NCBI GenBank assembly: GCA_900314935.1
Contig: OMXE01000006.1
Coordinates: 60,323 to 124,322, forward strand
Origin: an uncultured Prevotella sp.
Lineage (GTDB): Bacteria; Bacteroidota; Bacteroidia; Bacteroidales; Bacteroidaceae
Reading direction: 5' to 3'
DNA: 64,000 bases
Every line of letters starts with the position of its first letter. Position 1 is the first letter of the stretch. Position numbers and translations under genes: made by a program. Under the pieces are notes generated by a model, which was given only the letters and a program-made list of their open reading frames with translations, searched no databases and was not told where the DNA came from. Shown piece after piece: positions 1 to 64,000 of the stretch.

Positions 1-1957
<1,957 letters not shown>

Positions 1958-1966
1958 ATTACGTAT

Positions 1967-3151
1967 TTATTCTTTATCTGTTCTTTTGTCGCCAGGAAGG
2001 AAACTACTGAAGAGATCATTCATTCCTTTGGGGTCGAACATCGACCCTTTCTTCATATACTTCTCGAAAGCATCAAAGTCTTCCTGCTGTAAGGCGCAGT
2101 AGGCCAGCATGGCATATTCCTTTGACTGCATCGCTTCATCATCGGTTATCTTAATGGATTCGAGGAAACATTTCTTTGCCTCGTCCAAGCGGTCGGCCTG
2201 TAAGAAGATAAAGCCTTTGATGAACAGCACTTCATCCTTATAGTCGTTTTCTGAGATCTGTTCAACCTTTTCCAGATGCTTGAACGCTTCATCGAATCTG
2301 TCGAGCTCGCACAGGCAAAGGGCCTGATGAAACTCACTGCCCGAATCGAGAGGAAGCTGTTGACTATACCGTTCGAAATAGTGCAGCGCCTCTTCAATGT
2401 TACCAAGGGAGTAAAGCGCACTCGCCTTATTGTAAGTGGCCTCGCAGTCATCCGGGTTGATGGCCAAGGCATATTCGCTGCTGGTAATACTATCCTCTAT
2501 CTCCCCGTTCTTCAACTGTGCATAAGCCAAGAGGTTCCAGTAGGCAATGGCGTAAGGGTCGCGGTCAATCAGCTGGTTGATGATCTTCTTGGCCTCTTCC
2601 GCCTTTTCTGCTGATATCAGGAGGTTGGCCTTCAGTTCCAGAAACTCCTCCTCATCCCGGTCATCCACATAGTCGAGCCATTTCCAGGCCAGGTCGGGCA
2701 GACCGAGGTCGAGTAACAGCCATGCTGTGTCCATGGCATAATCCTCCATGTATTCCTCGTCCTTACGTTCCTGATACCAATCTTCCAAATATTGGTTGGC
2801 CTCCTCTTCCTTACCTTCGAAGATCATGATCTCCGCAATGATATGACTATACTCGGGATCCTCTTTGTCTTTGATCTGATCGGCCAGTTTCCAGGCTTCT
2901 TCCACCTGTCCTTGTGTCAGAACCATCCTGATTCTACCCGTCATCAACGACAAGGCGTCAGGGTAGAGCTTCATGGCCTTCTCGAAGATTTCCGAAGCCT
3001 TCTCCGTTTGTCCTATCTGATGGTAATACAAGATGATATCAGCATAGTCGTATGAGCTGGCAATGAACGGTACGCCGTCAGCTTCACACTGCTTGAATTC
3101 TTCCAGTATTTGCTTGAACGCTTTGGTGCTAAAATAGTTGTCGTACGTCAT
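1967..3151 (-). CDS. TPR-repeat protein
   Basis: 394 residues, acidic, no signal peptide, so probably cytoplasmic. At least six tetratricopeptide-like units are visible, for example IILYYHQIGQTEKASEIFEKA near residue 40, YAIAYWNLLAYAQLKNGEIE near 200 and CEATYNKASALYSLGNIEEA near 235. TPR arrays are protein-interaction scaffolds; no catalytic domain is seen. The start codon overlaps the glnS stop (ATGA), so translation is probably coupled to the tRNA synthetase. No partner can be named. Confidence 0.85.
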   Translation of the reverse strand: MTYDNYFSTKAFKQILEEFKQCEADGVPFIASSYDYADIILYYHQIGQTEKASEIFEKAMKLYPDALSLMTGRIRMVLTQGQVEEAWKLADQIKDKEDPEYSHIIAEIMIFEGKEEEANQYLEDWYQERKDEEYMEDYAMDTAWLLLDLGLPDLAWKWLDYVDDRDEEEFLELKANLLISAEKAEEAKKIINQLIDRDPYAIAYWNLLAYAQLKNGEIEDSITSSEYALAINPDDCEATYNKASALYSLGNIEEALHYFERYSQQLPLDSGSEFHQALCLCELDRFDEAFKHLEKVEQISENDYKDEVLFIKGFIFLQADRLDEAKKCFLESIKITDDEAMQSKEYAMLAYCALQQEDFDAFEKYMKKGSMFDPKGMNDLFSSFLPGDKRTDKE

Positions 3152-4953
3152 TTACCTTTTGCCCAAGTATCCTTTAATCCTACTGTTTTGTTGAACACCG
3201 GACAACCGTCGGTACTATCGGGGTCGGCCATGAAATAACCGATGCGCTGGAACTGCAGATACTGTCCCGGCTTCATGGTTGCGGCAAACGGTTCGATGTA
3301 GCAGTTGCTGATGACATGGAGTGAGTCGGGGTTGATGATCTGGCGCATGGCCGTAACAGCATCACACTGCTGCTGTTCACGGATAGCTGCCATCTCGTCG
3401 CGCGGATTCTCCACCTTCCACAAACGGTCGTAGAGGCGTACCTCAGCCTTGACGGCATGCAGACAGCTCACCCAGTGGAGGGTCTTACCCTTGATCTTAC
3501 GGTTAGAGCCGGGCATTCCGCTCTTCGACTCGGGATCGTAGGTACAGTAGATGGTGGTGACGTTACCCTCAGCATCAGTATCAAAAGGATGCTCCTCGTC
3601 GCACTTGATGATATAGGCGTTCTTTAAACGTACTTCCTTACCCGGTGCCAGACGCATGAACTTCTTCTCGGCTACAGCCTGGAAGTCATCACGCTCAATC
3701 CACAGCTCCCTGCTGAACTCAACGGTATGGGTACCGTCTTCCTCGCATTCGGGATTGTTCACGGCGGTGAGCTGCTCCACTTGACCCTCAGGATAGTTGG
3801 TAAGTACCACCTTCACAGGATCGAGGACGGCTGAAACACGGATGGCACGACTGTTCAGATCATCACGTACCGCACTCTCCAGCAACTGGATCTCGTTGAG
3901 GGCGTCGTAGGTGGTATAACCTATCTTATCGATGAACTTGATGATACTCTCGGGTGAGTAACCACGACGACGGAAACCGCAAACAGTCGGCATGCGGGGA
4001 TCGTCCCATCCATTCACGAGGTGCTCGTTCACGAGTGCCAGCAGGTTACGCTTCGACATCAGCGTGTAGCTGAGGTTCAGCTTGTTGAACTCTGTCTGGC
4101 GCGGGCCCTGATAAGAATCTAAATTATCTAGTTTTGCTAGTTTCCCTAGTTTTTCTAGTTTTTCAGGATCAATAGCAGCAAGCCACTCCTTCATCCATCC
4201 CACGAACAGATCATATAAGGGGCGGTGCTCCACAAATTCCAGTGTACAGAGTGAATGGGTAACCCCTTCAAGATAGTCGCACTGACCATGGGTGAAATCG
4301 TACATGGGGTAGGCGTTCCACTTGTTACCGGTCTTCACATGGGGGATGTTCAGCACACGGTAGATGAGCGGGTCGCGGAACAGCATATTGGGATGAGCCA
4401 TGTCGATCTTGGCACGCAGTACCAAGGTTCCGGGCTGGCACTCACCGCTGTTCATGTATTCAAACAGACGGAGATTCTCTTCCACAGGACGGTCACGGTA
4501 AGGACTGTTCGTGCCGGGTGAGGTGGTGGTTCCCTTTTGCTGGGCAATCACTTCTGCGCTCTGCTCATCCACGTATGCCCTTCCTTGCTTGATGAGCCAT
4601 ACGGCAAAGTCCCAGAGTTCCTGGAAATAGTCGCTGGCATAATACACATTCGCCCACTTGAACCCCATCCACTGGATGTCTCGCTCAATACTCTCAATAT
4701 ACTCGGTGTCCTCCTTCTGGGGATTGGTATCGTCGAAACGCAGGTTACAGATACCGCCGTACTGCTTGGCAATGCCGAAGTCGAGGGCAATAGCCTTGGC
4801 ATGACCGATGTGCAGATAACCGTTGGGCTCCGGCGGGAAACGTGTCTGAATCCTCTTTCCGTTCTTGCCTTCTGCCAAGTCATCTACCACTATCTGTTCC
4901 ACGAAGTTCAGACTCTTCCTGACCTCGTTATTATTCTCTTTGATCTCTGTCAT
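3148..4953 (-). CDS. glnS: Glutaminyl-tRNA synthetase
   Basis: 601 residues. Class I synthetase signatures are present: PEPNGYLHIGHAKAI (HIGH motif) near residue 41 and YTLMSKRNLL (KMSKS-equivalent) near residue 298, followed by the two-part beta-barrel anticodon-binding region ending in FMADPDSTDGCPVFNKTVGLKD. It charges tRNA-Gln with glutamine in the cytoplasm. It is longer than the E. coli enzyme partly because of an insertion at about residues 255-283, between the LYDxF-like segment and PRQTEFNKLN. That insertion includes a run of three-residue units (EKL, EKL, GKL, AKL, DNL) encoded by 9-bp repeats. It is the first gene of the minus-strand operon, with a good promoter 26 bp upstream. Confidence 0.96.
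   Translation of the reverse strand: MTEIKENNNEVRKSLNFVEQIVVDDLAEGKNGKRIQTRFPPEPNGYLHIGHAKAIALDFGIAKQYGGICNLRFDDTNPQKEDTEYIESIERDIQWMGFKWANVYYASDYFQELWDFAVWLIKQGRAYVDEQSAEVIAQQKGTTTSPGTNSPYRDRPVEENLRLFEYMNSGECQPGTLVLRAKIDMAHPNMLFRDPLIYRVLNIPHVKTGNKWNAYPMYDFTHGQCDYLEGVTHSLCTLEFVEHRPLYDLFVGWMKEWLAAIDPEKLEKLGKLAKLDNLDSYQGPRQTEFNKLNLSYTLMSKRNLLALVNEHLVNGWDDPRMPTVCGFRRRGYSPESIIKFIDKIGYTTYDALNEIQLLESAVRDDLNSRAIRVSAVLDPVKVVLTNYPEGQVEQLTAVNNPECEEDGTHTVEFSRELWIERDDFQAVAEKKFMRLAPGKEVRLKNAYIIKCDEEHPFDTDAEGNVTTIYCTYDPESKSGMPGSNRKIKGKTLHWVSCLHAVKAEVRLYDRLWKVENPRDEMAAIREQQQCDAVTAMRQIINPDSLHVISNCYIEPFAATMKPGQYLQFQRIGYFMADPDSTDGCPVFNKTVGLKDTWAKGK
4119..4163. repeat. 9-bp tandem repeat inside glnS
   Basis: On the plus strand five consecutive 9-mers are seen: CTAAATTAT, CTAGTTTTG, CTAGTTTCC, CTAGTTTTT, CTAGTTTTT. 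Because the unit is a multiple of three the reading frame of glnS is kept, giving Lys-Leu-rich triplets at about residues 264-278. Confidence 0.9.
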
Positions 4954-4978
4954 ATACTTGATGGTGTTATTTTGCCCG

Positions 4979-4986
4979 CAAAGGTA
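4979..4986 (-). promoter_or_regulatory. -7 element of the glnS operon
   Basis: Reads TACCTTTG on the minus strand, the Bacteroidetes -7 consensus TAnnTTTG, 25 bp upstream of the glnS ATG. Confidence 0.75.
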
Positions 4987-5152
4987 CGCATAAGTGAGCG
5001 AAAAACCAAAAGTTTTTGGATTTTTCCGAACGAGAGTACTTTCAGCGAAGCTAAAGGTACAACAAATCTACGAGAAAACGGACAAACCCCTGATGATTTT
5101 GCGAAATTTGCGTTAATCTTAAAAAAAATATGTTATGAAACATACTAAATAA

Positions 5153-5184
5153 TTTGTGGGGTAGGTAAAAATCCCGTACCTTTG
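5153..5184 (+). promoter_or_regulatory. Promoter of small RNA copy 1
   Basis: TTTG at 5153-5156 and TACCTTTG at 5177-5184 with a 20-bp spacer, the standard Bacteroidetes sigma-ABfr arrangement. No open reading frame follows; the conserved RNA begins 5-6 nt downstream. Confidence 0.8.
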
Positions 5185-5189
5185 TCGCC

Positions 5190-5282
5190 GTTATCCTGAA
5201 TACAATCTTTTTACCTTAAAAAAAGCTAATACCTATTTGAGATAGATGCCTGCCTCTGCGAAGAGCCAGGCATTCTTGTTTA
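5190..5282 (+). ncRNA. Putative small RNA, copy 1 (two-member family)
   Basis: A transcript of about 93 nt is predicted from GTTATCCTGAA just after the promoter to a strong intrinsic terminator: ATGCCTG-c-CTCT-GCGA-AGAG-c-CAGGCAT (5246-5273) followed by TCTTGTTTA. The first 50 nt or so match the minus-strand copy at 35855 almost base for base (GTTATCCTGAA, ACAATCTTTTTACCTTAAAAA, CTAATACCTATT, GAGAT). The terminator hairpins of the two copies are unrelated in sequence. Conservation of the 5' part with divergence of the hairpin is typical of a trans-acting sRNA seed region. It lies between the divergent glnS and bglX promoters. I do not recognise it as a named Rfam family. Confidence 0.65.
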
Positions 5283-5350
5283 TATCGGGTGTGAAATCCT
5301 AATATTTCTCAAAAGATGGCACAAAATATGGGATAATCATGTAGATTTAG

Positions 5351-5358
5351 TAATTTTG
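5351..5358 (+). promoter_or_regulatory. -7 element of the GH3 gene
   Basis: TAATTTTG matches TAnnTTTG, 29 bp before the ATG at 5388. No convincing TTTG at -33. Confidence 0.6.
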
Positions 5359-5387
5359 CAAAATATATCGAAATTAAAACATAACGT

Positions 5388-7880
5388 ATGAAAAGAACTT
5401 TTCTAACAATCATTATTACATGTGCCGTTACAGGGGTGTGGGCACAGTTGCGTAAACCTGCCATTCCTCGTGACGAAAAACTGGAGGCGAAAGTTGAGAA
5501 GACACTGTCTAAGATGTCGCTTGATGAGAAAATCGGACAGATGCTGGAACTGAATCTGGATGTCATGGGAAAGATGACCGTTGAAAATGCGAAGGTTGAC
5601 CGTGACAAGGTGCGTTCCGTGCTTCAGCAGTATGGCAGATCTACGAAGGATATCGAGGATTTGTTGAAGATGACCGATGAGCAGATCATTGAACGACTGG
5701 GCAGCTTCCCCGTGGATATCTACAAGGGGGAGACCAGACGGGTATGGAAACTCAACGAGAACATGCTCGACACACTCATCTCCAAATGGAAAGTGGGCTC
5801 CATCCTCAACGCGCCGGGAACACGTGCGCCAAGTGTAGAGCAATGGCAGCAGTGGATAGGAGTTATTCAGGAGAAATCAATGAAGTACCTAGGTATTCCC
5901 GATATCTACGGTCTTGACCATAACCACGGCGTGACCTATACACAGGGTGGAACGCTTTTCCCGCAGCCTATCAATATCGGCGCAACATTCAATACGGATC
6001 TGGCCAAGACTGGTGCTGAAATCACTGCTTATGAGAGTCGTGCAGGAAACTGTCCGTGGGTGTATAATCCCGTGGTCGACCTGAGTCGTGATCCGCGTTG
6101 GCCGCGTGTCTGGGAGAGCTTCGGTGAGGACGCTATTGTCAATGCACGGATGGTGGAAGCTGAAATCAAGGGTTATCAGGGCGATGATCCCAACCATATC
6201 GACAAGTATCATGTGGGAACCAGTACGAAGCATTATTTTGCCTACGGTGCTCCGTGGTCGGGCAAGGACCGTACACCTGCTTATCTCTCACCGCAGATGA
6301 TTCGTGAGAAATACTTCGAGCCGTTCAAGGCAGCAGCTCTTGCGGGAACTCTGACGATGATGGTGAACTCTGGTTCGGTGAACGGCGTACCCGTTCATGC
6401 CAGCTATGAGTATCTTACCAAGTGGTTGAAGGAGGACCTTCAGTGGGATGGTTTCCTCGTTACCGACTGGGCTGATATCAACAACTTGTTCTCACGTGAA
6501 CATGTGGCTAAGGATAAGAAGGATGCTATCCGTATGGCCATTAACGCGGGTATTGATATGTCGATGGACCCCTATAGTGTGGAGTTCTGTATTCTGTTGA
6601 AGGAACTGGTCAACGAGGGTAAGGTGCCGATGAGTCGTATTGATGATGCAGTGCGCCGTATTCTCCGAGCAAAGTATCGCTTGGGACTCTTTGAGAAACC
6701 AACTACTGGCGGTAAGGGGTATGAGAAGTTCGGTTCGCAGGAGCATGCCGACAAGGCCTTGCAGGCTGCAGAGGAATCGATGGTGCTGCTGAAGAACAAA
6801 GACAATATCCTGCCACTGAAAACTAATAGCCAACAGCCAACAGCCAAGATTCTCTTGACTGGTCCCAATGCCAACCAGATGCGCTGTCTGCACGGCGGTT
6901 GGAGCTATACTTGGCAGGGCTCAAAGGCTGAAGATCTCTCAGAGAAATACAATACGATCTACGAGGCGCTTTGTAACAAGTTCGGCAAGGAAAACATCAT
7001 CCTTGAACAGGGTGTAACCTACAATGAGAATGGCGCGTACTACGATGAGCTTGAACCGCAGATTGACAAGGCTGTGGCTGCAGCTGCTCAGGCAGATGTC
7101 ATCATTGCTGCTATAGGCGAGAACTCTTATACCGAGACGCCGGGTAACCTTTCCGACCTGTGGCTCTCTGAGAACCAGCGCAACCTGGTGAAAGAGCTGG
7201 CCAAGACGGGCAAACCCATCATCCTTGTACTTAACGAGGGACGTCCCCGACTACTCTCTGATATTGAGCCGTTGGCAGCAGCAGTAGTGGATATTTTTAT
7301 TCCTGGTAATTACGGTGGCGATGCTTTGGCTCATTTGTTAGTCGGTGATGCGAATTTCTCTGGAAAGATGCCATACACCTATCCTCGTGAAATCAACTCA
7401 CTGAACACCTACGATTATAAGGTGAGTGAGGAGGTGGGAACGATGGCTGGAGCCTATAACTACGATGCAAAAGTCTCCTTGATGTGGCCCTTCGGTTACG
7501 GTTTGAGTTATACAACTTTCGAGTATTCAAACCTGCGAGTTGACAAGAAGAATTTCACTGCCGATGATGTGCTTACCGTCTCTGTGGATGTAAAGAACGC
7601 AGGCAGTAGGGTAGGAAAGGAAGCTATACTGCTTTACACGAGCGATTTAATTGCTTCTATTGTTCCTGATAACAGGCGGTTACGCGATTTTACGAAAGTA
7701 GAACTGCAACCTGGTGAGACGAAAACAGTTACCTTTACGCTTCCTGCCAAGAGCATGGCATTCGTAGGAGCTGATGGTCGTTGGACCTTAGAAGAAGGTG
7801 ATTTCCTTCTGAAAGTCAGCGGGTTATCTATCCCCGTGATTTGTACCCAGACAAAGGTTTGGGACACCCCGAACATCTAA
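5388..7880 (+). CDS. GH3 beta-glucosidase, secreted
   Basis: 830 residues with a signal peptide (cleavage after VTGVWA, about residue 19). Glycoside hydrolase family 3 architecture: an N-terminal TIM-barrel with [11 protein letters not shown], the substrate-binding [12 protein letters not shown], and the nucleophile aspartate in GFLVTDWAD near residue 360. A C-terminal sandwich domain ([11 protein letters not shown]) and a fibronectin-III-like tail ([14 protein letters not shown], then [10 protein letters not shown]) follow. It should release glucose or another terminal beta-linked sugar from oligosaccharides in the periplasm. It is monocistronic: own promoter, and a long inverted repeat after the stop. 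It resembles BglX, but substrate specificity cannot be fixed from sequence. Confidence 0.93.
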
Positions 7881-7893
7881 CTTCTTTTCAAAC

Positions 7894-7989
7894 CGCCTCG
7901 GTGAAGGTCGCTTCATTCGGCCCCATCCATACTACCTTCTCTCTCTAGAGAGAAGTACGTATGGGGGCCTTGAAGCCTTCACCTCGGCG
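7894..7989. repeat. Long imperfect inverted repeat after the GH3 gene
   Basis: Arms of about 45 bp face each other: outer CGCCTCGGTGAAGG against CCTTCACCTCGGCG, middle CTTCATTCGGCCCCAT against ATGGGGGCCTTGAAG, and a self-complementary centre around TCTCTCTAGAGAGA. Transcribed, it would fold into one long hairpin; it may terminate the GH3 transcript or be a small non-autonomous palindromic element. There is no clear U-tract on either strand. Confidence 0.75.
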
Positions 7990-8009
7990 ACGATTTAGCG
8001 GAGGAATTG

Positions 8010-8097
8010 TTTGAGAATAGTTTGAGAATAGTTTAACGCAATCAAACTCCTTGAATTGTTGCGTCAAACTCGATGAATTGTTGCGTCAAACTTGTCA
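8010..8097. repeat. 11-bp phased repeat block
   Basis: Eight consecutive 11-mers: TTTGAGAATAG twice, TTTAACGCAAT, CAAACTCCTTG, AATTGTTGCGT, CAAACTCGATG, AATTGTTGCGT, CAAACTTGTCA. The last five form a 22-bp alternation. It ends about 50 bp before the -7 element of the next gene. Confidence 0.85.
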
Positions 8098-8146
8098 TTC
8101 TATAAAAATAGTTAGCTTGTTTCTTGCAATTCGTCATTTTATGTTG

Positions 8147-8154
8147 TACCTTTG
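8147..8154 (+). promoter_or_regulatory. -7 element of the adhesin-like gene
   Basis: TACCTTTG, 22 bp before the ATG at 8177. Its position shows that an in-frame start at 8051 lies upstream of the transcript and is not used. Confidence 0.75.
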
Positions 8155-8176
8155 CATGCAATTCTACGAAGGTGTT

Positions 8177-10540
8177 ATGAAAAGAATATTATTATCATTG
8201 TTTTTCTTGCTGACTTGGATGGGTTCAGCAATTTTGGCAGATACTCCTGTTACTAATGGACAAGGACAAACGCAGAAGTTGACTGTGTTCAGTTCTCCTG
8301 ATTGGAGTTCTTCCAAATATGTACCCGTTGTAGGATATGATGCAAATATGTATCAGAAGCACGAGATGATCTATCCTGCTGATTATCTCCAAGATATGGA
8401 AAATTGCAACATATCGCAGATGGACTTCTATACCAGCGACACAAAAGCCCAAAAAGTCTGGACAGCCACCTTTAAAGTCTATCTAAAGGAAGTTGCTCAA
8501 AGCTCTTTCCCTTCAGAAAACATAACATTCACCAACTTCACGGATGATGACCTTGTTTATACGGGGCAACTCGACGCTACGGGGGATATTATGTCTATCG
8601 TGTTCGACAAATCTTTCTTCTATCAGGGAGGTAATTTGCTTGTGGGTATCCATCTGACCCAACCAGGGAACTACACTACCGCATTTTTCTTGGGTAAGAA
8701 AATGAGTTATGCCAGCAACATATGGGGTAAAAAATCATCTTCCGGTTCCTTAGATCAAGTCGTGCTCCAAAATGTGGATCGTGATTTCTTGCCCAAGGTG
8801 ACGTTCTGCTATAGTCCAGCAGAACAACAAGTGCTTGTCGCTCCTTCTACCATCAGTGTCGACGATGTAGCTCTGGAAGGTGCCACGATCAAGTGGACAT
8901 CGACTGCCTCCGCATGGCAGATCTGCGTCAACGACGACGAAGAGCACCTGATTGAAACTACCGAAAAAAACTATACCTTCAGCGGTTGGGAGAGAGATAG
9001 TTACTACGAGGTGAAGGTGCGGGCTGTGAACGGTACTGATGTGAGCAAATGGAGCGAATCGGTCACCATCCGCACGCTGTATTGCTCGCCAGATAAGATG
9101 GTCACGATCAGCTATGAACTGCACGACAGCTTTGGTGACGGATGGGGGGCGAATGCCATCGTCGTCAAGGATGCGTTGACAAATGAGGAACTTGATCTGA
9201 AATGGACAATCGGAACCGGATACGACAATAGCGGCACGCTGCCTGTCTGTTTAGGGCGTAAAATCTACTTCGTATGGGAAGGCAGTGGATATGCCAATGA
9301 GTGTTCCTATGTAGTCCGCGATCCGTTTGGAGAGGTCATCTTCGAGGGGTCGAATAAATTGGAAAATCCCGTCTTCTATACAGCCAACCTGGACTGCCCG
9401 AGACCTATCGAGCTGAAGGCTTCTGACGTCACGGCGAATAGCGCGGCGATAGACTGGAACGAGAGAGGAGGCGCCACACAATGGCAGATCTGCATCAATC
9501 ACGATATGGAGAACCTGATTCTTGTCGACAACAATCCCTACATGCTGACGGACCTGGAGTTTGACACCCAGTACACGCTGATGGTGCGCTCCTACTATGA
9601 TGCGAACATCGTCAGCACGTGGTCCGAACCCATCACCTTCACCACGGCAGAGATTTGTCCTAAGCCGAAGAACCTGACGAGCGTACCGGAGGCGACTGAG
9701 GCCACGCTGAGTTGGGACGGAACGCTCGACAACTATGTGTTGCAATACAACGCAGGGTGGAAACTGGGAGAAGACATTAAAGTATATGGTGGGAAAAGAG
9801 TTTATTCCTTCGATTTGCAACGTTACAGCGGTAAGGGTTCCATCCTCATCCGCCACTATAACGCGACCGAAGACAGTTGGCTCCATCTTGATGATATCGT
9901 GCTGACCAACTCAGAAGGTACGACGGTCTTCTCAGAAGACTTTGAGAATTGTGAATGGGGAATGCCCGCGAAACTATCATCGATTGACCAGGATGGTGAT
10001 AGCTATGGATGGGAGATCCTAAGCAACAATTATGAGGATCACTGGGTGCAGTTCGAGGGCCATTCGGGCATCTCTTCAACCTGTTGGAAACATGGCGGAG
10101 TCACATTGACCCCAGACGATTGGCTGCTCATCTCCGATGTAGACCTCGGCGGAACCCTCAGCTTCATGGGTCATGCTCAGATAACGGATGATAGATTTGA
10201 TATTCTCGCCGTGTATGTGTTTGCAGATAAGTACATCATCGAGGAGCCCATCAGCGATGGTAGCACTTCCTTCGTGGCCAAGCGGTTGGTCAACAACGCA
10301 CCGTATCTCTGGCGGGTGAAGGGAGTCAGGGAGACGGATGAAAGCCGATGGGCCTCTTCTTCGTTCGTGACTCCGTATGATCCACATGCCATTGCGACAG
10401 GAGTCCAAATAATGGATAATGGACAATGGACAATGGATAATTACACTGACGAGTGGTACACCATCGAGGGGCAGAAGCTGAGCGGTAAGCCCACGAAGAA
10501 GGGAGTGTATATTTACAACGGCAAGGTCGTTGTAAATTAA
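8177..10540 (+). CDS. Secreted fibronectin-III / cleaved-adhesin-like protein
   Basis: 787 residues from the ATG at 8177, chosen because the promoter lies at 8147 and a signal peptide follows (MKRILLSLFFLLTWMGSAI). Three fibronectin-III-like units begin near residues 220, 410 and 490, each with W-Q-I-C-(V/I)-N or LSW cores. A segment with FSEDFENCEWGMP and DDWLLISDVDLGGTLSFMGHAQ near 580-680 resembles the choice-of-anchor/cleaved-adhesin domains of Bacteroidetes proteases and adhesins. The last 40 residues (WYTIEGQKLSGKPTKKGVYI) are of the type found at the ends of Prevotella secreted proteins and may be a sorting or processing tail. Just before that tail a 7-bp DNA repeat is translated in frame as MDNGQWTMDN. 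The ligand is unknown. Confidence 0.75.
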   Translation: MKRILLSLFFLLTWMGSAILADTPVTNGQGQTQKLTVFSSPDWSSSKYVPVVGYDANMYQKHEMIYPADYLQDMENCNISQMDFYTSDTKAQKVWTATFKVYLKEVAQSSFPSENITFTNFTDDDLVYTGQLDATGDIMSIVFDKSFFYQGGNLLVGIHLTQPGNYTTAFFLGKKMSYASNIWGKKSSSGSLDQVVLQNVDRDFLPKVTFCYSPAEQQVLVAPSTISVDDVALEGATIKWTSTASAWQICVNDDEEHLIETTEKNYTFSGWERDSYYEVKVRAVNGTDVSKWSESVTIRTLYCSPDKMVTISYELHDSFGDGWGANAIVVKDALTNEELDLKWTIGTGYDNSGTLPVCLGRKIYFVWEGSGYANECSYVVRDPFGEVIFEGSNKLENPVFYTANLDCPRPIELKASDVTANSAAIDWNERGGATQWQICINHDMENLILVDNNPYMLTDLEFDTQYTLMVRSYYDANIVSTWSEPITFTTAEICPKPKNLTSVPEATEATLSWDGTLDNYVLQYNAGWKLGEDIKVYGGKRVYSFDLQRYSGKGSILIRHYNATEDSWLHLDDIVLTNSEGTTVFSEDFENCEWGMPAKLSSIDQDGDSYGWEILSNNYEDHWVQFEGHSGISSTCWKHGGVTLTPDDWLLISDVDLGGTLSFMGHAQITDDRFDILAVYVFADKYIIEEPISDGSTSFVAKRLVNNAPYLWRVKGVRETDESRWASSSFVTPYDPHAIATGVQIMDNGQWTMDNYTDEWYTIEGQKLSGKPTKKGVYIYNGKVVVN
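10409..10443. repeat. 7-bp tandem repeat, in frame in the adhesin-like gene
   Basis: Units ATAATGG, ATAATGG, ACAATGG, ACAATGG, ATAATTA. It encodes a short Asp/Asn/Trp/Met-rich linker between the adhesin domain and the C-terminal tail. Confidence 0.9.
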
Positions 10541-10578
10541 TGGACAATTGATAATGGATAATTGACAATTGAATGATT
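10537..10578. repeat. 7-bp tandem repeat overlapping the stop codon
   Basis: Units TTAATGG, ACAATTG, ATAATGG, ATAATTG, ACAATTG, AATGATT, the same family as at 10409 and 19677. The first unit contains the TAA stop of the preceding gene. Confidence 0.9.
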
Positions 10579-10614
10579 TTCCGCGGAACCCGAAAGGGTT
10601 TCGCGGAAAATTTG
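10577..10614 (+). terminator. Hairpin terminator with GAAA tetraloop
   Basis: Stem TTTTCCGCG-g-AACCC, loop GAAA, GGGTT-t-CGCGGAAAA, then TTTG. Fourteen paired bases with one internal mismatch. It separates the adhesin-like gene from the promoter at 10615 and may work in both directions. Confidence 0.8.
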
Positions 10615-10622
10615 TATATTTG
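10615..10622 (+). promoter_or_regulatory. -7 element of the FAD oxidoreductase
   Basis: TATATTTG directly after the terminator, about 50 bp before the ATG at 10672. Confidence 0.7.
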
Positions 10623-10671
10623 CAAGCAGATTCTTTCCGATAAAGGGAAGAAAAGGTGAATTGATAGACAG

Positions 10672-12294
10672 ATGATTAAGGAATATTCCATCAGGGTGCG
10701 ACCGCATCAGACAGTGAATGAGGCCACCATTAAGGACTACCTAGCTCACGAGGAAGGTCTTGAGATGAAATCAATGACGCACGTCAGAGTACTGAAACGC
10801 AGTATTGATGCGCGTCAGCGTATCATCTTCGTGAACCTCAAGGTACGGGTGTATATCAACGAGGAGCCAACGGATGATGAATACGTGAAGACGGAGTACC
10901 GTGACGTGTCATCTGCTCCACAAGTCATCGTGGTTGGTGCCGGTCCTGGTGGTTTGTTTGCCGCCTTGCGCTTAATCGAACTAGGTCTGAAGCCCGTGGT
11001 TTTGGAACGGGGAAAGGATGTGCATGAGCGGAAAAAGGACTTGGCCCTGATTGCCCGCACCCAACTGGTGGATGAGGAGAGCAACTACTGCTTCGGCGAG
11101 GGAGGTGCCGGTGCCTATAGTGATGGAAAACTCTATACCCGCAGTAAGAAGCGGGGTAGTGTGGAGAAGATCCTCAATGTGTTCTGTCAGCATGGAGCCA
11201 GTACGAATATCCTTGCCGATGCACATCCTCATATCGGTACTGACAAACTGCCCCGTGTGATTGAGAATATGCGGAACACCATCCTGCAATGTGGCGGCGA
11301 GGTGCATTTCCAGACCAAGATGGTCTCCTTCCTGTTGCGTACACCGTTCACCTTGTCAGATACCCCGTCGTATGACGACGGGATACTCAACGAGGTGGCA
11401 GGCGTGAAAGCCATTGAAACCGTTTCAAATGGCGAACACATTGAACGTGAGTACCATGGTCCTGTCATCCTGGCTACTGGTCATTCAGCCCGTGATGTAT
11501 ATCGTTATCTTGCAGACGCAGGTGTCTTTTTGGAAGCTAAGGCGCTGGCTGTTGGTGTTCGTCTGGAACATCCCGCCCAGTTAATTGATCAGATACAGTA
11601 TCATAACAAGGAGGGTAGGGGCGACTATCTTCCTGCAGCGGAATACAATTTCGTGTCACAGGTGGAGGGTCGTGGCGTCTATAGCTTCTGTATGTGTCCT
11701 GGCGGCTTTGTCATACCAGCCGCTACAGGACCGGAACAGATTGTGGTAAACGGAATGAGTCCGGCCAACCGTGGTACACGATGGAGCAACAGCGGTATGG
11801 TGGTGGAACTGCGTCCAGAGGATGTGGATGGTGAAGGACCGTTGAAGATGATGCGCTTCCAGGAGGAACTGGAGCGCGTGTGCTGGCAGCAGGGAAACAG
11901 GAAACAGACCGCTCCGGCACAACGCATGGCAGATTTCGTGAACGGTAAGCTCAGTGCCGACCTTCCCGAGAGTAGCTACGCACCCGGCTTAATTGCCAGT
12001 CCGCTGCATTTCTGGATGCCCGAGATGATTGCCTCCCGACTGCGTCAGGGGTTCCGGAAATTCGGTGCGATGAGTCATGGATTCCTGACCAACAATGCCA
12101 CGGTGATTGCTGTGGAGACACGTACTTCATCACCTGTCCGCATCTTGCGTGACAAGGATACGTTGGAGCATGTAAACGTAAAAGGTTTGTTCCCTTGTGG
12201 GGAAGGAGCGGGCTACGCAGGTGGCATTGTATCGGCTGGTGTTGACGGTGAACGCTGTGCGGAGCAGGTAGCACGACTGTTAGGAGTGCTCTGA
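10672..12294 (+). CDS. NAD(P)/FAD-dependent oxidoreductase
   Basis: 540 residues, cytoplasmic. An N-terminal domain of about 80 residues (starting with KEYSIRVRPHQTVNE) precedes a Rossmann FAD-binding motif VIVVGAGPGGLFAALRL near residue 85. The distinctive GEGGAGAYSDGKLYTR near 142, an ATGHSARDVYRYL segment, and a C-terminal FAD-contact region GEGAGYAGGIVSAGVDGERCA follow. This arrangement fits the COG2509-type uncharacterised dehydrogenases. Substrate unknown. It converges on uvrA with an 11-bp gap and has its own promoter. Confidence 0.88.
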   Translation: MIKEYSIRVRPHQTVNEATIKDYLAHEEGLEMKSMTHVRVLKRSIDARQRIIFVNLKVRVYINEEPTDDEYVKTEYRDVSSAPQVIVVGAGPGGLFAALRLIELGLKPVVLERGKDVHERKKDLALIARTQLVDEESNYCFGEGGAGAYSDGKLYTRSKKRGSVEKILNVFCQHGASTNILADAHPHIGTDKLPRVIENMRNTILQCGGEVHFQTKMVSFLLRTPFTLSDTPSYDDGILNEVAGVKAIETVSNGEHIEREYHGPVILATGHSARDVYRYLADAGVFLEAKALAVGVRLEHPAQLIDQIQYHNKEGRGDYLPAAEYNFVSQVEGRGVYSFCMCPGGFVIPAATGPEQIVVNGMSPANRGTRWSNSGMVVELRPEDVDGEGPLKMMRFQEELERVCWQQGNRKQTAPAQRMADFVNGKLSADLPESSYAPGLIASPLHFWMPEMIASRLRQGFRKFGAMSHGFLTNNATVIAVETRTSSPVRILRDKDTLEHVNVKGLFPCGEGAGYAGGIVSAGVDGERCAEQVARLLGVL

Positions 12295-12305
12295 TTGGTT
12301 GTTGG

Positions 12306-15173
12306 TTATTTCTTGATCTCTTCCCGCAGGAATCGAGGCGTAAAGCCCTTCTTGCTCTTCGCCACCTCCTCAGGTGTTCCCGTGGTGAGGATTGTTCCTC
12401 CCTTACGTCCCCCTTCTGGTCCCATATCAATGATATAGTCGGCTAATTTAATCACATCGAAGTTGTGCTCGATGATGATGACAGTGTTCCCGCGGTCAAC
12501 CAACTGCTGAAGCACATTCATCAGAATGCGGATGTCTTCGAAATGCAGTCCTGTGGTTGGCTCATCAAGGATATAGAGCGTTTTACCCGTATCTTTCTTA
12601 CTCAGTTCCGTGGCGAGCTTCACGCGTTGACTCTCACCGCCCGAGAGGGTGGTGGACGGCTGTCCCAGTTTGATGTAACCCAGTCCTACATCCTGAATGG
12701 TCTTGATCTTCCTGAGTATATCTGGCACGTTCTCAAAGAATTCCACCGCCTGGTTAATGGTCATATCAAGAACATCGGCAATGGATTTACCCTTGTATCT
12801 CACCTCTAAGGTCTCGCGGTTATAACGCTTGCCGTGACATACCTCACAAGGTACATATACATCAGGCAGGAAGTTCATCTCGATGGTCTTATAACCATTA
12901 CCGCCACATGTCTCACAGCGTCCGCCTTTCACATTGAACGAGAACCGTCCGGGTTTGTAGCCGCGGATTTTTGCCTCGGGCAGATTCACAAAGAGAGAAC
13001 GTATGTCGCTGAACACTCCCGTATAGGTGGCGGGATTGGAGCGAGGTGTCCGTCCGATAGGAGTCTGGTCAACATTCACCACCTTATCGATATGTTCCAG
13101 TCCTTCAATACTGTCGTACTTCATGGGTTTCTTCAGCGAGCGGTAGAAATGCTGACTGAGAATCGGCTGCAGCGTTTCGTTGATCAGGGTGGATTTTCCT
13201 GATCCGCTGACACCTGTCACCACGATGAGCGTTCCCAACGGGAAGGTCACATCCACATGCTTGAGGTTATTTCCTGCCGCCCCGCGCAAGGTGATGACTT
13301 TACCATTGCCTTTTCTGCGCTTATCGGGCAGGGCTATTTCCTTATGTCCGTTGAGGTATTGCGCCGTGAGCGTATCGGTCTTCATCATCTCTGCGGGTGT
13401 TCCTTGGAATACCACCTCACCACCTTTACGGCCAGCCTTAGGACCGATGTCCACGATATAGTCGGCGCTTCGCATCATATCCTTGTCGTGTTCCACCACG
13501 ATCACCGTATTACCGATATCGCGCAGCTCCTTCAAGGAGGCAATCAGTCGTTCGTTGTCACGCTGGTGCAGACCGATGCTCGGCTCATCGAGGATATAGA
13601 GCACGTTGACCAGCTGACTGCCGATCTGGGTAGCGAGACGGATGCGCTGACTCTCACCACCTGAGAGAGAAGCCGACTGGCGGTCGAGCGACAGATAGTC
13701 GAGTCCTACCTCCAGCATGAAATCCAGTCGGGTACGAATCTCCTTCAGGATCTCCTCGGCAATCTTCTGCTGTTGAGGCTCCATGTGCTCCTCAACCTTT
13801 GAGAGCCACTCCTTCAGTTCGCTGATATCCATCTGCGCCAGTTCAGAGATGTTCTTATCCCAGATGCGGTACGAGAGGGATTCGCGGTTTAGGCGCTGAC
13901 CTTGACACTCTGGACACACTGCCGTTGCCAGGAACTGGTCAGCCCATTTCTGTCCGCTGGCGCTGTCATCGTTCTCCATGATGCTGCGCAGGTATTTGAT
14001 CACACCGTTGAAAGCCACGAAGAAATCACTCGAGGTATGCACCAGGTCCTTACTGATGCGCACATCGGTCAGCGATCCGTAGAGTACCTCCTGCAAGGCT
14101 TCCTCGGGCAGTTCCTTGACGGGTGTCTTCAGATTGCAGTCATAGTTATGTAAGATGGCGTCGATCTGCCAGAATATCAGCTGACTCTTGTATTTCCCCA
14201 ACGGAGCAATGGCTCCTTCGTAGATGGAGAGCCGACGGTCGGGAATGACCTTGTCGAGATCTATCTCGTTGATATATCCCAGTCCTTTGCAATGCGGGCA
14301 CGCTCCTTCTGGAGAGTTGAATGAGAACTTGTTCGGGGCGGGGTCGCCATATGAGATTCCCGTGGTAGGACACATCAATCGTTTGGAGTAATACTTCACT
14401 TCGCCCGCACTATCGTTCTGCGAAGCATTCGTCATGTCCATCACCATGATAATCCCTTCGCCTTGTTTCATGGCCAGGGAGACCGACTTCTTCAACCGTT
14501 CTGTCCTGGAATCCTCGTCGGGCGAGTAGGGCGGCAGACTCATCTTGTCGATAACAACTTCGATATTGTGGTTCTTGTAACGGTCAACCTTCATGCCCCG
14601 CGTAATTTCCGTAATCACTCCGTCGATGCGGATATGCAGGTAGCCTTTCCGGCGCATGCTCTCGAAGAGCTCGCGGTAGTGACCTTTTCTGTTGCGTACC
14701 AGTGGCGCAAGAAGGTAGATCTTCTTTTCGGCATAATCCTCTCTGATCATGCTGAGCACCTTCTCTTCGGTATATTTCACCATCTTCTCACCCGTAGCAT
14801 AGCTATAGGCCGTGCCGGCACGGGCAAAGAGCAGACGGAGGAAGTCGTACACTTCGGTGGTGGTTCCTACCGTGGAGCGTGGATTCTTATTCGTGGTTTT
14901 CTGTTCGATGCTGATCACAGGACTCAGTCCGGTAATCTTATCCACATCGGGTCGTTCCATTCCTCCCAGGAAGTTTCGGGCATAAGCCGAGAATGTCTCG
15001 ATGTACCGCCGCTGTCCTTCGGCAAAGATTGTGTCGAAAGCCAGTGACGACTTCCCCGAACCGCTCAGTCCGGTAATCACCGTCAGACTGTTTCGGGGAA
15101 TCTCCACATCGACGTTCTTCAGGTTATGTACCCGAGCGCCCCAGATATTGATTCTTTCGTCTTCTCTGTTCAT
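12306..15173 (-). CDS. uvrA: Excinuclease ABC subunit A
   Basis: 955 residues, normal for UvrA. Two ABC halves: Walker [15 protein letters not shown] near residue 34 and [14 protein letters not shown] near 655. Signatures [14 protein letters not shown] near 505 and [14 protein letters not shown] near 845 precede the Walker [11 protein letters not shown] and [10 protein letters not shown]. Zinc-coordinating pairs are visible ([18 protein letters not shown] with CEVCHGKRY). It is the damage-recognition subunit of nucleotide excision repair, acting with UvrB and UvrC. It lies 26 bp downstream of the T9SS-sorted protein gene on the same strand and probably shares its promoter. Confidence 0.98.
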
Positions 15174-15199
15174 GATGATGGGAGGAGGAAGGAATGGGA

Positions 15200-15913
15200 T
15201 TAATAGTTGGAGTTACCGGCTCTGTCGATAAAGCCGCGAAGCAGGTTCACGTCGCGCCTGATGTTGTATTCAATACCGTCGGCACCCTTGGCCTTGACCA
15301 GTACAAAGTACACCCCATCCTTCACGGGCTTACCGTTATAGGTGCCATCCCATTCACCGGCAGGATCTGTCCATTCATACAGTTTCTGTCCCCAGCGGTT
15401 GAAGATATAGGCATGGAACTCCACTAACGACTGATACGACTTTGCCTTATAGGTGTCGTTATGTTGGTCGCCGTTGGGCGAGAAGGCATTGGGCATCTCC
15501 AACTTACTCTCGCTCACCGTTACCTTGATAGCTGTCCTGTCCATCCAGTATTCCTGGGTGCAGAACACGGTATCCGTTCCCTGCACGAAGGTGGCGTACA
15601 GCACAATCTCGTGTGTACCTGCCTTCAGGAACGTATAGGAAGTGTCCTCTTCGTATCTGATCAGATAGGGTTCTTCTTCCCCTTCCATCTTGAATCGCCA
15701 TTCGTAGTAGGCTGAATAGCCACCTGTATTCTCGGCATTGGCCCTGAACTCAACCGTAAGAGGGGCAGGACCAGAGAAAAGGGTACCGCTTTCCTCTGCA
15801 CCGTTGTCTCTGATCACGGTGGCGGTAGGATCGATGGTTGGCTTTGTCTGTGCCGACATTCCTAAGGTCATGCAAAGGACGGCAGAGAGTGTGAATATTT
15901 GTTTTATTTTCAT
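15200..15913 (-). CDS. Gliding-motility C-terminal-domain (T9SS type B) protein
   Basis: 237 residues with an N-terminal signal peptide ([14 protein letters not shown]). The middle contains a PKD/Ig-like region ([26 protein letters not shown]). The last 90 residues carry the CHU_C motif: [50 protein letters not shown]. In Bacteroidetes this domain directs export through the type IX secretion system and attachment at the cell surface. The short length leaves room for only one effector-like domain, so its function beyond sorting is unclear. It lies upstream of uvrA and divergent from the LysM gene. Confidence 0.88.
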
Positions 15914-15932
15914 TTTTTCTCGGTTTATCGTG

Positions 15933-15940
15933 CAAAAATA
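15933..15940 (-). promoter_or_regulatory. -7 element for the T9SS protein / uvrA
   Basis: TATTTTTG on the minus strand, about 20 bp before the start at 15913. It is paired with a divergent element at 15974. Confidence 0.7.
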
Positions 15941-15973
15941 CGCAATAAAGTTGATTTAGCCATTCTTTTTTTG

Positions 15974-15981
15974 TATTTTTG
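15974..15981 (+). promoter_or_regulatory. -7 element for the LysM gene
   Basis: TATTTTTG, 27 bp before the ATG at 16009. A possible start at 15979 lies inside this element and so is excluded. Confidence 0.75.
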
Positions 15982-16008
15982 CACAGGATTTTTAAATATA
16001 AAGTGATT

Positions 16009-17355
16009 ATGCGACATTTTTTAAGATATGCTTTATTGCTTTTCCTGCTTGTGGGCGGGATGGAAGCCAGTGCTCAACAAGGCAAGACCTGGAAGGAGAT
16101 GCACAAGGTAAAGAAAAAGGAAACCATCTACGGAATCGCTAAGGAATACGGCTTGACCGAGGAGGAACTGCGGAAAGCCAATCCGGAGATGTTGGATCCT
16201 AACTATAAGCTGAAGAAAGGCGACTATATCTTTATTCCGTATCCTTCTGCGAAACCTGCTGAGGCAGCACCTGTTAAGCAAGAAGACACCTCTGACATCA
16301 AGACAAGGGCTATCCGTGTGGGTATCATGCTGCCGTTGCATGATGTAGATGGTGACGGTCGTCGCATGGTGGAGTTCTACCGCGGTATTCTGATGGCGTG
16401 CAACGACTTGAAGAAAGAGGGTATCTCTACCGATATCCGTGCCTGGAACGTGAACATCGATGCCGATATCCGTCAGACACTTCTAGAGAAAGGTGCCGAG
16501 CAGTGCGACATCATCTTCGGTCCGCTATACACCAAGCAGATGGATTATATCTCACAGTTCGTGAAGACCTACGGCATCAAGCTGGTCATCCCGTTCTCCA
16601 TTAACGGTAACCACGTGGCAAGTAATGAGAATATCTATCAGGTGTATCAGACTGCTGAGGAACTCAACCAGTCGGCTGTGGAAGCTTTCATGGATCGCTT
16701 CGGCGATCATAATGTCGTGTTGGTCGATTGTAACGACCCCAACAGTAATAAGGGCATTTTCACATCGGCTGTTCGCAAGCGTCTTGAAGAGAAGAAGATC
16801 ACCTATCATGTAACGAATCTGTCCAATTCCGATGACACCTTCGCGCGTGCTTTCACCACTGATAAGCCGAACGTGGTGATTCTCAATACAGGTCGTTCCA
16901 CCGAACTCACTACCGCCTTGGGTAAGTTGGATGCACTGACCAATGCCAATAAGAAAATCTCCGTATCGTTGTTTGGTTATAACGACTGGCTGTTGTACGA
17001 GAAGTATAACCTGGAGAGATTCTACAAGTACGACACTTACATCCCTACCTATTATTATTATAATGCTTCGACAGCAAGAACACTGGAATTGGAGAATGCC
17101 TACCGCAAATGGTTTGGTGCGAGCATGATGAATGCTCTCCCGCGTTTTGCTCTCACCGGTTACGACCAGGCCACCTTCTTCCTGCGTGGCATGCATACCG
17201 TGGGTAAGAACTTCTCAGGCAATATGCCTAACAAATATGCTGTGCAAACGCAGTATAAGTTCGAGAAGGTAGGGAAGAACGGCGGCTCCAAGAACCGTCA
17301 GTTCATGCTTGTTCACTACAACAAGAACAAGTCAATCTCCTCTATCACCTTTTAA
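16009..17355 (+). CDS. LysM domain / periplasmic-binding-fold protein
   Basis: 448 residues from the ATG at 16009. Signal peptide ending GGMEASAQ. One LysM domain at about residues 32-75 (HKVKKKETIYGIAKEYGLTE, then KKGDYIFIP) predicts peptidoglycan binding. From about residue 100 onward a type I periplasmic-binding-protein fold is seen (IRVGIMLPLHDVDGDGRR, FYRGILMAC, CDIIFGPLYTKQMDY, KPNVVILNTG). Such proteins in Bacteroidetes are envelope proteins of unknown ligand, not partners of a known transporter here. The next gene follows after 3 bp, so the two probably act together between peptidoglycan and outer membrane. Confidence 0.85.
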   Translation: MRHFLRYALLLFLLVGGMEASAQQGKTWKEMHKVKKKETIYGIAKEYGLTEEELRKANPEMLDPNYKLKKGDYIFIPYPSAKPAEAAPVKQEDTSDIKTRAIRVGIMLPLHDVDGDGRRMVEFYRGILMACNDLKKEGISTDIRAWNVNIDADIRQTLLEKGAEQCDIIFGPLYTKQMDYISQFVKTYGIKLVIPFSINGNHVASNENIYQVYQTAEELNQSAVEAFMDRFGDHNVVLVDCNDPNSNKGIFTSAVRKRLEEKKITYHVTNLSNSDDTFARAFTTDKPNVVILNTGRSTELTTALGKLDALTNANKKISVSLFGYNDWLLYEKYNLERFYKYDTYIPTYYYYNASTARTLELENAYRKWFGASMMNALPRFALTGYDQATFFLRGMHTVGKNFSGNMPNKYAVQTQYKFEKVGKNGGSKNRQFMLVHYNKNKSISSITF

Positions 17356-17358
17356 GTC

Positions 17359-18114
17359 ATGAAGATGCGGAATCGTTCAATCCTTTGCCTCATCAGTCTG
17401 CTCATGCTGTTCCCCCTGTCGTCGTTGGCGCAGGTAGGCGAACACAGGAACGACCTGGCTATAGGTGTCAACGGTGGCTATATGCTCAGTAATGTAGGCT
17501 TCGTACCGAAGGTGAACCAGACCTTCCATGGAGGCTACACGGGCGGTATGTCGCTACGCTATGTCTGCGAGAAGTACTTCAACAGTATCTGCTCCATCTA
17601 CGCGGAACTGAACTATGCACAGATGGGATGGAAGGAGGATATCCTCGACAGGGAGGATCAACCCGTGATTAACGAAGAGACGCAACAGGCAGAATCCTTT
17701 AGTCGTACGCTGAACTATGTCCAGCTGCCTATCTTTGCCCGTCTGGGCTGGGGTAGGGAGCAGAAGGGCGTGCAGTTCTTCTTCCAGGCCGGTCCGCAGC
17801 TGGGTTATTACCTGAGTGACAAGGTGACGAAGAACTTCGAGCTTGACAAGCGTAACAGCTGGAAGCGTGCGAACGATGAGGTGCATCAGGACACGATGGC
17901 GGTGGAGAACAAACTCGACTACGGTATTGCTGCGGGCATCGGTATGGAATACTCGTTCCCGAAACTTGGTCATTTCATGCTCGAAGCCCGTTACTACTAC
18001 GGACTTGGGAATATCTACAAAGACACCAAGCGCGATTATTTCGGTAAGTCGAACAACAGTAGCATCATCGTGAAGCTCACCTACCTCTTCGATCTCAAGA
18101 AAACAAAACAATAA
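17359..18114 (+). CDS. Outer-membrane beta-barrel protein (PorT-like)
   Basis: 251 residues, signal peptide ending SSLAQ. It has alternating beta-strand pattern with aromatic residues throughout (IGVNGGYMLSNVGFVP, YTGGMSLRYVCEKYF, YVQLPIFARLGWG, FQAGPQLGYYLSD) and ends in VKLTYLFDLKKTKQ. This fits the OMP_b-brl_2/PorT family of eight-stranded barrels. Cotranscribed with the LysM gene upstream (3 bp) and perhaps with the POT transporter 17 bp downstream. Specific role unknown. Confidence 0.8.
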   Translation: MKMRNRSILCLISLLMLFPLSSLAQVGEHRNDLAIGVNGGYMLSNVGFVPKVNQTFHGGYTGGMSLRYVCEKYFNSICSIYAELNYAQMGWKEDILDREDQPVINEETQQAESFSRTLNYVQLPIFARLGWGREQKGVQFFFQAGPQLGYYLSDKVTKNFELDKRNSWKRANDEVHQDTMAVENKLDYGIAAGIGMEYSFPKLGHFMLEARYYYGLGNIYKDTKRDYFGKSNNSSIIVKLTYLFDLKKTKQ

Positions 18115-18131
18115 CTTAAATAATTACAACT

Positions 18132-19661
18132 ATGTTTGAAGGTCAACCTAAAGGTCTTTATGCGTTGGCATTGGCCAACACCGGCGAACGTTTCGGCTAT
18201 TATACCATGCTGGCCGTTTTCGCCTTGTTCCTGAGAGCTAACTATGGATTGTCACCCGCTCTGGCTGGTACTATCTACAGTGCTTTCCTCATGTTAGTGT
18301 ATTTCTTCCCCCTCATTGGTGGTATCATGGCCGATAAGTTCGGCTTCGGTCGAATGGTGACCACGGGTATCATCATCATGTTCTGCGGTTATCTGCTCCT
18401 ATCGGTACCCCTGGGCGGTGACAAGGTTGCTCTTGTTGTGATGCTGGCAGCTTTGTTGCTCATCGGCTTTGGTACCGGTCTGTTCAAGGGTAATCTCCAG
18501 GTGATGGTGGGCGATCTCTACAACGATTCGCAGTTCGCTGGGAAACGAGATGCCGGCTTCTCCATCTTCTACATGGCCATCAATATCGGTGCCCTGTTTG
18601 CACCTACTGCGGCCATCAAGATCAAGGAGTATGCCGAGAACACCTTGGGCTATTCATCGAACGATGCTTACCATTTCTCGTTTGCTGTAGCCTGTGCATC
18701 GCTGATTCTCTCAATAGCCATTTACTATATCTTCCGCTCTACCTTCCGTCACACAGAGGGAGGAGCCAAGAAGGCAGCTGCTGTAGATGCTGCGCCTGTT
18801 GAAGAGTTGTCAAAGGAAGAAACCAAGCAGCGAATCGTGGCCCTGTGTCTGGTGTTCGCCGTGGTCATCTTCTTCTGGATGGCCTTCCACCAGAACGGTC
18901 TGTCGCTGACCTACTTTGCCGATGAGTTTACGGCACAGTCGGCTGACGGTCTGCAAGCCATGTGCTTCAACGTGTGGAACCTGGTGGCAGTCATCTTCAT
19001 CGTTTACGCGCTGTTCTCCCTGTTCCAGTCTAAGACATCCAAGGCCAAGATCATCTCAGCCATTGTAATCGTTGTGGCTATTGCCTTCCTGTGCCTACAG
19101 TATAATCCCGATGGTTCTATCTCGGTGTCTGCTCCTATTTTCCAGCAGTTCAATCCCTTCTATGTGGTAGCACTCACCCCCGTTTCTATGGCCATATTCA
19201 GTTCGCTGGCAGCGAAGGGAAAAGAACCTTCTGCTCCCCGTAAGATTGCTTATGGTATGGTTGTTGCCGCTATTGCTTACGCCCTGATGGCATTTGCTTC
19301 GTATGGTCTTCCCCTTCCTCAGACAGAGATGGGTGCCGACGGTAATCCTGTGGCTGTGCATGTAGCCGACGTAACACCCAACCTGCTCATCATGGTTTAT
19401 CTGGTACTCACCTTTGGTGAGCTGTTGCTTTCACCGATGGGTATCTCATTCGTATCGAAGGTTGCTCCTCCCAAGTATAAGGGTATGATGATGGGTGGCT
19501 GGTTTGTGGCCACAGCTATAGGTAACCAGCTCGTCGTTGTTGGCGGTCTGCTGTGGGGTGCAGTACCTCTCTGGGTATGCTGGAGCGTCTTCCTCGGCGT
19601 ATGTCTTGTAGCCGCCATCTTCATGTTCGCCATGATGAAACGTTTGGAAAAAGTTGCGTAA
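18132..19661 (+). CDS. Proton-dependent oligopeptide (POT) transporter
   Basis: 509 residues, about 14 membrane helices. The N-terminal family signature is present: FEGQPKGLYALALANTGERFGYYTM, containing the ExxER-like NTGERFGYY proton-coupling motif. GFGTGLFKGNLQVMVGDLY and the PTR2 segment DAGFSIFYMAINIGALFAP follow. It imports di- and tripeptides with protons across the inner membrane. It lies in the same direction as the barrel gene upstream and ends 42 bp before the NhaC gene. Confidence 0.93.
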   Translation: MFEGQPKGLYALALANTGERFGYYTMLAVFALFLRANYGLSPALAGTIYSAFLMLVYFFPLIGGIMADKFGFGRMVTTGIIIMFCGYLLLSVPLGGDKVALVVMLAALLLIGFGTGLFKGNLQVMVGDLYNDSQFAGKRDAGFSIFYMAINIGALFAPTAAIKIKEYAENTLGYSSNDAYHFSFAVACASLILSIAIYYIFRSTFRHTEGGAKKAAAVDAAPVEELSKEETKQRIVALCLVFAVVIFFWMAFHQNGLSLTYFADEFTAQSADGLQAMCFNVWNLVAVIFIVYALFSLFQSKTSKAKIISAIVIVVAIAFLCLQYNPDGSISVSAPIFQQFNPFYVVALTPVSMAIFSSLAAKGKEPSAPRKIAYGMVVAAIAYALMAFASYGLPLPQTEMGADGNPVAVHVADVTPNLLIMVYLVLTFGELLLSPMGISFVSKVAPPKYKGMMMGGWFVATAIGNQLVVVGGLLWGAVPLWVCWSVFLGVCLVAAIFMFAMMKRLEKVA

Positions 19662-19676
19662 CAATCGCAGAACGAT

Positions 19677-19706
19677 TGTTAATTGAAAATTGAGAATTAA
19701 GAATTG
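19677..19706. repeat. 7-bp tandem repeat abutting the nhaC start
   Basis: Units TTAATTG, AAAATTG, AGAATTA, AGAATTG, same family as at 10409 and 10537. The last unit provides the TTG used as the most upstream possible start codon of the antiporter gene; an in-frame TAA in the repeat (19698-19700) blocks anything further upstream. Confidence 0.88.
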
Positions 19707-21140
19707 GGGATTCTTCCGTTCATACCATTTCTGGTGCTGATTCTACTCATCACGTGTTGCGTTGCCGTTTTCGGTAACGCAACATTGGATGGTGCCAGTC
19801 AGGTATCCCTGTTGATCGCCTCCGCCGTGAGTGTACTGGTGGGCTATCTCTCGAAGAAGCTTGACTGGGAGAATCTGGAAGAGGAGTTCAGTGCAAAGAT
19901 CTCCAGTTGTGCTCCTGCCATCATTATCTTATTATTGATTGGTGCCATCGGTGGTACATGGATGGTGTCGGGCATTGTGCCCACCATGATCTACTATGGC
20001 ATGCAGATTATTCAGCCGGAGTGGTTCCTGGTAAGCAGCAGTCTGCTATGCGCCTTGGTCAGTCTGATGATCGGCTCGTCGTGGACTACCGTTGCCACCA
20101 TCGGTGTGGCGTTGATGGGTATTGGTAAGGCACATGGCTTTGCCGATGGCTGGATTGCAGGTTCCATTATTACGGGTGCCTATTTCGGTGATAAGCTGTC
20201 ACCGCTGTCAGATACCACCGTGTTGGCTTCCAGCGTTTCGGGCACACCGCTGTTCACCCATATCCGCTATATGCTCTATACCACCGTTCCCACGTTCTGT
20301 GTCTCCATACTCGTTTTCTTCGTGGCTGGACTCACCATGGACGTGTCAGGGAGTGGTAATGTGACGGAGTTCATGGATGGCATACAACGCACGTTCGTCA
20401 TCTCTCCATGGCTGCTGCTGGTACCTGTTCTTACCGGTGTGATGATTGCCCGTCGATGGCCCTCCATGGTGGTCTTGTTCATGGCTATCCTACTGGCAGC
20501 TGTGGTGGCCGTCTTGTTCCAACCGGGCTTGGTACATCAGGTGAACACCGATGCCAACGAAGGGTTTATCTCTGCCTACAGGGGTGTTATGCAGGCTTGT
20601 TATGGCGACAACCAGATAGAAACAGGTGTGCCGATGCTTAACGAGCTCGTGCATACCAGCGGCATGGCTGGTATGATGCCAACCATCTGGCTGATCATCT
20701 GTGCCCAGACATTCGGCGGTGCCGTGACAGCCACAGGTCAGCTCAAAGACCTCATGCGTCATGTCCTGCGTTTCGTGAAGGGTACCGCCTCGCTGGTGTC
20801 GTCCACCATCTGTACCTGCTTGTTCTGTAACATTGCCATGGCCGATCAATACCTGTCTATCATGCTCTCCAGTTCCATCTTCAAAGATACCTATCAGGAG
20901 CAGGGATATGAATCACGACTGCTCAGTCGTACCTGCGAGGATGGTGCTACGGTCACCTCCGTACTTGTTCCTTGGAACACCTGCGGACTCACGCAGAGCA
21001 CCGTCTTGGGTGTTTCCACCCTTACTTACCTCCCATACTGTTTCTTCAATATCCTCTCACCTTTCACCAGCATCATCGTCGCTGCAATAGGGTGGAAGAT
21101 CAAGAGGCTCGCAAAGAATACGAGCCATGTCGTTCAATGA
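19704..21140 (+). CDS. Na+/H+ antiporter, NhaC family
   Basis: 478 residues with 11-12 membrane helices. Family features are SSWTTVATIGVALMGIGKAHGF, ITGAYFGDKLSPLSDTTVLASSVSGT near residues 155-180 and VPWNTCGLTQSTVLGV near 430. It should exchange sodium (or, in relatives, malate/lactate) for protons at the inner membrane. There is no ATG at the N-terminus: the frame begins with TTG at 19704 inside a repeat, and the next in-frame ATG is well inside the protein, so TTG is the probable start. The 3' end overlaps the convergent transposase gene by 84 bp. Confidence 0.88.
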   Translation: MGILPFIPFLVLILLITCCVAVFGNATLDGASQVSLLIASAVSVLVGYLSKKLDWENLEEEFSAKISSCAPAIIILLLIGAIGGTWMVSGIVPTMIYYGMQIIQPEWFLVSSSLLCALVSLMIGSSWTTVATIGVALMGIGKAHGFADGWIAGSIITGAYFGDKLSPLSDTTVLASSVSGTPLFTHIRYMLYTTVPTFCVSILVFFVAGLTMDVSGSGNVTEFMDGIQRTFVISPWLLLVPVLTGVMIARRWPSMVVLFMAILLAAVVAVLFQPGLVHQVNTDANEGFISAYRGVMQACYGDNQIETGVPMLNELVHTSGMAGMMPTIWLIICAQTFGGAVTATGQLKDLMRHVLRFVKGTASLVSSTICTCLFCNIAMADQYLSIMLSSSIFKDTYQEQGYESRLLSRTCEDGATVTSVLVPWNTCGLTQSTVLGVSTLTYLPYCFFNILSPFTSIIVAAIGWKIKRLAKNTSHVVQ

Positions 21141-22139
21141 GAGGCATTGGTTACGACTGATGGTCGTGCGCTCATTGTGATGTTCCCAAGGTGCCAGAAT
21201 GAGCAATTGGCCTCGGGCACAGGCATCCATGCGCTTACCGTTGGGTTTAGCCAAATCAGTAAAGCCATTCTCCTGCAAATAGATGAGTGGGTAGCCTCGT
21301 TCAAAGGCTGCACGCATGACAGCCTTCTCACCACGTGAGATAGAAGGGGATACAAGAACAGCTCCCTGTGCCGCTGCGTTTAAACACTCAACCACCTTTT
21401 CCTGTATTTCATTCTCAGTAAGACGGCGGGAACATTGTACTTGTAGTCGGAAGGGGCGTTGCAATAGGAAAAGGTTGCCGATGGCAGAGAACGATTGCCC
21501 GTTCATCACAATTCCTCGTTGTACTCGGAAGAGGTCGGGATGTTCACGTTTCATCAACAGGCGCCGCGGGTTGTCGGCGAGGTAGTGGAGCCAGTTGTCA
21601 AGCTGTCCTTCACGTAGTAACAAACGGTCGTTATAGCCACGAGCAAAGAGCAAGCCGTGGCGGCGGTCATCCTTGGGTCTTGGCTCTCCCCGTCCCGTAT
21701 GTTGCGACAGTGTCGCAACACACTCAACCTCCCCAAGTATAATTCTTCGGTAGGCTTTGTTGCAGCCAGTCTTAAAGCCTTTGATCACCTGCCCAAAGTG
21801 TTGTTCCATCCTTTCCTTTACAAAAAGGATACCATGCAGGTGGTCAGGCATCATTTGTAGTGCTATCACTTCGATGGCAGGGTAGATGTCGTGAGTTGCC
21901 ATCCAGCTTTTCACGACAGCTTCTCCTAACACTGAGAGCACAATATGCGGAGCTTCCTCACCTGCCACAGCATCGCTGCGCCCAACAACTCTCCCAAAGA
22001 GCGGTCGTCGTCCTTCGGTAACCATCGTAATCATGTAAATCTGACGGCTCTGATAATCATGGCCTACGCAACGACGGTTCATGGAAGGTATCTTCTTACC
22101 GGCGAAGGCTTTCTGTTTTTCATAGGTTTCCTTGTCCAT
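21057..22139 (-). CDS. REP-associated tyrosine transposase (RAYT) with C-terminal extension
   Basis: 360 residues from the ATG at 22139; a start at 22172 lies upstream of the only promoter and is less likely, and 22082 is an alternative. The Y1 HUH-nuclease core shows MPDHLHGILFV (His-x-His), a helix QVIKGFKTGCNKAYRR with the candidate catalytic Tyr, and ARGYNDRLLLREGQLDNWLHYLADNP closing the fold. About 140 extra residues follow (QGAVLVSPSISRGEKAVMRAAFERG, RGQLLILAPW), with a Rossmann-like look reminiscent of DprA/SLOG domains; I am unsure of this. RAYTs are single-copy domesticated transposases linked to REP palindromes. A 21-bp palindrome sits inside the gene at 21700. The 3' end overlaps nhaC. 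Confidence 0.8.
   Translation of the reverse strand: MDKETYEKQKAFAGKKIPSMNRRCVGHDYQSRQIYMITMVTEGRRPLFGRVVGRSDAVAGEEAPHIVLSVLGEAVVKSWMATHDIYPAIEVIALQMMPDHLHGILFVKERMEQHFGQVIKGFKTGCNKAYRRIILGEVECVATLSQHTGRGEPRPKDDRRHGLLFARGYNDRLLLREGQLDNWLHYLADNPRRLLMKREHPDLFRVQRGIVMNGQSFSAIGNLFLLQRPFRLQVQCSRRLTENEIQEKVVECLNAAAQGAVLVSPSISRGEKAVMRAAFERGYPLIYLQENGFTDLAKPNGKRMDACARGQLLILAPWEHHNERTTISRNQCLSLNDMARILCEPLDLPPYCSDDDAGER
21700..21720. repeat. 21-bp perfect palindrome inside the RAYT gene
   Basis: Arms TGTTGCGACA and TGTCGCAACA around a single central base, a REP-like structure. It is translated in frame on the minus strand (VATLSQ) in the loop between the catalytic Tyr helix and the GYNDRLL segment. 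Confidence 0.9.
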
Positions 22140-22143
22140 ACTG

Positions 22144-22151
22144 CAAAGGTA
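22144..22151 (-). promoter_or_regulatory. -7 element of the RAYT gene
   Basis: TACCTTTG on the minus strand, ending only 4 bp before the ATG at 22139. The transcript would start at or very near the start codon, suggesting a leaderless mRNA, or use of the later ATG at 22082. Confidence 0.6.
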
Positions 22152-22239
22152 ATCATATTTTTCTTTCCACACAACATTTTATTCTGATAATTGCAGACAA
22201 ATGTCAGTTTGTTTTTCTCATCACTTTTCTTCCCGTATA

Positions 22240-22271
22240 TTTGTTCCATTTCAATTTAATCACTATATTTG
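22240..22271 (+). promoter_or_regulatory. Promoter of the ECF sigma operon
   Basis: TTTG at 22240-22243 and TATATTTG at 22264-22271 with a 20-bp spacer, about 100 bp before the sigma gene. It looks like a housekeeping promoter. A second TATATTTG lies at 22236-22243. Confidence 0.6.
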
Positions 22272-22374
22272 CAACACTGCAAAACGGCTCATTCCAGAAC
22301 GATGATTACCTTTTATGAATAATAATATGGATTTTGGTTAGCATTTTGTAACCCTTTCCCGTCAGTAATAGTGT

Positions 22375-22872
22375 ATGGACAAAAGTCTAATAGAACAACT
22401 GTTCCGACAGCACTACGCTCAGATGCTCAGTATTGCCCGGTGTCTTCTCTACGATGAAGAGGAGTCGCGCGATGTCGTCAGTGAGGTATTTGCCTCACTT
22501 CTCAAGCCGAAAATGCAGACACCCAGCAATATCGAGGGCTATCTGATGACCAGTGTTCGTCATCGTTGTCTTGACCTGCTGGAGCACAAGGATGTTCATG
22601 CGCGTTTTGAACAGGCATACAGGCATACATTTGATGACAAGACAACTCCTGAAGAGGACGATGACCTGCTTGATGGTTTGATGACATTCATGAAGCGTGA
22701 ACTGAAGCCACAGACACTACAGGTGTTTAAGATGCGACATATCGATGGTTTAAAATACCAAGAAATAGCCGACCGTATGGGGATCAGTCGTGTGATGGTC
22801 TATAAGCATCTGGCACAGGTGACGGAACAATTGAAAGGGTATATTTCAAGACAGAATAAGCTATGGAGATGA
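22375..22872 (+). CDS. ECF-type RNA polymerase sigma factor
   Basis: 165 residues, typical for ECF sigma-70 factors. Region 2 is seen as LFRQHYAQMLSIARCLLYDEEESRDVVSEVFASL, and region 4 as FKMRHIDGLKYQEIADRMGISRVMVYKHLAQV with a helix-turn-helix. It should redirect RNA polymerase to a small regulon, probably including its own operon. The stop overlaps the next gene's start, so the regulator that follows is translationally coupled. Activation likely passes through the STN-bearing outer-membrane protein two genes downstream, by analogy with FecI/FecR/FecA signalling. Confidence 0.93.
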   Translation: MDKSLIEQLFRQHYAQMLSIARCLLYDEEESRDVVSEVFASLLKPKMQTPSNIEGYLMTSVRHRCLDLLEHKDVHARFEQAYRHTFDDKTTPEEDDDLLDGLMTFMKRELKPQTLQVFKMRHIDGLKYQEIADRMGISRVMVYKHLAQVTEQLKGYISRQNKLWR

Positions 22873-23522
22873 ATGAGAAAACCAAGAAGTTCTTGGATGC
22901 GCAGGAGTATCCTGAACAGTTTACAGACGAGGAACTATTCCAGATGCAGGATGACCCTGAAATCAGTGCTCTGATGGAGGCTGCAGCACAGGGTAAACGT
23001 GCACTGATGAAACAGAAGAGCGAAGAGAGCCAAGAAGCTATTGATGCAGCCTGGCAGGACTTTGATGCCAAGCACTTTACTAAGAGTTCAGAACAACAAT
23101 CACTCTTCCACCTTCACCTCTCACTTCAGAAAGCGGCTGCCTTTTTCATAGGTTTGCTATTTATTTCCGGACTGGCCATTGCATCCGTTCATTTCGTGCG
23201 AAACCATGGTAATAAGTCAGCTATGGTTGAACCGCAATCCCCTAATGTTGAGTCACAAATCTCTGAGATACTTAAACAGCCTTCAGATACAATCGTTTCC
23301 TTTTCTCCTGTTGTTTTCGACAATCTGCCATTAGACAGTATTCTATCCCAAATAGCCAAGCATTACAGCTACAATGTTTCTTTCTGCTCTGATAAGTCCA
23401 AATCCCTACGCCTGTTCTTTACATGGAATATGCAAGACTCCATTCAGACTGTTGTGGAAAAGCTGAATCTGTTTGAACAAATCCATATTATGCTCAATGA
23501 GCAAACAATAATTGTTGAGTAG
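22863..23522 (+). CDS. DUF4974-type membrane protein, candidate anti-sigma factor
   Basis: 219 residues. An acidic, helical N-terminal half (residues 1-75) is followed by one membrane helix at about 90-112 (AAAFFIGLLFISGLAIASVHFV). A periplasmic C-terminal domain of about 75 residues (VVFDNLPLDSILSQIAKHYSYNVSF) resembles the DUF4974/STN fold. Bacteroidetes FecR anti-sigma factors end in this domain, but the central FecR domain is missing here. The start overlaps the sigma gene (22863, or ATGA at 22869) and the stop is 2 bp before the receptor gene, so it most probably links the two. Confidence 0.72.
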   Translation: MEMNEKTKKFLDAQEYPEQFTDEELFQMQDDPEISALMEAAAQGKRALMKQKSEESQEAIDAAWQDFDAKHFTKSSEQQSLFHLHLSLQKAAAFFIGLLFISGLAIASVHFVRNHGNKSAMVEPQSPNVESQISEILKQPSDTIVSFSPVVFDNLPLDSILSQIAKHYSYNVSFCSDKSKSLRLFFTWNMQDSIQTVVEKLNLFEQIHIMLNEQTIIVE

Positions 23523-23524
23523 CT

Positions 23525-26110
23525 ATGAAAAAAGTCCTGACCATTCTGCTACTCTGTCTATCAGTACTTCAGGCATCGGGCCAAAAGATAAGTCGTACTT
23601 ATCAGAATCAGTCATTATCCGAGGTACTGAAAGATCTCAATGCAGCTTCTCCTCGCTACGAAGTGAGTTTTATCTACAACGAACTTGAAGATTTTCGAGT
23701 AACCACAACGCTTCATCACAGTACCATACCCGATGCAGTACGACAAGTTGTTGGATTCTATCCCATGCGCATTATCGAAACAGACAGCGTGATTGTCGTG
23801 GAGTGTACGCATAAGACAGAACACCATCTGTCTGGTAACATTATCGATGACAAAGACCACCCTGTTGCTTATGCCAATATTGCCGTCCTCAATCCTACAG
23901 ACAGCATTCTTCTTTGTGGTGGTATTTCCAATGAGAGCGGTATCTTTGTAATCCCCATTGATCAACCAGATGTCATCGTCCGCATCTCCTTTGTGGGTTA
24001 CAAGACCATTTACAAGCATTGCACGAGCACTAAACTGGGCACAATAAAGATGCAGCCAGAGACTCAAGTGCTGAAAGGTGTGACGGTGAAAGGGCAGACA
24101 CCTATTCTACACCGTGAAGCGGGGACAATCGTTTTTAATACTCGCCATGTCCTGGGAGCCATCAATGCGACGGATTTATTACGTTACGCACCAGGCATAC
24201 TACTAACTGACAATGACATTACATTATTCGGCACCAGTGGTATCATTTTCTGTATCAACGGTAAAGAGCAACGTATGAATCAAAATGAAATGCTGCAGAT
24301 ATTGAAGTCCTATCCTGCTAGTGACATTGAAAGGATAGAGATTATCCAAACTCCTGATGCCAAGTATTCTGCGGCAGGCAATGCTGGTGTCATCAACCTT
24401 GTTTTAAAGAAAAAAGATAACGATTATATTGGCGGTTCCATCGGCTATGCAAATACACATTATGAGGAAGAAAGTAACGAGGCAAATGCCAATGTCATTT
24501 ATATCAAAGACAAAGTTTCGACTTCTGTAAACGTATCAGGAACATGGAATAACAATCGTTACAAAGAGACAAACACCATAATGCTTGATAACAGAACACG
24601 AGAAAATATTGACAACGGACATATCAAGAATGATAACTATTCAGCCCGTTGGCAGATAGATTACAACGCTTCCAATCGTCTTAACCTTGGCGCATATGCA
24701 ATGGTAAGTGAAGGCGATCGTAATTTGGATGTGAACGGTGAATATATCTATAGCATCGAGGATGATTTTAGCTCTAATGTCGTCAATACTGAAACTCGTC
24801 GCTCTGAGGATACAAAGACCTGTGCTCTGAATGCGAATGCCTCTCATAAACTGAATGATGAAGGTGCGAAGATAGACTATAATCTTGACTATTACCACAT
24901 GTCGATGGGTGACAACCGCAAATCAGAAGCCCTGAACGTTCTTTCTGGAAACACTCCCGATGACTTTTACTACCAGAATGATATCGCACAGACTGTCAGC
25001 AACTATTCTGCAAAAATAGATGCCAATATCAGTAACTTTTTGTTTGGAACTCAATATTCCTTAACAAGAAGTCGTCGTAAACTCGTCTATTCATGGACAC
25101 CAGACTATCATCAGACAAGTGATTTTGTTTATGATGAGCAAGTGTTGTCTGCATATACTGAATATAACGGGAAGTTAGGCGAGAAGCTGTCTTTCAATAT
25201 TGGTGGGCGCTATGAACGGACATGGACGACAGGGCACAGGATGGCAAACAGCGGTTACGATGCTGTACATCATTCGCAATATGACAGATTCTTCCCTTCA
25301 CTCAGTATGGGATACAAGCCAAACCATAACCACTCACTAAACTTGAGTCTCAGCAGTCGTATTACCCGACCAAACATTATCAACGTAAATCCAGATACCT
25401 TATGTAACGATGCTTATCATAGCACAACGGGTAATCCTTTCCTTAAGCCCACTTATCTATACAAGGTGATGATGGGGTACACTTACAAAGGAGTACTGAG
25501 TTTTGACTTTTTCTATGCCTTCGAGCCAAATCGTATGGCTCAAGTCTCTTGTCTAGGTTATAGTCATACTACTTTTATGACATGGGATAATATCGTGGAT
25601 GAACAAATCATTGGCATAAACTCATTCTACTATTTCGACCGTTTGAGATGGTTAAACGCCATTCTGATGCAAGGGGTTTATTGGAGTAAAACCGCAGGTG
25701 ACGGATTATATACTTTACCAAACATGGACGGATGGAGTTATACAGGTGTGCTTCAGACTTCTTTCTTCTTTGATCAAGATCGCAGATGGACAGCGAACTT
25801 CAATTTTACCTTCAGTTCACAAGAGAAAGATGTCACGAAATCCCTTCATGCCCGCTATATGGCTGATGTGGGATTGCAATACCGCTTCTGGAAAGATCGT
25901 CTTACACTTGGATTTACTTGTCGTAATTTGTTTGCCTCACATATTAAAGGAACAGAGTATTTAGGAAATACGGTAATGGACTTTGACAACACGTTCAATT
26001 ACCGTCAACTTCGTCTGACACTTACTTACAACTGGGGCGCCCGTCTGAAACAAAACCGTCGGCAGTATCAGAGTGACGAAGTAAAAAATCGTGTAGTAAA
26101 CGACTTTTGA
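23525..26110 (+). CDS. STN-containing TonB-type outer-membrane beta-barrel protein
   Basis: 861 residues, signal peptide ending SVLQASG. Order of domains: STN-like secretin/TonB short N-terminal domain at about 25-95 (SLSEVLKDLNAASPRYEVSFIY), a carboxypeptidase-regulatory-like beta-sandwich at about 100-175 (DDKDHPVAYANIAVLNP), a plug (residues 195-290, TDLLRYAPGILLTDND, EIIQTPDAKYSAAGNAGVINL), and a large barrel of the OMP_b-brl_3 type. The STN domain is the signalling module that touches an anti-sigma factor in FecA-like systems, matching the upstream genes. No SusD-like partner is present. Its ligand is unknown; the two downstream genes suggest a link to envelope glycosylation. Confidence 0.85.
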   Translation: MKKVLTILLLCLSVLQASGQKISRTYQNQSLSEVLKDLNAASPRYEVSFIYNELEDFRVTTTLHHSTIPDAVRQVVGFYPMRIIETDSVIVVECTHKTEHHLSGNIIDDKDHPVAYANIAVLNPTDSILLCGGISNESGIFVIPIDQPDVIVRISFVGYKTIYKHCTSTKLGTIKMQPETQVLKGVTVKGQTPILHREAGTIVFNTRHVLGAINATDLLRYAPGILLTDNDITLFGTSGIIFCINGKEQRMNQNEMLQILKSYPASDIERIEIIQTPDAKYSAAGNAGVINLVLKKKDNDYIGGSIGYANTHYEEESNEANANVIYIKDKVSTSVNVSGTWNNNRYKETNTIMLDNRTRENIDNGHIKNDNYSARWQIDYNASNRLNLGAYAMVSEGDRNLDVNGEYIYSIEDDFSSNVVNTETRRSEDTKTCALNANASHKLNDEGAKIDYNLDYYHMSMGDNRKSEALNVLSGNTPDDFYYQNDIAQTVSNYSAKIDANISNFLFGTQYSLTRSRRKLVYSWTPDYHQTSDFVYDEQVLSAYTEYNGKLGEKLSFNIGGRYERTWTTGHRMANSGYDAVHHSQYDRFFPSLSMGYKPNHNHSLNLSLSSRITRPNIINVNPDTLCNDAYHSTTGNPFLKPTYLYKVMMGYTYKGVLSFDFFYAFEPNRMAQVSCLGYSHTTFMTWDNIVDEQIIGINSFYYFDRLRWLNAILMQGVYWSKTAGDGLYTLPNMDGWSYTGVLQTSFFFDQDRRWTANFNFTFSSQEKDVTKSLHARYMADVGLQYRFWKDRLTLGFTCRNLFASHIKGTEYLGNTVMDFDNTFNYRQLRLTLTYNWGARLKQNRRQYQSDEVKNRVVNDF

Positions 26111-26111
26111 T

Positions 26112-27629
26112 ATGAATCGTGTAGAACGATTAGTTTATTTCAGCCTCTCATTCCTGATGATGGGCTTGGCCATGTCGCACCTTTCAAATGTGGTTCCGTG
26201 GGTTGATGAGGTGATGTTCACAGATACGGCCATGCATTTTATGAATGGTAAGGGGTGGACAACCAATGCATGGTATTCTGTTGCCAAACAAGAACCTTTC
26301 CTGCTGTATCCCCCTTTGTACACTATGATAATGGTTTTGTGGATGAATGTTTTTGGAACGACATTGATTGTCTGTCGTTCTTTGAACTTAATAATGACGC
26401 AGCTTATAGGATTGGGGATACTAAGGATCTGCAGGCAGCAGGGAACTCATTTGTCAATGAAACAGATATGTTTGTTTGTCATGCTATTATGGTGTACTGA
26501 AGACATGATTTGCATGTACAGTAATGGTAGACCCGATTTGCTGGGCGCAGCTATTCTTGTTTGGATTGTAAGTGAGATGATTCGCATCATAAAGAACAAC
26601 AAAAAAGGATGGACTATTATTGTCTTATTGTCAGTCCTTCTTGCTGTGTCAGGAATACAGGCGGTTATTTGTCTGTATATCCTTATTTTCTTGGCTTATC
26701 TTATGTTAAAAGACCAACGTGAAAGTGTGAAGAGAGTAACTGTTTTGGCGGCATTCGGCACTTTCATCGGCTTCTTGTTGGTATGTGCTTTCATGGCCTG
26801 CCATGGTCATCTGATAGCATTTGTTGTAAACATGTTATCCTATTCAAATACACTAATGAATCTGGCGATGATAGGTTTGCCCGTGTTAGGTAATTGCCTG
26901 GGAATAGAATTCTCTCTCTTCTTGGAAAAGATAGCCAATAATACAACTGACGTTCCGTTCTATCGTCGCATCATGACAATCTACACTCATCCTACTTATG
27001 TAGCTTTGCTAGGGATAATCCTCTTTGTCTTTCTTACAGAGCATAAGAAGCTCAAGAGTTGTTCATTATACGTCACGATGAAGTTTCTTCTTGTTTTTGT
27101 ATTATCAATTCCTTTGTTGATGAATCTGGCTGGTCGCTTTCCTGATTACTACTATTGGATGGCATATATCCCCGTATTTCTATTTGTGGTTATCCTTGTA
27201 GGATTTACGAAAAACCGTATCAGTCATCTCATTATTGGATTGGTTTTGCTGTTCATATCTGCTAAGGGGTTGGCTCGCTCCTTTCTACAGGACAATTATT
27301 CGATGACAGCAGCTTTCATAAGTAGATGTGCGATGCTGAAGAACAAATATGTCGTGGCACCTTTTTCTGTGTTTTACGAAATGGAAAAACTGGGAAGTAA
27401 TGCCTATTATTTAGGGGTATATCCCACTCGATATATTCCCAAGGATATTGAATACGTGATTCTTCCCCCAAAGAACTCAGATTATGGCGTAAGTCATTTG
27501 TATGACTATTATGAAAGCATTCAGGAATCGGATTCATTACAGACCGTCATGGTTGCAGAAAGCACGGCGGTCGGACTGAAAGTATACAAGATAATAAGGA
27601 AACCTCAATACAGTAGCAATAATCCATGA
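26112..27629 (+). CDS. GT-C fold (GT39-like) membrane glycosyltransferase
   Basis: 505 residues with 11-13 predicted membrane helices. The first periplasmic loop carries an acidic pair in VPWVDEVMFTDTAMHF, as in PMT/ArnT-type GT-C enzymes that use polyprenyl-phosphate sugars and place their catalytic Asp-Glu there. LLYPPLYTMIMVLW follows, as in family GT39/GT83 proteins. A soluble periplasmic tail starts near residue 410. It begins 1 bp after the receptor gene and overlaps the UbiA-like gene by 4 bp (ATGA). The neighbour suggests that it may use a polyprenyl-phosphate pentose as donor; the acceptor is unknown. Confidence 0.75.
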   Translation: MNRVERLVYFSLSFLMMGLAMSHLSNVVPWVDEVMFTDTAMHFMNGKGWTTNAWYSVAKQEPFLLYPPLYTMIMVLWMNVFGTTLIVCRSLNLIMTQLIGLGILRICRQQGTHLSMKQICLFVMLLWCTEDMICMYSNGRPDLLGAAILVWIVSEMIRIIKNNKKGWTIIVLLSVLLAVSGIQAVICLYILIFLAYLMLKDQRESVKRVTVLAAFGTFIGFLLVCAFMACHGHLIAFVVNMLSYSNTLMNLAMIGLPVLGNCLGIEFSLFLEKIANNTTDVPFYRRIMTIYTHPTYVALLGIILFVFLTEHKKLKSCSLYVTMKFLLVFVLSIPLLMNLAGRFPDYYYWMAYIPVFLFVVILVGFTKNRISHLIIGLVLLFISAKGLARSFLQDNYSMTAAFISRCAMLKNKYVVAPFSVFYEMEKLGSNAYYLGVYPTRYIPKDIEYVILPPKNSDYGVSHLYDYYESIQESDSLQTVMVAESTAVGLKVYKIIRKPQYSSNNP

Positions 27630-28519
27630 TGAAACCAATTATCAAGCTCCTTCGTCCTCAGCAGTGGATCAAGAACAGTTTCGTGCTTCTACCGTTGTTT
27701 TTCAATGGTAGCTTATTCAATATGCAATTGCTATTGGCAGCGATGACTATGGCTTTTGCTTTTTGTCTTGTTTCAAGTGGCATATATTGTCTTAATGATA
27801 TTTGTGATGCGGAAGCTGATCAATTACATCCAAAGAAAAAGTCTCGTCCTATAGCTTGTGGTGCAGTCAGTAAAAGAATCGCATTACTGTTAATGGTTTT
27901 CTGTGTCATTAGTTCCATCTTTGTTATTTACATTTTTCCATGGCAAACTGGAGTTGATGTTTGTCATGTATTTGTAATCGTTCTGCTTTATCTTTTGATA
28001 AACATTGTGTATTGTGTACGACTCAAGCATATTGCTATCATCGATGTCTTTATCATAGCCGTCGGATTTGTACTCAGAATCATATCAGGTGCTATGGTTA
28101 CATGTGTTTTCTTATCGCACTGGATGATTTTAATGACTTTCCTGTTAGCTCTTCTTCTGGCTTTTTCCAAACGTAGGGATGATGTGGTGATGTTTGAGAA
28201 GAATCATGTTAAAGCAAGAAACAGTATCGTTAGATACAACCTTCCGTTTATGAATCTGGTGATCGGTGTTATCGCAAGCATCACGATGGTATGCTATATC
28301 ATGTATACTGTTTCGCCAGAGGTAATCAACCGTTTTCATAGTTCTTTCTTATATGTAACAAGTGTTTTTGTACTTGCAGGTATCATTCGCTATCTGCAAA
28401 TAACTATTGTTGACGTCAAAAGTGGCAATCCGACCAAGGTGTTACTAAAAGACAGATTTGTTCAGGCAACAGTCTTAGGATGGATAATAACATTTGCAAT
28501 GATTATATATGTGGGGTAG
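27626..28519 (+). CDS. UbiA-type prenyltransferase, decaprenyl-phosphate phosphoribosyltransferase-like
   Basis: 297 residues, about eight membrane helices. The N-terminus KPIIKLLRPQQWIKNSFVL is typical of the phosphoribosyl-transferring branch of the UbiA superfamily (Rv3806c type). The metal-binding motif is NDICDAEAD near residue 52, and a second conserved motif AFSKRRDDVVMF lies near 184. The family transfers phosphoribose from PRPP onto polyprenyl phosphate, the first step to decaprenyl-phosphoryl ribose or arabinose. The later enzymes (phosphatase, DprE1/DprE2 type) are not in this window. It is the last gene of the ECF-sigma operon. Confidence 0.78.
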   Translation: MMKPIIKLLRPQQWIKNSFVLLPLFFNGSLFNMQLLLAAMTMAFAFCLVSSGIYCLNDICDAEADQLHPKKKSRPIACGAVSKRIALLLMVFCVISSIFVIYIFPWQTGVDVCHVFVIVLLYLLINIVYCVRLKHIAIIDVFIIAVGFVLRIISGAMVTCVFLSHWMILMTFLLALLLAFSKRRDDVVMFEKNHVKARNSIVRYNLPFMNLVIGVIASITMVCYIMYTVSPEVINRFHSSFLYVTSVFVLAGIIRYLQITIVDVKSGNPTKVLLKDRFVQATVLGWIITFAMIIYVG

Positions 28520-28542
28520 ACTTGGCTTGTGTGAAGGAATTC

Positions 28543-28605
28543 CTCCGCCAACAACCTGTTGATCATAAGTCAATTAGGCGATTTGGCGGAGCATTCTTTT
28601 ATTTA
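28543..28605 (+). terminator. Terminator of the ECF-sigma operon
   Basis: CTCCGCCAA (28543) pairs with TTGGCGGAG (28583-28591). The 31-nt loop can pair further (CCT/AGG, TTGA/TCAA), and the T-rich tract CATTCTTTTATTT follows. Confidence 0.65.
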
Positions 28606-28651
28606 CATTCTTCACTTCTTCACAACGCCTTTTCACCTGCAAAATCCTACA

Positions 28652-28761
28652 AGCCTTCTAACGCATCGTTATCAGCCTTATAACGCCCTCTAATCAGGCT
28701 TCTAATGCATCGTTATCAGCCTTATAACTTTCTCTAACCTGCCTTCAAGCAAATGTCAGAC
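28652..28761. repeat. 11-bp phased repeat block
   Basis: Ten consecutive 11-mers, such as AGCCTTCTAAC, GCATCGTTATC, AGCCTTATAAC, GCCCTCTAATC, AGGCTTCTAAT. A 44-bp superunit occurs twice (28652-28695 and 28696-28739). It fills most of the non-coding stretch between the UbiA-like gene and the next promoter. No open reading frame of note lies in it. Confidence 0.88.
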
Positions 28762-28802
28762 TAATGTCAGTTGTTTTTTTCGTTGTTTGTTGATGCTTGT
28801 TG

Positions 28803-28810
28803 TATTTTTG
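28803..28810 (+). promoter_or_regulatory. -7 element of the small secreted protein gene
   Basis: TATTTTTG, 43 bp before the ATG at 28854. Confidence 0.7.
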
Positions 28811-28853
28811 CGCAGTGTTAGCTAATGTGTATAATATATAATAAGGTGAACAA

Positions 28854-29318
28854 ATGAAAAAGCTACTTCCTTTATTCCTGTTGCTCCTGTTGATGCCTGT
28901 GGCGTTCTCTGTGAAGACCTGTCATGCGGATGATGATCCAGCGGTGCGCGACTCTATCATGCAGTCGATTGCCAGTGCCATTCATGGAGATGACGGCAGG
29001 AGAAACTACGATCCCGACTCCTGCGTGGTATTCAGCTTAGAAGACTTCGGTATCGTGAATGCCTATCAAGCGAATGGAGGGAAGGTTTGTTCCTTTACTC
29101 CCAATAAACAAATCACCCAAATCTATAAAAGGGGAGGGCAGGACGGTCTGCTGATGTACACCACCTACTATGACTTCGATCTGCATGCCCGGGTGATTCA
29201 TCCTTCGCTCAGCGACCAGGAGGCCATCACCGTGGCCTATTATGCCTGGCAGCACGGCTATGTCTATGAGTACAGTTACAAACACAGACTGCACCTGCTC
29301 CATCTGCGATGGTATTGA
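28854..29318 (+). CDS. Small secreted protein of unknown function
   Basis: 154 residues with a clear signal peptide (LLPLFLLLLLMPVAFS, likely cleaved before or after KTCHA). The mature part is acidic at first (DDDPAVRDSIMQSIASAIHGDD) and becomes aromatic and histidine-rich towards the end (YYAWQHGYVYEYSYKHRLHLL). I do not recognise a family. It has its own promoter and lies between the ECF operon and the leu operon without clear linkage to either. Confidence 0.65.
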   Translation: MKKLLPLFLLLLLMPVAFSVKTCHADDDPAVRDSIMQSIASAIHGDDGRRNYDPDSCVVFSLEDFGIVNAYQANGGKVCSFTPNKQITQIYKRGGQDGLLMYTTYYDFDLHARVIHPSLSDQEAITVAYYAWQHGYVYEYSYKHRLHLLHLRWY

Positions 29319-29359
29319 TAATGAATTGAAAGTTTTTTCGTCAAAAAAGTGATAAATTA

Positions 29360-29391
29360 TTTGTGAGTTTCGCAGAATATGTTTAACTTTG
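29360..29391 (+). promoter_or_regulatory. Promoter of the leu operon
   Basis: TTTG at 29360-29363, a 20-bp spacer, and TAACTTTG at 29384-29391. The transcript would start around 29398, about 20 nt before the leader peptide ATG. Confidence 0.8.
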
Positions 29392-29416
29392 CCGCCGAAA
29401 TATAAAAATAGAGACA

Positions 29417-29503
29417 ATGACACAGCGTCAGAACCTACACATTATTATTAATATTATTATTCGACTGCAACGAGCGGGCGGAAGTGTTAAGGTATGTATG
29501 TAG
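29417..29503 (+). CDS. Isoleucine-rich leader peptide of the leu operon
   Basis: A 28-codon reading frame from ATG 29417 to TAG 29501-29503. Residues 8-16 read HIIINIIIR: six ATT isoleucine codons in seven positions, with single leucines before (CTA) and after (CTG). It lies between the promoter and a mutually exclusive antiterminator/terminator pair, the layout of ribosome-mediated attenuation as in E. coli ilvGMEDA and leu leaders. Ribosome stalling at the Ile codons when charged tRNA-Ile is scarce should favour readthrough into leuA. Confidence 0.85.
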   Translation: MTQRQNLHIIINIIIRLQRAGGSVKVCM

Positions 29504-29564
29504 GTATGCTGTATGAATGATATGAGACCTTTCCACTTCCGCGGTGCGAAAGGTCTTTTGTTTT
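29478..29564 (+). terminator. Attenuator: antiterminator segment and intrinsic terminator
   Basis: Terminator: AGACCTTTC-CAC (29525-29536), loop TTCCGCG, GTG-c-GAAAGGTCT (to 29556), then TTTGTTTT. Antiterminator: GCGGAAGTG at 29478-29486, inside the leader-peptide coding region, is the exact complement of CACTTCCGC at 29534-29542, which forms part of the terminator stem and loop. The two structures cannot coexist. Confidence 0.88.
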
Positions 29565-29597
29565 ATACGAAAATGTAAAAAAGAAGAAACAAAGAAA

Positions 29598-31097
29598 ATG
29601 AGTGACAGGTTATTTATTTTCGACACGACATTACGTGACGGAGAACAGGTGCCAGGGTGTCAGTTGAACACCGTAGAAAAGATTCAGGTGGCCAAGCAAC
29701 TGGAACAGTTGGGCGTGGATGTGATTGAGGCAGGATTCCCGATTTCCAGTCCTGGCGACTTCAATTCGGTGATTGAGATTTCCAAGGCGGTGACATGGCC
29801 TACAGTCTGTGCACTGACACGTGCCGTGCAGAAAGATATCGACATCGCAGCCGAGAGTCTGCAGTATGCCAAGCGCAAGCGTATCCACACGGGTATCGGT
29901 ACCAGCGACTCCCATATTAAATATAAGTTCAACTCCAATCGTGAGGAGATTATAGAACGGGCAGTGGCTGCCGTGAAGTATGCAAAGAAATATGTGGAGG
30001 ACGTGGAGTTCTACGCCGAGGATGCGGGTCGCACTGAGAATGAATACCTGGCACGGGTAATCGAGGCAGTTATCATGGCAGGTGCCACCGTGGTGAACAT
30101 CCCCGATACCACAGGCTACTGTCTGCCGGAGGAGTACGGAGCCAAGATCAAGTATTTGATGGAGCATGTGGACGGAATCGATAAAGCCGTTATTTCTACT
30201 CATTGTCATAATGATCTCGGTATGGCTACAGCCAATACCTTCAGCGGTATCATGAACGGTGCCCGACAGGTGGAGGTAACCATCAACGGTATCGGTGAAA
30301 GGGCAGGTAACACTTCGCTCGAGGAGATTGCCATGATCCTGAAGTGTCACAAAGGACTGAATATCGATACAAACATCAACACCACCAAGATCTATCCCAC
30401 ATCGCGTATGGTGTCTGGATTGATGAACATGCCCGTCCAGCCCAACAAGGCCATCGTGGGACGAAATGCCTTTGCGCACTCCAGCGGTATTCATCAGGAT
30501 GGTGTGTTGAAGAATGTGCAGACCTACGAGATTATCGATCCCAAGGATATCGGTCTTGAAGACAACTCCATCGTACTCACCGCCCGCAGCGGTCGTGCTG
30601 CCCTCAAGTACCGCTTAGAGGTGTTAGGTGTGAGCATCGATGACGACCAGAAGCTTGACAAGCTCTATCAGAAGTTCCTCGCCATGGCCGACAGGAAGAA
30701 AGAGGTGAACGACGAGGACATCCTCACCCTGGCAGGTGCTGACCAGTCGGAGAACCATGCCGTACGCCTCGACTACCTGCAGGTAACAACTGGTATGGGC
30801 GTGCGCAGCGTGGCCAGCATCGGACTGGACATCAGCGGTCAGAAATTCGAGGCGGCCGCCACGGGTAACGGTCCGGTGGACGCTGCCATCAAGGCACTGA
30901 AGAAGATCATCCTGAAGCAGATGACACTGAAGGAGTTCACCATCCAGGCTATCTCGAAGGGCTCCGACGACATGGGTAAGGTGCACATGCAGGTGGAGTA
31001 CAACGGTAGTCTGTACTACGGCTTCGGTGCCAACACGGATATCGTCACCGCCTCGGTGGAAGCTTACATCGACTGTATCAACAAGTTTAGGAATTAA
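29598..31097 (+). CDS. leuA: 2-isopropylmalate synthase
   Basis: 499 residues from the ATG at 29598; an in-frame start at 29544 lies within the attenuator and is rejected. The N-terminal TIM barrel shows [16 protein letters not shown] near residue 7, [10 protein letters not shown], and the metal-binding [14 protein letters not shown] near 200. A linker and a C-terminal LeuA regulatory domain (from about residue 370, [15 protein letters not shown]) follow. It condenses 2-oxoisovalerate with acetyl-CoA, the first step of leucine synthesis, and is normally inhibited by leucine. First structural gene of the operon leuA-leuC-leuD-citramalate-synthase-like-leuB. Confidence 0.94.
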
Positions 31098-31108
31098 AAG
31101 ACTGAATC

Positions 31109-32506
31109 ATGAATACCCTTTTTGATAAGATATGGGACAAGCACGTCGTACAGGTTGTTGACGACGGTCCTACACAATTGTATATCGACCGTCTTTACTG
31201 TCATGAGGTGACCACCCCGCAGGCGTTCGATGGTCTGAGGAAGCGTGGACTGAAATGTTTCCGTCCCCAACAGGTGTTCTGCATGCCCGACCACAATACA
31301 CCTACACACGATCAGGACAAGCCGATAGAGGATCCTGTATCGAAGAAACAGGTGGATACGCTGGCTAAGAATGCGGCTGAGTTCGGATTGACCCACTATG
31401 GTATGATGGACAAGAATAACGGTATCATCCATGTGGTGGGTCCTGAGAAAGGTCTTTCGCTGCCGGGTATGACGATTGTCTGCGGCGACTCGCATACCAG
31501 TACGCACGGCGCTATGGGGGCTATTGCCTTCGGCATTGGCACCTCAGAGGTGGAGATGGTACTGGCTTCGCAGTGTGTGCTTCAGCAGAAACCGAAGTCG
31601 ATGCGCATCAGTATCAACGGGACATTAGGTAAGGGAGTAACGGCCAAGGATGTAGCCCTCTACCTGATGAGTCAGCTCACTACCAGCGGAGCCACGGGCT
31701 ATTTCGTGGAATATGCTGGCGAGGTGGTGGAGAACCTGTCGATGGAAGGACGTCTCACTCTGTGTAACCTCTCCATTGAGATGGGTGCTCGCGGCGGCTT
31801 TATCGCTCCTGATGATACAACCTTTGCGTATATCAAAGGTCGTGAGTATGCACCGAAGGGTGAAGAATGGGACAAGGCCGTGGCCTATTGGCGTACGCTG
31901 AAGAGTGGTGATGATGCGGTGTTCGACAAGGAACTGTCGTTTGATGCAGCTGATATCGAACCGAGAATCACTTACGGAACGAATCCAGGTATGGGCATAG
32001 GTATCACCGAGAAAGTGCCTGCTTTGGAAAGCATCGATGAGGCTGGAAAGGCAAGTTTCGAGAAATCGTTGAAATACATGGGACTGACCGCCGGGGAGTC
32101 GTTGTTAGGACATCCCATTGACTATGTCTTCCTGGGTGCCTGCACCAATGGTAGGATAGAGGACTTCCGTGCCTTTGCCTCTTTGGTGAAGGGCAAGAAG
32201 AAGGCAGAGAGTGTCGTGGCCTGGTTGGTACCTGGATCATGGGCGGTTGACCGTCAGATTCGTGAGGAAGGACTGGACCGTATCCTTGCCGATGCAGGCT
32301 TCGAGATCCGTCAACCTGGCTGCTCCGCTTGTCTGGCCATGAACGATGACAAGGTGCCGGCAGGTAAATACTGCGTCTCTACAGGTAATAGAAACTTTGA
32401 AGGTCGTCAAGGACCCGGTGCCCGTACCATCCTGGCCTCTCCGCTTACAGCAGCGGCAGCGGCAGTAACGGGCGTGCTCACCGATCCAAGGCAACTAATG
32501 TCTTAA
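31109..32506 (+). CDS. leuC: 3-isopropylmalate dehydratase large subunit
   Basis: 465 residues, aconitase-family large subunit. 4Fe-4S cluster ligands are visible in [13 protein letters not shown] near residue 345 and in [10 protein letters not shown] near 408. [26 protein letters not shown] near residue 130 is the substrate-site hallmark. With LeuD it isomerises 2-isopropylmalate to 3-isopropylmalate; in many bacteria the same enzyme converts citramalate. It follows leuA by 11 bp. Confidence 0.96.
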
Positions 32507-32525
32507 CTCCTTAACTCCAAGGAAA

Positions 32526-33119
32526 ATGAAACAGAAATTTGATACAATCATAAGTACGTGCGTTCCTCTTCCATTAGAGAACGTGGATACAGATCAGATC
32601 ATACCGGCACGATTTCTGAAGGCAACCGATAAGGAAGGCTTCGGTGAGAACCTGTTTCGCGACTGGCGGTATGACAAGAACGGAGAACTCGTGAAGGATT
32701 TCGTGCTGAACGATCCTACCTACAGCGGCTGCATCCTCGTGGCAGGTAAGAATTTCGGTAGCGGCTCATCGCGTGAACATGCTGCCTGGGCTATCGCCGG
32801 CTACGGGTTCCGTGTGGTGATCAGCAGCTTCTTTGCGGATATCCACAAGAACAACGAACTGAACAACTTCGTTCTACCCGTGCAGGTAAGTGATGATTTT
32901 CTCGCAGAGTTGTTCCAGACCATCAAGGAGAATCCGGAAACACAGGTGGAAGTGAACCTTCCTAACCAGACGGTTACTAATAGGGTTACCGGGCGGCAGG
33001 AGCATTTCGAGATCAACGGCTACAAGAAACACTGTTTGATGAACGGACTGGATGATATCGACTACCTGCTGCAGAACAAGGATAAGATTGAATGCTGGGA
33101 AACGAATAATCAAGGATAG
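32526..33119 (+). CDS. leuD: 3-isopropylmalate dehydratase small subunit
   Basis: 197 residues, aconitase swivel domain. Motifs [27 protein letters not shown] near residue 18 and [17 protein letters not shown] near 77 are the standard LeuD signatures. It forms the heterodimeric dehydratase with LeuC. The gene follows leuC by 19 bp and ends 2 bp before the next gene. Confidence 0.96.
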
Positions 33120-33121
33120 AC

Positions 33122-34696
33122 ATGGGAACGAGTGAACAAATCAACTCATATAACCGCATCCAGCCGTTCGTGGAGATCATGGACTGTACGCTGCGCGATG
33201 GTGAGCAGACTTCCGGCGTGAGCTTCCTGCCGCACGAGAAGTTGATGATTGCCAGGATGTTGCTGAAGGATATCAACGTGGACCGTATCGAGGTGGCCTC
33301 GGCAAAGGTGAGCGACGGTGACAAGGATGCAGTGAAGATGATCTGCCGCTATGCCCGTCAGATAGACAAGCTTGACAGTGTCGAGGTATTGGGCTTCGTC
33401 GATGGTGGTGACTCCATCGAGTGGATTGCCGAGACAGGCTGTAAGGTGGTGAACCTGCTGGCTAAGGGTAGTGAGAAACACTGCCGCGGTCAGTTGAAGA
33501 AATCGGTAGAGGAGCATGTGACCGATATCAAGGAGTGTTTGGCTTGTGCCGATCGTCTTGGTATGAGCGTGAACCTCTACTTGGAGGACTGGAGCAACGG
33601 CATGAAGGAGTCGCCGGAGTATGTCTATGCCATGCTCGATGCGTTGACACAGACATCCATCCGTCGATTCATGCTCCCCGACACCTTGGGCGTTCTCAAT
33701 CCGTTACAGGTGATAGAGTACATGCGGAAGATGCAGAAACGCTATCCCAACACACATTTCGACTTCCATGCGCATAACGACTACGACCTGGCGGTGAGTA
33801 ACTCATTGGCAGCGGTGTTGAGCGGATGTAAAGGACTGCATGTTACGGTAAACGGTTTGGGTGAACGTTGTGGTAATGCACCGCTGTCGAGTGTGCAGGT
33901 AATCCTCAAGGACCAGTTCCATGCCAAGACGAATATTCATGAGGACCGCCTGAATGATATCAGTAGGCTGGTGGAGGGCTACAGCGGCATTGCCATAGCA
34001 CCCAATCAGCCGGTGATTGGTGAGAATGTGTTCACGCAGGTGGCAGGTATCCATGCCGACGGTGACCACAAGGCTGGTCTCTATTATAACCTCTTGAAGC
34101 CAGAAAGGTTCGGTCGTAAACGCGAATATGCACTGGGTAAGAACAGCGGAAAGGCGAATATCGCCAAGAACCTTGAGGAACTGGGACTGGAACTGACACC
34201 TGAGCAGACCAAGAGGGTGACGATGCGTATCACCGAGCTGGGTGATAAGAAGGAACTGGTGACACAGGACGATCTGCCGTATATCGTTTCTGATGTGCTG
34301 AAGCACGACGCACCTGAGGATAAGGTGAAGCTGGTGAGCTATGTGGTGTCAACAGCTTATGGTTTGAAGCCTGGTGCAAATGTCAAGGTGGAGATCAACG
34401 GGAAACAGTATGAGGCTTCCGCAACAGGCGACGGTCAGTATGATGCGTTCGTGAAGTCATTGCGCTATATCTATAAGAAGTACCTCGACCGCACATTCCC
34501 CATCTTGGCCAACTATGCAGTGACCATCCCGCCGGGCGGTCGTACGGATGCCTTGGTACAGACAGTCATCACCTGGAACAACAACGGGAAGATGATACGC
34601 ACACGCGGTCTGGATGCCGATCAGACCGAAGCGGCCATCAAGGCCACCTTCAAGATGCTGAACATTTTTGAATTAGAACAAACAAATAAAGAATAA
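33122..34696 (+). CDS. Second LeuA-like enzyme, probable (R)-citramalate synthase
   Basis: 524 residues with HMGL-like barrel (EIMDCTLRDGEQTSGVSF near residue 19), the metal-binding FDFHAHNDYDLAVSNSLAAV near 220, and a C-terminal LeuA dimer/regulatory domain (from about 385, VKLVSYVVSTAYGLKPGANVKVE). It differs clearly from the leuA gene in the same operon, so a different 2-oxo acid is likely. Its position among leuC, leuD and leuB, which can all act on citramalate intermediates, and the isoleucine-rich operon leader point to citramalate synthase (pyruvate plus acetyl-CoA, a threonine-independent route to isoleucine). A second isopropylmalate synthase or a homocitrate-type enzyme is possible. 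Confidence 0.75.
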   Translation: MGTSEQINSYNRIQPFVEIMDCTLRDGEQTSGVSFLPHEKLMIARMLLKDINVDRIEVASAKVSDGDKDAVKMICRYARQIDKLDSVEVLGFVDGGDSIEWIAETGCKVVNLLAKGSEKHCRGQLKKSVEEHVTDIKECLACADRLGMSVNLYLEDWSNGMKESPEYVYAMLDALTQTSIRRFMLPDTLGVLNPLQVIEYMRKMQKRYPNTHFDFHAHNDYDLAVSNSLAAVLSGCKGLHVTVNGLGERCGNAPLSSVQVILKDQFHAKTNIHEDRLNDISRLVEGYSGIAIAPNQPVIGENVFTQVAGIHADGDHKAGLYYNLLKPERFGRKREYALGKNSGKANIAKNLEELGLELTPEQTKRVTMRITELGDKKELVTQDDLPYIVSDVLKHDAPEDKVKLVSYVVSTAYGLKPGANVKVEINGKQYEASATGDGQYDAFVKSLRYIYKKYLDRTFPILANYAVTIPPGGRTDALVQTVITWNNNGKMIRTRGLDADQTEAAIKATFKMLNIFELEQTNKE

Positions 34697-34699
34697 GAT

Positions 34700-35761
34700 A
34701 TGAAACTGAACATTGCAGTATTACCGGGCGATGGTATCGGACCGGAGATTATGAAACAGGGCGTGGCCGTGATGGATGCCATTGCGGAGAAATACAACCA
34801 TGAGTTTAGCTACGAAGAGGCCATTTGTGGCTCTCACGGGATTGATGAGGTAGGGGATCCGTTTCCTGAGGAGACGTTCCAGACCTGTATGCGGGCGGAT
34901 GCTGTGCTCTTTGCTGCGGTAGGTGATCTGCGCTTCGACAATGATCCTACGGCGAAGGTACGACCGGAAACGGGTCTGCTTGCCATGCGCAAGAAATTAG
35001 GTCTGTTTGCGAATGTACGCCCTGTAGCCACCTTCGACTGTCTGTTACATAAGAGTCCGCTGAAAGAGGAACTGTTGAAGGGTGCCGACTTCGTGGTGAT
35101 CCGTGAGCTGACGGGTGGTATGTATTTCGGTGAGAAGTACCAGGACAATGACAAGGCTTATGATACGAATGTCTATACCCGTCCGGAAATAGAGCGAATC
35201 TTGAAGGTGGGATTTGAGATGGCCATGACTCGCAAGAAGCATCTCACCGTGGTGGACAAGGCGAATGTGCTGGCCTCGTCACGTCTCTGGCGACAGATTG
35301 CGCAGGAGATGGAACCGCTGTATCCTGAGGTGACAACCGACTATATGTTCATTGACAATGCTTCCATGCGTGTTCTTACGGAACCGCGGTTCTTTGATGT
35401 CATCGTCACAGAGAACACCTTCGGGGATATCCTTACCGACGAAACCAGTTGTATTACAGGAAGTATGGGATTGCAGCCATCTTCTTCGTTAGGAGAGCAT
35501 ACACCGCTCTTTGAACCGGTACATGGTTCTTGGCCGCAGGCTGCAGGACAGAACCGCGCCAATCCGCTGGCACAGATTCTCTCAGCTGCTATGCTTTTGG
35601 AACATTTCGGCTTAACAAAGGAAGGCGCTAAGGTGCGCGAAGCAGTCAATGCCAGTTTGGATGCCCTTGTCCGTACCCCTGAGATTCAGGTGGAAGGCGG
35701 TAAGCAGTATGGTACCAAAGAAGTGGGAGAGTGGATCGTTGACTATATCCGGAACCATTGA
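34700..35761 (+). CDS. leuB: 3-isopropylmalate dehydrogenase
   Basis: 353 residues, isocitrate/isopropylmalate dehydrogenase family. Seen are [11 protein letters not shown] near residue 8, [22 protein letters not shown] near 90, the catalytic-site [14 protein letters not shown] near 188, [12 protein letters not shown] near 235 and the NAD-binding [18 protein letters not shown] near 273. It oxidises and decarboxylates 3-isopropylmalate to 2-oxoisocaproate using NAD. It follows the citramalate-synthase-like gene by 3 bp and is the last gene of the operon. Confidence 0.96.
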
Positions 35762-35767
35762 AAAAGG

Positions 35768-35855
35768 CAAAAAAAAGTGACAAGCTTCACAGCTGATCAC
35801 TTCACATCTCAATAGGTATTAGTTTTTAAGGTAAAAAGATTGTTTTCAGGATAAC
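35768..35855 (-). ncRNA. Putative small RNA, copy 2
   Basis: Minus-strand transcript of about 88 nt from GTTATCCTGAA at 35855 to an intrinsic terminator: AAGTGA-tc-AGCT, loop, AGCT-tg-TCACTT (plus-strand 35775-35802) followed by eight T. The 5' part matches copy 1 at 5190 almost completely; the main differences are two extra bases plus one in copy 1 and one substitution. The terminator sequence is unrelated to copy 1. It points back towards leuB and ends just after the leuB stop codon. It may also limit readthrough from the leu operon by converging transcription. Confidence 0.65.
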
Positions 35856-35859
35856 GCTG

Positions 35860-35891
35860 CAAAGATACGGCACTTTTTTTTAATAACCAAA
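35860..35891 (-). promoter_or_regulatory. Promoter of small RNA copy 2
   Basis: On the minus strand, TTTG (plus 35888-35891), 20-bp spacer, TATCTTTG (plus 35860-35867). Same layout as the promoter of copy 1. Confidence 0.8.
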
Positions 35892-36122
35892 TGTTTTTCT
35901 TATATAATTTTTATTAAAAAGGTTGTGTGGGTACACACGTTGATTTATTAAGATTATTTAAGAAATAATCGATGCAAACGATTGACAAAGACGAACAAAA
36001 CCGGTTCCAGATAGATAGAAACGACCAAAAATAGGCTGTACAGCATGTTTTTCGTTCAAATAGTTGGCTATGTCGCAAAAAATGTGTAATATTGCAGGCC
36101 AAAAGGAATAATCACTTTAAAA
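35892..36122. other. Non-coding stretch before the phenylacetate-CoA ligase gene
   Basis: AT-rich, no plausible reading frame. The only feature I can support is a probable promoter: GTTG at 36063-36066, 20-bp spacer, and TAATATTG at 36087-36094 (one mismatch to TAnnTTTG), about 29 bp before the ATG at 36123. Confidence 0.5.
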
Positions 36123-37436
36123 ATGAAAGATATAAAGGAATACTGGCAGCCGGAATTGGAGACTATGCCACGCGAGGAACTGGAGAAACTCCAGGTGAAG
36201 AAACTGAAAGAGAGTATTAAGGTAGCCATGAAGAGTAAGTTCTACGGCAAACGCTTTGCTGAGTTAGGACTCACCCCAGATGACTTCAACACAGTAGCGG
36301 ATATCCGTAAGATTCCGTTTACCACCAAGCAGGACCTGAGGGATAACTATCCTTTCGGACTGGTGGGTGGTGATATGAAAGATGCGATCCGTATCCACTC
36401 TACCAGTGGTACTACAGGACATCCTACCGTGGTAACCTATTCTCGTCATGACATCGACTCATGGGCTAACATGATTGCCCGCGACATGTACATGGTGGGT
36501 TGCCGTGATACCGACGTGTTCCAGAACTCTTCCGGTTACGGTATGTTCACCGGCGGTCTTGGCTTCCAGTATGGTGCCGAGAAACTGGGCGCAACAACGG
36601 TTCCTGCAGCTGCTGGTAACTCCAAGCGCCAGATCATGTTCATCAAGGACTTCGGTACAACTTGTCTTCATGCCATTCCCAGCTATGCCATCCGACTGGC
36701 TGAGGTGTTCCAGGAAGAGGGCGTTGATCCTAAGTCCACAAAGCTTCGCACCCTCTTTATCGGTGCAGAGCCGCATACTGATGAGCAGCGCAAGCGTATT
36801 GAGCGTTTGCTTGGCGTGAAGGCATACAACTCGTTTGGTATGACCGAGATGAACGGTCCTGGTGTGGCCTTCGAGTGCAAGGAACAGGATGGTATGCACC
36901 TTTGGGAAGACAACTATATCCTCGAGATTGTGGATCCTGACACCCTGGAGCCGGTGCCCGATGGAGAAATCGGTGAGATGGTGCTTACCACACTCGATCG
37001 TACAATGATGCCCATCCTGCGCTATCGTACCCGCGACCTCACCCGTATCATCCCTGGCGAATGTAAGTGCGGACGTACACATCGCCGTATCGACCGTATC
37101 AAGGGTCGTACCGATGATATGTTCATCATCAAGGGTGTGAATGTGTTCCCGATGCAGGTGGAGAAGATCCTCGTGCAGTATCCGGGTCTGGGAAGCAATT
37201 ACCTGATTACCTTGGATACTGAAGATGATAATGATATCATGACCGTTGAGGTTGAATTGGATGATATCCATACCGATGTATATCCTGAGCTTCAGAAGAT
37301 GACACGTGACATCCAGCGTGCGCTGAAGGATGAGATCCTGCTCACACCGAGAGTGAAACTGGTTAAGAAAGGTTCTCTGCCTGTAAGCGAAGGTAAGGCT
37401 GTACGTGTGAAAGACCTTCGTGAAGGACGTTCATAA
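36123..37436 (+). CDS. paaK: Phenylacetate-CoA ligase
   Basis: 437 residues, ANL superfamily. Visible are the P-loop-like STSGTTGHPTVVTYS near residue 92, the adenylate-binding YNSFGMTEMNGPGVAFEC near 235, TRDLTRIIPGECKCGRTHRRIDRIKGRTDDMFIIKG near 305-345 and the C-terminal lysine region KGSLPVSEGKAVRVKD. It activates phenylacetate or a related aryl acid with ATP and CoA. In anaerobic Bacteroidetes these ligases often accompany aromatic amino acid fermentation, but no such neighbour is seen. It is 6 bp from the DUF3256 gene. Confidence 0.9.
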   Translation: MKDIKEYWQPELETMPREELEKLQVKKLKESIKVAMKSKFYGKRFAELGLTPDDFNTVADIRKIPFTTKQDLRDNYPFGLVGGDMKDAIRIHSTSGTTGHPTVVTYSRHDIDSWANMIARDMYMVGCRDTDVFQNSSGYGMFTGGLGFQYGAEKLGATTVPAAAGNSKRQIMFIKDFGTTCLHAIPSYAIRLAEVFQEEGVDPKSTKLRTLFIGAEPHTDEQRKRIERLLGVKAYNSFGMTEMNGPGVAFECKEQDGMHLWEDNYILEIVDPDTLEPVPDGEIGEMVLTTLDRTMMPILRYRTRDLTRIIPGECKCGRTHRRIDRIKGRTDDMFIIKGVNVFPMQVEKILVQYPGLGSNYLITLDTEDDNDIMTVEVELDDIHTDVYPELQKMTRDIQRALKDEILLTPRVKLVKKGSLPVSEGKAVRVKDLREGRS

Positions 37437-37442
37437 CATAGC

Positions 37443-38090
37443 ATGAAAAGGATTTTTATCTCATTGATTACATGTGCATTAGCATCAATCGTTCATGCGC
37501 AGGTTTCAATGCGGGATGTGTGGTTGTCAATGCCTGACAGTATCCTCCCGTATTTGAACAAGAACCTGCGCACGGAACATGTTGATTTCGTGGATATGCA
37601 TGTGAAGTCGGAGGTGAAGAACCTATTGCATGAGAACGGTGTGTTGGATACGCTCACGAACGATTTCGCAGTCTATTATCTACCACAGTCATCCACCCTT
37701 GAGATGAAACTGTTGACAAAAGCTGATTCTACCCAGATGATCTGTATGGTGAAGACCGTGAAGGCACCTGAGGCGGAGAGTGAGATCCGGTTTTTTGATA
37801 CATCGTGGAACCCCATTGCTGCTGATTTCGGACTGCCTCTCCATGTGTCGGAAGGGAATATCCTGAAGCAGTTTACAGGCAAGCCTTCGGATATGACAGA
37901 CAACCGTTTCGAAGAACTCAGTAAGATGATTGATCCGGTGATGCTATCTGCATCTCTCGATATCTCTTCTCCTGTAATCACTCTTCGTTTGAGTACTCCG
38001 GCACTAACGAAACAGGAAAAGGAGGATATCTCGGTCATTGCTAAGCAAATAAGTTTTAAATGGGACGGAACAATATTTAAAGAATATTAA
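37443..38090 (+). CDS. DUF3256 family secreted protein
   Basis: 215 residues with signal peptide (MKRIFISLITCALASIVHAQ). The start of the mature protein, MRDVWLSMPDSILPYLNKNLR, is characteristic of DUF3256, a Bacteroidales family of unknown function. It is mostly beta-strand with no cysteine cluster or catalytic motif. It is cotranscribed with the ligase 6 bp upstream. Confidence 0.8.
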   Translation: MKRIFISLITCALASIVHAQVSMRDVWLSMPDSILPYLNKNLRTEHVDFVDMHVKSEVKNLLHENGVLDTLTNDFAVYYLPQSSTLEMKLLTKADSTQMICMVKTVKAPEAESEIRFFDTSWNPIAADFGLPLHVSEGNILKQFTGKPSDMTDNRFEELSKMIDPVMLSASLDISSPVITLRLSTPALTKQEKEDISVIAKQISFKWDGTIFKEY

Positions 38091-38139
38091 TTATCATGGT
38101 CAAACCGGTGTAAGTCATTGTAGATTAGAAGAAAAGTAG

Positions 38140-38147
38140 TAATTTTG
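38140..38147 (+). promoter_or_regulatory. -7 element of putative short transcript 3
   Basis: TAATTTTG; a weak -33 ATTG lies at 38117-38120. About 50 bp downstream is a perfect terminator. Confidence 0.5.
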
Positions 38148-38152
38148 CGCTG

Positions 38153-38221
38153 TGTTTTTCATGGTATTAGATTATTAAGGTTAATAAAGATTGATTGTCG
38201 TGAGACAATCAATTTTTTTTT
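38153..38221 (+). ncRNA. Putative short RNA complementary to the small RNA family
   Basis: Predicted transcript of about 69 nt between the -7 element at 38140 and the terminator at 38191. It contains GGTATTAG (38163), TTAAGGT (38175) and AAAGATTG (38187), in the same order and near-equal spacing as in the reverse complement of small RNAs 1 and 2. It could pair with them or with related leaders. Alternatively it is only the untranslated end of the DUF3256 transcript or an upstream leader of nupG. Confidence 0.4.
38191..38221 (+). terminator. Intrinsic terminator
   Basis: Perfect 9-bp stem TTGATTGTC / GACAATCAA with loop GTGA, followed by nine T. Confidence 0.92.
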
Positions 38222-38229
38222 GCTATATA

Positions 38230-38261
38230 TTTGCTGTTATAAAGAATTTGCGTTATCTTTG
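38230..38261 (+). promoter_or_regulatory. Promoter of the nupG operon
   Basis: TTTG at 38230-38233, 20-bp spacer, TATCTTTG at 38254-38261, 25 bp before the ATG at 38286. Confidence 0.82.
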
Positions 38262-38285
38262 CGGTCAAATATAAACAAAAAGCGT

Positions 38286-39599
38286 ATGAATCTGAAATTC
38301 CGTTTGTCGCTGATGAACTTCCTGGAGTTCGCAGTATGGGGAGCCTACCTCACATGTATGGGTAACTACCTGGGAGTAGCAGGTCTGGGTGATAAGATCT
38401 CCTGGTTCTATGCCATCCAAGGTATTGTTAGCATCTTTATGCCCACCCTGATGGGTATCGTAGCAGATAAGTATATTCAGCCACAGCGGTTGCTGGGATT
38501 GTGCCACCTGCTGGCTGGAGCCTTCATGCTGGGCTGCTGGTGGATGGGTATGCAGGCAGGGTTCGGCAACGAATTGCCTAATAAGTCGGCTTTCATCGCC
38601 GTCTATACGCTGAGTGTGGCCTTCTTTATGCCGACGATTGCCCTGGCAAACACCACCGCCTTTACGATTCTGAAGAACAACGGACTGGATACGGTGAAGG
38701 ATTTCCCGCCAATCCGTGTGTTAGGAACAGTGGGCTTCATCGCAACGATGTGGTTCGTGAACTGTGCTGTATGGCAGGATGGATCGTTCTCCATGACCTT
38801 GGCCGACAGTGCACATAAGTTCCAATATACCTATATGCAGTTCTTTGTATCAGGCATTTTGAGTCTGGTACTCTTTGCCTATTGTTTCACTTTACCCGAG
38901 TGCAAGGTGGAGAAGAAGGCAGAGAAGAAGTCGCTGGCAGAGAGTCTGGGCCTCAACGCTTTCAAGCTGTTCAAGCGCAGACAGATGGCTCTGTTCTTCA
39001 TTTTCTCGGCGCTGCTGGGTATGTGTCTGCAGGTGACCAATGGCTATGCGGGTCCGTTCATCACCAGTTTCAAGGGTAGTGCCGATGCAGCCGTGGCTAC
39101 ATCATTTGCAGCCAACAACGCCACGCTGCTCACCTCTATCTCACAGATCAGTGAGGCCTTGTGTATCCTGATGATTCCTTTCTTCCTCAAGCGATATGGT
39201 ATCAAGGTGGTTATGCTCATGTCCATGTTTGCATGGGTGTTCCGCTTCGGCTTCTTCGGTGTAGGTAATCCCGCCATGCCCGGTGTGATCTTCTTCATCC
39301 TCTCCTGTATCGTCTATGGCGTGGCCTTTGACTTCTTCAATGTGTCTGGTGGTATCTTCGTCGATCAGGAGTGCGAGCCTTCCATCAAGGCTTCTGCACA
39401 GGGATTGTTCATGATGATGACCAATGGTATCGGTGCTACTGTAGGAACGCTGGCCGCAGGCGAGATCGTGAACAAGTATTGTACTTGGACAGATGGTTTC
39501 CTGATAGGTGATTGGCAGGCATGCTGGTTCATCTTCGCTGCCTTTGCATTGGTTGTTGGTATTGCGTTCGCTTTGGTATTCAAGCCCGAGAAGAAATAG
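38286..39599 (+). CDS. nupG: Nucleoside:H+ symporter, MFS
   Basis: 437 residues from the ATG at 38286. An in-frame start at 38145 would lie before this promoter and read through the terminator, so it is rejected. About 12 membrane helices; the NHS family pattern is visible in RLSLMNFLEFAVWGAYLTCMGNYL, FYAIQGIVSIFMPTLMGIVADKYI, FPPIRVLGTVGFIATMW and DFFNVSGGIFVDQE near residue 355. It imports nucleosides with protons. It heads a compact operon with rsmE, a DUF4836 lipoprotein and an ABC exporter-like pair. Confidence 0.9.
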   Translation: MNLKFRLSLMNFLEFAVWGAYLTCMGNYLGVAGLGDKISWFYAIQGIVSIFMPTLMGIVADKYIQPQRLLGLCHLLAGAFMLGCWWMGMQAGFGNELPNKSAFIAVYTLSVAFFMPTIALANTTAFTILKNNGLDTVKDFPPIRVLGTVGFIATMWFVNCAVWQDGSFSMTLADSAHKFQYTYMQFFVSGILSLVLFAYCFTLPECKVEKKAEKKSLAESLGLNAFKLFKRRQMALFFIFSALLGMCLQVTNGYAGPFITSFKGSADAAVATSFAANNATLLTSISQISEALCILMIPFFLKRYGIKVVMLMSMFAWVFRFGFFGVGNPAMPGVIFFILSCIVYGVAFDFFNVSGGIFVDQECEPSIKASAQGLFMMMTNGIGATVGTLAAGEIVNKYCTWTDGFLIGDWQACWFIFAAFALVVGIAFALVFKPEKK

Positions 39600-39605
39600 T
39601 AGCGG

Positions 39606-40343
39606 ATGAAGGAAGAGCGTTATTTCTACGTCCCCGAAGCCTTGTCGCGAACGGAGTTACCCGAAGAGGAAGCCTTACATGCCGTGCGTGTGCTCCGCAT
39701 GAAGGGTGGTGATGAGATGTTCCTGATGGATGGCGAGGGAGTGTTCTATCGCGCTGTCGTAACGATAGCGGCCACCCGTCGCTGCTTCTATGATATCGTG
39801 GAAGCGGTTCCGCAGCAGCGCGATTGGCGCGGACGACTGCATATAGCCATGGCTCCTACGAAGATGATGGAAAGGGTGGAGTGGTTTGTGGAGAAGGCCA
39901 CAGAGATCGGCATTGACGAGTTCAGCTTCCTGTGCTGTAGCTTCTCGGAAAGACGGATACTTCGAGTTCCACGTCTGGAGAAGATCGCGGTTTCAGCCGT
40001 AAAGCAGAGCAGGAAGCCATGGAAACCTGTGGTCAACGCCATGGTCGATTTCCATGACTTTATCCGTCAACCTCGTGAAGGACGGAAGTTCATTGCACAT
40101 TGTTACCAAGAGTTCGCTCGAGAGGATTTGTACCAGATTCTGCAACAGCCGGAGGTGGCGCAGGCAGAAGATGAGATCACGGTGCTCATAGGACCAGAAG
40201 GTGATTTCTCTGTCGAAGAGGTGAAGGAGGCCATGGCTCAAGGCTACCGCAGCGTATCTCTGGGAAAGGAGAGGCTGCGTACGGAGACGGCTGCCTTGTC
40301 GGCAGCGATGATGGGACATCTCTCCCGAAGAATCATAGAATAG
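39606..40343 (+). CDS. rsmE: 16S rRNA (uracil-1498-N3)-methyltransferase
   Basis: 245 residues. An N-terminal PUA-like part (RYFYVPEALSRTELPEEEALHAVRVLRMKGGDE) precedes the SPOUT domain, with AMAPTKMMERVEWFVEKATEIGIDEF near residue 82 and the SAM-binding knot ITVLIGPEGDFSVEEVKEAM followed by VSLGKERLRTETAALSA near 190-235. It methylates U1498 of 16S rRNA in the assembled small subunit. It begins 6 bp after nupG and ends 4 bp before the next gene. Confidence 0.95.
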   Translation: MKEERYFYVPEALSRTELPEEEALHAVRVLRMKGGDEMFLMDGEGVFYRAVVTIAATRRCFYDIVEAVPQQRDWRGRLHIAMAPTKMMERVEWFVEKATEIGIDEFSFLCCSFSERRILRVPRLEKIAVSAVKQSRKPWKPVVNAMVDFHDFIRQPREGRKFIAHCYQEFAREDLYQILQQPEVAQAEDEITVLIGPEGDFSVEEVKEAMAQGYRSVSLGKERLRTETAALSAAMMGHLSRRIIE

Positions 40344-40347
40344 ACAA

Positions 40348-41559
40348 ATGATGAAGAAAACACTTCTTTTGATAGGGGCAGCATTCGTTATGCTGCTCTC
40401 ATCATGTTCAGAAAAAGAATATACCGATGTGATTCCACGTGGAAGCACAGCACTGATGAGTATCGATCTGCAACAAACCGGTACGGATATGCTGCAGTCG
40501 TTGCTTGGATTATCTGACACGCAAGACTGTGGTATTGATCTTTCCGCTAAGCTTTATCTCTTTGAATCGCCCGATGGGAACATGGGATTGGTGGCGAAGG
40601 TCAGTGATGGTGACAAGTTGGAAGGAATAGTGAACAATTTGTCGGAAAAGGGTGTTTGTCAGAAGGTTACCCAACGTAAAGATATTCGTTTCACTATGGT
40701 GAAGGAAGCATGGATGATGGGCTTTGACGATCATGCCGTGATGCTGATGGGACCGATTGCTTCTGCTCAGCAAACGCAGATACAACAGCAGATTGGTCGC
40801 TACCTGAAACAAGACGAAAGACAGGGAGTCACAGAGTCGAAGATGTTCCAGAAACTCGATTCTATCCATTCGGCCATGGCTCTTGTGACACAGGTGGCAG
40901 CCTTACCAGAGCAGTTCACTGCTCCCTTTATGTTAGGAGCACCCAAGACAGCCGATGCTTCGCAGGTTTTACTTGAAGCAGAGCTGCAAGTGCAGGATCA
41001 GATGCTGGTGATTCAAGGGCAGACCTTCTCGTTCAACCAGCAGATCGATAAGGATTTGCAGGAGACAGCCACCCTGTTCCGTCCGATGGAAGGTGCCTTC
41101 CTGAACCGTCTTGGAACCCGTACGGCATTGTCGTTCCTTACCAATGTGGAAGGTAAACGTTTCCTACCCGTCCTGCAGCAGAACAAAGGACTGCAGTCGT
41201 TACTTACAGGTGCGAAGTTCACCATAGACATCAATGAAGTAATTAACTCTGTGGAAGGTGATATGCTCCTTTCCTTCTCGTCATTCGGTGACGGGAATGG
41301 TAGGATGACGATGCATGCACAGAGAGGGGAGAAGTCTGACTATTATTACAGCAACAAAGAAGAAACGGAGCCAGAACAGTCGTCACAGCCTCTCACCGAT
41401 TTGTTAGGTGGTCAGCGTTTAGCGATGGTTCTTCAACTGAATGCACTCGGTGATGAGTTTGCAGCCACCGTTAGTGGATTCTTGAAGCCGTTGTTCGGTG
41501 ATCTCTCCACCATCGTATATGTGATGTGTGTTCCTGAGAAGGGAAATCAACAAGAATAG
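40348..41559 (+). CDS. DUF4836 family lipoprotein
   Basis: 403 residues. Lipoprotein signal with lipobox MLLSSC at about residue 20, so the mature protein starts with Cys and is membrane-anchored. The opening EYTDVIPRGSTALMSIDLQQ is characteristic of DUF4836, a Bacteroidales family of unknown function. The start may be the second ATG at 40351. Genes on both sides are within 10 bp. Confidence 0.78.
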   Translation: MMKKTLLLIGAAFVMLLSSCSEKEYTDVIPRGSTALMSIDLQQTGTDMLQSLLGLSDTQDCGIDLSAKLYLFESPDGNMGLVAKVSDGDKLEGIVNNLSEKGVCQKVTQRKDIRFTMVKEAWMMGFDDHAVMLMGPIASAQQTQIQQQIGRYLKQDERQGVTESKMFQKLDSIHSAMALVTQVAALPEQFTAPFMLGAPKTADASQVLLEAELQVQDQMLVIQGQTFSFNQQIDKDLQETATLFRPMEGAFLNRLGTRTALSFLTNVEGKRFLPVLQQNKGLQSLLTGAKFTIDINEVINSVEGDMLLSFSSFGDGNGRMTMHAQRGEKSDYYYSNKEETEPEQSSQPLTDLLGGQRLAMVLQLNALGDEFAATVSGFLKPLFGDLSTIVYVMCVPEKGNQQE

Positions 41560-41567
41560 TACTGATT

Positions 41568-42212
41568 ATGAATACGATACAATTCAAATATGTCATTCCG
41601 CAGGTCTTTGCTTCCCGTGAAGAGCAGAACAGTGATGTGTGGCAGCAGGATATAGCCTTCGAGAAAGAGAAGGTCTATCTGATAGAGGCCGAGAGCGGAA
41701 AGGGCAAGAGTACGTTTTGCAGTTACCTGATAGGCTATAGGCACGACTACTCCGGTCAGGTGTTGTTCGACGATATCGACGCGAGAGGACTGAAGGTGGC
41801 CGACTGGACAAACATCCGTCAGCAGCACATCAGTATGTTGTTCCAGGAACTCCGTCTGTTTCCTGAGTTAACTGCCATGGAGAACGTGCTCATCAAGAAC
41901 AACCTCACGGGATATAAGACGCGTGAGGAAATTGTCAGCTGGTTCGAGATGTTAGGCATTCCCGACAAGCAAGACGTGAAGATCGGACGTATGTCGTTCG
42001 GTCAGCAGCAGCGTGTGGCCCTGATGCGCAGTCTGGTGCAGCCGTTCGATTTCCTCGTTGCCGATGAGCCGGTGAGTCATCTTGACGACCAGAACGCCAG
42101 TATTATGGGTGATATCATGATGCAGGAAGTGCGCCGACAAGGTGCCGGACTGATTGTGACCAGTATCGGTAAGCACATGGACCTCAACTACGACAAGGTA
42201 GTACAATTGTAA
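41568..42212 (+). CDS. ABC transporter ATP-binding protein
   Basis: 214 residues, single ABC domain of the LolD/FtsE size. The Walker A is AESGKGKST near residue 46, with alanine in place of the usual first glycine. The signature is MSFGQQQRVAL near 142 instead of LSGGQ, and Walker B is FDFLVADEPVSHLDD near 162. The unusual signature is offset by intact catalytic Glu and switch regions, so the protein is probably active. Its partner is the FtsX-like permease 19 bp downstream. Confidence 0.88.
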   Translation: MNTIQFKYVIPQVFASREEQNSDVWQQDIAFEKEKVYLIEAESGKGKSTFCSYLIGYRHDYSGQVLFDDIDARGLKVADWTNIRQQHISMLFQELRLFPELTAMENVLIKNNLTGYKTREEIVSWFEMLGIPDKQDVKIGRMSFGQQQRVALMRSLVQPFDFLVADEPVSHLDDQNASIMGDIMMQEVRRQGAGLIVTSIGKHMDLNYDKVVQL

Positions 42213-42231
42213 TTAAGTTATCTCGCAGATT

Positions 42232-43434
42232 ATGAATTTAGTTTGGAAACTTCTCCGACAGCATATCAGTATCCCGCAGCTGGCCGGCTTCTTCTTAGCC
42301 AACCTGGTGGGTATGTTCATCGTGATGTTAGGCGTGCAGTTCTACCGTGACATCCTGCCCGTCTTCACCTCTGAAGACTCCTTTATGAAATCCGACTTCC
42401 TGATTATCAACAAGAAAGTAGGTATGGGTAATGCACTCTCAGGACATAGTCATGTGTTTAGCGGTGCCGAGATGGGAGAGTTGGAGAACCAGTTGTTCGT
42501 TGAGAAAACCGGTAAGTTCACACGGGCCCAGTACCAGATACAGGCTTCGTTAGGCATGAACGGACAAAGCATGATGAGTACGGAACTGTTCTTTGAGAGT
42601 GTTCCCGATGAGTTCGTGGATGTATCCACCAAAGACTGGCATTATGTGCCGGGTGAGAGCAAGACCGTTCCTATCATCCTTCCGCGTTCGTACGTGAATA
42701 TGTATAACTTCGGTTTTGCCCGCAGTCATCATCTCCCGGCCATCAACGAGGGCGTGCTGAATATGGTGGATGTGTTGATCCGTATTCGTGGTAATGGTAA
42801 GGACGCTGACATGAAGGGTAGGGTGATAGGTTTCTCCAACCGTCTGAATACCATTCTTGTGCCTGAAAGCTTCATTGAATGGAGTAATGGCGAGTATGCC
42901 CCGGCAGAAGAACCAGAGACCACCCGTTTGATTGTTCAGGTTTCCAATCCCACTGATCCTGCCGTGGCACAGTACTTGGATGATCATGGCTACGAACTGG
43001 AAGAAGACCGCTCGCAAACAGAGAAGATGGTTTATTTTCTGAAGATGATTGTGGCCATTGTGCTGATCATCGGTCTGGTTATTTCCATCTTGAGCTTCTA
43101 TATCCTCATGCTCAGCATATATCTTCTTTTGCAGAAGAATGCCGAGAAACTGGAGAACCTCTTGCTGGTGGGCTATTCACCGTCGAGGACAGCCCGTCCG
43201 TACCAGTTGCTCACCTTAGGTCTGAACATCCTGGTGTTCATCCTTGCCTTGGGCGTGCTCTGGGTAGTAAGGTGCTACTATATGGAGATTGTCGAAACGG
43301 TCTATCCCGAGGTAGACGGTGGTACGATGTTGCCCGCCGTACTCGTGGGTCTGCTGCTCCTTTTGCTCGTCTCCATCTTCAACCTCCTTGCCATCCGCAG
43401 GAAGGTAATGCGTATCTGGAAAAGGGAAGAATAA
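42232..43434 (+). CDS. FtsX-like ABC transporter permease
   Basis: 400 residues. One N-terminal membrane helix (LAGFFLANLVGMFIVMLGVQF) is followed by a periplasmic domain of about 230 residues and three C-terminal helices (IVAIVLIIGLVISILSFYIL; LNILVFILALGVLWVV; AVLVGLLLLLLVSIFNLLAI). This is the MacB/LolC/FtsX topology, which fits mechanotransmission rather than classical transport. It forms a pair with the ATPase before it. Substrate unknown. Confidence 0.83.
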   Translation: MNLVWKLLRQHISIPQLAGFFLANLVGMFIVMLGVQFYRDILPVFTSEDSFMKSDFLIINKKVGMGNALSGHSHVFSGAEMGELENQLFVEKTGKFTRAQYQIQASLGMNGQSMMSTELFFESVPDEFVDVSTKDWHYVPGESKTVPIILPRSYVNMYNFGFARSHHLPAINEGVLNMVDVLIRIRGNGKDADMKGRVIGFSNRLNTILVPESFIEWSNGEYAPAEEPETTRLIVQVSNPTDPAVAQYLDDHGYELEEDRSQTEKMVYFLKMIVAIVLIIGLVISILSFYILMLSIYLLLQKNAEKLENLLLVGYSPSRTARPYQLLTLGLNILVFILALGVLWVVRCYYMEIVETVYPEVDGGTMLPAVLVGLLLLLLVSIFNLLAIRRKVMRIWKREE

Positions 43435-43495
43435 GTGATATAAATCATTTTTCACATTGTTTTCCCCTTCCAGATGCAGAATATTCCCGATTGTG

Positions 43496-43527
43496 TTTGG
43501 TGGAATGTATTATTTTATATACCTTTG
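43496..43527 (+). promoter_or_regulatory. Promoter of TonB receptor 1
   Basis: TTTG at 43496-43499, 20-bp spacer, TACCTTTG at 43520-43527; about 58 nt of AT-rich 5' leader before the ATG at 43591. Confidence 0.82.
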
Positions 43528-43590
43528 CATCGTCATTTTTAATGGCGAGTAATTATTATTATTTATTTCAACTTCAACTCTATTAAAAAC

Positions 43591-46500
43591 ATGCAGAAAA
43601 GATTGTTCTTTCTGATGGCTATGATGCTGATGATTGTTTCATCGGCCATGGCACAGGTGACCACTTCCAGCATGTCCGGTAAGGTGACTATCGGAACGGC
43701 TGCAGGTGAAGAAGTAATTGGTGCGACCGTACAGGCGGTTCATGAACCCTCAGGTACGCGCTACACAGCTGTCACGAATGTTGACGGTCGTTTTAACATC
43801 CAGGGTATGCGTACCGGTGGCCCGTATTCAGTAACGGTAAGCTACATCGGTTTCCAGACAAAGACCCTGAAAGGTATCACACTCGAGCTCGGTGAGACTT
43901 ATAATCTCCAGGTGTGGCTGGCTGAAAACGCCAACGAGCTGGCCGAGGTGGTAATTACAGGTAAGGCCTCTAAGTTTACGGCTGAGAAGACGGGTGCAAC
44001 CACCAACATCTCTAACAAGATGATGAATGAGCTGCCTACCGTTAACCGCTCTATCAGCGACATCGCCCGTATCTCTCCCTATGCCAATGGTATGAGTTTC
44101 GCAGGTGGTGACGGTCGTAGCACGAACTTCACCTTGGACGGTGCCAACTTCAACAATAACTTCGGTCTTAGCCCTAAGCTCCCCGGTGGTGGTAACCCCA
44201 TCTCTATGGACGCTATCGATGAGGTACAGGTCGTTGTTGCTCCCTTTGACGTTCGTCAGACCAACTTCATTGGCGGTGGTATCAACGCCGTAACCAAGTC
44301 GGGTACGAACACCTTCAGAGGTACAGCTTATGTATATCATACCAACGAGAATATGCATGGTAACCGTGTGGACAATTTGTATATGACCGATCCGGGTAAG
44401 GACCGTCTCACAACCTATGGCTTCACCCTCGGTGGTCCGATCATCAAGAACAAGCTGTTCTTCTTCGTGAACTACGAACACTCAACTGTTCCTACTGTAG
44501 CTACCCGCTGGCGTGCTTCCGACGACGGTAAGTTCGACAAGGATAACTACATCTCTCGTACCACCAATTCCGACATGCAGAAGGTGAGCGACCACATGAA
44601 GAACAAGTATGGTTATAACACCGGTTCATGGACAAGCTTCCCCGCTGACGAGAGCAATGACAAGATCCTTGCCCGTCTCGATTGGAACATCACCGACAAC
44701 CATCATCTGGCTCTGCGTTACAACAACACCAAGAATACTGCTTGGAACTCTGTAAACGGTAACTCTACACAGGCCAGCTACCGTATCCGTCTCGACCGTA
44801 TGTCGATCTACTCCATGGCCTTTGCCAACACCATGTATTCTATGGATAACAAGGTACAGTCATGGTCGGCCGACTTGAACAGTCGTTTCGGTGACAAGAT
44901 GGCTAACCAGCTGTTGTTCACCTATTCGAACATCGAGGATATGCGTGGTAGTAACTCCAGTCTGTTCCCCTTTGTGGACATCCTGAACGGCTATTCTGTA
45001 GCCGATGACGGTGTGGTTACTCAGACACTGGAGCCTTACATGTCATTAGGTTATGAGCTGTTCTCTTATCTGAACGGTGTGACCAACAAGATCACCAACC
45101 TGACCGATAACTTCACATATTATGCTGGTTCACATAAGCTGACCGCTGGTTTCAGCTTCGAGCACCAGACTGCCGACAACAGTTATCTGCGTGGCGGTAC
45201 GGGTTACTACCGTTATCGTTCAGTTGATGATTTCCTGACCGGTGCTGCTCCTGAGACAGTGGCTATCGACTACGGTTACAACGGTCGTCAGGCTACCTCT
45301 AACGTAACCTTCAACCAGATTGGTCTCTATCTTCAGGACGAGTGGAATATCCGCGACAACTTCAAACTCACTGCAGGTGTTCGCTTCGATGACCTGCTCT
45401 TCAACGAGGATGATATCATCACTAACAATGCTATTCGCAGCATCGACTTCGGCGGTCGTCACATCGACACCGGTAAGTGGCCGAACAGCAATATCCAGAT
45501 TTCTCCGCGTGTAGGTTTCACATGGGATGTATTCGGCGACAAGTCGCTGAAGGTACGTGGTGGTACCGGTCTCTTCGCCGGTCGTCTGCCTTTGGTATTC
45601 TTCACCAATATGCCTGCTGCCTCTGCTATGATTCAGAACCGTCCTGTATTCAGCACCACCTATAACTCTGATGGTACTGTAAAGAGTCGCGACGCTGGTC
45701 TTGACAAGTTCGTAGGCGGTCTGGTAACCGATGTAGAGCAGATCCGTCAGCTGATGGGCGAGAGCGTTGCTCCTGCCAACATCACTCCTGAGCAGGGTCT
45801 CTTCCAGAAGAGCATTGCCGGTGTGGATCCCGAGTTCAAGATGCCGCAGGTATGGAAGTCAAGCATTGCTGTTGACTATCAGCTGCCCGTTAACTTCCCC
45901 TTCACTGCAACAGCTGAGTTCACCTACACCAAGAAGATCAACGATGTTCGTCTGTTGAACTGGAACGTGAAGGAAGATACCAGCGGTTGGGATCGTCTGA
46001 AGGGTGCCGACAACCGTCTGCTCTATCCGTCAGACTTCAAGTACAACGACAAGGTAAGTGATGCTTGTATGCTGGTGAACACCAGTCGTGGTTACGGTTG
46101 GACTGCCAACCTCACCTTGAATGCTGAGCCTATTGAGAACCTGAACATCATGGCTGCGTATACACACACTGTGATGAAAGAGGTTTCTGGTATGCCGGGT
46201 TCAAATGCTACTTCTGCATGGAACGGTCTCTATACCATCGATGGTCCTAACCTCGGTAAGGTACAGAACTCACAGTATGTGATTCCCGATCGTATCATTG
46301 CCAATATCTCTTACAAGTATGGCAAGGAGCACTTCTCACTGTTCTACACAGGTTACAATCCTGCAGGTTATAGCTTCTTCTATAACGGTGATGTCAATGG
46401 CGACGGTATTGCTACCGACCTGATGTATATCCCCGCTAACGACAGCGAGATCAAGTTCACCGACGAGAGCGATCGTCAGCTCTTCTGGGACTTCGTTAAT

Positions 46501-46878
46501 CAGGACAGCTACCTGAAGAACCACAAGGGTGAGTATGCTGAGGCTTACTCTGCTCGTGCTCCCTTCGTGCATCGCTTCGACTTCCGTTGGGCACACGACT
46601 TCGACCTGAAGATCGGAAACACCATGCACAAGCTGCAGCTGTCTGCCGATTTCATGAACATCGGTAACCTATTCAGCTCTCGCTGGGGTGTAGAGAAGGA
46701 TATGGTTGGCTCGTTCAGCGGTCAGTTCCTGAAGGTTGACAAGGTAGAGAACGGTGTTCCTTACTTCTCTATGCGTAAGGATTCTGAAGGAAATGCTCCC
46801 ACCCAGACCTGGAGCTACAACCACGCTTACGATCAGTGCTGGAAATTGCAGATTGGTGTGAAGTATTATTTCAATTAA
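43591..46878 (+). CDS. Oar-like TonB-dependent receptor 1
   Basis: 1095 residues, signal peptide ending SSAMAQ. A carboxypeptidase-regulatory-like sandwich lies at about residues 26-110 (GEEVIGATVQAVHEPSGTRY, GRFNIQGMRTGGPY). A plug follows from about 130 (FTLDGANFNNNFGLSPKLPGGG, DEVQVVVAPFDVRQTNFIGGGINAVTKSGTN), and the rest is a 22-stranded barrel ending WKLQIGVKYYFN. This is the Oar family, found in T9SS-bearing Bacteroidetes, with no SusD partner. It is a tandem paralogue of the next gene, with long identical stretches near the N-terminus. Its ligand is unknown. Confidence 0.9.
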   Translation: MQKRLFFLMAMMLMIVSSAMAQVTTSSMSGKVTIGTAAGEEVIGATVQAVHEPSGTRYTAVTNVDGRFNIQGMRTGGPYSVTVSYIGFQTKTLKGITLELGETYNLQVWLAENANELAEVVITGKASKFTAEKTGATTNISNKMMNELPTVNRSISDIARISPYANGMSFAGGDGRSTNFTLDGANFNNNFGLSPKLPGGGNPISMDAIDEVQVVVAPFDVRQTNFIGGGINAVTKSGTNTFRGTAYVYHTNENMHGNRVDNLYMTDPGKDRLTTYGFTLGGPIIKNKLFFFVNYEHSTVPTVATRWRASDDGKFDKDNYISRTTNSDMQKVSDHMKNKYGYNTGSWTSFPADESNDKILARLDWNITDNHHLALRYNNTKNTAWNSVNGNSTQASYRIRLDRMSIYSMAFANTMYSMDNKVQSWSADLNSRFGDKMANQLLFTYSNIEDMRGSNSSLFPFVDILNGYSVADDGVVTQTLEPYMSLGYELFSYLNGVTNKITNLTDNFTYYAGSHKLTAGFSFEHQTADNSYLRGGTGYYRYRSVDDFLTGAAPETVAIDYGYNGRQATSNVTFNQIGLYLQDEWNIRDNFKLTAGVRFDDLLFNEDDIITNNAIRSIDFGGRHIDTGKWPNSNIQISPRVGFTWDVFGDKSLKVRGGTGLFAGRLPLVFFTNMPAASAMIQNRPVFSTTYNSDGTVKSRDAGLDKFVGGLVTDVEQIRQLMGESVAPANITPEQGLFQKSIAGVDPEFKMPQVWKSSIAVDYQLPVNFPFTATAEFTYTKKINDVRLLNWNVKEDTSGWDRLKGADNRLLYPSDFKYNDKVSDACMLVNTSRGYGWTANLTLNAEPIENLNIMAAYTHTVMKEVSGMPGSNATSAWNGLYTIDGPNLGKVQNSQYVIPDRIIANISYKYGKEHFSLFYTGYNPAGYSFFYNGDVNGDGIATDLMYIPANDSEIKFTDESDRQLFWDFVNQDSYLKNHKGEYAEAYSARAPFVHRFDFRWAHDFDLKIGNTMHKLQLSADFMNIGNLFSSRWGVEKDMVGSFSGQFLKVDKVENGVPYFSMRKDSEGNAPTQTWSYNHAYDQCWKLQIGVKYYFN

Positions 46879-46908
46879 TTCTTCATTCCATATTCAACTA
46901 TAATAAAA

Positions 46909-46943
46909 AATCGGGTATCGCTTGGCGGTATCCGATTTTTTTT
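46909..46943 (+). terminator. Terminator between the tandem receptors
   Basis: A 12-bp stem (AATCGGGTATCG / CGGTATCCGATT, two G-U pairs) with loop CTTGG, followed by eight T. Confidence 0.88.
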
Positions 46944-46944
46944 C

Positions 46945-46952
46945 TATCTTTG
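46945..46952 (+). promoter_or_regulatory. -7 element of TonB receptor 2
   Basis: TATCTTTG directly after the terminator U-tract. The leader ends in AAACTAATACCTATG; the first 14 bases of that string also occur in small RNA copy 2. Confidence 0.78.
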
Positions 46953-46980
46953 TCCCAAATAATTCAACAAACTAATACCT

Positions 46981-49900
46981 ATGCAGAAGAGATTGCTTTT
47001 ATTCATTGCGTTGCTGCTGACATGTTCGTTGGCTGTAATGGCGCAGGTAACCACGTCGAGTATGAGTGGTAAAGTAGTGATGCAGGGCTCTGATGAGGAA
47101 GTCATCGGTGCTACGGTGCAGGCTGTTCATGAACCTTCTGGAACGCGTTACCAAGCTGTAACGAATGTCGAAGGTCGTTTTAACATCCAGGGTATGCGTA
47201 CTGGTGGTCCTTATGTGGTTACCGTTAGTTATATCGGTTTCCAGACAAAGACCTACAAGGGAATCAACCTTCAGTTGGGTGAAACCTACAACCTTTCTGT
47301 GGTGATCTCCGAGGATGCCAATGAGCTGGCCGAAGTGGTGGTTACAGGAAGGGCTTCGAAGTTCGCTGGTGAGAAGACCGGTGCTTCGATGAACATCAAC
47401 AACGACCAGATGATGTCTATGCCGAGCATCGGCAGAAGTCTGACCGATGTGGCTAAGCTTTCTCCTTATTCTGGTGGCGGAACCAATCTGGCTGGTGCCG
47501 ACCCCCGTTCCACGAACTTCACCGTTGACGGTGCCAACTTCAACAACAGCTTCGGTCTTACCTCTAATCTTCCTGGTGGCGGTACACCTATTTCCATCGA
47601 CGCCATTGAGGAGATGCAGGTGGTGATCGCACCGTTCGATGTTCGTCAGACCAACTTCATCGGTGGTGGTATCAATGCCATTACCAAGTCGGGTACGAAC
47701 GAGTTCAAGGGTTCTGCCTATGGCTACTATCGTAACGAGGATATGCGTGGTAACAAGATCAGGGGCATTGACTTAGGAGCAAGGGCCACCGACGAGGTTA
47801 AGACCTACGGCTTCACCTTTGGCGGTCCGATCATCAAAAACAAACTCTTCTTCTTCGTCAACTACGAGAAAGAGCTCACCGCCAAGCAAGTGGTACAGTA
47901 TCGTGCCCGCGAGGATAACGAAACACCAGGTGCTTATATCTCGAGAACCAAGGCTTCCGATATGCAACTCGTATCAGATTATCTGAAGAACAAGTTCGGC
48001 TATAATACGGGATCATGGACCGACTATCCCGCTTCCGACTCAAACGAGAAGTTCATGGTGCGTCTCGACTGGAACATTACCGATGCTCACCATCTGGCCT
48101 TGCGTTATAACAAGACGAAGGTGGTTGACTGGCGTACATGTAATGCCAGCTCACACGATGTGGTGGCTAAAGCAACCAAGTTCAACGACGCACGTATTGG
48201 TCCTAAGTCGATGGCGTTCGCCAACAGTCTTTACTACTTCCACAACGATGTGGAATCGTTCTCTGCCGATCTGAACAGCCGTTTCGGTCAGAAGGCCTCT
48301 AACCAGCTGCTGGTTACCTATTCAGATCTTAACGACATGCGCGACACGAACTCTGATAACTTCCCGTTCATTGATATCTTGTACGGTAAGGACTCTTCTG
48401 GTAAGCAGGTTTACGAGCCGTATATCAGTGCTGGTTACGAGTTGTTCAGCTATAACAATGTGGTGGATACGAAGACCACTAACCTGACTGATAACTTCAC
48501 TTATTATGCAGGTGCCCATAAGCTTACGGCAGGTTTCCGTTTCGAGCATGTAGCCGCTAAGAACAACTATATGCGTAACGGTACGGGTTACTACCGCTTC
48601 AATAGCTTAGACGAGTTCCTGAACGGTGCTGCTCCTAATGCCATTGCCTTTACCTATGGCTTCAACGACGATCCGAGTCCTTCGAGCATGGTGCGCTACA
48701 ATCAGCTGGGTATCTACCTGCAGGACGAGTGGGATATCCTGAAGAACCTGAAACTTACCTATGGTGTGCGTGCTGAGAACATCTCATTCAACGAGGATGA
48801 TATCGAGAGGAATACCGCTATCTACGACCTCGACTTCAATGGTGTTCGCATCGATACCGGTAAGTGGCCCGACACGTTCTGGCAGTTCTCACCCCGCGTG
48901 GGCTTCACTTGGGATGTATTTGGTGACAAGAGTCTGAAGATCCGCGGCGGATCTGGTCTGTTCCAAGGTCATTTCCCGTTGGTATATTTCACCAATATGC
49001 CTGGTAATGCTAACGTGTTCCAGCTGAACTACGTAGCAGGTTATAGCGATGGCAATAAGGCTTATGCCGATGGTCTGGGACGTGATCCTGTGTATGTGGA
49101 GAATAAGATTCAAGGACTGGCTGGTCGTTTGCTGGGTATGGAGGAGTTACGTGAGTACTTCGAGGTGCCCAAGACCAATGAGCGCCATGTGGCTGATCAG
49201 AATATTACGGGTGTGTCATCCGACTTCAAGATGCCGATGGTATGGAAGTCGAGCATTGCCGTAGATTATCAGCTGCCCGTATCTTTCCCCTTTACGGTAA
49301 CGGGTGAGTTCATCTACAACCAGATGATCAATGCCGTGTATATGGATAATATCAACGTCAAGGATGATCATCCTGAGAATATGGCGCATTTCAATGGTGC
49401 TGACGACCGTGTGAAGTTTAGCAACAGCGATCTCTATTATACGGGAAAATATGCCGTCATGCTGAAGAATATCCATAAGGGTTATGGCTATACAGCCAGC
49501 ATCCAGATGAACGCTGAACCCATCAAGAACCTGAAACTGATGGCTGCCTACACCAAGACCGAGAGCAAAGAGGTGTCGGGTCTGCCGGGACAGAATGCTG
49601 TCTCTACTTGGACCAGTACAATCACCGTGGACGGACCTAACAGTACCCGTATGCACCGTTCCAACTATGTGACACCCGATCAGGTGATTGCCTCGCTCGA
49701 CTATTTCATCCCCTATAGGGTGTTCGGTACGGACTGGGGCACACGCATCAACGTGTTCTACAAGGCTTATTCCGCAAGTAATGGTAGCTACCTTTACACC
49801 TCCGATTTCAATGGTGATGGTGTGAACAACGACCTGATCTATATCCCCGCTAACGATGGCGAGATCCAGTTCAAGACTGAAGCCGACCGCATCGCCTTCT

Positions 49901-50292
49901 GGCGCTTCGTAGAACAGGATGACTACCTGAACAGTCATCGTGGAGAGTATGCAGAGGCTTATGCCGCCCGTGCTCCCTGGCTGCATCGCTTCGATATCCG
50001 TATCGCTCAGGACTTCCAGGTGAAGGTGGGTGCTACGAAGCACAAGCTGCAGCTCACTGCCGACATCATCAACTTCGGTAACATGCTCAACTCCAAGTGG
50101 GGCATTCCCAAGAACGCTCAGGTTTCCAACTACGGCAAGATCCTGAAGTACGAAGGTGTGGATGATTCCAATAAACCGGTCTTCTCGATGTACAAGGTGA
50201 ACGGCGAGTATCCTACTAAGACGTACGACACGAACATGAGCTACTCCAACTGCTGGAAGCTTCAGCTGGGTATTAAGTATTTCTTTAACTAA
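46981..50292 (+). CDS. Oar-like TonB-dependent receptor 2
   Basis: 1103 residues. Same layout as receptor 1: signal peptide ending AVMAQ, carboxypeptidase-regulatory-like domain (EEVIGATVQAVHEPSGTRYQ), plug with FTVDGANFNNSFGLTSNLPGGG and PFDVRQTNFIGGGINAITKSGTN, and a barrel ending WKLQLGIKYFFN. N-terminal 120 residues and the plug are closest to its neighbour; barrel loops diverge, as expected for different ligands. It has its own promoter, and a cupin gene follows after 13 bp. Confidence 0.9.
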   Translation: MQKRLLLFIALLLTCSLAVMAQVTTSSMSGKVVMQGSDEEVIGATVQAVHEPSGTRYQAVTNVEGRFNIQGMRTGGPYVVTVSYIGFQTKTYKGINLQLGETYNLSVVISEDANELAEVVVTGRASKFAGEKTGASMNINNDQMMSMPSIGRSLTDVAKLSPYSGGGTNLAGADPRSTNFTVDGANFNNSFGLTSNLPGGGTPISIDAIEEMQVVIAPFDVRQTNFIGGGINAITKSGTNEFKGSAYGYYRNEDMRGNKIRGIDLGARATDEVKTYGFTFGGPIIKNKLFFFVNYEKELTAKQVVQYRAREDNETPGAYISRTKASDMQLVSDYLKNKFGYNTGSWTDYPASDSNEKFMVRLDWNITDAHHLALRYNKTKVVDWRTCNASSHDVVAKATKFNDARIGPKSMAFANSLYYFHNDVESFSADLNSRFGQKASNQLLVTYSDLNDMRDTNSDNFPFIDILYGKDSSGKQVYEPYISAGYELFSYNNVVDTKTTNLTDNFTYYAGAHKLTAGFRFEHVAAKNNYMRNGTGYYRFNSLDEFLNGAAPNAIAFTYGFNDDPSPSSMVRYNQLGIYLQDEWDILKNLKLTYGVRAENISFNEDDIERNTAIYDLDFNGVRIDTGKWPDTFWQFSPRVGFTWDVFGDKSLKIRGGSGLFQGHFPLVYFTNMPGNANVFQLNYVAGYSDGNKAYADGLGRDPVYVENKIQGLAGRLLGMEELREYFEVPKTNERHVADQNITGVSSDFKMPMVWKSSIAVDYQLPVSFPFTVTGEFIYNQMINAVYMDNINVKDDHPENMAHFNGADDRVKFSNSDLYYTGKYAVMLKNIHKGYGYTASIQMNAEPIKNLKLMAAYTKTESKEVSGLPGQNAVSTWTSTITVDGPNSTRMHRSNYVTPDQVIASLDYFIPYRVFGTDWGTRINVFYKAYSASNGSYLYTSDFNGDGVNNDLIYIPANDGEIQFKTEADRIAFWRFVEQDDYLNSHRGEYAEAYAARAPWLHRFDIRIAQDFQVKVGATKHKLQLTADIINFGNMLNSKWGIPKNAQVSNYGKILKYEGVDDSNKPVFSMYKVNGEYPTKTYDTNMSYSNCWKLQLGIKYFFN

Positions 50293-50305
50293 ATACTGCG
50301 GTAGT

Positions 50306-50650
50306 ATGATTATCGACTTTAAGAAACTGGAAGAGAATATCGTTCCTCACTTCAAGGGAGGTGAGGGACGATATATCATGAAGCACTATACCGATGAGCA
50401 TGTGAAGATCATGTATGGAAGATTGGAACCTGGCAGCTCCATCGGTCTGCACCGTCATGAACTGAACTCCGAGGTGATGTACATCCTTTCAGGAGTGGCC
50501 ACCTACGTCTATGAAGGCGTAGAAGAGGTGGTGCTGCCTGGTCAGGTGCACTACAATCCTATGGGGAAAGAGCACACGCTGATGAACAAGGGAACCGAAG
50601 ATCTGACGTTCTTTGCAGTGGTACCCGAGCATACCTCAGGTAATAAATAA
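50306..50650 (+). CDS. Cupin-domain protein
   Basis: 114 residues, a single cupin barrel. The metal-binding first motif is GSSIGLHRHELNSEVMYILSG near residue 49, and the second is PGQVHYNPMGKEHTLMNKG near 82. Single-domain cupins may be isomerases, dioxygenases or small-ligand sensors; nothing here decides it. The 13-bp gap after TonB receptor 2 suggests cotranscription. Confidence 0.88.
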   Translation: MIIDFKKLEENIVPHFKGGEGRYIMKHYTDEHVKIMYGRLEPGSSIGLHRHELNSEVMYILSGVATYVYEGVEEVVLPGQVHYNPMGKEHTLMNKGTEDLTFFAVVPEHTSGNK

Positions 50651-50656
50651 TCTTAA

Positions 50657-50725
50657 AATCTGTAGTTCGGATTAAACGAAAAGTTCATACAAAAGTCAAA
50701 TGATTAAACTTCGGTTTTACAGATT
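50657..50725. repeat. Inverted repeat before the DUF4890 gene
   Basis: AATCTGTA (50657) and TACAGATT (50718) are exact complements, with weaker pairing inside (GTTCGG near TTCGGT). Transcribed, it gives a hairpin of about 70 nt ending 24 bp before the DUF4890 start. Terminator or leader element; no TAnnTTTG is visible. Confidence 0.5.
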
Positions 50726-50749
50726 ATTATTAACTAAAAATTATATTTT

Positions 50750-51220
50750 ATGAAGAGAGTATTATTTATGCTGGCTGGTGTTCTGATGTTCACTGCAGTT
50801 TCAGCGCAAGAGAATGGACAGAGAAGAGAACGTCGTCAACGTGTTGACCGTACAGAACAGATGGTAAAAGACTTCAAACTGGATGCCGAGCAGGCTGAAA
50901 AGGTGAAGGCACTGAACGAGAAGTACAACGATTTGTTTGGCATGCGCGGCTTTGGTCGTGGTCAAGGCGGTCAGGGTGGTCAGATGCAGATGCCCAGTCG
51001 TGAGGAGATGGAGAAGATGATGAAAGAGCGTCAGGAGAAGATGGAAGTTTACAACACTGAGCTGAAGGAGATCCTGACAGCCGAGCAGTTCGAGGCTTAC
51101 CAGAAGCAGCAGGAAGAAAGACGTAGAAATCGTCCGCAGTTTGGTGGCGGCGCTCCTGGTGGTGGCTTCCCCGGTGGTGGCGGCTTCCCCGGTGGCGGAG
51201 CTCCTGGCGGTGGCTTCTAA
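50750..51220 (+). CDS. DUF4890 / Spy-like periplasmic protein
   Basis: 156 residues with signal peptide (VLFMLAGVLMFTAVSAQ). A helical middle part resembles Spy/CpxP-like proteins: VDRTEQMVKDFKLDAEQAEKVKALNEKY and ELKEILTAEQFEAYQKQQ (LTxxQ-like). The last 30 residues are a Gly/Pro/Phe-rich tail with GGGFPGGG units, and a Gly/Gln-rich stretch (GRGQGGQGGQMQM) lies in the centre. Probably an envelope-stress or chaperone-type protein; its exact role is unknown. Confidence 0.75.
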   Translation: MKRVLFMLAGVLMFTAVSAQENGQRRERRQRVDRTEQMVKDFKLDAEQAEKVKALNEKYNDLFGMRGFGRGQGGQGGQMQMPSREEMEKMMKERQEKMEVYNTELKEILTAEQFEAYQKQQEERRRNRPQFGGGAPGGGFPGGGGFPGGGAPGGGF

Positions 51221-51244
51221 TCGTAATAGGTAAAGATTGTATGA

Positions 51245-51282
51245 CAAAGGGATGGGCGAAAACCCATCCCTTTGTTGTTATT
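51245..51282 (+). terminator. Terminator between DUF4890 and clpC
   Basis: CAAAGGGATGGG, six-base loop, CCCATCCCTTTG, followed by TTGTTATT. It lies between two converging genes and may serve both directions. Confidence 0.88.
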
Positions 51283-51294
51283 ATTGGGAGTTAA

Positions 51295-53835
51295 CTACGA
51301 TGCAAAGACAAGTTCCTCCTTCTCCGGGTTCTTACTGATATGAATGGTGCTGCCTTCTTGCAGGTCACCACCCAACAGCTTTTCGCACACCCCGTCTTCG
51401 ATATAGTTCTGTATGGCTCGCTTCAGCGGTCGTGCACCAAACTGAACATCATAGCCCTTCGTGGCCACGAACTCCTTCGCCTCGTCGGTAATGTCGAGAT
51501 GATAACCTAAGTCCTCTACACGTTTATAAAGGTCCTTCAGTTCCACTTCGATAATGCGCTTGATAGCATTCAAATCAAGTTGGTCGAAGGTAATGATCTC
51601 ATCCAGTCGGTTCAGGAATTCAGGTGAGAACTGCTTACTCAGACTCTTCTGGATAATGCCACGGGCATACGCCTTGTCCTGTTCGTTAAGTGCCAGACTG
51701 GAACCACTGGCATTGAAGCCAACGCCACGACCGAAATCCTTCAACTGACGCGTTCCGCTATTCGATGTCATGATGATTACCGTATTGCGGAAATCAATCA
51801 ACCTTCCGTTACCATCGGTCAACCGTCCTTCGTCCAGCACTTGCAGCAACATGTTGAACACGTTCCCATGCGCCTTCTCAATCTCGTCGAGCAAGACGAT
51901 GGAGTAGGGATGACGGCGCACACGCTCCGTGAGCTGACCGCCTTCCTCATAGCCAACATAACCCGGAGGGGCACCGATGAGGCGGGAGGTGTTGAAACTC
52001 TCCGAATACTCACTCATATCGATGCGGATCAGAGCCTCGGCACTGCCGAACATCTGCTCAGCCAACTTCTTCGCTAAGTAGGTTTTACCCACACCCGTAG
52101 GCCCTAAGAACATAAACGCGCCGATGGGATGATTAGGCTCTTTCAAGCCAACGCGGTTGCGCTGGATGGCCTTTACCATCTTCTCGATAGCCGCATCCTG
52201 TGCAATCACAGACGCTTTCAGCTCCTGCTCCAGGTTCTTCAGACGAATTCCCTCCGACTGTTCCATGCGCTGTACGGGAACACCTGTCATCATCGAAACC
52301 ACCTCGGCCACCTCTTTCTCTGTAATCACCTTGCGCTCTTCGTCCTCTCCGTGTGTCCATTTCTCCTGCAGCACCAGCAAATTCTGCTCAAGTTGCAGTT
52401 GCTTGTCGCGATAGCCCGCAGCCAGTTCAAAGTCCTGACTACGCACGGCCAGTTGTTTCTTCTCCTTTGTCTCAGCAATCTGCTTTTCCATTTCCGTAAT
52501 CTCCGGTGGTACGGCAGCATGCTGCAGGTGCGTCCTTGAGCCCACCTCGTCGAGCGCATCGATAGCCTTATCAGGGAAGAAACGGTCGGTAATATACCTG
52601 TCTGTCAGTTTGACACATGCCAAAATGGCATCGTCGGTATAGCTCACATGGTGATGTTGTTCGTATCTCTCCTTGATGTTATGCAGGATATGAATCGTTT
52701 CCTCAACGGTTGTTGGCTCCACGATAATCTTCTGGAAACGGCGCTCCAAGGCCCCGTCCTTCTCAATGGAGTTACGGTATTCATCGAGTGTGGTGGCACC
52801 GATGCACTGTATTGTTCCGCGTGCCAGGGCAGGCTTCAGGATATTGGCTGCATCCATACTTCCAGGAGTTGATCCTGCTCCAATCAGCGTGTGTATCTCA
52901 TCGATGAAAACGATGATATCGGGATTGGCCTCAATCTCTTTGATCAAGGCGCGGATGCGCTCCTCAAACTGTCCGCGGTATTTTGTACCAGCCACCACAG
53001 CCGTCATGTCCAGGTTCACCACCCGTTTGTTGAACAGCATAGGTGAGGTGTGGCGCTGGGCAATCATCTGTGCCAGTCCTTCAACAATGGCACTCTTGCC
53101 TACACCGGGCTCACCAATCAGAATCGGGTTGTTCTTCTTACGGCGACCTAAGATCTCAATGACGCGTTGGAGTTCACGCTCACGACCCACTACGGGATCG
53201 AGCTTGCCCTCTACTGCCGCCTTCGTCAGATCCGTACTGAAGTTATCCAGTACTGGTGTCTTACCATCACCCTTACGGGTCTTCGTGGTGGTCTTGTTCG
53301 ACTGATGGTTATCATTACTCTTTCCGCCATCAACGGGAGCATCGTCTTCCTCATCTTCTTCCGGCAGACCGATTCCGTTCATGGGGTGTATAGGCTCCTT
53401 CTTCTGGGAGAAGAAAGCCAGGGCATCATCATAGTCCATATTATTAAATTCTAATACTACTTTAGCGCCGTTGTCCACCTGGTCGTGCAGAATGGCCAAC
53501 AGCAAATGGGGTACATCAACGGTTGTCAGGGCTTGGATGCGCGCCTCAAGCACAGCAAGCTTCAGCACATTACTTGCTTTCTCATTGAGAATCAGTTCCT
53601 GGGTGTTGATAGGGTAGGTGTATTCCTCCTCGCGCACCTTCTGTTCCAGTTCCATCTTCATCGACTGCAGATTGATGTCGCGTGTCATGAAATACTCCCT
53701 CACCAGACCCTGCTTGTCGCGCAGAATACCCAACAAGAGATGTTCGGGTCCTACAGATCTGCTGGCCAGACGCACAGCCTCCTCACGACTGAACGCAAGG
53801 ATCTGAGAAACCTTTGGTGAAAACTGACTGGTCAT
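51295..53835 (-). CDS. clpC: ATP-dependent Clp protease ATP-binding subunit ClpC
   Basis: 846 residues. An N-terminal double Clp repeat (residues 1-145, [24 protein letters not shown]) is followed by the first AAA module with [17 protein letters not shown] near 240. A coiled middle region near 410-480 with a UVR-like stretch ([25 protein letters not shown]) precedes the second AAA module, with [22 protein letters not shown] near 575 and the C-terminal small domain with [14 protein letters not shown]. It unfolds proteins for the ClpP protease. Monocistronic, with its own promoter, diverging from the XRE-cupin gene. Confidence 0.96.
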
Positions 53836-53874
53836 GATCGTATTTCCTTATTAATTATATATGATATTCTGTTG

Positions 53875-53882
53875 CAAAATTA
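53875..53882 (-). promoter_or_regulatory. -7 element of clpC
   Basis: TAATTTTG on the minus strand, 39 bp before the start codon. Confidence 0.65.
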
Positions 53883-53947
53883 ATGTTTTTATTCAAATGT
53901 ACAAAAATTATGCCAGAAAAACATCAAACACAAATAATAAAATTTGT

Positions 53948-53979
53948 TTGGCTGATTCAATAAAAATTGGTACCTTTGC
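53948..53979 (+). promoter_or_regulatory. Promoter of the XRE-cupin gene
   Basis: TTTG at 53948-53951, 20-bp spacer, TACCTTTG at 53972-53979; ATG at 54030. Confidence 0.8.
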
Positions 53980-54029
53980 AGCCGATTTAATTAAATATTG
54001 TAAGTAAAAGGCTATATTTTATATCGATT

Positions 54030-54614
54030 ATGTCAGATAGTCAGTCAATCGTAGGACACAAGATCAAAGGGATCAGAGAGTCTAAGAACCTCACCATTGA
54101 GGAGATATCAGAACGTAGTGGCTTGTCGGCCGAGCAGATTTTGTCTATTGAGAATGACGAGAACCTGCCATCGTTAGGTCCGCTGATCAAGATTGCCCGT
54201 GCATTAGGTGTTCGTTTAGGAACCTTCATGGACGATAATGATGCATTAGGTCCGGTGGTATGTCGTGCTGCCGATCGGGAGCGAAACAGTAGCATCAGTT
54301 TCTCCAACGATGCCACCGATGCCCGTAAACATATGGAGTATCATCCTTTGGCACAGCAGAAGGCAGGTCGTCACATGGAACCGTTCGTCATTGACATCAA
54401 TCCCGAGGACACCCCTAACTTCCAACTCTCTGAACACGAAGGTGAGGAGTTTATCTATGTGATGAACGGTGAGGTGGAGATTGTGTACGGAAAGGATACC
54501 TACACCCTGAAAGAGGGTGACAGCATCTTCTATGACTCCATCGTGAAGCATCATGTGCATGGTGCACCAGGCAAGAGCGCGAAGATTCTCGCCGTTGTAT
54601 ATATACCCTTTTAA
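54030..54614 (+). CDS. XRE-type regulator with cupin domain
   Basis: 194 residues. The N-terminal helix-turn-helix spans residues 1-65 (IKGIRESKNLTIEEISERSGLSAEQI). The C-terminal cupin begins near 110 (HMEPFVIDINPEDTPNFQLSEHEGEEFIYVMNGEVEIVYG). Such fusions are ligand-sensing transcription factors. It lies upstream of the acyl-CoA ligase in the same direction with about 100 bp between, a pairing which suggests control of that gene by a fatty acid or its CoA ester. Confidence 0.9.
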   Translation: MSDSQSIVGHKIKGIRESKNLTIEEISERSGLSAEQILSIENDENLPSLGPLIKIARALGVRLGTFMDDNDALGPVVCRAADRERNSSISFSNDATDARKHMEYHPLAQQKAGRHMEPFVIDINPEDTPNFQLSEHEGEEFIYVMNGEVEIVYGKDTYTLKEGDSIFYDSIVKHHVHGAPGKSAKILAVVYIPF

Positions 54615-54620
54615 TGAGAC

Positions 54621-54650
54621 CCACCCCCAGCCCCTCCCTGAATGGAGGGG
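54621..54650. repeat. GC-rich palindromic repeat, copy 1
   Basis: C-rich CCACCCCCAGCCCCTCCCTG followed by AATGGAGGGG. An inverted copy lies at 54752. Confidence 0.8.
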
Positions 54651-54711
54651 AATAAATAGATACTGAGGTGACGATCTCTAAAACAGCTTCGCCAGATTGA
54701 TACTTATTTTA

Positions 54712-56502
54712 ATGGAAAAGATAAATAATAACAAAACTTCAGAGGTAACTACTCCCATCCCTCACAGGGAGGGGCGGGGGGAGAGTCGCCTTGACATGGC
54801 TGGCAGACCACTGCCAGATAGAACATACCCCGCAGAGACTGGTTCTGCTGGTTATACGCTTCATGAGAAGACCTTGGGACAGTGGCTCGAGTATTGGGCT
54901 GAAACCACACCCGACAAGGAATACATCGTGTATTCCGACCGTGACCTCCGCTTTACCTGGAGTAAGTTCAACGAGCGTGTGGACAATCTGGCTAAGGGTC
55001 TTATCGCCATTGGTGTAAAGCGTGGTTCCAACGTGGGTATCTGGGCCACTAATGTGCCCGACTGGCTCACGTTCCTTTACGCCACTGCCAAGATCGGTGC
55101 CGTGTTGGTAACGGTGAACACCAACTACAAGCAGAACGAGCTTGAATATTTGTGTAAGGACTCCGATATGCATACCCTGTGTATCACTGATGGTACATGG
55201 GACTGTAACTATGTGGACATGACCTACACGATGCTGCCGGAACTGAAGACCTGCGAACGCGGTCATCTGAACAGCGAACGCTTCCCATATCTGAAGAACG
55301 TTGTATATATAGGTATGGAGAAGTACCGCGGTATGTTCAACACAGCCGAACTCTTGCTGCTTGGTCAGAATATCGAAGATGAGACGCTGCTCGAGATGAA
55401 GAGCAAGGTGACCTGTCATGATGTGTGTAACATGCAGTACACCAGTGGAACGACAGGCTTCCCCAAGGGTGTGATGCTGACGCACTATGGTATTGCCAAC
55501 GACGGCTACTTTACGGGCGAGAACATGGGCTTTACACAAGATGACAAGCTCTGTGTCTGCGTACCGTTGTTCCACTGCTTCGGCGTTGTGCTGGCCACCA
55601 TGAACTGTCTGACACATGGCTGTACAGAGGTGATGGTGGAGAAGTTCGATCCTTTGGTGGTATTGGCCTCTATCCATAAAGAAAGGTGTACGGCGGTGTA
55701 TGGTGTACCCACGATGTTCATTGCCGAGTTGAACCACCCGATGTTCGACATGTTCGACCTGACCTGTCTGCGTACGGGTATCATGGCCGGATCGCTCTGT
55801 CCTGTGGAACTGATGAGACAGGTGAGCGAGAAGATGTATATGACCATCACATCGGTCTATGGACTCACAGAGAGTTCGCCGGGTATGACTCAGACCTGTC
55901 TGAACGATACCTTCGAGCAGCGCTGCACCACCGTTGGTCGCGACTTCCCCTTCGTGGAGGTGAAGGTGCTGGATCCCGAAACAGGAAAGGAATGTCCTGT
56001 GGGTGTTCAGGGCGAGATGTGCTGCAAGGGCTTCAACGTAATGAAGGGATACTATAAGAACCCCGAGGCTACGGCAGAGGTAATCGATGAGAACGGGTTC
56101 CTGCACTCAGGCGACTTAGGTATCAAGGACGAGCAGGGCTTCTATAAGATTACGGGACGTATCAAGGATATGATCATCCGTGGTGGTGAGAACATCTATC
56201 CGCGCGAGATCGAGGAATTCCTCTACCATATGCCTGGCATCCGTGATGTGCAGGTGGCTGCCGTTCCTTCGAAGAAATATGGTGAGGCCGTTGGAGCCTT
56301 CATTATTCTGGAAGAAGGTGTGAAGATGGAGCCCGAGGACGTACAGGAGTTCTGTCGTGGAAAGATTGCCCGTTATAAGATTCCCAAGTATGTATTCTTT
56401 ATCGACCAATTCCCGCTGACAGGCTCCGGTAAGATCCAGAAGTTCAAGCTCAAGGAGATGAGTCTGCAGCTCTGTGAGAAACTGGGAATTGAAGTAATCT
56501 GA
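54712..56502 (+). CDS. AMP-binding long-chain acyl-CoA ligase
   Basis: 596 residues from the ATG at 54712 (the frame is open back to a TTG at 54697, and an ATG at 54796 is another option). ANL family motifs: [20 protein letters not shown] near residue 240, [13 protein letters not shown] near 385, [35 protein letters not shown] near 470, and the catalytic lysine in [13 protein letters not shown] near the end. It activates fatty acids to acyl-CoA with ATP. Residues 10-40 are not family-like: they include [10 protein letters not shown], translated from a GC-rich repeat. The core begins at about [17 protein letters not shown]. Confidence 0.88.
54752..54783. repeat. GC-rich palindromic repeat, copy 2, inside the ligase gene
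   Basis: CTCCCATCCCTCACAGGGAG followed by GGGCGGGGGGAG, the reverse complement type of the copy at 54621. It is in frame in the N-terminal part of the acyl-CoA ligase. Confidence 0.8.
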
Positions 56503-56534
56503 TTCCATTCAATTAAAATATCAAAAAATACGTG

Positions 56535-56583
56535 TTTTTTGTGACAGCATATTTGTGTATGTCACAAAAAATGCGTACTTTTG
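56535..56583 (+). promoter_or_regulatory. gyrA promoter with inverted-repeat operator
   Basis: A perfect 12-bp inverted repeat, TTTTTTGTGACA (56535-56546) and TGTCACAAAAAA (56560-56571), encloses a TTTG -33 box (56552-56555). The spacer is 20 bp and the -7 is TACTTTTG (56576-56583). The position around the -33 box suggests a repressor or supercoiling-sensitive site. It lacks a T-tract, so it is unlikely to be a terminator. Confidence 0.7.
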
Positions 56584-56587
56584 CTTT

Positions 56588-56654
56588 GTTTTAGAGGTCA
56601 AAAGCCGTTAGAGGGGCTTTAAATGGCCTTAAACGGCATTTTTAATCTTTTTAA
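56588..56654. repeat. 11-bp phased G/C clusters in the gyrA leader
   Basis: TTTTAGAGGTC, AAAAGCCGTTA, GAGGGGCTTTA, AATGGCCTTAA, ACGGCATTTTT, AATCTTTTTAA: G/C clusters recur every 9-12 bp. GCCGTT (56603) and AACGGC (56632) can also form a hairpin with GGGGC/GGCC inside. It lies wholly in the 5' leader of gyrA (about 120 nt). Confidence 0.6.
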
Positions 56655-56709
56655 GATTGATCAATGACAGGTTGAACCGATAAGAACAAAGAAAAGACTA
56701 TAAAAAGAA

Positions 56710-59346
56710 ATGGACGAGAATCAGACATTTGATGGTGGACAGACCATCGACAATGACAGAATTATCAAGATCAACATCGAGGAGGAAATGAAATCCTCCT
56801 ATATCGACTATTCGATGTCGGTAATTGTTGCCCGTGCCCTTCCTGATGTGAGAGACGGATTCAAACCCGTGCACCGCCGTATCCTCTATGGTATGGCCGG
56901 AATCGGTAACACGAGCGACAAACCCTATAAGAAATGTGCCCGCGTGGTAGGTGAGGTGCTGGGTAAGTACCACCCCCACGGCGACAGCTCAGTGTATGGC
57001 GCATTGGTACGTATGGCGCAAGACTGGAATATGCGCTACACATTGGTTGACGGACAAGGAAACTTTGGTAGTGTTGACGGCGACTCTGCCGCTGCTATGC
57101 GATATACCGAGTGCCGTCTATCCAAGATGGGTGAGCATATCATGGACGACTTGGAGAAGGATACCGTTGACATGGTGAACAACTTCGACGATTCACTGAC
57201 GGAGCCGAGCGTGATGCCGACGAAGATTCCTAACCTGCTGGTGAACGGCGGTAACGGTATTGCAGTAGGTATGGCTACCAATATCCCGACACACAACCTG
57301 GGTGAGGTCATCGACGGCTGCTGTGCCTATATCGACAATCCAGAGATTGATACCGAAGGCCTGATGCAGTACATCCAGGCTCCCGACTTCCCTACAGGTG
57401 CTTATATCTACGGTCTGCAGGGCGTGAAAGATGCCTATGAGACGGGTAGGGGACGAATCGTGATGCGTGCCAAGGCCGAAATCGAGAGTCATGAGGCTCA
57501 TGACAAGATCGTCATCACTGAGATTCCTTATGGCGTGAACAAAGCACAGCTCATTGAGTATATCGCCGACCTGGTAAAGGAAGGGAAGCTCGAGGGTATC
57601 TCGTACGCAAACGACGAGTCCGGTCGTCAGGGTATGCGTATCGTCATCGACGTGAAGAAGGATGCCAACGCCAACGTGATTCTGAACAAGCTGTTCAAGA
57701 TGACGGCCTTGCAGAGCGCCTTCTCTGTGAACTGCATTGCTCTGGTAAAGGGACGTCCCCGTCTGCTTTCCCTGAAGGAATGCGTGAAGTACTTCGTGGA
57801 GCACCGTCATGATGTGACCATCCGTCGCACCAAGTACGACCTGAAGAAAGCTCAGGAGCGTGCCCATATCCTCGAAGGACTGATCGTTGCCGTGAACAAC
57901 ATCGACGAGGTGGTACATATCATCCGTAACTCATCCACACCGAGTGATGCCCAGCGTAACTTGGAGAAACGCTTCGACCTGGATGAACTGCAGTCGAAGG
58001 CCATCGTGGATATGCGTCTGTCACAGCTCACTGGTCTGCGTGTGGATCAGCTCCATCAGGAGTTTGACGACTTACAGAAGCTGATTGCCGACTTGCAGGA
58101 GATTCTTGACAATCCCGAGCGCTGCAAGCAGGTGATGAAGGATGAGCTGCAGGAAGTGAAAGAGAAATATGGTGATCCGCGCCGTACACAGATTGTACCT
58201 GATGAGCATGAATTCAATGCAGAGGACTTCTACCCGAACGATCCTGTAGTGATCACGGTAAGTCATCTGGGCTATATCAAACGTACTCCTCTGTCGGAGT
58301 TCCGTGAGCAGGCTCGTGGCGGTGTAGGAGCCAAGGGTGCCCGTACCCGTGATAACGACTTCACGGAATATATCTATCCGGCCACCATGCACCAAACGAT
58401 GCTCTTCTTCACCAAGAAGGGTCGTTGCTACTGGCTCAAGTGCTACGAGATTCCTGAAGGCGACCGCAATTCGAAGGGTCGTGCCATCCAGAATCTGTTG
58501 AATATCGACAGTGATGACTCGGTAAACAACTTCTTGAGACTTCGCGGTAAAGGTCTTGAAGATCAGGAGTTTGTCAATAGTCATTATATCGTCTTCGCAA
58601 CCAAGAACGGTATCGTTAAGAAGACTTGTCTGGAAGCTTATTCCCGTCCTCGTGCCAACGGTGTGAACGCTATCAATATCTTGGAGAATGACGAGGTGGT
58701 AGATGTTCGTCTCACCAACGGTAAGAACGAACTGATCATTGCCAACCGCAACGGTCGTGCCGTCCGCTTCAATGAGAATGCCGTCAGAACGATGGGTCGT
58801 GTGGCTACAGGTGTTCGAGGCATGCGCATCGATGAAGGAGATGATGCTGTGGTAGGTATGGTGGTGGTGAACAATCCCGAACAGGAAACCATCATGGTGG
58901 TGAGTGAAGAGGGCTACGGCAAGCGTTCGCAGGTAGAGGACTACCGTGTGACCAACCGTGGTACTAAGGGTGTGAAGACCTTGAACATCACCGATAAGAC
59001 CGGTCGTCTGGTGGCCATCAAGAACGTTACCGACGAGAACGACTTGATGATCATCAACAAGAGCGGTATCGTGATCCGTCTGGCGGTGGCCGACTGCCGT
59101 GTCATGGGTCGTGCTACACAAGGTGTTCGACTGATCAACCTGACCAAGAAGAACGATGTCATTGCCAGTGTATGTAAGGTGATGAGTTCTGAACTGGAGG
59201 CAGTGGTTGAACAGAAGAGTCGTGAGGAGTGGGCACAGACCTCAGAGGCCATCCGAAAGGATGTGACAGCTGAGTCGGCTACTGAGAATGAGAGTACTAC
59301 TCCAATCGTCGATTTCGTTGATGATGAGATAGTTGAGGAACCCTGA
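56710..59346 (+). CDS. gyrA: DNA gyrase subunit A
   Basis: 878 residues. The N-terminal breakage-reunion domain shows [33 protein letters not shown], the quinolone-resistance region [18 protein letters not shown] near residue 84 with the usual serine kept, and the catalytic tyrosine in [13 protein letters not shown] near 130. The C-terminal pinwheel domain from about residue 510 carries a variant GyrA box, [11 protein letters not shown], supporting gyrase rather than topoisomerase IV. It cuts and passes DNA with GyrB to introduce negative supercoils. Own promoter with a striking palindrome. Confidence 0.95.
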
Positions 59347-59446
59347 TCAGTAGATGACAGACGACGAATTAAACTTTTTTGTATTGTGTTAGTCAAAACA
59401 AGCGAATGAAATAGATTATTTAATTACCTTTTTAATAAACAAGCTT

Positions 59447-60652
59447 ATGAAGAAAATGATCATGATGGCTGTTGCTTCCCTGGTGGTTGTTTCAGCCGGT
59501 GCACAGAACAAGGATTTCCAGAAGCAGATGAAAGCAGCAAGTGCTTATCAGGAAGCATTGGGAGTCTTGAACTCTAACTTGAGTGGCCTGTCTGCTGAGG
59601 ACAAGGCGCTGGGCTATAACAGATTGGTTGATCTGGCTATGGACAAGTTCAACAAAGAGAACAACATCAAACTGACCAACCAGGTGACTCAAAAGAATGA
59701 TCCCTTCGACAACGATGGTATGATTGAGGCTGCTGAGAATGCGCTCAAGGCTGGTATGGAGTGCGATAAGTTCGACCAGATGCCCAATTCTAAGGGTAAG
59801 GTAGCTCCGAAGTTCCGCAAGAAGAATGCAGAGCGTCTGCTCGCAGCACGTAACCTGCTGCTCTCTGCAGGACAGGATTTGTATAACGATAAGAAGTATG
59901 ATGCAGCACAGAAAGCCTTCGGTCTGTTCGTTGACAGCCGTAAGGATCCGTTGTTCTCTGAGTCTGACTTCTCTGCTGAGAGCTATTACACACAGATTGC
60001 TTACTTCGCAGCACTCGCTGCCTACAACAACCACGACTTCCCTGCAGCCAGCAACTATGCTGACCTCTGCAAGAACGATGCTGAATATGGCAACGAAGCT
60101 ATGGATATCAAGGTGCTGAGTATGAAGGCACAGCTGAAGACCAAGGAAGACTCTGTGAAGTACATGAACGACCTGAAGGCACTGCATGCACAGGAGCCGG
60201 AGAACGAGCGTTACTTCTCTCTGCTTACCGAGTACTATCAGAATACTCAGGACAATGCTGCTAAGAAGGCTCTGATTGAAGAGCAGGTGGCTAAGTATCC
60301 GAGCAAGATGTCATGGGCACTGAAGGGTGAGAGCGACATGAACGAATCAAAGTGGAAGGAAGCTATTGATTCTTACAAGAAGGCTCTTGAGCTTGACAAC
60401 GACTTCCTCCAGGTACGCTACAACCTCGCTCTTTGCGAGAACCAGCAGGCTATTTCCTTGCGAGAGGCAGCTGGTGGAAACATGACTCCCGAGGTGAAGC
60501 AGTATCTGCAGAACTCTATTGATAACCTGCTCATCATCAAGGAGAAGGATCCTAACCGTGAGATGGTGAACTGGGCCTACACCTTGTATCAGGCTTACTA
60601 CCTGATTGGCGACGAGGCTAAGGCAAAGGAATTGGAATCACTTGTACAGTAA
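59447..60652 (+). CDS. Periplasmic TPR protein A
   Basis: 401 residues, signal peptide MKKMIMMAVASLVVVSAGAQ. TPR-like helices are spread along the protein, clearest at KWKEAIDSYKKALELDNDFLQVRYNLALCE near residue 300 and MVNWAYTLYQAYYLIGDEAKAKELESL at the end. No enzymatic motif is seen. It follows gyrA by 100 bp and shares its overall build (a RKKNAERLLAARNLLLSAG-like segment, SYYTQIAYFAAL) with the next gene, so the two are probably paralogues. Confidence 0.8.
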   Translation: MKKMIMMAVASLVVVSAGAQNKDFQKQMKAASAYQEALGVLNSNLSGLSAEDKALGYNRLVDLAMDKFNKENNIKLTNQVTQKNDPFDNDGMIEAAENALKAGMECDKFDQMPNSKGKVAPKFRKKNAERLLAARNLLLSAGQDLYNDKKYDAAQKAFGLFVDSRKDPLFSESDFSAESYYTQIAYFAALAAYNNHDFPAASNYADLCKNDAEYGNEAMDIKVLSMKAQLKTKEDSVKYMNDLKALHAQEPENERYFSLLTEYYQNTQDNAAKKALIEEQVAKYPSKMSWALKGESDMNESKWKEAIDSYKKALELDNDFLQVRYNLALCENQQAISLREAAGGNMTPEVKQYLQNSIDNLLIIKEKDPNREMVNWAYTLYQAYYLIGDEAKAKELESLVQ

Positions 60653-60660
60653 TAAACCTT

Positions 60661-60690
60661 ACAGGGGATCATGTTCTATGGTCCCCTGTT
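60661..60690 (+). terminator. Hairpin between the two TPR genes
   Basis: ACAGGGGA (60661) pairs with TCCCCTGT (60682-60689), followed by TTCACTT. The U-tract is poor, so this may be only a partial terminator. Confidence 0.6.
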
Positions 60691-60703
60691 TCACTTGAAT
60701 GGA

Positions 60704-61888
60704 ATGAAGCGTATCGTTATCTTATCGCTTCTCTTGATAATACTGGTACCGTGCTTGAACGCTCAACGAAAGGAGATCGGTCAGGCACGTACTTTTATGA
60801 AGAGTGGTAAGAACTTTGACCGGGCGGAGAAGCTCATGCGTGACTTACTGAAGGACAGTGCGAATCAGGAGAATCTGAAGATTCATAGTATTCTCTGTGA
60901 TGCGCTCCGTAAGCAGTATGAGGCAGGGAACATGAAGATGTATCTGAAACAGAAAGTGGATACGGCGCAGCTGTTCCATCTGACAAGGACGATGTTCACG
61001 GACTTCGAGACGCTTGATTCATTGGATGCGCGACCCAACAAGAAAGGGGAGGTGAAACCCCGTTATCGTGACAAGAACGCACAGTTCCTGAACACCTACC
61101 GCATGAACCTGTTTAACGGTGGGGTGTTCTTCATCAGAAAACAGGACTATCTTACAGCCTATAAGATGTTCGACATGTACATCGACTGTGCTCAACAACC
61201 GTTGTTTACCTCATACCATTATCCTGACAGTCCTGAGGCTGCCTACTGGACGGTTTTCTGCGGCTATAAGATGCAGGATGCCGACTTGGCTTTGAAGTAT
61301 GCCGACATGGCGCTGGAAGATACTGCTCATCTTGAGTTCACGTATGAGTATCTGGCTGAGATCTATAAGAAGCAGGATGATAGGGAACGGTATGTGCAGG
61401 CTTTACGCGATGGATTCTTCCGCTATAAGGATAACAAATATTTCTTCACTTACCTGATTGACCATTACAATGCCGTTCAGCAGTCAGACTCTGCCATGCA
61501 CATCGTCGATGCTGCGCTCGAACATGATGCCAACAGCGAATTGTTCCTCTTTGCCAAGAGTAATCTGCTGTTGAACACGGGCAGGTACGATGAGTGTATT
61601 GCGTTGTGCGACACGATGATTGCGCGCAACGACTCACTGGCCGATTTCCATTACAATGCCGGTGTGGCCTACATGAATCAGGCTTTCATCATCCAGCGCG
61701 ACCAGAAGATGAACGCCAAGACACGCAAGAAGGTGAGTGAGAAATACAACAAGGCAAAGAACTATATAGAACGCTACCGATTATTGGCGCCCGACCAGAA
61801 AGACAAATGGGCAGCAGCGTTGTATAATATCTACTTGCAGCTGAACATGGGTAAGCAGTTTGAGGAGATTGACAAACTGCTGCGGTAA
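60704..61888 (+). CDS. Periplasmic TPR protein B
   Basis: 394 residues from the ATG at 60704, which begins a signal peptide (MKRIVILSLLLIILVPCLNA); the ATG at 60671 lies in the hairpin and adds a hydrophilic extension, so it is rejected. It has TPR-like segments (DLALKYADMALEDTAHLEFTYEYLAEIYKKQDD; FAKSNLLLNTGRYDECIALCDTMI). It resembles TPR protein A in layout and is 51 bp downstream. No catalytic motif is seen. Confidence 0.78.
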   Translation: MKRIVILSLLLIILVPCLNAQRKEIGQARTFMKSGKNFDRAEKLMRDLLKDSANQENLKIHSILCDALRKQYEAGNMKMYLKQKVDTAQLFHLTRTMFTDFETLDSLDARPNKKGEVKPRYRDKNAQFLNTYRMNLFNGGVFFIRKQDYLTAYKMFDMYIDCAQQPLFTSYHYPDSPEAAYWTVFCGYKMQDADLALKYADMALEDTAHLEFTYEYLAEIYKKQDDRERYVQALRDGFFRYKDNKYFFTYLIDHYNAVQQSDSAMHIVDAALEHDANSELFLFAKSNLLLNTGRYDECIALCDTMIARNDSLADFHYNAGVAYMNQAFIIQRDQKMNAKTRKKVSEKYNKAKNYIERYRLLAPDQKDKWAAALYNIYLQLNMGKQFEEIDKLLR

Positions 61889-61915
61889 TCTTCTTACCTC
61901 TCACCTCTAATCATC

Positions 61916-63157
61916 TCATTTATAAATCACCTCCTGATAGCCTACCAGCTTGTCGGTACGGTCGCCCTGTCCCTTGAAATACACCAGCATCTGGTAGCTG
62001 TTCTCCGTCTGGTAAAAATCGCCCTCAGTGGGCATGGTTCTCAGCGTTCCATCAGGGCGCATCAGCAGGTACTGGTACGAGTAGTAACCTAATTTCTGCA
62101 TCAGTACCGCCTCATAGCATTTCGTTTCCTCATTATACGACATCTTGTATTCGGGCAGGAAACGGTCGTTTGTCCAAGCATTGTTGATATATACATCCCC
62201 TGCAACAGGTGTTGGACAAGCAAGGGTGTAGTGCACCATGACATAGTCGGACAGGGTATGGATATCCACGTTGTCACTGTTTCTGATCAGGAACGCACCG
62301 TTAGCATCCTCGTCATACACATAGTTGTTTCGTGGCTCGTCCAGGAAAGGGTAGGCATGGAAATGCTGTCCGTCCCATTCAATGCGGTCTATACCCATCG
62401 TGGGATGGTCCACATCAAGAACCTCGAATTTACGGTATTCATTACCGGCGGGAAAAATCAGGTCGCGACAATGCAGCCATTGCAGTCCGTTGTTCATCAC
62501 ATACTGCGGTTGTGCATTGATCTTGGCATTGTCCCACCGCCTGTTCTGCATCACCACCGTCTTGATCTGTTCCTGCGGCACCACCACCGTCTGACCACCG
62601 TAGTTCACTGTGGCTGCCACCTGTTGGTGGGCGTTGTTGATATCTATGTCAGTGTTGGAACTCACCGTCATCTGTACCCCCATCAGCGGTTCCAGAACCA
62701 TGAAGCAGGCAGTGAACATCGGCTCATAGTCGTTGTTCTCATCCATCACCGTCAGCTTATAGTTCCCGCTCATCTTGATGCGGCATCGGTCGTTGGGAAT
62801 ACGTAACGCATAGTGCGTATAGAGGATATTGGTGTTCAGCGACTCCCTGTAGTCATCTATCGTGTTCCCTTCCGTAAACCCACTGATATAGTCGTTGGGA
62901 AACAACTCCTCCGAGACGGTCCAATCAGCCTCGCAGTGCTCAATCTTATAAGTATATCGGTGATATTCATGAGTGAGATCGTCAAAGTCAATACATACCG
63001 GCTCGCTACCGTTCAGCTGGACGATAGGCAGCGCCATCCAGCGGTCGCCCGCCATCACCTGCAGCGAAGCAATCCTGTTACTGAACACCTCGTTGCGCTG
63101 TGCGCTCACGGTTGTTACGAGGATGAGCAGCAAGCATCCTAATGCGAGTCTCTTCAT
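61916..63157 (-). CDS. DUF5103 protein (type IX secretion system plug protein)
   Basis: 413 residues from the ATG at 63157, 47 bp after a good promoter; the frame stays open to a GTG at 63316 but that region lies upstream of the promoter. Signal peptide MKRLALGCLLLILVTTVSAQ. The mature protein is all-beta, with FSNRIASLQVMAGDRWMALPIVQLNG, RYTYKIEHCEADWTVSEELFPNDYISGF and YYSYQYLLMRPDGTLRTMPTEGDFYQTENSYQMLVYF typical of DUF5103. Members of this family have been described as plug proteins of the T9SS translocon. It fits the T9SS-sorted protein at 15200. Confidence 0.88.
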   Translation of the reverse strand: MKRLALGCLLLILVTTVSAQRNEVFSNRIASLQVMAGDRWMALPIVQLNGSEPVCIDFDDLTHEYHRYTYKIEHCEADWTVSEELFPNDYISGFTEGNTIDDYRESLNTNILYTHYALRIPNDRCRIKMSGNYKLTVMDENNDYEPMFTACFMVLEPLMGVQMTVSSNTDIDINNAHQQVAATVNYGGQTVVVPQEQIKTVVMQNRRWDNAKINAQPQYVMNNGLQWLHCRDLIFPAGNEYRKFEVLDVDHPTMGIDRIEWDGQHFHAYPFLDEPRNNYVYDEDANGAFLIRNSDNVDIHTLSDYVMVHYTLACPTPVAGDVYINNAWTNDRFLPEYKMSYNEETKCYEAVLMQKLGYYSYQYLLMRPDGTLRTMPTEGDFYQTENSYQMLVYFKGQGDRTDKLVGYQEVIYK

Positions 63158-63203
63158 GTATTCCTCCAGATATGCTTTATCGATTGTTATTACCATTTGA
63201 GCG

Positions 63204-63211
63204 CAAAGATA
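63204..63211 (-). promoter_or_regulatory. -7 element of the DUF5103 gene
   Basis: TATCTTTG on the minus strand; a purine-rich GGAGGA precedes the ATG at 63157. Confidence 0.75.
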
Positions 63212-63286
63212 TGAATATAAAATGATGTTCGCAAATTTAGAACACTTTTTTTCTTTCGTGTGCCTAAATCTGCTAAACTGTATGTC

Positions 63287-63320
63287 TAAAAACTGAACAC
63301 GGATCTTTCGAATCACACGG
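63287..63320. repeat. Dispersed direct repeat, copy 1
   Basis: TAAAAACTGAACAC, 8 bp, CGAATC-A-CACGG. Second copy at 63638-63669. Confidence 0.75.
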
Positions 63321-63432
63321 ATTTATTCTGCTCAATAGCATATTATCCGTTGTATCTGCGTTAAAGTGTTCGTTATCTTCCTGGATTGTCCGCGGTGATC
63401 CCTAAGTATAAGAAAATCAACAACTTAGAATG

Positions 63433-63542
63433 CTGTCTCTAATACCTGTGGTTTTGCCTTCTAAAACCTATGCTTTTGGAGCCTAAAACCATAGGTATTG
63501 GAGCCTAAAACCATAGGTATTGGAGCCTAAAACCATAGGTTT
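63433..63542. repeat. 22-bp (2 x 11-bp) tandem repeat array
   Basis: Five units of 22 bp; the last three are nearly identical (TGGAGCCTAAA plus ACCATAGGTAT), the first two are diverged (TGCCTTCTAAA plus ACCTATGCTTT). The half-unit resembles the 11-mers at 28652 (AGCCTTCTAAC). There are no unique spacers, so it is not a CRISPR array. Confidence 0.88.
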
Positions 63543-63637
63543 TGGAAAATGCTTCCAAAACTCAATGTTCCAGAATAATAAAAACGAAAGAATTCATAGC
63601 CTTTTTATCTGCATTTTAACAGCGAGATTTACATGAA

Positions 63638-63669
63638 TAAAAACTGAACACTTTATACGAATCTCACGG
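63638..63669. repeat. Dispersed direct repeat, copy 2
   Basis: TAAAAACTGAACAC, 6 bp, CGAATC-T-CACGG; same orientation as copy 1 about 350 bp away. Confidence 0.75.
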
Positions 63670-63902
63670 TTTTTTAGTTTAGACATAAGAACGTTTTTAG
63701 ACATAATAACATAAGAACACAAAGGCTCTTTCAACTCCCCGCGCCCTCGTAGGGGCGGAATCCTGGCAAGGGGGGGGGTGGAGTAGAAAACCAACACCCA
63801 TTCTAAGGAATTCAGGAATCAAGGATAGAGCATAAGCGGTCATTTCATGCCATTCCCCATGAAAATCCTTCCAGATTTCTTGCTAATTCCATAATCAATT
63901 TG

Positions 63903-63910
63903 TATCTTTG
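63903..63910 (+). promoter_or_regulatory. -7 element at the right edge
   Basis: TATCTTTG followed by a 15-codon frame (63927-63974, starting MLLTLGIDTS) and an imperfect palindrome centred on CTAG (63949-63955). The gene served lies beyond the window. Confidence 0.55.
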
Positions 63911-64000
63911 CACACAGAAGCGTGCGATGTTGCTTACGCTCGGCATTGATACTAGCATCATTGCCCTCGCTTAACCGCAACATTGTCATCGACAAATTTA

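Follow-up and report, generated by a model that had tools for sequence, protein, structure and literature searches.

The window analyzed in this work, a stretch of 64,000 nucleotides (64 kb) from an uncultured Prevotella sp., carries two loci of the same build on opposite strands. Copy A, on the plus strand, consists of a promoter at positions 5153-5184 (a -33 box TTTG at 5153-5156 and a -7 box TACCTTTG at 5177-5184) and a predicted sRNA of about 92 nt at 5190-5281, whose conserved block opens with GTTATCC at 5190 and which ends in an intrinsic terminator at 5245-5281 (a hairpin at about 5245-5274 with a GCGA loop, and a T-rich tail to about 5281). Copy B, on the minus strand, has a promoter at 35860-35891 (TTTG at 35891-35888 and TATCTTTG at 35867-35860) and a predicted sRNA of about 88 nt at 35768-35855, with the block starting at 35855 and an intrinsic terminator at 35768-35803 (a hairpin at about 35803-35774 with a GUGA loop, and a T-run to 35768). 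The terminators were identified by folding and the promoters by direct reading, which confirmed the original prediction that promoter, conserved 5' block and intrinsic terminator occur together at 5190 (+) and 35855 (-). TTTG followed, after about 20 nt, by TAnnTTTG is what we take to be a Bacteroidota-type promoter motif. Among the 119 homologous sites listed, TAnnTTTG is located at most 35 nt before the core in 100, and 91 of these 100 sites have TTG 18-26 nt further upstream. Judging from their sequence, both copies are predicted sRNAs that are presumably transcribed in this organism.

According to the list of open reading frames both loci are intergenic, and no gene-like ORF lies over either of them. 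An origin as a coding gene or transposable repeat was ruled out, the copies being intergenic, linked to promoters and present twice in the genome. A GH3 glycosidase gene follows copy A, but copy B is convergent with the Iso_dh gene (34700-35761), so that the RNAs are not favoured as leaders or attenuators of downstream genes. When the whole genome (3.1 Mb, 50 contigs) was searched with the 18-mer GTTATCCTGAANACAATC, allowing up to two mismatches, just these two places were found, with none in the reversed control; elsewhere, the exact 21-nt core is present in at least 120 genome-contig stretches, and the conserved block can therefore not be due to chance. The proposal of a two-copy family is upheld by these searches. 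In an alignment of 47 sequences, the 5' half keeps its sequence and has no consensus fold, and the 3' hairpin keeps its structure, with compensatory changes at 10 of the 10 predicted pairs of the terminator stem. Selection on the 5' half of an intergenic sRNA family, as had been proposed, is thus well supported. The accompanying statement that the two hairpins share no sequence was slightly too strong, because the apical part CUGYGAAG, with its GNRA-type loop, is common to both copies and widespread in the family.

Relationship to the Rfam family BTnc060

Scanning of the whole window with cmscan at gathering thresholds reported neither copy, the one report being FopS at 38152-38222. A more permissive threshold brought out matches of both copies to RF04184 (BTnc060), an uncharacterised Rfam family named after an sRNA of Bacteroides thetaiotaomicron: copy A with 79.3 bits (E 5e-13) and copy B with 76.4 bits (E 1.5e-12), both below the gathering score of 228.9 bits. 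This threshold is very narrow, since a single one of the 14 family loci scanned meets it (L107, from B. nordii), and does so exactly. The low scores are probably explained by the approximately 120 positions that the RF04184 model contains upstream of the block. The core of the model is matched nearly letter for letter by both copies, and their hairpin aligns to the consensus hairpin. The copies thus resemble BTnc060 in a near-identical 5' block and a terminator with a GNRA loop, and they differ in scoring far under the threshold and in being two in this genome. Judged by core and terminator, both are divergent relatives of BTnc060, and they are not members by the Rfam cut-off. The original prediction had left it to comparison whether they belong to one of the known multi-copy sRNA families; the answer is that they are related to BTnc060 and not to the multi-copy FopS family itself.

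The genomic position of BTnc060 is shared by copy A: it and a gene encoding a class I Glu/Gln-tRNA ligase (Pfam), probably glnS, lie in divergent orientation. Copy B lies elsewhere and is an extra copy. Using tblastn, the ligase gene was found in 46 of the 120 listed homologous loci, which is a minimum because no locus exceeds 8 kb. Gene and RNA are divergently oriented in 45 of these 46 loci, and in 34 they lie within 600 bp of each other. In B. nordii L107, which has the same core, the RNA is likewise divergent from the ligase gene, at a distance of about 5 kb. Our literature search found no paper naming BTnc060, and no BTnc060 target turned up in it.

Two models were built for wider searches, R1 from 54 and R2 from 47 sequences; R1 matches copy A with 95.1 bits and copy B with 98.6 bits. 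It also has matches in 113 of the 151 genomes of the window's family and in 32 of 247 order-level genomes, belonging to 15 families. R2 matches in a phylum-wide sample were limited to 3 of 247 genomes, all within the window's family; profile searches of more than 40 genomes, such as these, use filters that lose weak matches. The 31 order-level matches outside this genome were read by eye, and all have the core and the hairpin, the block being shortened in one (G278). Four of the listed core stretches are odd: one is a credible variant (L117), and three (L044, L058 and L112) contain the core without the rest of the block. The number of RNA copies per genome is mostly one or two, with two copies in 9 of the 10 genomes sampled from the genus (this one included) and one copy in the remaining genome. 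Five model matches are present in each of two genomes of genus g315 (G560 and G585). Three copies were read in each of these (L307-L312), and some forms have a degraded CTAATACC with CAATCTTTTTACCT kept, hinting at subfunctions.

Complementarity to the FopS sRNAs

The FopS gene of the window, FopS-1 (RF04319; 38152-38222, plus strand; 75.6 bits against a gathering score of 56), has a -7 box TAATTTTG at 38140-38147 by direct reading and is the predicted pairing partner of both RNAs. It is located 2.3 kb from copy B, back-to-back with it, and upstream of a nucleoside symporter gene (38286-39599). The genome contains a second FopS, FopS-2 (G000:C18:71194-71260). FopS was found within the fetched stretch in 5 of the 120 listed homologous loci: back-to-back with the RNA in L033 and L085, facing it in L030 and L048 (1 to 4 kb), and on the same strand in L052. 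The linkage in L030, L033, L048 and L085 is probably inherited, because the neighbouring genes are common with this window. According to the main text of PMC11697453, FopS sRNAs repress susC translation in B. thetaiotaomicron, FopS-10 binding the start region of susC BT_3983 through its extended seed R1' and repressing translation; the protein RbpB binds FopS 5' regions and counters the repression, possibly by titration.

Like FopS, the two RNAs combine a promoter, a largely single-stranded 5' half and a terminator. Unlike FopS, they have the opposite polarity, being antisense to the FopS seed, so that each is a predicted partner of that family and not a member of it. Membership of the copies in FopS was rejected on this ground and because no sense-strand RF04319 match exists at either copy. 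The FopS model does match the opposite strand of the copy B block, weakly, with 21 bits (E 0.31), which is short of its gathering score. RNAduplex placed the sequence complementary to the FopS 5' half at 5202-5244 (+) in copy A and at 35806-35843 (-) in copy B, the latter in agreement with the antisense match of the FopS model. The predicted pairing spans about 40 nt and consists of four helices with small internal loops, involving FopS nucleotides 1 to 42 approximately. The typical helices (RNA/FopS) are AAUCUUU/AAAGAUU, UUACCUUAAA/UUUAAGGUUAA, [CU]UAAUACC or CUAAUACC/GGUAUUAG, and AUUGAAAA/UUUUUCAU.

The predicted duplex energies with FopS-1 and FopS-2 are -26.1 and -17.9 kcal/mol for copy A, and -28.0 and -20.4 kcal/mol for copy B. 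For these pairs the net gain on co-folding the full RNAs is only -12.0 to -17.5 kcal/mol. In a scan of both strands of the 64-kb window, in 21,314 windows of 60 nt, both copies pair best with FopS-1 (-29.4 for A and -31.3 for B) once the copies' own antisense strands are disregarded. With FopS-1 as the query of the same scan, copy B ranks third and copy A fifth when the FopS-1 antisense is set aside; with FopS-2 as the query, neither copy is in the top eight. A reverse test was carried out on 35 of the 120 listed loci (every second one), with about 1,321 windows each and two FopS types. For the two types, respectively, FopS paired best with the RNA in 29 and 28 of the 35 loci and had it among its five best partners in 35 and 34; four shuffled FopS sequences and a reversed FopS each placed it in the top five in 0 of 35. 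A further test paired the RNA and the best-scoring FopS of 24 order-level genomes that have both loci (out of 29 RNA loci) and were not selected by the exact core. The energies ranged from -24.3 to -31.0 kcal/mol, and all 24 pairs beat more than 99% of the shuffles, with no more than 2 of 500 shuffled RNAs or 3 of 500 shuffled FopS sequences being as good; shuffles of equal dinucleotide content do not reproduce the pairing. A plain nhmmer search of 0.98 Mb with the FopS profile yielded 6 FopS, with no match to an antisense site. The seed complementarity to be expected of a sponge is beyond chance in these comparisons; the FopS-2 ranking counts against it.

The FopS 5' end reads 5'-GUGUUUUUCAURGUAUUAGAUUUAAGGUUAA, and its reverse complement contains AUGAAAAAC, for which reason it fits a start codon. 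The 5' half of the RNA resembles the start-codon sequence that FopS binds (ACCUUAAAA-CUAAUACC-UAUUGAAAA). Most members have AUUG instead of AUG (CTAATACCTATT in 90 and TTAATACTTATT in 11 of the 119 sites listed), and AUG is present in a few, such as L045 and L075. From 95 susC matches in two genomes, 30 start regions were fetched and 28 scored, 15 from a Bacteroides-type genome and 13 from the genome studied here. Five of the 15 Bacteroides-type regions pair with FopS over or beside an ATG with energies of -21.3 to -24.8 kcal/mol, L387 (ACUUAAAAUUAAUACGUAUGAAAAAG) being one of them, and the RNA-FopS duplexes are about equal to or stronger than these five. Two of the 13 own-genome regions reach -23.7 and -23.1, the latter over an ATG that does not belong to the in-frame starts of the susC match, and no clear target was found among them. 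The target motif TAATACN{0,3}ATGAA has 7 matches in this genome versus 6 in the reversed control; two of the 7 are FopS antisense and none is a clear susC gene.

Reading by eye of L184-L210, from other families of the order, showed that the RNA often starts with (T)AACCTAAA, a second short match to the anti-FopS sequence AAGGTTA, which may be a second FopS site.

Co-occurrence with FopS and sequence variation

FopS was detected in 55 of the 247 order-level genomes, above the cut-off in 45, and the number of copies per genome ranges from 1 to 14, often being several. All 32 RNA-positive genomes of this sample have FopS, and the RNA is found in 0 of the 192 FopS-negative ones (Fisher's test: 1e-25 by genome, and 1e-11 by family, assuming 112 families). 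No RNA is detectable in 22 of the 55 FopS-positive genomes, even with the broader model R2, which gained a match in 1 of 23 FopS-positive, RNA-negative genomes (G067) and in 0 of 17 FopS-negative controls. In the window's family, FopS is present in 20/20 genomes with divergent copies and in 15/19 genomes without an RNA match (19 of the 38 such genomes). Likewise, the genomes reached through 50 of the 120 listed core loci have FopS in 48 of 48 cases, 47 of them over the cut-off, two of the 48 stemming from core matches that are not credible. Shared ancestry inflates and confounds all these co-occurrence counts.

No compensatory covariation was found between the RNA and FopS, both sides being nearly invariant. 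The variation is too small for covariation to be seen, because 71 of 92 distinct sequences have CTAATACC; this 92-sequence tally was ungapped and required a nearby TAnnTTTG, which dropped many order-level sequences. Among single-change variants of CUAAUACC, three of the four types (four of five sequences) keep the pairing through G-U. Nine types have several changes. One keeps full pairing (TTAATACT, 8 sequences); the other eight contain changes that break it, part of which are insertions that the ungapped tally counted as changes. Where compared, FopS is unchanged beside the breaking variants (L083 with L144, and L209 with L230). The order-level variants CTGATACC, CTAGTATC and CTAATGCC, read by eye, keep the pairing, and ATTGTACC does not do so fully. 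In G567 and G589, FopS has AAAG in place of AAGG and the RNA still has ACCUU (G044 and G589 are apparently one genome). The conservation of the core is 0.913 at paired columns (n 30) and 0.912 at unpaired columns (n 8); the absence of any difference indicates that another constraint may act on the block.

The 28-nt FopS core was found in 24 IMG/VR viral stretches (L351-L374), some of which may be host flanks of prophages, and of 12 such stretches scanned, 8 score high enough for the FopS gathering cut-off. Viral contigs gave no match to the exact BTnc060 core. A shorter 17-mer returned 24 viral stretches, and R2, applied to these and to the 24 FopS-bearing ones, gave nothing better than E 0.12. 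A phage origin of the RNA was rejected in view of these searches.

Possible functions of the RNAs

The original prediction of a trans-acting base-pairing RNA holds in that the RNAs are probably base-pairing; mRNAs are not favoured as the partners, the best-supported partner being the FopS sRNAs. We consider it probable that both loci encode dedicated, vertically inherited BTnc060-type sRNAs that act as a target-mimic sponge of FopS. The 5' half of the RNA would copy the type of start-codon sequence bound by FopS, and would pair with the R1' seed and occupy it, the 3' hairpin serving as terminator. FopS would in this way be taken off susC and other PUL mRNAs, and their repression relieved, alongside the action of RbpB. 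We infer from the predicted pairing that the duplex would form in the cell, that control would run from the sponge to FopS and not in reverse, and that PULs would be affected.

It might be argued that these are ordinary trans-acting sRNAs with mRNA targets of their own, for which complementarity to FopS would be a coincidence or of lesser importance. Their seed-plus-terminator architecture is typical of such sRNAs, and the equal conservation of unpaired and paired core positions means that pairing with FopS alone does not explain the block. However, a complementarity of about 40 nt that places FopS first or nearly first among genomic windows, together with an RNA that tracks FopS in 32/32 genomes, argues against this explanation, which we regard as unlikely. 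The near-invariance of even the unpaired core positions would also suit a block that is chiefly protein-binding, for instance an RbpB decoy, with the complementarity to FopS as a by-product; RbpB does bind FopS 5' regions (main text of PMC11697453). The block, however, is the complement of FopS and not its likeness, and shuffles of equal dinucleotide content fail to give the pairing, and such a role seems very improbable.

Alternatively, the pairing may be real and the direction reversed or mutual, with the FopS paralogues titrating or destabilizing BTnc060, the effector. FopS could exceed its partner, there being 1 to 14 FopS copies versus mostly one or two copies of the RNA. On the other hand, FopS has tested mRNA targets that it reaches through the same seed (main text of PMC11697453), in keeping with a regulatory role of FopS and a mimic role of the other RNA, and the literature search gave no BTnc060 target. 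We think this reversal quite improbable, and prefer the reading of the RNA as a sponge of FopS.

Known sponge or antagonist RNAs of Pseudomonadota, such as SroC, AsxR and 3'ETS-leuZ, pair with an sRNA and take it off its targets. They are mostly Hfq-dependent and stem from mRNA fragments, tRNA spacers or prophages. The BTnc060-type RNA, unlike these, comes from a free-standing gene that has a promoter of its own and is present in 15 families of the order sample. The PinT antagonist is, in the part of PMC12721325 consulted, likewise an RNA pairing with an sRNA. A related question concerns GibS of B. thetaiotaomicron. Since it has the R1 seed in common with FopS (PMC11697453), it could be partly bound by the sponge; that paper also describes GibS as mismatched at several positions of the R1' extension, and a large part of the RNA-FopS complementarity lies in this extension. 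In the genome studied here, GTGTTTTTCATAGTATTA is located closely before an inverted repeat and a T-run in L247 (G000:C34, about 33714), with no obvious TAnnTTTG box; this element is a candidate R1-only, GibS-like one.

The sequence family is already known, and FopS as its pairing partner is new as far as the literature searched goes. The parts of the literature consulted report no such sponge in Bacteroidota and no pairing between BTnc060 and FopS. The words 'sponge', 'decoy' and 'mimic' are absent from the main text of PMC11697453, and the 'sponge' passage of PMC7366714, in the part consulted, is general.

A wider proposal, to which we would give an even chance, is that BTnc060 is a dedicated, vertically inherited anti-sRNA hub of the order: usually one or two genes imitating susC-type starts would restrain the FopS paralogues of a genome, as many as 14, at once, and would set the threshold of PUL translation. 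BTnc060 may also neutralise phage-borne FopS, given that viral contigs carry the FopS core and gave no match to the exact BTnc060 core. An RNA antagonist of FopS, if true, would add a layer of control over susC-type glycan importers that can be regulated from its own promoter. It would also provide a function for the uncharacterised Rfam family BTnc060, and a means of switching 14 related sRNAs at once.
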